The notes under the pieces were generated by a model, which saw only the letters and a list, made by a program, of their open reading frames with translations, did not search any database and had not been told where the DNA came from. The position numbers and the translations under genes were made by a program. 20,945 nucleotides of DNA from a virus, in the IMG/VR virus record IMGVR_UViG_3300036399_000683, positions 1 through 20,945 of that record; one strand, given 5' to 3'. Positions 1 to 20,945 of this stretch are shown here, in pieces. Within the stretch, counting starts at the first letter, position 1. Each line of letters opens with the position of its first letter.

Positions 1-36
1 CCCGCCGCTCTGGCCCTGATACCGGAGGAGGATTGA
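1..36 (+). CDS. 3' end of an upstream gene (partial)
   Basis: Reading frame 1 is open from the first base and ends at TGA 34-36, encoding the tail PAALALIPEED. The stop overlaps the next start codon (ATG 36-38) in a TGATG arrangement, the same coupling used throughout the window, which is the main reason to accept it as a real gene end. Only 11 residues are visible, so no function can be assigned. In T7 the gene just upstream of this region would belong to the replication set. Confidence 0.6.
   Translation, partial: PAALALIPEED
24..31 (+). promoter_or_regulatory. Shine-Dalgarno site for the RuvC-like gene
   Basis: GGAGGAGG lies 4 bases before ATG 36-38 and only 1 base before the in-frame TTG at 33. 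The spacing favours ATG 36 as the start. It is one of the few strong ribosome binding sites in the window. Confidence 0.75.
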
Positions 37-530
37 TGACAGGGATTCTTGCGATAGATCCAGGGCCGGCTCAGTCAGGGTTTGTCGTGATGAGGCGCGG
101 CATGATTACCGAGCATGGCGTTATTGATAGCAAGGACGTAAAGACCCTGCTTGCACGCTTTAGGCATACCCCTGTCCCAGGGCTTGACCCTAAATCATTG
201 CCCATAGTGGCAATCGAAATGATTTCCTGCTACGGGATGCCGGTAGGCAAAGAGGTGTTCGACACTTGCCTATGGATTGGAGAGTTCAGGGGGTACATGC
301 GCCCCCAGTCCGTCTTCCTTTGCTATCGCAAGGACATCAAGCTGCATCTATGCGGCACCACTAAAGCCAAGGATCCCAACGTCCGCCAGGCTTTGATCGA
401 CCGGCTGGGACCACCCGGCACCAAGAAGAACCCAGGCCCCACCTATGGCATTAAGAGCCATGTGTGGTCAGCTCTGGCCGTAGCGGTCTACGCCGCTGAT
501 CAACTAACCAAAGCCAATCACCCGACATGA
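36..530 (+). CDS. Phage RuvC-like Holliday junction resolvase
   Basis: This is a 164-aa RNase H-fold nuclease of the phage RuvC-like type, expected to resolve branched or concatemeric replication DNA in the cytoplasm. The N-terminus ILAIDPGPAQSGFVV carries the first catalytic Asp (D8). VAIEMISCYGMPVG carries the second acidic residue (E61). The C-terminal helix SHVWSALAVAVYAAD aligns with the last catalytic helix of RuvC. In that helix the two Asp of E. coli RuvC (D138 and D141) align with H142 and S145. His at the first position is known in Thermus RuvC, but the second acid is absent. The start at ATG 36 is set by the GGAGGAGG site. The gene ends in an ATGA overlap with the next one. T7 instead uses endonuclease I (gene 3) for this job, so this may be a functional replacement. 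The family call is firm; activity is inferred. Confidence 0.85.
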   Translation: MTGILAIDPGPAQSGFVVMRRGMITEHGVIDSKDVKTLLARFRHTPVPGLDPKSLPIVAIEMISCYGMPVGKEVFDTCLWIGEFRGYMRPQSVFLCYRKDIKLHLCGTTKAKDPNVRQALIDRLGPPGTKKNPGPTYGIKSHVWSALAVAVYAADQLTKANHPT

Positions 531-1792
531 CAGCAACAGAAGCACCAGCAACAGAGGCACTGGAAGCGCCAGCAGCGGCTGACGCCCTGGTCGTTGTGAC
601 ACCGACCACGGTCATCACCAAGTTTCAGGTGCTGGCCGGCACCATTGCGCAGGCCAAGCAAGAGGCCCCAAGTAAAAAGTTTAATTATGCAGACAAAAAG
701 GAAAACAAGGAATGCAGGTCCTATCTGGCCACTCTCCGTTCGTACAACGGAGACATTGACAGGGCCCACGATGAAGCCAAGGCCGATGTCCTAGAGGAAG
801 GAAGGCGACTTGACGCACTAAAGAACGCATTGAAGGGGCAGGTGGCGGCACTGATCCAGCCACACAAGGCCGCCCTGGATGAGATCGCCAGGAAGGAAGC
901 CGAGCGGGTGGCAAAGCACCAGGAGACAATCAACGTGATCAAGGATGCGGCGCGGTTGCCCTTCGGCTCCACGTCGCAACAGATTGCAGGGATCCAGGAG
1001 CACATCAAAGCCCTGGATCTGGCCGGCCTGGAGGAGTTTGAGATCGAGGCCAAGGCGGCGTGGGCTGACACCATGCAGGTACTGACGGCAGCGCACGCCA
1101 CGGCGCAGGAGACCGAGGAGAAGGAAGCCGAGCTGGCCCGGTTGCGCGAGGAGGCCAGGCTCCAAGCCGAGAAGGATGCCGCGGCCAAGGCGGCCAAGGA
1201 GGCCGAGGATGCCGCCGCCGAGGTGGCACGCAAAGCACAGGAGGCAGCCGATGCAGCGGCGCTGCAAGTGATTGAGGAAGCCGAGCGGAAGGTGGCGGCA
1301 GCCCAGGCTGAAGCGGCAGCGGCAACCCAAAGGGCACTGGATGCTGAGGCCGTTGCTGATGCGCTGCAGGGTGAGGCGCTGCTGGCGATCAAGCCGGCGG
1401 AGGTTCCCTGCACGCTGGGGGATGGGACGGTATTGCTTGACGAGGGTTCTGCCCGCATGGACTTTGGCATGGCCCGTTTAGGCGGCTTCCCTGCGCCCCC
1501 GCAACCCGCCCCAGCCCCGGCCGTCGAGATCAGCGATCAGGCCATCGCTGGCGTCCGTGCCGTGGTGCAGGGGTTGGCCCGGTCGTTGAGCACCGGCGAA
1601 GTTTTCATCCCCCCCGCAACCGACGCCGAGGCTGCGGCGCTTGTCGATGCCCAGATTGCCCTACGGCTCGAACTGGTGCAGGCCCTGTCCGGTCGGACCC
1701 GCGCCGAAGTAGCCGATGCCTTGATCGACGGCACCCTGCACCATGCCATCAAGGTCGACTGGGCCGCAATGGCGCCAGGGGGGCAGGGATGA
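527..1792 (+). CDS. Coiled-coil phage protein, function unknown
   Basis: This is a 421-aa protein. Residues about 30-130 form a charged, helical N-terminal domain beginning with a segment like NYADKKENKECRSYLATLR, a pattern I recall from uncharacterised phage proteins often found near recombination genes. Residues about 190-285 are a long Ala/Glu/Lys/Arg-rich coiled coil (for example AEKDAAAKAAKEAEDAA). After a Pro/Ala linker (PPQPAPAPA) a smaller helical domain closes the protein. It starts in an ATGA overlap with the resolvase and ends in an ATGA overlap with the first microprotein, so it is probably co-translated with both. A role as a scaffold or accessory factor in recombination is possible but only inferred from position. 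The long open frames on the opposite strand here are shadows caused by Ala/Glu codon bias. Confidence 0.8.
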   Translation: MTATEAPATEALEAPAAADALVVVTPTTVITKFQVLAGTIAQAKQEAPSKKFNYADKKENKECRSYLATLRSYNGDIDRAHDEAKADVLEEGRRLDALKNALKGQVAALIQPHKAALDEIARKEAERVAKHQETINVIKDAARLPFGSTSQQIAGIQEHIKALDLAGLEEFEIEAKAAWADTMQVLTAAHATAQETEEKEAELARLREEARLQAEKDAAAKAAKEAEDAAAEVARKAQEAADAAALQVIEEAERKVAAAQAEAAAATQRALDAEAVADALQGEALLAIKPAEVPCTLGDGTVLLDEGSARMDFGMARLGGFPAPPQPAPAPAVEISDQAIAGVRAVVQGLARSLSTGEVFIPPATDAEAAALVDAQIALRLELVQALSGRTRAEVADALIDGTLHHAIKVDWAAMAPGGQG

Positions 1793-1872
1793 CACAAGAC
1801 AACATCGCGGCCTTCTTCTTCTTCATTGGCATTACTGCCGCCATCGTCCACCACATTCTTTGGAGCATGTAA
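1789..1872 (+). CDS. Membrane microprotein 1 (27 aa)
   Basis: This is a 27-residue ORF starting in an ATGA overlap with the preceding gene and ending at TAA 1870-1872, directly abutting the next start. After a short polar N-terminus (MTQDN) the sequence is a single hydrophobic stretch, IAAFFFFIGITAAIVHHIL, long enough to span a membrane, ending in WSM. It is the first of four consecutive tiny hydrophobic ORFs linked by stop/start contacts. No family is recognised. A small phage membrane protein such as a holin accessory, a superinfection-exclusion peptide or a modulator of a host membrane protein is conceivable, but nothing in the sequence chooses between these. Reality is supported by the tight packing and by the shared single-span design of the neighbours, not by homology. 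Confidence 0.6.
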   Translation: MTQDNIAAFFFFIGITAAIVHHILWSM

Positions 1873-1947
1873 ATGATTTATCTCTTTGCTTACATCTTTG
1901 GCGTTTTTGTCTGCGGCTTTGTCTGCGGCTACCGGGTGAGGCTCTGA
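1873..1947 (+). CDS. Membrane microprotein 2 (24 aa)
   Basis: This 24-residue ORF has its ATG immediately after the TAA of microprotein 1, and it ends in a TGATG overlap with microprotein 3. The sequence begins MIYLFAYIFGVFVCGFVCG and ends with a basic tail, YRVRL, which by the positive-inside rule would place the C-terminus in the cytoplasm. The core contains an exact tandem repeat FVCG-FVCG encoded by a perfect 12-bp duplication. It has two Cys residues spaced like a CxxxC pair. No family is recognised. Confidence 0.55.
   Translation: MIYLFAYIFGVFVCGFVCGYRVRL
1906..1929 (+). repeat. Perfect 12-bp tandem duplication in microprotein 2
   Basis: TTTGTCTGCGGC occurs twice in direct succession, in frame, encoding FVCG twice. 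It looks like a slippage duplication that lengthened the hydrophobic core of microprotein 2 without breaking the frame. Confidence 0.9.
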
Positions 1948-2030
1948 TGAACGAAATACAGACACTCGTTTTGCTTTATTCCTTGTTTATGTTTTCCCTT
2001 GGCTTTATGGCTGGGAGGGGTACCCGATGA
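1947..2030 (+). CDS. Membrane microprotein 3 (27 aa)
   Basis: This 27-residue ORF starts in a TGATG overlap with microprotein 2 and ends in an ATGA overlap with microprotein 4. A short acidic N-terminus (MNEIQ) is followed by a hydrophobic span TLVLLYSLFMFSLGFMAG and a basic tail RGTR, again predicting a cytoplasmic C-terminus. Upstream ATG codons exist in the same frame, back to 1743, but using them would run through microproteins 1 and 2 and the end of the coiled-coil gene with an unlikely composition, so the overlapping start at 1947 is preferred. Function is unknown. Confidence 0.6.
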   Translation: MNEIQTLVLLYSLFMFSLGFMAGRGTR

Positions 2031-2098
2031 AGAAATTACTTTTCCTCGTCTGGAGCATGGTCATCCTGGCCTGGGCCTGCTGGCTGGTGGTGTCCTGA
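2027..2098 (+). CDS. Membrane microprotein 4 (23 aa)
   Basis: This 23-residue ORF starts in an ATGA overlap with microprotein 3 and ends in a TGATG overlap with the next gene. The N-terminus MKKLLFLVWSMVILAWACW resembles a signal anchor, with two lysines followed by a continuous hydrophobic run to the end (LVVS). This predicts N-in orientation, opposite to microproteins 2 and 3. There is no lipobox with a mature region, because the protein ends shortly after its single Cys. A Trp-rich hydrophobic peptide could be a tiny toxin or holin-like factor, but this is not demonstrated. Confidence 0.6.
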   Translation: MKKLLFLVWSMVILAWACWLVVS

Positions 2099-2568
2099 TG
2101 CAAACAACATCATGCCCGCATTGCGGCGGGGAGATCGAGGTAACCCTGCCGTCCAGGCGGTCACGCAAGCCGGCTGCTTTCTGGGAAATCACCATGGACG
2201 ATGCCGTGCCCTACCTGGGGGCCCACGGCGCCGACCTGCTGCCCATCCCTGCTGACATCTGCCTGTCGGTTCTCGAGTGGTGGAACGTGGCTCGCCGCAA
2301 CCGCCACGGCAGAAACGCCGCGTGGACACAGCAGGCATTCAAGCTGTCCTGCCGCAACTTGGGCAGGCTGCCTCACTGGCAACAGCGCCTACTGATTGAT
2401 GAAGCCGTTGCTGCCGGCTGGATGAAGCTCGACGTCTCCTATGTCGAGAAGGAAATTCAGCGACTGACGCGGGAGCAACAGCAACGGCAGCGGTCGCATG
2501 GCCCCCAGTCGTCACAGCTGCAAGCGGCGCTGAGCCTGGTCGAAGGGGGCCTTTATGGAGCGGATTGA
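2098..2568 (+). CDS. Half-zinc-ribbon protein, possibly replication/DNA-binding
   Basis: This is a 156-aa protein whose N-terminus TTSCPHCGGEIEVTLP has a CxxC knuckle (C6 and C9) like the first half of a zinc ribbon. No second CxxC pair is visible, so metal binding would need another partner or a dimer. A basic linker (SRRSRKP) leads to a helical region with WNVARRNRHGRNAAWTQQA and LPHWQQRLLIDEAVAAGW, a pattern I associate with DNA-binding or replication-accessory regions of phage proteins. The C-terminus is Gln/Arg-rich. The start at ATG 2098 is chosen because it sits in a TGATG overlap with microprotein 4 and places the CPHC motif at the N-terminus. A longer frame opens at 1999 but would overlap microproteins 3 and 4. 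Confidence 0.75.
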   Translation: MQTTSCPHCGGEIEVTLPSRRSRKPAAFWEITMDDAVPYLGAHGADLLPIPADICLSVLEWWNVARRNRHGRNAAWTQQAFKLSCRNLGRLPHWQQRLLIDEAVAAGWMKLDVSYVEKEIQRLTREQQQRQRSHGPQSSQLQAALSLVEGGLYGAD

Positions 2569-3127
2569 CTACGGGATCCAGATGGCCGGGCCCGACGCCC
2601 CCGCCGCTGCCCCGGCCCCCCTGCCCAAGGGGAATGTTGACCCCAAGTGGTTCTTCGTCTGCGCCGAGATGATCTGGAGCCATCTGCGGTCAAAGGATTC
2701 CGATCGCTGGACGTCAGCGGTTGGCGTGATATTCCTCCACTCCTTTCTTGAGGGGTTCCCCGAGGTCAGCACCAAGCAGTTGGTCTGGGCCACGAACCAG
2801 TGGATCCAGTCCACCGCCGGCCAGGAGTTCATCCGCTTCCCCGGTTGGCGAGAGCTGATGGCCCCGCTGTATCGATGCGACGAAAAGGGCCTGGCCGTCA
2901 GGGCCTGGGGGTTCCGCCCCGAGCTGCCCCCAGGACTGCAGCCAACAGCGGCACAGCTGGCGCTGATGCCAGCCAAATGGCACGCCCATGACCCGCAGGC
3001 CGTGATAGCCGCAGGGCCCGACGGTCTGCCGATGCTGGCGTCCACCGGCCCACGGCAGCCGCTGCCATTGCCCGGCGAAGAGCAGCGATTGCTTCCACCT
3101 TCACCTTCACCCGAGGAAACGCTGTGA
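2555..3127 (+). CDS. Hypothetical phage protein (190 aa)
   Basis: I do not recognise a family. The protein has a Pro/Ala-rich N-terminus to about residue 30. A compact Trp/Phe-rich helical domain follows at about residues 30-130, containing WFFVCAEMIWSHLRSKDSDR and FIRFPGWRELMAPLY. The tail is Pro-rich and probably disordered (PLPLPGEEQRLLPPSPSPE). It overlaps the previous gene by 14 bases and ends in a GTGA overlap with the next. Sitting between a putative DNA-binding protein and the exonuclease, a replication-accessory role is possible but unproven. Confidence 0.75.
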   Translation: MERIDYGIQMAGPDAPAAAPAPLPKGNVDPKWFFVCAEMIWSHLRSKDSDRWTSAVGVIFLHSFLEGFPEVSTKQLVWATNQWIQSTAGQEFIRFPGWRELMAPLYRCDEKGLAVRAWGFRPELPPGLQPTAAQLALMPAKWHAHDPQAVIAAGPDGLPMLASTGPRQPLPLPGEEQRLLPPSPSPEETL

Positions 3128-3336
3128 ACGCATACGGAATCACCGACGAAGAGCTTGATGAGCTAGAGGGGAAAATCGCCGACGACGCCTCGCTGATGCG
3201 GGAGCTAATCAGCCTGAGAGGGGGTTGCTCTTGCCACATAAACCCGCCATGCGGGGCGTGCTCTTCTCCGCTGACGAGGGATGAGGCCCTTGACCTTGGC
3301 ATCCTCTTACTGCCCCCCAGCAATGCAGACACCTGA
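3124..3336 (+). CDS. Small Cys-rich protein, possible zinc binder
   Basis: This is a 70-aa protein with a GTG start in a GTGA overlap with the previous gene, and GAGGAAA about 4 bases upstream serves as ribosome binding site. An acidic helical N-terminus (TDEELDELEGKIADD) is followed by GGCSCHINPPCGACSSPLT. Four Cys (C35, C37, C43, C46) and one His (H38) are clustered within 12 residues, arranged CxCH-x4-CxxC, which could bind one zinc or iron ion. No known family is recognised. It may be a small regulatory or adaptor protein. Confidence 0.7.
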   Translation: MNAYGITDEELDELEGKIADDASLMRELISLRGGCSCHINPPCGACSSPLTRDEALDLGILLLPPSNADT

Positions 3337-3502
3337 CCCCCCAGGCCGCCGGGAAACCATCGACCTGGTGAATGGCCCTGCCTACGGGTGGAAGGTCATC
3401 ACGGCCAAGGGGGGAGTCGTCACTATCCGGGTGTACGACCTGGAGCGCTGGCGCCGGTGTGGCCCGTATCAATGGCTGAACAAAAACCCACAACTGCTAT
3501 GA
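3323..3502 (+). CDS. Small hypothetical protein (59 aa)
   Basis: The ORF starts at ATG 3323, overlapping the previous gene by 14 bases, and ends in an ATGA overlap with the next gene. The sequence has an N-terminal Pro-rich stretch (MQTPDPPGRRE). A β-strand-rich core follows (GWKVITAKGGVVTIRVYDLE), then a basic/aromatic end (RWRRCGPYQWLNKNPQLL). The frame is open upstream to 3281, but that longer form would overlap the Cys-rich gene extensively. Function is unknown. Confidence 0.6.
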   Translation: MQTPDPPGRRETIDLVNGPAYGWKVITAKGGVVTIRVYDLERWRRCGPYQWLNKNPQLL

Positions 3503-3726
3503 GCGTCACATACAAACAGCTCTTGCACGCAAGGGTCGGTGATCGAGCCACGATAAGCACTGGCCAGGTCTTCACTGTCACAGAAGCGCCTAGCGATGGC
3601 CGCGTTATGTATCCAAGGATAGTGCTAAGTGATGGTGAAATTTATTACGGTGGCGTCAATGAACTTGACGAAACCATTGAACAACTAATTCCCGACCGCA
3701 CACCCAATGTCCCGCATCCTGATTGA
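3499..3726 (+). CDS. Small hypothetical protein (75 aa), β-rich
   Basis: It starts in an ATGA overlap at 3499 and ends 20 bases inside the exonuclease gene. The core VGDRATISTGQVFTVTEA and IVLSDGEIYYGGVNELDE alternate hydrophobic and polar residues, suggesting a small β-barrel or SH3-like fold. The DNA is more AT-rich than its neighbours, which may reflect a different origin. An upstream ATG at 3388 gives a longer frame, but the added residues are a shadow of the preceding gene. Function is unknown. Confidence 0.65.
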   Translation: MSVTYKQLLHARVGDRATISTGQVFTVTEAPSDGRVMYPRIVLSDGEIYYGGVNELDETIEQLIPDRTPNVPHPD

Positions 3727-4441
3727 CACCGAAGGCTTCTTGGTGCCTGCAGCAAAAGCCGGTGAATACGCTTACGAATGGGAGCCAGGCAACTGGCGCA
3801 TGGGCTGCCGCCACGATGAGGCGATGGCCTACTTCATGGACAAGCTGGCCGACATTCGAGCCTTTGATCCCAGCTTGCCGATAACCCTGTGCTTCAGCTC
3901 TGCCCGGTCATTCCGCTACGGCATCTGGTCGGAGTACAAAAGCAACCGGAAGTCTGAACAGAAGGTCCCCGGCTGGCCCGACCTGGTGGCAGCGGTTAAG
4001 CGGCTGGCCATCATCAGCGGCTGGGATTTTGTCACCCTGGAGAACGTGGAGGCCGACGATGCCCTGGGCATCCTGGCCGGCCCTGACGACTTCATGGCCA
4101 GCGTGGACAAGGATCTGTTGACGGTGCCAGGCAAGCACTTGCGGAATGGTGAGCTGGTCGTCCAGTCCAAGGTTGACGCGGACCTGGCCTTCTTCACTCA
4201 GGCGCTGGTTGGTGACCGGTCGGATCATTACCCCGGCTGCCCTGGTATCGGGGAGAAGAAGGCGGAGACCTCGCTGGCCGGGTTTGCCGAGGAACACTTG
4301 ATGTGGGGCGCTGTGGTCGTGGCCTATATGAAGGCCGGGCAGACGGTGGACCAGGCCCTAGCCCAGGCCCGGTGTGCCCGCATCCTGCGGCCCGGTGAAT
4401 ACGACTTTGAAACTCAGACCCCTCGCCTTTGGAATCCATGA
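3707..4441 (+). CDS. 5'-3' exonuclease, FEN family (T7 gp6-like)
   Basis: This is a 244-aa flap-endonuclease-type nuclease. It is expected to remove RNA primers and degrade host DNA during phage replication and recombination. Metal-binding acids are in the expected order: D7 in ILIDTEG, the VEADDALG motif (E115, D117, D118), SVDKDLL (D134, D136) and LVGDRSDHYPGCPGIGEKKA (D170, D173) with its helix-hairpin-helix-like PGIG turn. The segment SFRYGIWSEYKSNRK corresponds to the conserved arch-region Tyr/Lys/Arg motif of the family. The length is close to small phage members and somewhat shorter than T7 gp6. The usual GD at the N-terminal site is DTEG here. It starts inside the previous gene and ends in an ATGA overlap with the next, immediately before the structural genes as in T7. 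Confidence 0.9.
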   Translation: MSRILIDTEGFLVPAAKAGEYAYEWEPGNWRMGCRHDEAMAYFMDKLADIRAFDPSLPITLCFSSARSFRYGIWSEYKSNRKSEQKVPGWPDLVAAVKRLAIISGWDFVTLENVEADDALGILAGPDDFMASVDKDLLTVPGKHLRNGELVVQSKVDADLAFFTQALVGDRSDHYPGCPGIGEKKAETSLAGFAEEHLMWGAVVVAYMKAGQTVDQALAQARCARILRPGEYDFETQTPRLWNP

Positions 4442-4632
4442 ACCACGAATTTATGCAGATCACTAGCAGCGGTGGGTACATCGGTCGCATTGTTTGGTGC
4501 AACTCTGGGACAATCGCGGCTGGAGGGCCTGAAAAATGGGAATGGGGCCAAGTCTTGGTATTTCCAGTTACCTACTTGGGCGCCTGGGCTGGAGCAATCC
4601 CCATGGTGAGGATGATGATGAGACGGGCGTAG
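4438..4632 (+). CDS. Small hypothetical protein with hydrophobic C-terminus (64 aa)
   Basis: It starts at ATG 4438 in an ATGA overlap with the exonuclease. An N-terminal polar half (HEFMQITSSGGYIGRIVWC) is followed by a hydrophobic segment QVLVFPVTYLGAWAGAIPMV that could span a membrane, ending in a basic tail MRRA. No family is recognised. The 48 bases between this gene and the next (4633-4680) contain no clear signal. The gene could be a small membrane protein, or spurious, since coding evidence is limited to the overlap and the open frame. Confidence 0.5.
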   Translation: MNHEFMQITSSGGYIGRIVWCNSGTIAAGGPEKWEWGQVLVFPVTYLGAWAGAIPMVRMMMRRA

Positions 4633-4680
4633 ACAACAACCCCACCCCCTTAGACTCCCTGGGAACACTGCACCCCTGTA

Positions 4681-4857
4681 ATGCAGCCACTTGTCTCCCC
4701 AGGATTGCTGGTCCGTCTGGCGGAGAGCTTCCCTGCTGACATCGTTGGCATGGCCAACAAGTCTCCCGACCAGCGGGCCCAGATCATTGGGGAGCAGCGG
4801 GTGGTGGAGACCATCCGCCAGTGGGCCACCGAGCAAGACCCGTTGCTGGATCTCTGA
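4681..4857 (+). CDS. Small pre-portal hypothetical protein (58 aa)
   Basis: This is a 58-residue helical, acidic protein beginning MQPLVSPGLLVRLAESF and ending ATEQDPLLDL. The frame is closed upstream by TAG 4651-4653 and the first ATG is 4681, so the start is well defined even though no ribosome binding site is visible. It ends in a TGATG overlap with the next gene. It occupies the T7 gene 7 to 7.7 interval, between exonuclease and portal, but shows no recognisable similarity to those products. Confidence 0.65.
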   Translation: MQPLVSPGLLVRLAESFPADIVGMANKSPDQRAQIIGEQRVVETIRQWATEQDPLLDL

Positions 4858-5231
4858 TGTGCGGCGGTCGCAAGCCCAAGGCTCCCACCATCACCCAACC
4901 CGACTACGGCAAGTACAACCGGCTGGCTGACACTCAGCTCCAGTTGATGCAGGCGCAGCAGTCGTCCAAGGTGATGGCGGCCCAGCAGGGGATCAACACT
5001 GCAACCCTGCAGCAGCAGGCGGTGATGCAGCAGTTGCGCGATGCCCGCATGGAGCAGGCGCAGAACACTGCCGCAACTGCTGGCCGGCTGGCGGCATTGA
5101 TTGGGGCGCCGGTCCCCGAGCGCAGCGCCAAGGCGCCGGTCCTTGGCGACAGCCGCACCGGCATGACCCGGCCAACGGGCAGCCGCGGGCTGCGGATTGA
5201 TCGGCAGCAAACGTTATCCCTGGGGCAGTAG
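4857..5231 (+). CDS. Pre-portal Gln-rich protein A (T7 gp7.3 analogue by position)
   Basis: This is a 124-aa protein with a basic N-terminus (MCGGRKPKAP), a Gln/Ala-rich helical middle (LQLMQAQQSSKVMAAQQ) and a C-terminus ending in LRIDRQQTLSLGQ. It lies two genes before the portal. T7 gp7.3, a small tail or ejected virion protein in the same place, also has a basic N-terminus, an Ala/Gln-rich body and a C-terminal Ser-Leu-Ser type end. The assignment is by position and composition rather than sequence identity. The next gene has the same design, so the two may be diverged paralogues. The start at 4857 is in a TGATG overlap, and an upstream in-frame ATG at 4821 is less likely. Confidence 0.7.
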   Translation: MCGGRKPKAPTITQPDYGKYNRLADTQLQLMQAQQSSKVMAAQQGINTATLQQQAVMQQLRDARMEQAQNTAATAGRLAALIGAPVPERSAKAPVLGDSRTGMTRPTGSRGLRIDRQQTLSLGQ

Positions 5232-5233
5232 CC

Positions 5234-5611
5234 ATGTGTGCAGCACGCGATCTCGCAAAGGCGATGGGCGCCAAGTCAAAGCAGAAGATCGATCCCATGG
5301 CGCAGCAACAGGAAGAGGCGATGAAGAGCATCAACAAACAAAACCGGGAAATGGTCGATCAACTGCGGGCCCAGTCCGAAATGATCGCCAACGACACGGC
5401 AGCACGACAGCGCGAACTGGAGGCGGCCAGGGCCCCCGGCCAAACCCTCGTCAATGCCAACCCCTACACCGTGTCCCTGGGGCAAGGCACCGCTGGGGCA
5501 GGGCAGGAGCAGACCACGGCGGTTACTGCGCCCAAGAAGAAGCCGGGCCAGAGGCTCAGCCTGACCGCTGACATCAACCTTGCAGGCGTCGGCCTGAACC
5601 TGGGGGTCTAA
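5234..5611 (+). CDS. Pre-portal Gln-rich protein B (T7 gp7.3 analogue by position)
   Basis: This is a 125-aa protein starting MCAARDLAKAMGAKSKQK, with a helical Gln/Glu/Ala-rich middle (QQQEEAMKSINKQNREM) and a C-terminus KKKPGQRLSLTADINLAGV resembling the Lys-rich, Ser-Leu-Ser, Gly/Asn-ending tail of T7 gp7.3. It starts two bases after the previous stop and ends in a TAATG overlap with the portal gene. Of the two pre-portal proteins it is the better gp7.3 candidate because it abuts the portal gene. It is probably a virion-associated tail or connector component, by inference. Confidence 0.75.
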   Translation: MCAARDLAKAMGAKSKQKIDPMAQQQEEAMKSINKQNREMVDQLRAQSEMIANDTAARQRELEAARAPGQTLVNANPYTVSLGQGTAGAGQEQTTAVTAPKKKPGQRLSLTADINLAGVGLNLGV

Positions 5612-7332
5612 TGGAACGCGGAGACAGCGGCGTCGATTCGATCTCTGAAATCCAGGGGCTGGAAAAGGGGCGGGCGGAGGTCAGGTACAACCAGCTGCGC
5701 ACCTATCGGGATACTTGGCTGGAGCGGGCACGCAGGGCGGCGCGGCTCACGATTCCATCCCTGATTCCTGACTCAGACGAGATCCTGACCGAGGCGGCCC
5801 AGGAGCAGCAACTGCCGTACAACGGCATTGGGGCGCTGGGGGTCAACAACCTATGCAGCCGGCTACTACTGGCCCTGCTGCCGCTAAGTGGATTGATCCG
5901 CTTGACGAAGGACGAAGTGGCGCAGGCGAGAGAGGACGCGACTTCCGTCGCAGAGGGCGCGACGGAAGAGGACCTTGCGGCCCAGAAGATCGAAATTGAG
6001 AAAACACTGGCCCTTCTGGATCGAGCCATTGAGCGCACCCTCTCCACCGGCAGCGATCGGGTCTCGCTGTTTGAAGGGCTGATGCACTTAATTGTCGGCG
6101 GCAACGCAATGTTGTATCGCTCGGCCACCGCGATGAAGTGCTTTCACCTCAACAAGTATGTGCTGTTGCGGGATCCAATGGGCCAGCCGGTGGAGGCCGT
6201 CGCTTGCGAAACCTATCTCTATGCCTCCCTGAACCCGAGGCTCAAGGCGGTTCTGGATGAGGCCGACAAGCTGCGCGGCGCTTGGCAAATCGACACCGAC
6301 GCCACCCGCAGGGACAACCGGCGGATCAAGGTCTTCACCCACATCAAATGGCAGTCGGGATCTGAGGAGTCCCCGGGCAGGGTGGCCTGGCACCAGGAGG
6401 TTGGGGGCTATATCGTCCCCCAAACCGATGGGAGCGAGCCAGCCGACGCTAGCCCGTGGATGCCGCTGAGGCTGTACAAGATCGACGGCGACAGCTACGG
6501 CCCCGGCTATGTCGAGTGGTGCGCCCTTGCCGACCTGTCCTGCCTGGACGGCATCAGCCAGGCGGTGCTCGAAGGCAGCGCGGCTGCAGCGCGGCAGATC
6601 GTTGGCCGCAAGCCATCGGCAATCACGAGCAAGCAAGTCTTCGAAAGGGCGCCCAACCTATCGGTGATTGATGCACAGCCTCAGGACTTCTTCCCGATTG
6701 AGACCAGCAACATTCGGGACTTGTCAGTGGCAGGGCAGAAGGAGAAGCAGCTGGAAGAGCGGCTATCCAGGATCTTTCTGCTGTTCAACGCCCGAGACTC
6801 GGAGCGCACTACGCGAGAGGAGATCAAGGAGGACATCAACCAGATCGAGCAGATGCTGGGCTCCATCTACAGTATCCTGACCGTCGAGTTTCAGTACCCC
6901 CATGCCCGCAGGATCGTTTCGGTCATGCGCAAAACCAACGAGCTGCCAAACCTGCCTGGCGTTGAGCCGCTGATCAATGTTGGCCTAGCCGCACTTGGTC
7001 GCCAGTCCGATGTTGAACGCCTTAACCAGTTCGCCATGCTTGGCCTACAGGCCATGCCGCAGGAGTTCAGCGCCTTGGTTGATGGCGCCTCATACCTCAG
7101 GGAGCTGGCGACCGGGGTAGGCGTGAATCCTCTGCTGGTCAAGTCCGACAAGCGGATCCAGGAAGAGCAGGCTGCCGCTATGCAGCGGGCACAGCAGCAG
7201 CAGTTGATCCAGGCCGGCATGGGGGATCCCCAGAAGCTGGCCAATGCCGGCATGGCCGTGCAGCAGATGGCCGAGGGGGCCCCTCCTGACGGCCAGCCCG
7301 TGCAACCCACTTCACCCGAGATGCAGCCATGA
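5611..7332 (+). CDS. Portal (head-tail connector) protein, T7 gp8-like
   Basis: This is a 573-aa protein, close to T7 gp8 (536 aa). It forms the dodecameric ring at one capsid vertex through which DNA is packaged and ejected. Diagnostic segments in the T7 order are TIPSLIPDSDE near the N-terminus, GALGVNNLCSRLLLALLP at about residue 73, LFEGLMHLIVGGNAMLY, DGDSYGPGYVEWCALADLS at about residue 291, and REEIKEDINQIEQMLGSIYS. A Gln-rich C-terminal tail (AAAMQRAQQQQ) closes the protein, as in T7 gp8. It starts in a TAATG overlap with the gp7.3-like gene and ends in an ATGA overlap with the scaffold gene. Confidence 0.95.
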   Translation: MERGDSGVDSISEIQGLEKGRAEVRYNQLRTYRDTWLERARRAARLTIPSLIPDSDEILTEAAQEQQLPYNGIGALGVNNLCSRLLLALLPLSGLIRLTKDEVAQAREDATSVAEGATEEDLAAQKIEIEKTLALLDRAIERTLSTGSDRVSLFEGLMHLIVGGNAMLYRSATAMKCFHLNKYVLLRDPMGQPVEAVACETYLYASLNPRLKAVLDEADKLRGAWQIDTDATRRDNRRIKVFTHIKWQSGSEESPGRVAWHQEVGGYIVPQTDGSEPADASPWMPLRLYKIDGDSYGPGYVEWCALADLSCLDGISQAVLEGSAAAARQIVGRKPSAITSKQVFERAPNLSVIDAQPQDFFPIETSNIRDLSVAGQKEKQLEERLSRIFLLFNARDSERTTREEIKEDINQIEQMLGSIYSILTVEFQYPHARRIVSVMRKTNELPNLPGVEPLINVGLAALGRQSDVERLNQFAMLGLQAMPQEFSALVDGASYLRELATGVGVNPLLVKSDKRIQEEQAAAMQRAQQQQLIQAGMGDPQKLANAGMAVQQMAEGAPPDGQPVQPTSPEMQP

Positions 7333-8270
7333 CCACTGAAGCCACGCCCCCCAAGACCCTTGACCAGATTAATGCGCCGGCTGAGCTGAAGGCCTTGGTC
7401 GATCCCGCGTCCTCCAAGCAAATCAGCATCCTGGACAGGTTCCTGGACGATGCAGGCGTCCCCGACCGCGAGGAGGTCGAGGGTGAGGAAGCGCCCGCTG
7501 CCCCCGAGGCCAAGCCGGCAAAGTTGGCCGGCAAATTTGAAACCCCGGCCGAACTGGAGAAGGCTTACCTGAAGCTGCAGCGCAAACAGGGCCAGCAGGG
7601 CCAGCGCAGCGAGAAGACCGAGACACCCCCGGCCGCCGCCGAGACCGAGGAGTACACCCCCGAGCGTGGCGCCGAGGTTTACGGCGAAGCCCTGGCCGCC
7701 AGGTTCCAAGAAGCCGAGGTCAACCCTTTTGAGATGGCCGCCAAGTTCGAGGCCGGCGAGGATGTCACCGCCTACGTGGATGCCCTGGCCGAAAAGGGTG
7801 GACTGCCCAGGGCATTGATCGAAACCTATCTGGCCGGCGTCAAGCCAGCCGATGCAGCGGCACCGGCCACCGGCAGCCTGAACGATCAGCCCGAGGTGGT
7901 GGCGGCCCTGCGCCAGTCGGTCGGCGGTGATGCCGCCTTCGACAAGCTGAGCCAATGGGCCGCCGCCAACCTGGCGCCAGAGGAGAAGATCGCCTACCAG
8001 CGGGCCCTCGATACCGGCAATCTGCTGGCGGTGCAGTTTGCGCTGCAGGCATTCCAGGCCCGCGCCGGCACTGCCCCCAGGGAGCCCGAGTATCTGGGGG
8101 GCGGGGCACAGACCAGCGAGCCAGCCGATGTTTACGAGACACAGGCGGACTGGAGAAAGGACCGCTACGCCAAGGATGACAACGGCAACGAGCGATACCT
8201 GAAGGACGAAAGCTATCAGCGCCGCCTGGATGCCAAGTTCGCCAGAACGAAAAGAGCCAAGAAGTGGTAA
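7329..8270 (+). CDS. Scaffolding (capsid assembly) protein, T7 gp9-like
   Basis: This is a 313-aa protein between portal and capsid, matching T7 gp9 (307 aa) in size and place. It is Glu/Ala/Pro-rich and strongly acidic in the first third (EEVEGEEAPAAPEAKPAK), with helical segments such as FETPAELEKAYLKLQRKQG. The C-terminus is basic (DAKFARTKRAKKW). An acidic, flexible body with a positively charged C-terminal capsid-binding end is typical of podovirus scaffolds, which guide procapsid assembly and are then released. The motif ETQADWRKDRYAKDDNG near the end is a common feature of such proteins. It starts in an ATGA overlap with the portal gene and ends before the largest structured gap in the window. 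Confidence 0.9.
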   Translation: MTTEATPPKTLDQINAPAELKALVDPASSKQISILDRFLDDAGVPDREEVEGEEAPAAPEAKPAKLAGKFETPAELEKAYLKLQRKQGQQGQRSEKTETPPAAAETEEYTPERGAEVYGEALAARFQEAEVNPFEMAAKFEAGEDVTAYVDALAEKGGLPRALIETYLAGVKPADAAAPATGSLNDQPEVVAALRQSVGGDAAFDKLSQWAAANLAPEEKIAYQRALDTGNLLAVQFALQAFQARAGTAPREPEYLGGGAQTSEPADVYETQADWRKDRYAKDDNGNERYLKDESYQRRLDAKFARTKRAKKW

Positions 8271-8275
8271 CGTTT

Positions 8276-8293
8276 GGGTGGATTACTCCACCC
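8276..8293 (+). other. Hairpin after the scaffold gene
   Basis: GGGTGGA (8276-8282) and TCCACCC (8287-8293) form a perfect 7-bp stem with loop TTAC, only 5 bases after the scaffold stop. Just two T residues follow, so it is a poor intrinsic terminator. An RNA-processing or stabilising hairpin between scaffold and capsid is more likely, comparable in place to processing sites near T7 gene 10. A second small stem (8309-8320, CGGC/GCCG) follows. No consensus promoter was recognised in 8271-8377, although a phage RNA polymerase promoter would be expected here. Confidence 0.55.
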
Positions 8294-8332
8294 TTGTAGC
8301 TATCTAGCCGGCTGCGGCCGACAACTTGATTA

Positions 8333-8370
8333 GCGGAAGGCGATGGGTTCCAAGAGAACTTCATTTCCGC
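8333..8370 (+). promoter_or_regulatory. Capsid leader stem-loop
   Basis: GCGGAA (8333-8338) pairs with TTCCGC (8365-8370). Inside it ATG (8343-8345) can pair with CAT (8362-8364), and GTTC (8347-8350) pairs with GAAC (8356-8359) around the loop CAAGA. The result is a long bulged hairpin ending 7 bases before the capsid start codon. The GGAAGG sequence inside the 5' arm is the only purine-rich block near the start, so folding could hide or position the ribosome site. It may also protect the 5' end of a processed capsid mRNA. Confidence 0.5.
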
Positions 8371-8377
8371 AATCACA

Positions 8378-9394
8378 ATGTCTGCCGATTTACTCGGCCT
8401 GTCCAGACTTGGGCAGGTCCGGGGCGCTGGCGATGTCACCGCCCTGTTTCTGGATCTTGGCGGCGACGAGCTGCTGACCGCTTACGACAAGAAAAAAATC
8501 CTGTCTTCCACCGTGAAGACCAAGACCATCAGGGGTGGTCGAACCAAGCGGTTCAACATGACCGCCCGCCGTCAGGCCCGCTACCACACCATTGGGACCC
8601 CAATCGACGGCGGCGGCAACTCCCCGTCCGACAACAACAGCCGGATCCTCCGGCTCGATGGGTTGATGATTGCCGATGAGGCGATCTACGACCTGGACGA
8701 GCTGCAGGAGGACCCGGCCACCAGGGCGGAAACCATGCACCAGCTGGGGGAGGCACTGGCTGACGAGCGGGAACTGCGTGTTGCCCGCATCCTGTTTGCG
8801 GCTGCCAACACCACCGCTGAGCCGTTCGCCAAATCGATCAACGCCGGCCGCACTGGCGACAAGATCACCCTTTCCGCTGGCTTTGCCGCTGCCAACAACG
8901 AGGCAAAGGGTGACGAGCTCTATGCCGCCATCAAACAGATGGTGACCTTGAAGCAGAAGAAGCACGTACCTACCGGGAACATGCGCTGCGTCGTTACCCC
9001 CGATGTCTTGGGTTGGCTACAGGACTCGAAGCGGCTGATCAATGCCGACTTCAACGGCGGGACCGGCAGCAACGGCACTGTCCAGGAAGTGTTTGCTGGG
9101 CGGATCTCTGGGGTGCCTGTTTACTGGTCGAACTTCATCGAGCAGCCGGCTTACACCCTGCAGGCCCAGGACAACGCCAACAGCGAGTACGCCCAGGATC
9201 TCTCCAAATGTCGAGCCCTGATTTACCACGGGGATGCAATGGGTGTACTGGAGCTGCGGGCGCCGAAGCTCCAGATGACCGCACCGAATGGTGACTACAA
9301 CGTGGTCTACCAGTCCCAACTGTTGGTGGCATCCATGGCCATCGGCATGGGCAAATTAAGCCCCGAATGCGCGGGGTGCATCGTCACCCCCTAA
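8378..9394 (+). CDS. Major capsid protein, T7 gp10A-like
   Basis: This is a 338-aa HK97-fold shell protein, close in size to T7 gp10A (345 aa). The T7 pattern is followed throughout: an N-terminal [19 protein letters not shown], then [39 protein letters not shown], and a C-terminus [19 protein letters not shown] that aligns with the T7 gp10A end (GHGGLRPEAAGAVV). The frame is closed upstream by TGA 8327-8329 and contains no other ATG, GTG or TTG before 8378, which fixes the start. No strong Shine-Dalgarno lies at normal spacing. No obvious slippery heptamer near the stop suggests a T7-type 10B frameshift product. A terminator follows 27 bases downstream. Confidence 0.95.
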
Positions 9395-9420
9395 GCCGCA
9401 GCCGGAGAACATGGGAGCAG

Positions 9421-9447
9421 GCCCCCGCGTCAAACCGGGGGCTTTTT
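9421..9447 (+). terminator. Intrinsic terminator after the capsid gene (T-phi position)
   Basis: GCCCCCG (9421-9427) and CGGGGGC (9436-9442) form a perfect GC-rich 7-bp stem with an 8-base loop, followed by TTTTT (9443-9447). This is a textbook intrinsic terminator. T7 carries its single late phage-polymerase terminator, T-phi, at the same place between genes 10 and 11. Because all downstream virion genes lack another obvious promoter, it probably terminates only partially. Confidence 0.85.
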
Positions 9448-9491
9448 CATGGCTACCGCTAGGATTGCTCTACAACCTTGCAGCGGCAGCG

Positions 9492-11213
9492 ATGGGGCAG
9501 GCGGCCCAGCAACTGAGCCCCGGCCGGACCACGCTTCTGGAAGCGGTCAATATCTGCCTGGCGACGATCGGCGAGGCGCCGGTTAATTCACTGGAGACGC
9601 AGCAGGTAGGCGAGGCGGCGAACGCCGAGCGTGCCCTGTTCGAATTTCACAAGGAAGGCCAAACCGAGGGGTGGAGCTGGAATCGAGAAGCCGATGTGCC
9701 CTTCCACCGAGACCCGGATACCGGGGAGCTGACAGTCCCGGCCAACATCGTGCAGTGGGCGCCCAACCGGGTCGAATGGAACGGGCGCTTCCAGTTGCGC
9801 GGGACTCGCGTTTACGACCTGCAAGCCAGGTCTTATGCGATCGGTGAGGCGACGATCTACGCCAACGTCGTCACCCTGCTGTCGTGGGACGAATCCCCCG
9901 AGGTCTACAACCGCTGGACCACCATCCGTGCAGCGCGGGTGTTCGGCAACAGGGAGGTGGGGAACACCACCACCTACCAGCTCACCCAAGCCGATGAAGA
10001 CAAGGCATGGGCCAACCTGCTGCGGATCGACACTGCGCAGTCGCAACCCAATGCTCTGACCGGCGGCGATTCATGGGCCACATTCCGCCCGCGCCTGGGG
10101 GTGGGGGGACGCCGCGGCAGCGGGCTGGGGGATGGGATTGGTGGCTTCGGGGGGAGCAGGGGGGCGTCGTCGGGAGGCACGGGAGGGACAAGCGGGGCCG
10201 GGGAGGCTGGGCCACCAGGGCCGCCGGGGCCTCAGGGGCCGCCAGGCGCCACTGGTGCCACGGGAGCGACAGGACCCCAGGGCGCGCCGGGCCCAGCTGG
10301 GTCTCAAGGGCCAGCGGGCGCAACGGGGGCCACGGGCGCGACGGGGGCTGCATCGACGGTTCCGGGTCCAGCCGGGCCTGCCGGGCCCGCTGGGCCTCAA
10401 GGGCCGGCGGGCGCTGCATCAACGGTCCCCGGCCCAACCGGGCCTGCTGGCTCAACTGGGCCCGCTGGGCCTCAAGGGCCAGCGGGCGCGGCGGGCGCAA
10501 CGGGCAGTAGCGCCTACCAGACAGCCGTAGCTAGCGGGTTTTCAGGAACCGAGGCGCAGTGGCTGGCATCTCTTGTTGGTTCGCAAGGGCCCCAGGGCGC
10601 GACCGGGCCGCAGGGGCCGGCTGGACCCGCTGGGCCTCAGGGGCCGGCGGGGGCTGCATCAACGATCCCTGGCCCAACTGGGCCTACCGGGCCCCAGGGG
10701 CCAGCAGGTCCTACCGGTGAAGCCGGGGCGGCTGGACCTCAGGGCCCAACGGGAACGAACGGAACCGATGGCGTCGCATCAGCCGTTGCGCCTCTTTCCT
10801 ATAACCCCACCACCAAAGCTATTAGTCTGTCGTCCATTGCTGACGGGATGATATTCAAGGCAACAAACAAGGGGGAAGCGGGAACCGCCGCCACCAATTA
10901 TGACGAACTGCCGGTTGCTGTTGTCGCTGGAACTTTTGCTATTACGGGTATATATTTTGGGTGTCACATTGATTCTGTTGGCACTGGCACGGCGACTTTT
11001 AACGCTTACCGCCGAACAGCGGCAGGCGTTAAAACGTCGCTGCTGACGGCCAATGCAACTTTGCCCGCTGGCGCCAGCCTGGTGGACGCGACCTCGCTGC
11101 TGACCGGAGCTACTGGGATCACTGCCGGCACTCGTGTTGGCTTTGATGTCCTGGGATTCGGGGGCGCTACAGGTGTTTTTGTTGTCTTTCTATTCACTCG
11201 CACTTCGGTCTGA
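9492..11213 (+). CDS. Tail adaptor (T7 gp11-like) fused to a collagen-like region and C-terminal domain
   Basis: This is a 573-aa protein. Residues 1 to about 200 match T7 gp11 (tail tubular protein A, 196 aa), with [33 protein letters not shown] and the terminal pattern [13 protein letters not shown] followed by [10 protein letters not shown]7 gp11 ends here; this protein continues. A Gly-rich linker leads to collagen Gly-X-Y repeats at about 238-337 and 363-427. They are split by [20 protein letters not shown], a module I recall from phage fibres. A β-rich C-terminal domain of about 140 residues ends the protein. Some repeats carry the interruption [12 protein letters not shown] 9492 is chosen because it gives the T7-like spacing to the first helix and lies after the terminator. 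The frame is also open from ATG 9411, with GGAG nearby, but that would translate through the terminator hairpin. Confidence 0.85.
10381..10440 (+). repeat. Direct repeat in collagen coding region, copy 1
   Basis: This 60-base segment recurs exactly 240 bases downstream (10621-10680) with 7 mismatches, counted by eye. It encodes the [14 protein letters not shown]-type unit. Conservation at DNA level, including degenerate positions, points to duplication or gene conversion inside the collagen region rather than only protein-level constraint. Confidence 0.8.
10621..10680 (+). repeat. Direct repeat in collagen coding region, copy 2
   Basis: This is the second copy of the 60-base repeat, 240 bases after the first. 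The offset equals 80 codons, so the reading frame and Gly register are preserved. A third, partial relative (GCTGCATCGACGGTTCC, 10347-10363) lies upstream. Confidence 0.8.
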
Positions 11214-11215
11214 TC

Positions 11216-11830
11216 ATGCCTACTCCCAACATTGTCACCAATCCCGATACAGGGGTTCGTTATTACACCGACCCAGGGCCACAAGAGGGCCATAGCGTTG
11301 ACCTGTTTGTCCCGATCCGAAACGGAGAAGTCACTAACCCCAGCGGGGCGCCGTGGCCAAACCTGAACGGCCTCCCCGAGGACCGACCCGAACTGGTTTG
11401 GTACCTGAAGACCGCCCCCCAGGTCCGCGAGTATGACGACCGCACCCATTACGAGATCGCAATCTGGGGTCCTGTCCCCTATACCAGCCCCAAACCCGGC
11501 GGCCCACTGGGAACGTGGGAGGAAACACTGGAGGTAAAACCGCACCCAGAAGCAGTGTTGATAAGCCAAGTCGAAGCTGCCTATTCTCAAGCAAACTCCC
11601 GCCTCTACCCTCTCAACAGTGATCCCCTGCTCCGCGAGTTGCTGGACGAAGCTGAAGAAAGGGACAAGGTAAACCAGGCGACGCCAGTAATGCATGAGTT
11701 ATTGGCCCTGCGCCAAAGCATCAGGGATGCTGGCCTAGTCAACAGGGAGCGCCAAGCGTTTCTGATTGAAGAAATCAAGGCCGGCCGTCCGGTTGACCTG
11801 TCCGCCGGCTGGGTCAATGAGGTCTCGTAG
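11216..11830 (+). CDS. Hypothetical protein of the adhesion module (204 aa)
   Basis: It starts two bases after the adaptor-collagen stop. The N-terminal half is Pro/Gly-rich and β-like (RYYTDPGPQEGHSVDLFVP, YEIAIWGPVPYTSPKPGGP). The C-terminal half is helical and charged (LLRELLDEAEERDKVNQA, IRDAGLVNRERQAFLIEEI), ending in GRPVDLSAGWVNEVS. A β N-terminus plus a helical C-terminus next to fibre genes recalls tail-fibre assembly chaperones. I do not recognise a specific family, so that role is an inference from layout. It could equally be a minor tail protein. It is followed by a 37-base gap holding a ribosome site for the next gene. Confidence 0.75.
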   Translation: MPTPNIVTNPDTGVRYYTDPGPQEGHSVDLFVPIRNGEVTNPSGAPWPNLNGLPEDRPELVWYLKTAPQVREYDDRTHYEIAIWGPVPYTSPKPGGPLGTWEETLEVKPHPEAVLISQVEAAYSQANSRLYPLNSDPLLRELLDEAEERDKVNQATPVMHELLALRQSIRDAGLVNRERQAFLIEEIKAGRPVDLSAGWVNEVS

Positions 11831-11854
11831 GGAATGGAAGCGCGGGCCATGGGT

Positions 11855-11860
11855 GGGAGG
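11855..11860 (+). promoter_or_regulatory. Shine-Dalgarno site for the glycine-rich protein
   Basis: GGGAGG lies 7 bases before ATG 11868, deciding that start over the longer in-frame opening at 11766. It also marks independent ribosome entry for this gene, unlike most genes here. Confidence 0.75.
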
Positions 11861-11867
11861 TAACCGG

Positions 11868-12695
11868 ATGACCGTTGTCGCAGATAGACGAAGGCCTCCC
11901 AGCGGCGGCGGTAAAATCATCGCCACTGGGGGAGCGCTTGTATTTGAGATAGCTGGATACCGGGTACACGTTTTTAACGTGCCAGGTTCCTACTCCTTCG
12001 ACGTAACGGTTGGCGGCGCCGACCTTGAATACTTAATTCGTGCCGGCGGTGGCGGTGGCTCCCGATCAAATTGGGGCGGCGGCGGAGGCGGAGCTGGTGG
12101 CCACCGCAGCTCTGTGCCCGGTGAGCCCTCTGGTGGCGGATCGTCCGCCGAGCCGCGACTGATCGTGACCCCGCAGCAGTACATCGTAGTTGTAGGAGCC
12201 AAGGGCCTCGGTGCCCCGGCGTCAGGCTCGTTTTTTGGCACGCCAGGCGGAAATAGCTCGTTTGCTGGGATCCAGGCGCTGGGAGGCGGCCCCGGCGGTG
12301 TCGCGGGCGTATTCGGGTCTGGCGGCGGGACAAATTATGCGTCTAGTCTTACCCAGGGCGTCGGCCCGCCTGGCACCGGCACGGCAGGCCAGGGCCGCAA
12401 CGGCGGCGCAATTTACGACCGAGGCTCCGTTTATGGTGGCGGCGGTGGTGGCGGCGCGGCTCAACCCGGCAACGGCCAAGTGTCGGGCCTAGATGGTCGA
12501 GGCGGCGACGGCCTAGCGTCGTCGATTACTGGCGCACCCGTACCTGGCTGCGGTGGTGGTGGCGCCGGCGGCGTGGGTGGTGGTGGCGTAGGGGGCCTGG
12601 GCAGCAACGGCCCCGGCGGCGGCGGCAAAGGCAGCGCCACGGGCGCCGCACAGAATGGGCAGGATGGCGGAGTAATTATCCGCTACCCGATCTAA
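11868..12695 (+). CDS. Glycine-rich tail fibre/adhesin-type protein
   Basis: This is a 275-aa protein. About 60 N-terminal residues (including FEIAGYRVHVFNVPGSYSF and DLEYLIRAGGGGG) lead into a long glycine-rich domain with GGGG runs, alternating with short β segments such as PQQYIVVVGAKGLGAPAS and NSSFAGIQALGGG. It ends with NGQDGGVIIRYPI. The order of EYLIxAGGGG start, Gly sandwich and GGxIIRYP end is characteristic of the glycine-rich domain of many environmental phage fibres. These domains are thought to form polyglycine-II-like, receptor-facing structures. It most likely decorates the tail and contacts the host surface. The start is set by a good Shine-Dalgarno. A single internal Cys occurs in APVPGCGGGG. 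It is followed by a TAATG overlap with a 15-codon ORF. Confidence 0.85.
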   Translation: MTVVADRRRPPSGGGKIIATGGALVFEIAGYRVHVFNVPGSYSFDVTVGGADLEYLIRAGGGGGSRSNWGGGGGGAGGHRSSVPGEPSGGGSSAEPRLIVTPQQYIVVVGAKGLGAPASGSFFGTPGGNSSFAGIQALGGGPGGVAGVFGSGGGTNYASSLTQGVGPPGTGTAGQGRNGGAIYDRGSVYGGGGGGGAAQPGNGQVSGLDGRGGDGLASSITGAPVPGCGGGGAGGVGGGGVGGLGSNGPGGGGKGSATGAAQNGQDGGVIIRYPI

Positions 12696-12742
12696 TGCCC
12701 CTGGTAACAGCTATTGAAACAACAGTCGGCACTGCTGTGTGA
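12695..12742 (+). CDS. 15-aa coupling mini-ORF between fibre and nozzle genes
   Basis: ATG 12695 overlaps the fibre stop (TAATG), and the ORF encodes MPLVTAIETTVGTAV before TGA 12740-12742. That stop overlaps a GTG at 12739, an alternative start of the nozzle gene (GTGA), and lies 2 bases before ATG 12745. It may simply keep ribosomes moving from the fibre gene to the nozzle gene rather than make a useful peptide. It could also be chance. Confidence 0.35.
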   Translation: MPLVTAIETTVGTAV

Positions 12743-12744
12743 TC

Positions 12745-15237
12745 ATGCTCGCCAGCCAATCAATCCCAAACCTGATACAGGGCGTCAGCCAACAATCGGA
12801 CGCCCAATGCGACCCGACGCAAGGGAGGTTGCAGGTCAACGGGTACAGCTCAATGGCCGATGGCCTGCGCAAGCGGGCTGGCACCAGTGCGCTGCGGAGG
12901 GTTGCAACAGCATCCATGGGAAACGTGTTTTTTCATTCAATTCTGCGGGACTCAGCCGAGCAGTACCTGGTTGCAATCGGAGCCAATTCCGTTCGGGTGT
13001 TTGACCTGGACGGCAACGAAAAAACGGTGTCAGCCCCATTTGGCTACACCTATCTGTCCACTGCCGGCAACCCGGCCGCCGAGATCCGCGCCGCCAGCAT
13101 TGCGGATTTCACCTTCATATCGAACACCAAACGGGTGCCAGCGTTTACCACTGCGCTGGCGCCGGCCGTGGCCAGGCCCGCTGCCCACGAGGCTCTGGTG
13201 TGGGTAAAGGCAGCCAACTACGGCCAGTCCTACCGGGTGTCCGTCAACGGGCAGTTGGCCACCATCGCGACACCGATTCAACCCGTCACCGCCAGCGGCA
13301 ACAACATCACCGAGAACCGGATCAGCACTGCCGATATTGCGGAGCAGATCAAGACCGCCCTGGCCGGAGCCACTGGTGTAACGATCACCCGCGAAGGGTC
13401 GGTGCTGCATCTCACCTCCGCCAGCGCCATCACGATTGCCGCCACCGATGCCAGGGCCAACGACGACATCACGGCCATCACCAGCAGCGTGCAGGCCTTT
13501 ACCGACCTGCCGGCCATCGCCCCCCGCGGCTACCAGGTGGAGATCAAAGGCGACCCGAGTAACAAGTTTGACAATTACTACGTCTCCTTCGTCCCCCGGG
13601 TTGCCACGTCCGCCTTTGGCGAGGGGGCCTGGGAGGAATGCGTCGGGCCGGGGATGCCCTATCGCCTCAGTGCCGCCACCATGCCCCACCTGCTAATCCG
13701 GCTGGCCAGCGGCGACTTCTACTTTGGCCCTGCCAACGGCACCTACCAGCCGGCCCTTGACTTCACGCCCCCAAAGTGGGGGGACCGGACGGCTGGCGAC
13801 TACGACACCGCTCCAGACCCGTCTTTCATCGGCTACCCGGTCCAGGCGGTCTTCATCCATCGCAACCGGTTGGGCTTGCTGGCTGACGAAAGCCAAATTC
13901 TCAGCAGGGCCAAGTCGTTCTTTGACTTCTTCCCCGAGACCGTGACAACGGTGCTCGACACCGACCCGATCGACCTAGCGGCCAGCAGCAACAAAGTCAG
14001 CGTGTTGCGCCATGCCGTCTCCAGCCAGGACGAATTGATCCTGTGGAGCGATCAACTGCAGTTCAGGTCTGCATCCAGCGGGCAATCACTGACCCCCGCA
14101 ACCGCCGCCATTGCCCAGCTCACGGCCTACGAATGCGACACAGCGGTGGCCCCGCTGCAAGTGGCCGGCGGGATTGTGTTCGCCCAGACCAATGGAACCT
14201 GGACCCAGTTCCGAGAGTTCGCCCTGAGGGGGGTGGGAACCGCGCTCACCGGGGCAGCCCCGAGCATTACCGACCATGTGCCCACTTACATCCCCGCCGG
14301 CGTCCGGCAGCTGGCGGCCAACGACACCGCCGGGATCTGGTTTGCCATCACCGGCACCAGCAGCCGCATCTACGTCTACAAGTATTCGGACCGTGGCAGC
14401 GCCAACGGCGTCGAACGGGTGCAGCGCAGCTGGTCCTATTGGGATCTGACGGCCGGCAAGGTGCTGGCGATTCAGTGCGTCACCGAGACCCTGTACCTAT
14501 TGGTTGAGTACGCCGATGGCTCCGTCTGGCTGGAGAAGATGCCGGTGGCAGATCGGTTGTCCACTGATGCGCTGACCACCCTGCTGCTTGATCGCAGTGT
14601 GACCACCACCACGGCAACCCCGGCAGCGGTGCGGGTGCCCACTGGCGTCTACAACGTGGTGGCCGATGCCACGGTCTGGCCCCTGGGATATACAGCTGAG
14701 GTGCCGGTGGAGGCATGGACCCTCTACGGGCCCACGCAGAACGGCGGCAAGCTGATCGGGCGGGCCCTGGCGGGGGCCACCACCATCACCGCCAAGGGGG
14801 ACTGGCGGGGCAAGGACATCGTCTTCGGGCAGCCGTTTGAGTTCCGGTATCGATTCTCTAAGTTTGTGCTGAAGGCTGACGCCGGTGCCGGGAAGGTTGC
14901 TTCCAACGTGGCCCGCACCCAGGTTAGGCACGCCATGCTGCGGTATCACGACACCAGCTTTTTCAAGGTTGAAGTGACGCCCGAGAGACGGGATAGCGCC
15001 GTCTACAAGTTTGACGGCTGGGTCCTGGGGGTTCGCAGCAGCCAGGTTGGCAGCACCCTGGGCCAGGGCCTGGACATCGAGGACCGCAGCTATTTTGAGG
15101 GGGTGTTCCAGATCCCGATTGCTTCCAAGGGTGAAACCTGCCAGGTCGATCTGGTCAACAGCACCCCTAACCCGTGCATGTTCAGCGGTCTGGACTGGAT
15201 CGCCACCATCACCAGCAGATCCCGACCCATCCAATGA
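12745..15237 (+). CDS. Tail nozzle (tail tubular protein B), T7 gp12-like
   Basis: This is an 830-aa protein, near T7 gp12 (794 aa). It forms the hexameric tail nozzle below the adaptor. The match runs along the whole protein. The N-terminus ASQSIPNLIQGVSQQSD and LQVNGYSSMADGLRKRAG aligns with the T7 start. YQVEIKGDPSNKFDNYYV and ILSRAKSFFDFFPET lie near residue 385. DTDPIDLAASSNKVSVLRHA, LILWSDQLQF, ITDHVPTYIPAGV near residue 507, and SWSYWDLTAGKVLAIQC complete the series. The start may be ATG 12745 or GTG 12739, the latter in a GTGA overlap with the preceding mini-ORF; ATG is chosen. There is no clear Shine-Dalgarno. It ends in an ATGA overlap with the gp13-like gene. In T7 this gene directly follows gene 11; here three ORFs intervene. 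Confidence 0.95.
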   Translation: MLASQSIPNLIQGVSQQSDAQCDPTQGRLQVNGYSSMADGLRKRAGTSALRRVATASMGNVFFHSILRDSAEQYLVAIGANSVRVFDLDGNEKTVSAPFGYTYLSTAGNPAAEIRAASIADFTFISNTKRVPAFTTALAPAVARPAAHEALVWVKAANYGQSYRVSVNGQLATIATPIQPVTASGNNITENRISTADIAEQIKTALAGATGVTITREGSVLHLTSASAITIAATDARANDDITAITSSVQAFTDLPAIAPRGYQVEIKGDPSNKFDNYYVSFVPRVATSAFGEGAWEECVGPGMPYRLSAATMPHLLIRLASGDFYFGPANGTYQPALDFTPPKWGDRTAGDYDTAPDPSFIGYPVQAVFIHRNRLGLLADESQILSRAKSFFDFFPETVTTVLDTDPIDLAASSNKVSVLRHAVSSQDELILWSDQLQFRSASSGQSLTPATAAIAQLTAYECDTAVAPLQVAGGIVFAQTNGTWTQFREFALRGVGTALTGAAPSITDHVPTYIPAGVRQLAANDTAGIWFAITGTSSRIYVYKYSDRGSANGVERVQRSWSYWDLTAGKVLAIQCVTETLYLLVEYADGSVWLEKMPVADRLSTDALTTLLLDRSVTTTTATPAAVRVPTGVYNVVADATVWPLGYTAEVPVEAWTLYGPTQNGGKLIGRALAGATTITAKGDWRGKDIVFGQPFEFRYRFSKFVLKADAGAGKVASNVARTQVRHAMLRYHDTSFFKVEVTPERRDSAVYKFDGWVLGVRSSQVGSTLGQGLDIEDRSYFEGVFQIPIASKGETCQVDLVNSTPNPCMFSGLDWIATITSRSRPIQ

Positions 15238-15698
15238 TCAAGCTATGCCCGGCAACAGCAAAACACGTCGAAGCGGTGGCGGCCAACCTGCGCCATAGCG
15301 ATGATCTCGAATGCCGGTACGCCTATGGCATCAGCGGCGCCGAGGCCCTGCGGGAGGCGGTGCGTGAGTCGGGCATCGTCCATTCCATCTGTGCAGAAAA
15401 CGATGAGGCCCTGGGGGTCTGCGGCCTGAACGGCTCGATCATCTGGCTGCTGGCGACCGATGCGCTGACGGCCACACCCGAGCGGCGGCGGGCTTTGGCG
15501 CTGCAGGGGCGGCGATGGATCGACAAGTTGCTGGCCGACAAGGAGGAAGCGGGCGACTATTCAATGGTGGAGAACTGGGTCCATGCGGCCAACGTAGAAT
15601 CCCTGTGCTGGCTGGAGGCGATGGAGTTTCGAGTCGAAGCCGCGGCGCCATTTGGCCCTTATGGGCAGCTGTTCTGCAATGTCTGGAGGTCGCTGTGA
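15234..15698 (+). CDS. Internal virion protein A, GNAT-like fold (T7 gp13-like)
   Basis: This is a 154-aa protein with the layout of a GNAT N-acetyltransferase. It has an N-terminal IKLCPATAKHVEAVAANLR, a central strand pair around ALGVCGLNGSIIWLLATD, a helix with RRALALQGRRWIDKLL, and a terminal MVENWVHAANVESLCWLEA followed by MEFRVEAAAPFGPYG. T7 gp13 (138 aa) has the same position and pattern, and many podovirus homologues are annotated as acetyltransferases. The acetyl-CoA loop (Q/R-x-x-G-x-G/A) is not clearly present, so the fold may be structural or chaperone-like rather than enzymatic. It starts in an ATGA overlap with the nozzle gene and ends in a GTGA overlap with the gp14-like gene. 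Confidence 0.85.
   Translation: MIKLCPATAKHVEAVAANLRHSDDLECRYAYGISGAEALREAVRESGIVHSICAENDEALGVCGLNGSIIWLLATDALTATPERRRALALQGRRWIDKLLADKEEAGDYSMVENWVHAANVESLCWLEAMEFRVEAAAPFGPYGQLFCNVWRSL
15685..15689 (+). promoter_or_regulatory. Shine-Dalgarno site for the gp14-like gene
   Basis: GGAGG lies 5 bases before GTG 15695, supporting that GTG as the true start although the frame is open further upstream, to 15515 inside the previous gene. Confidence 0.75.
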
Positions 15699-16531
15699 TT
15701 CTGAACCCTATTTCGCTTGGCATCTCAGCGGTTAGCACCGGCCTGGGGCTGTTCGGTGCAAATGCCCAGGCCAAGGCACAGCAACAGGAATACAGGGCCC
15801 AAAGGTCTTTTCAGGAGGCAACGAATAAGTTTGCAAAATGGCAATCTGATCTGAATGCCAGATTTCAGAACGCTGCATCTCAGCAGCAGTATTGGCAAGC
15901 AACGCTGCAACACAACCAGCAGTTGGCCTATGTCCACCAACTGCAGAATTTTGAGCTGGCCAAACAGGCAAGCCAGGCGGACCTGGTGGCAAACACCCGT
16001 GCAGCGGCGGGCGCGGAGTTCGTCGGCAACTCAGAGGCCATGGCGGCCCAGTTCCAGGAGGCGGCCATGCAAGAACTGGTGGCCCAGCAGCAGTATCACT
16101 GGCGAGCGCTGCAGGGCAGGGCGTCGGTGCAGGCCATGGATCGACAGGGCCAATCGGTGGACCGCCTGATCAACAACTACGCCAAACAGGCCGGGGATTA
16201 CGACTCAATCGCTGCCATCAACAGGAAGCTCCAGGACAAGCAGTACACCCGCCAGCAGGCCGCGTCCGTTGGCCGGTATCTGAGCCAATGGAACAGCCAG
16301 AGCTTCTACGAGCCCACCCGCTACATCGAACCCATGGCGCCGTTTGTGCCGCTGCCTGCGCTGATGATGCCGTCCGCCCCATCGATGACAGGGGTAGCTC
16401 CAAGCGGTGGCATCGGCGCGCTGGGCCTTGGCACCGCGTTGCTGGGTGGTATCGGTACCTATCAGCAAAGCCAGCAGGGGATGAGGCGGTCGGCCATGGC
16501 CGGCCTTGGTGAAGCTGCGGGGGCCTACTGA
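15695..16531 (+). CDS. Internal virion protein B, T7 gp14-like
   Basis: This is a 278-aa protein with a GTG start in a GTGA overlap and a good GGAGG site. The N-terminus PISLGISAVSTGLGLFGAN is hydrophobic. It is followed by NAQAKAQQQEYRAQRSF, the same arrangement as T7 gp14 (hydrophobic N-terminus, then NAQAK). A long Gln/Ala-rich helical body follows (for example FQEAAMQELVAQQQYHW). The C-terminus contains a Pro-rich part and a Gly-rich hydrophobic segment, GGIGALGLGTALLGGIG, which could insert in a membrane. T7 gp14 is ejected and forms the outer-membrane part of the DNA-delivery channel. This protein is longer than the T7 one (196 aa). Confidence 0.9.
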   Translation: MILNPISLGISAVSTGLGLFGANAQAKAQQQEYRAQRSFQEATNKFAKWQSDLNARFQNAASQQQYWQATLQHNQQLAYVHQLQNFELAKQASQADLVANTRAAAGAEFVGNSEAMAAQFQEAAMQELVAQQQYHWRALQGRASVQAMDRQGQSVDRLINNYAKQAGDYDSIAAINRKLQDKQYTRQQAASVGRYLSQWNSQSFYEPTRYIEPMAPFVPLPALMMPSAPSMTGVAPSGGIGALGLGTALLGGIGTYQQSQQGMRRSAMAGLGEAAGAY

Positions 16532-19500
16532 TGGCGCGGTCCGACCTCCCCCTGGGCTCAATCAACCCGGCTGCCAGGCCGGTTTCCGACTTTGTGCGGC
16601 CGGCGCAGATACAGCTCGCCGCACCGGTCGCGCCTCCGGGGATGCCGGCGCTGCCCGGGGCCACCCTGCTGCAGGGGCCCGGCATGGCCAGCATCGGCGG
16701 CGTCAACCGCAGCCAGCAGCTGGCGGAGGCCTTGGCGCCGTTCTCAAGGAGCCTGACGGCAGTCCTGCAGCAGAGCGCTGAATCTGCGGCTGCATCGGCG
16801 GCCCAGCGGGGCCAGCGGCAGGCTTATGACGAGGCCCGAAACGCCAGCCTGCAGGCGCTGAGCACCGCCGACCGAACGAACGAGGCTGCCAGTTACGACT
16901 ACGCCGCGGCGAATCGGAGGCTGGCGGCCAAGGACCCCGAGGGCGGGTTCTTGATGGACCTGCTCAACCCCTACCGGCAGACGGGTGTGCAGAGGGGGCT
17001 GGCCACGCTGGCGGGCGCAGAGATCGGGCCCGCAATGGAGTCGGCCTACGAGCAGAACGCCGCTGCGATCCTGGCGGCCGGCGACAAGGGGCCCGCCATG
17101 CTCCAGCAGCTGCGGGCGAAGGTGACTTCGGATCTGGCCCAGAAATATGCACTGGACGAAACCACGCCTGGCTTCCTGGCTAACACGTTGCCAAGGATTA
17201 ACCAAGCCTGGGAGAAGGTCTCCAATCGGTCGCTGAAGGACAAGGTTGAATACCAAAAAGCCACCGTGCCGCCGCTTGCCGCAGCCCGGATTATGGCGTT
17301 GTGGGCGGACTTTAAGGCCCAGCGGTATCGCAAGGAAGGCCAAGTCATCATTGGCAATCAGGCAATCAATAACGACGACAGCCCCGAAAGCCAGAGGGCT
17401 ATGGATGCGGCCCTTTACAACCAAGCAGAGATAATCCTTGACGGCGAATCGGCAAAGATGGGCCTGACAGGGGAGCCAACGTACTTCGGCAAGAAAGTGG
17501 CCGAGGTCCTGTTCTCCAATGCCGATGCAAACGGGCTCGACGATCCGCAGTTTAAGAAGTTTGTCAGCGGGATCCGCACTGGCCCAGCGCTTGTGACGAA
17601 CCCGGCGACGGGCGAGAAAGAGCGCATGACGCTTGGCGCCATGTATAGCCAGGAAAGCATTGATAGTGAAATGAAGTATGGGGAATATGCGTTTAAGCAA
17701 CGGGAGCGACGGGAGAGGCAACTGCTCGAAAGCTCCGAAGACATGCTGCTGACCGGGCGACCAGACCTCCCAGGGCTCCTGCAGGTTGACCCGCAGGACG
17801 AAGAGGCGAAGGCGGCATGGGCCCAGGCCCAGCTCAAGCGCTACCAGCAGGAGAACCCTGGCGCCCCGCTGGCCCCGTTCCTGAAGTCGCTGGGGGGCAT
17901 GGTGGGAGTGGTCAAGGACATCCCTGGCTACAGCTACGCTCCTGGCGCTGGCGATGACTACCTCCTGGGGCTGCAGGGCCAGTTCGGGGATGACTGGGAT
18001 CCGGTGAAGGCCCGGCAGGGTTGGCTGAAGGTACGAGACAGCGTCGATCCCAAGGATCGCGGCGCCAAGGATCGCCAGTTTGAGGCGATCGTTAAAGACA
18101 AGGACGGCAAGGGCGGCACCCTGTTCCGAAGCGTAGTCAATCGGATCGTTCAAGATGAAATTGCTGCTGCGCTGACCCGTGAGTACGGGGGCAACGAACG
18201 GGAAGCGTTGCTGTCCCGAACTCCCGATGCTCTGACGAGCCTCTTGGCAAACAAAAGCAGGGCAAGGGCCAATCTCAACAGCGCTCTCTATCCCTACGTC
18301 AATGCTGCGATTGGCAAGGCAGCGGCGGAGAAGGGGGCTTCCCTAAGCGAGATCGAGACCGAGGACGTGGCCCGCAATGCTGTAGCGCAATACGGCACCC
18401 TGAGCGACACCAGTAAGGCGGCCTACAAAACGCTGTTCCCCGGCGGACGGGTCAGCGGCGCCCCATCGGTCCCTGGCACCATGGCGACCCCTGCGGGCCC
18501 TGCTGCCACCGGCAAGCCGGCACAGGCGGCGCCCCCAACCTTCGGCGTCCAGCAGCTCGACAACTTCCCGATGCGCCAGCAGCGCTTGCTGAATTGGCAG
18601 AACGAAACGATCCTGAACCGGGAGGGCATCCAGTCCGAGCTGGTGCGGCTGCAGTCCGGCAAGGGCTTCAGCCCCCAGCTCAAGCGGGCCGCCATGGATG
18701 GCAGGGCCCGGACGCCGGCCGAGTTCCTGGAGGGGCAGATGAAGCGCTACGGCATGACGATCACCCCCAAGGCGATGAAGCATCTGCAGGAGATCAGCAG
18801 CGCCGAAACGACTCCCCTGCGGTACGTCGCCACTGCGGCCAACGCGGCCTATCCCGTGCTGGCCAGGGCCTCGATGTGGGCGCTCGATGCGATCACCGGC
18901 ACCCAGCCATCAATCGCGGCGGGGATGCCGGCCGGGGGGATGCCGGCGCAACCGCAACGGCTGATTTCCTTCAACCCGTATCGGCGGCCGGCGGCAAGAT
19001 CCACGGCGCCAAGCGGTGGTGGTGGTGATTGGCCTGTGCCCACCACGACTCCAAAGCACCCGGTTCTGGCAACCCTTAGCAAGGGTGATCTGGCCCCCGC
19101 CCCGAGCGGCTACTGCGTTACTGCGGTTCTGGAAACCCTGGAGCGGAATGGGCTCCCGAACCCGGCTGCAACTGGGATGGACAACGGAAACAACCCGCGT
19201 GGCCTGGCCTCGCAGTTGCTGAACTCTTACGGCTGGAAGCCACTGCCTGGACTTGGCAAGACGCAAGCGCTAAACAGCCCCTACGGGAAAGCGAATGCAA
19301 ACATTATTCCTGAGGCTCAATATCAGGCCGCGCTAAAGGCGGGCAAGATCCCAAGCGGTGCGCTTGTTTTCTCTACTCGGCATCCCACATGGAATAGCAC
19401 GTCTCCGGCTTCCCGTGGTTTTGATGTTGCTGTTTCAAGGAACAATGGCCGCAATCTTTGGAACGGCAAAATGAATGGTCCCAACATTTACGGCGACACA

Positions 19501-19539
19501 ACTTTCCGAATCGTCCTGGTCCCTGGGGGTGCCCGCTGA
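16531..19539 (+). CDS. Internal virion protein C, T7 gp15-like, with C-terminal Cys domain
   Basis: This is a 1002-aa protein, larger than T7 gp15 (747 aa), starting in a TGATG overlap. The N-terminus SDLPLGSINPAARPVSDFV and QLAEALAPFSRSLTAVLQQ is typical of podovirus gp15-like core proteins. The body is largely helical and hydrophilic. Residues about 650-690 and 795-850 are Pro/Gly/Ala linkers. The last 150 or so residues look like a separate domain. It has SGYCVTAVLETLERNGLPNP (C862), NNPRGLASQLLNSYGW, IPSGALVFSTRHPTW (H951) and SRGFDVAVSRNNGRNLW (D965). The Cys at a helix start, followed by GALVF, resembles Cys-dependent peptidoglycan hydrolases (NlpC/P60 or CHAP type). However, the usual His of the HVxI strand is Asp here, so activity is uncertain. 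Ejection into the host periplasm is expected from the family. Confidence 0.85.
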   Translation: MARSDLPLGSINPAARPVSDFVRPAQIQLAAPVAPPGMPALPGATLLQGPGMASIGGVNRSQQLAEALAPFSRSLTAVLQQSAESAAASAAQRGQRQAYDEARNASLQALSTADRTNEAASYDYAAANRRLAAKDPEGGFLMDLLNPYRQTGVQRGLATLAGAEIGPAMESAYEQNAAAILAAGDKGPAMLQQLRAKVTSDLAQKYALDETTPGFLANTLPRINQAWEKVSNRSLKDKVEYQKATVPPLAAARIMALWADFKAQRYRKEGQVIIGNQAINNDDSPESQRAMDAALYNQAEIILDGESAKMGLTGEPTYFGKKVAEVLFSNADANGLDDPQFKKFVSGIRTGPALVTNPATGEKERMTLGAMYSQESIDSEMKYGEYAFKQRERRERQLLESSEDMLLTGRPDLPGLLQVDPQDEEAKAAWAQAQLKRYQQENPGAPLAPFLKSLGGMVGVVKDIPGYSYAPGAGDDYLLGLQGQFGDDWDPVKARQGWLKVRDSVDPKDRGAKDRQFEAIVKDKDGKGGTLFRSVVNRIVQDEIAAALTREYGGNEREALLSRTPDALTSLLANKSRARANLNSALYPYVNAAIGKAAAEKGASLSEIETEDVARNAVAQYGTLSDTSKAAYKTLFPGGRVSGAPSVPGTMATPAGPAATGKPAQAAPPTFGVQQLDNFPMRQQRLLNWQNETILNREGIQSELVRLQSGKGFSPQLKRAAMDGRARTPAEFLEGQMKRYGMTITPKAMKHLQEISSAETTPLRYVATAANAAYPVLARASMWALDAITGTQPSIAAGMPAGGMPAQPQRLISFNPYRRPAARSTAPSGGGGDWPVPTTTPKHPVLATLSKGDLAPAPSGYCVTAVLETLERNGLPNPAATGMDNGNNPRGLASQLLNSYGWKPLPGLGKTQALNSPYGKANANIIPEAQYQAALKAGKIPSGALVFSTRHPTWNSTSPASRGFDVAVSRNNGRNLWNGKMNGPNIYGDTTFRIVLVPGGAR

Positions 19540-20945
19540 TGCCACAACAAGTTGATTTCGTAAACGGGAAGCTCGTCATCACCGGCGACGACACGGCCAA
19601 CGATCACACCCCGATGCCGGACGCCCCGGCGACCCCTGCCCCCAAGGCCAAGCCGAAGCCGAAGCTAAAGGGCAAGGCTGCTCTCGCAAAGCCGTGGTGG
19701 CAAAACCTCACCCATGCCGTCACCAATGAGCTGAAGTACGCCGGCAAGGTGATCCAGGGCTTGGAGGCCACGCAGACGGGCGGCCCGTTGCGAATGGACG
19801 CGCAAAGGTACGTCGCCAACATGATCAACCCTGGCGGAGGGTTCCTTCGTGAAATTGGCCGCCATTCCCCGACCGTGCGCCAAGGGCTGGCGGCCTTCAG
19901 CTATGGCGCCATGCAAACGGCTGGCGAGGGCGCCATCGCCATCGGTCAAAGGGTGTTCAAGGGCGCCAAGTTTGCCGACCCGAAGGCAACGAGCTTAGGG
20001 CAAGCGCTCAGGTCTTTTACCAGCTATGGCTATGCGCTGAATCGCGCCAAGCAACCCGAAGACCTGACCGAGCCGCAGCGGGGCATCATCGATACCACAG
20101 CCCGATCGCTGGGGGTGGAGGCCGGCACCGCAGCACTGGTCCCCCCGGTCAAGCTGTTTCAAGGGCCCAGCGTGGTCAGCAAGGGCCTGCGCCTGGGCAC
20201 CCGGCTGGGACTCGCCCACGGGCTGAGCAGCTTCACCCAGGACTCCACCCTGGGCAATATGTCCAACATGGCCGAGGCGTTGACCGGCCAGAAGATCCCT
20301 GGGGCAGTGGACCCCCTCAAGGATGACCGGGTGACGGCCGGCATGAAGTCGGTGCTGCCCAACCTGGTCGGCGGGGAAGTACTGGGGCTGGGGATTGCCG
20401 CCGGCGCCCGGGTGATCAGCAAAGCCGGCGACCGGTTCCCCAACATCGCCAGGCAGAAGCGGGCGCTGCGGGCCAACACGGAACACACCACGGCCAACGA
20501 GGCGGTGAAGGCCACGGGGCTGGTGGAGGACGTGGACGGCCGGCAGCAGTTCACCCAGGCCGGCAGGGCCAAGCCGGCGCCGCTGAAGCTGACGGTGGAC
20601 GAAAGGACGCAGCAGATCCTGGATCGGTTTAAGCCCAGCAAGCCGGCGGACGATGGAGGGGTGGCGCCAGCGCCAGACCCCGATGCCCCCGTTCCGCCCC
20701 CGCCCCCTGGGCTGCCGGAGGACATGGAATCTTTGATTGCCGCCAGGGATGCGGCGTCCAGGGATGCTGCTGCCACTGTCAAGGAGCTGGGCCTAGAGGC
20801 TGAAGTTGATCGGATGGTCGCTGAGCGGCTTAGCGGGCTGCCGGACGATGCCGCCCCCGCCCCAGTCGTCAAGGAATCCTTGCCAACTGCCGAGCAAGCC
20901 CCGCCCCCTGAGATTGACCCCGCCCAAGAGTTCTGGATCAACGGG
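19539..20945 (+). CDS. Internal virion protein D, T7 gp16-like (5' part)
   Basis: The frame opens at ATG 19539 in a TGATG overlap and stays open for 469 codons to the window end, so the gene is truncated. The N-terminus PQQVDFVNGKLVITGDD is followed by a Pro/Lys linker (PKAKPKPKLKGKA). A helical region with KPWWQNLTHAVTNELKYAG and amphipathic or weakly hydrophobic segments (NLVGGEVLGLGIAAGARV) comes next, then an acidic Pro-rich stretch (ADDGGVAPAPDPDAPVPPPP). Position after the gp15-like gene is the main evidence for gp16, a very large ejected protein. T7 gp16 begins with a lytic transglycosylase domain, and none is visible in these 469 residues. Function beyond a core or ejection role is inferred. 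Confidence 0.75.
   Translation, partial: MPQQVDFVNGKLVITGDDTANDHTPMPDAPATPAPKAKPKPKLKGKAALAKPWWQNLTHAVTNELKYAGKVIQGLEATQTGGPLRMDAQRYVANMINPGGGFLREIGRHSPTVRQGLAAFSYGAMQTAGEGAIAIGQRVFKGAKFADPKATSLGQALRSFTSYGYALNRAKQPEDLTEPQRGIIDTTARSLGVEAGTAALVPPVKLFQGPSVVSKGLRLGTRLGLAHGLSSFTQDSTLGNMSNMAEALTGQKIPGAVDPLKDDRVTAGMKSVLPNLVGGEVLGLGIAAGARVISKAGDRFPNIARQKRALRANTEHTTANEAVKATGLVEDVDGRQQFTQAGRAKPAPLKLTVDERTQQILDRFKPSKPADDGGVAPAPDPDAPVPPPPPGLPEDMESLIAARDAASRDAAATVKELGLEAEVDRMVAERLSGLPDDAAPAPVVKESLPTAEQAPPPEIDPAQEFWING

Follow-up and report, generated by a model that had tools for sequence, protein, structure and literature searches.

The adaptor gene and its surroundings

The DNA analyzed here, hereafter the window, is a 20,945-base virus record (IMG/VR record IMGVR_UViG_3300036399_000683) in which portal, scaffold, capsid, and nozzle genes follow one another in T7 order. 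The gp11 adaptor gene, present as a single copy in the records searched, is placed between the capsid gene and gp12 (Table 1). Here it forms a single uninterrupted open reading frame on the plus strand, from an ATG at 9492 that aligns with the start of Synechococcus phage S-SRP02 gp11 to a stop codon at 11211-11213.

Table 1. Features of the window and the evidence on which each assignment rests.
Feature	Position	Strand	Basis or remark
Portal gp8, scaffold gp9, capsid gp10	5611-9394	+	T7-like phage context
Terminator-like hairpin, capsid-gp11 gap	9419-9444	+	-17.6 kcal/mol, z = -3.2, then a U run
gp11 adaptor domain, residues 1-208	9492-10115	+	Pfam Tube, PHROG 446, S-SRP02, and PDB matches
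Gly-rich linker, residues 209-239	10116-10208	+	Begins where free gp11 proteins end; in-frame substitutions
Collagen-like block 1, residues 240-340 (16, 6, and 9 Gly-X-Y triplets)	10209-10511	+	Pfam Collagen, run count
SAYQ-type spacer between the collagen blocks	10512-10577	+	Translation
Collagen-like block 2, residues 363-429 (9 and 12 triplets)	10578-10778	+	Pfam Collagen, run count
CTD-A, predicted all-beta C-terminal domain, residues 430-573	10779-11213	+	AlphaFold2 model; without a Pfam or PHROGs family
ORF2, 204 aa, CTD-type-specific partner	11216-11830	+	Accompanies CTD-A in the contigs examined
ORF3, ~292 aa from ATG 11817 (ORF list: TTG 11766)	11817-12695	+	Pfam Gly_rich_2
gp12 nozzle	12739-15237	+	Pfam Phage_nozzle, 4e-219; the cassette separates it from gp11 here

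The initial annotation held that the first 200 or so residues match T7 gp11 to its natural end, and the homology searches bear this out. The Pfam Tube profile (PF17212) aligns above its gathering score to residues 16-185 (E = 1.5e-39; profile positions 1-168 of 169), PHROG 446 matches at 2.3e-43, and the domain is 54% identical to gp11 of S-SRP02. The gp11 proteins of S-SRP02 and a Mediterranean fosmid phage (219-220 aa) can be aligned with residues 1-208 over their whole extent, and the relationship to S-SRP02 points to freshwater Synechococcus or Cyanobium as the putative host. The Tube domain is complete, and the fiber is joined at the natural end of gp11. PDB sequence matches to the fusion include the P-SCSP1u adaptor gp22 (3.6e-20) and T7 gp11 (8.8e-17); by homology, the adaptor domain would comprise a helix bundle, a fiber dock, and an embracing helix.

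The same frame then carries, as had also been proposed, two collagen-like blocks, a spacer, and a beta-rich end. Pfam Collagen (PF01391) matches at E = 1.3e-14, and five uninterrupted Gly-X-Y runs totaling ~52 triplets lie within residues 240-429, those of block 1 being separated by short STVP-type breaks. In the stretch tested, 51 triplets fall in runs of at least 5, whereas none of 10,000 shufflings of these residues gave more than 18. A similar spacer is present in siphophage fibers such as L029, L030, and L033. The N-terminal domain of gp17 (Phage_T7_tail) was not found in the fusion by Pfam.

CTD-A, the beta-rich end, has no family that we could find in Pfam or PHROGs, and its sequence profile returned nothing significant from the PDB. 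AlphaFold2 models it as all-beta at moderate confidence (pLDDT 66). Foldseek places ExsF, BclA, TRAIL, and C1q among the best matches to this pLDDT 66 model, all of them weak (E ~1e-3 to 1e-2, TM ~0.4), and the domain is possibly TNF/C1q-like.

Other features of the record are noted in passing. The hairpin in the capsid-gp11 gap occupies what we take to be the position of T7 Tphi and is apparently conserved in relatives, with the same PRVKPG translation; a promoter and terminator scan gave results at chance level. A 186-aa ORF on the minus strand (4650-5210), between an exonuclease-like gene and the portal gene, is 90% identical in G007 and matches nothing in PHROGs. The last ~130 residues of a 1002-aa protein (16531-19539) match the endolysin PHROG phrog_90, possibly a virion-borne lysozyme-like domain. 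The counterpart in L064 (5343-9428, minus strand) of the window ORF from 19458 is a 1361-aa virion-type protein whose only match is to a portal PHROG, at its far end (phrog_21 positions 1016-1325, E = 1.6e-28).

The fused frame in other contigs

The window protein was recovered by tblastn at 100% in three IMG/VR contigs, L010, L011, and L012, the last of which has three base differences from the window, all in the linker. Divergent copies of the fusion occur in L013-L023, and the frame is open in all full-length relatives. Between the window and L020, block 1 carries 7, 2, and 35 changes at the first, second, and third codon positions, respectively, with 29 synonymous versus 10 nonsynonymous codons. 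The linker exhibits the same excess in smaller numbers (5, 2, and 11 changes; 9 synonymous versus 5 nonsynonymous), and third-position and synonymous changes predominate throughout the collagen part.

Given the open frame in full-length relatives, the codon-position bias, and the copies in separate contigs, a stop, frameshift, or assembly join between adaptor and collagen appears very unlikely. The junction is G-rich and of low complexity, a setting that would favor a sequencing or assembly artifact, namely a frame error or the chimeric joining of two adjacent genes. We give this explanation next to no credence, since the fusion is found in many contigs, divergent ones included, the bias in codon position extends across the junction, and wholly different tails are attached at the identical gp11 position. 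On the in-frame substitution patterns, together with the multiple contigs bearing different tails, we reject a frameshift or assembly error. The idea that programmed frameshifting at the G-run yields a short gp11 found no support; the other frames stay open long past the end of gp11, and the run itself is interrupted in L013 and L016.

Extended and ordinary adaptors among relatives

In contigs whose gp12 is at least 90% identical to that of the window and in which gp11 is in view, gp11 carries 275-365 extra residues, with 1.36-1.68 kb ahead of gp12. In 62 relatives (gp12 44-66% identical), gp11 ends no more than 7 aa from the domain end and gp12 starts at -4 to +3 bp. No cassette-sized gap before gp12 was found in eight distant loci (gp12 ~30%, several matched over a partial domain). 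A wider gp11 scan gave 11 extended and 68 short proteins, with 1 cut by the contig end. An adaptor-collagen fusion typical of all T7-like phages is ruled out by these ordinary gp11 proteins and by INPHARED coverage, and a scan of bacterial and archaeal genomes for the fusion gave only collagen-like matches.

Six of the contigs, L181-L186, contain extended gp11s (66-79% identical) with other tails, among them fusions of 782, 723, and 1313 aa. The shaft of the 782-aa fusion resembles a siphophage fiber (77% identity over 216 aa), and the 1313-aa fusion matches tail-fiber PHROGs. In a gp11 tree the extended proteins group with a single unextended one, L187, in a clade (support 100/100), and the 62 relatives with gp11 abutting gp12 lie outside it. 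The tree calls for at least two changes, which could be a gain followed by a loss or a pair of gains; the fusion is therefore dispensable, as L187 lacks it. Among the close relatives, collagen occurs with CTD-A, CTD-B, or CTD-C, and L015 carries CTD-A on a non-collagen shaft, without collagen runs. Because the clade joins gp11 to several kinds of fiber, collagen is, by these sequence comparisons, an optional part, one of several tails joined to gp11 at the same point. The adaptor-collagen fusion of the initial annotation is covalent and lies at the natural end of gp11, as claimed, but was described incompletely: the collagen can be absent, and the feature runs past 11213.

Downstream of the 1313-aa fusion, L277:1-369 (minus strand) encodes the near-identical repeats FVALGQTARGWxGMTTLGxDxYC...GDIYKQTGGAGN. 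This ORF looks like a beta-propeller lectin and is possibly another tip protein.

A three-gene cassette and a proposed second fiber

The full unit is a cassette of three parts that precedes gp12, namely the fiber part of the fusion, a small partner (ORF2), and a tip-type gene (ORF3). ORF2 and ORF3 are absent from relatives with an ordinary gp11, and the partner and the start of the tip protein change along with the CTD type. In CTD-A cassettes ORF2 is of a 204-aa type (73-92% identical), and in the CTD-C cassettes compared (G007 and G016) the partner is of a 225-aa type (94.7% identical). For type B, the three-gene order is common to L016 and L030, a collagen-fiber contig without gp11, and the partner and tip protein are only distantly related between the two (33% and 40% identical, respectively). 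Small ORFs beside the non-collagen fusions of L185 (5860-6318) and L186 (5349-5837) resemble the 225-aa ORF2 at 31-35% identity, with a DW..F / F.GAW / LP-type pattern that suggests one partner family.

We propose that ORF2 is a fiber chaperone. In its structural model the C-terminal helices reach pLDDT ~66-92 by block, and the beta-type N-terminal half falls below 50. No database family was found for ORF2, the sequence profiles of ORF2 and of ORF2-like partners retrieved nothing significant from the PDB, and Foldseek against BFVD gave nothing useful. Comparison with known fiber chaperones gave no significant sequence or fold match (7ypx_a at rank 7, E = 1.7).

For ORF3 we propose the role of tip adhesin. 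In the window it matches Pfam Gly_rich_2 (E = 1.2e-6, 29.2 bits against a cut-off of 24.3). Across CTD-A cassettes only its N-terminal 38-49 aa match strongly, and the body that follows is Gly-rich in the window, LamG/ConA-like in G005 and G011, and unassigned in G013. From its position and this module pattern, we infer that ORF3 may sit at the tip and bind the receptor.

Between podophage and siphophage records compared by blastn, the cassette is the only substantial match. Whole-record comparison of the window with either G011 or G013 finds the CTD-A cassette as the only similarity (79-80% over ~1.09 kb), and comparison of G007 with G016 finds only the CTD-C cassette (90.6% over 1656 bp). 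Across podophage and siphophage contigs, cassette DNA identity spans 79-91%. G011 is a siphophage by its terminase, portal, protease, capsid, and tape-measure matches; its cassette sits after a short ORF that weakly matches a head-closure protein and before the tail genes. The cassette also follows a head-closure-like ORF in L028, L034, and L036.

CTD-A is 92-93% identical in siphophage contigs L026 and L028, and CTD-C ~92% in L033/L034. The earlier description of a new C-terminal domain accordingly stands with respect to Pfam and PHROGs and fails with respect to these siphophage copies. Between CTD-A and a siphophage copy, dN is 0.05 and dS 0.54. The domain is, on this measure of sequence divergence, strongly constrained and would represent a conserved platform upon which the ORF3 body changes.

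Host recognition in T7-like phages is usually attributed to gp17 and to satellites docked between gp11 and gp12. Five fused records (G001, G005, G007, G030, and G033) hold a gp17-type N-terminal domain in a separate gene. Replacement of gp17 by the collagen fiber is ruled out for these five, and the fusion there is an added fiber.

Proposed function and its alternatives

Taken together, these observations lead us to propose that the gp11 adaptor ring probably anchors a second adhesion fiber, one that can be exchanged, at the head-tail collar. The adaptors of T7 and P-SCSP1u end in a helix that wraps around the portal beneath the capsid (PMC6702177, PMC10575957). An extension of this helix would therefore leave at the collar, and exit of the collagen at the neck is plausible. 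From homology with T7 and P-SCSP1u we infer a dodecameric ring, trimerization, copy number, and collar exit. As we picture it, gp11 would assemble on the portal after packaging, with its C-termini exiting at the collar beneath the capsid. The ~30-residue flexible linker would then allow neighboring chains to come together as collagen triple helices with a trimeric CTD-A cap, the simplest arrangement being four trimers of neighbors per 12-mer. Collagen and TNF/C1q-type caps are trimeric, and a collagen rod of ~160 residues at ~0.29 nm per residue would extend an estimated ~45 nm. ORF2 would assist folding of the CTD, for which we propose the dual role of trimer cap and tip-docking domain; ORF3 would dock on the CTD by its N-terminus, its variable part binding the host surface, and gp17 would still trigger infection. 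More tentatively, and with somewhat less than even confidence, we envisage the ring as an all-purpose fiber holder in a lineage of T7-like phages, with 12 covalent arms forming four trimeric fibers beside six gp17 fibers (12/6/4), cassettes exchanged with neck-borne siphophage copies, and two adhesion systems that evolve separately.

Retention of gp17 would also suit a structural neck whisker or decoration, in the style of T4 fibritin or collar whiskers, that controls gp17 posture or makes weak surface contacts and does not bind a receptor. Collagen rods and TNF/C1q-like caps do occur in passive surface structures (BclA/ExsF), and L187 manages without any extension. Yet a single gp11 position bears several kinds of fiber, with tail-fiber PHROG matches, and in CTD-A cassettes lectin-like (LamG) or Gly-rich ORF3 bodies are swapped over an unchanging type of CTD, as would be anticipated for a determinant of host range; we consider a purely structural role unlikely. 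Alternatively, the fiber might be removed by cleavage after translation, or be present on just a fraction of the gp11 copies, so that the ring is largely ordinary gp11. This would relieve the apparent crowding of twelve bulky fibers on a 12-fold ring that docks six gp17 trimers, and proteases might attack the long Gly-rich linker. We judge it distinctly improbable, given that no second, unfused gp11 was found in the fused records searched by family and that no frameshift signal was identified, the other frames at the junction being open over long stretches with no stops near the gp11 end.

If the gp11 ring is an adhesion-fiber anchor, then one and the same protein both seals the packaged head and serves as a covalent anchor, with several kinds of fiber at one position. 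Such an arrangement poses a problem of 12-fold versus 3-fold assembly that is approachable by cryo-EM. The DNA matches between podophages and siphophages define the cassette boundaries and suggest that the specificity gene is ORF3, which varies while the CTD is conserved. In phages of this kind, annotation of receptor-binding proteins that relies solely on homology to gp17 may overlook a second adhesion device.

Comparison with known systems

The initial annotation regarded a covalent link between collagen and the gp11 adaptor as unfamiliar. The fusion is present in many IMG/VR contigs, and no named phage with it was found in INPHARED: screened by similarity to the window fusion protein, not by gp11 length, none of 1134 matching records covers 80% of the query, and the highest coverage among the matches listed is 36%. 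An adaptor-collagen link was not found in the open-licence literature.

The nearest relatives of the anchor are T7 gp11 and P-SCSP1u gp22 (PF17212), with which it shares the whole adaptor domain, the portal-scaffold-capsid-gp11 order with gp12 downstream, and, by homology, the embracing-helix C-terminus. T7 gp11, however, comprises 196 aa, and relatives outside the clade end just past the domain, whereas ~365 further residues constitute a fiber here. The Gly-X-Y rods resemble those of phage collagen-like fibers (PHROG 6320 and 5073; L026, L028, and L033, the last with the same spacer), but those fibers are anchored by an unrelated N-terminus (MTQTPLTISQL...) and not by a head-tail adaptor. In T-even and S16-type phages, a separate Gly-rich tip adhesin, gp38, lies beside the gp37 fiber gene (titles cited in PMC6957217). 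The Gly-rich ORF3 beside a fiber gene is likened to gp38 by gene arrangement and Gly-rich domain, not by homology; it differs in that ORF3 may also be LamG-like and in that the fiber here is carried on gp11.

The freshwater cyanophage Pam3, a myophage, possesses a fiber, gp24, with TNF-like and Gly-rich domains that docks on the baseplate, and a chaperone, gp25 (PMC9608196). Pam3 gp25 is like ORF2 in outline, a small helper with a beta N-terminus and a helical C-terminus (PMC9608196), but the setting is that of a myophage with baseplate docking, and neither sequence nor fold comparison gave ORF2 a significant match to it. Finally, the receptor-binding proteins of Klebsiella phages KP32 and KP34 combine an anchor with exchangeable specificity modules, exchange between podophages and siphophages, and a second receptor-binding protein docked on the first (PMC8262889). 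There, anchoring falls to the N-terminal domain of the receptor-binding protein or to an intermediate anchor protein rather than to the adaptor (PMC8262889). Fiber-module exchange and the anchor-plus-specificity principle are thus already known (PMC8262889); what would be new is the adaptor ring itself as a covalent, reusable fiber anchor.
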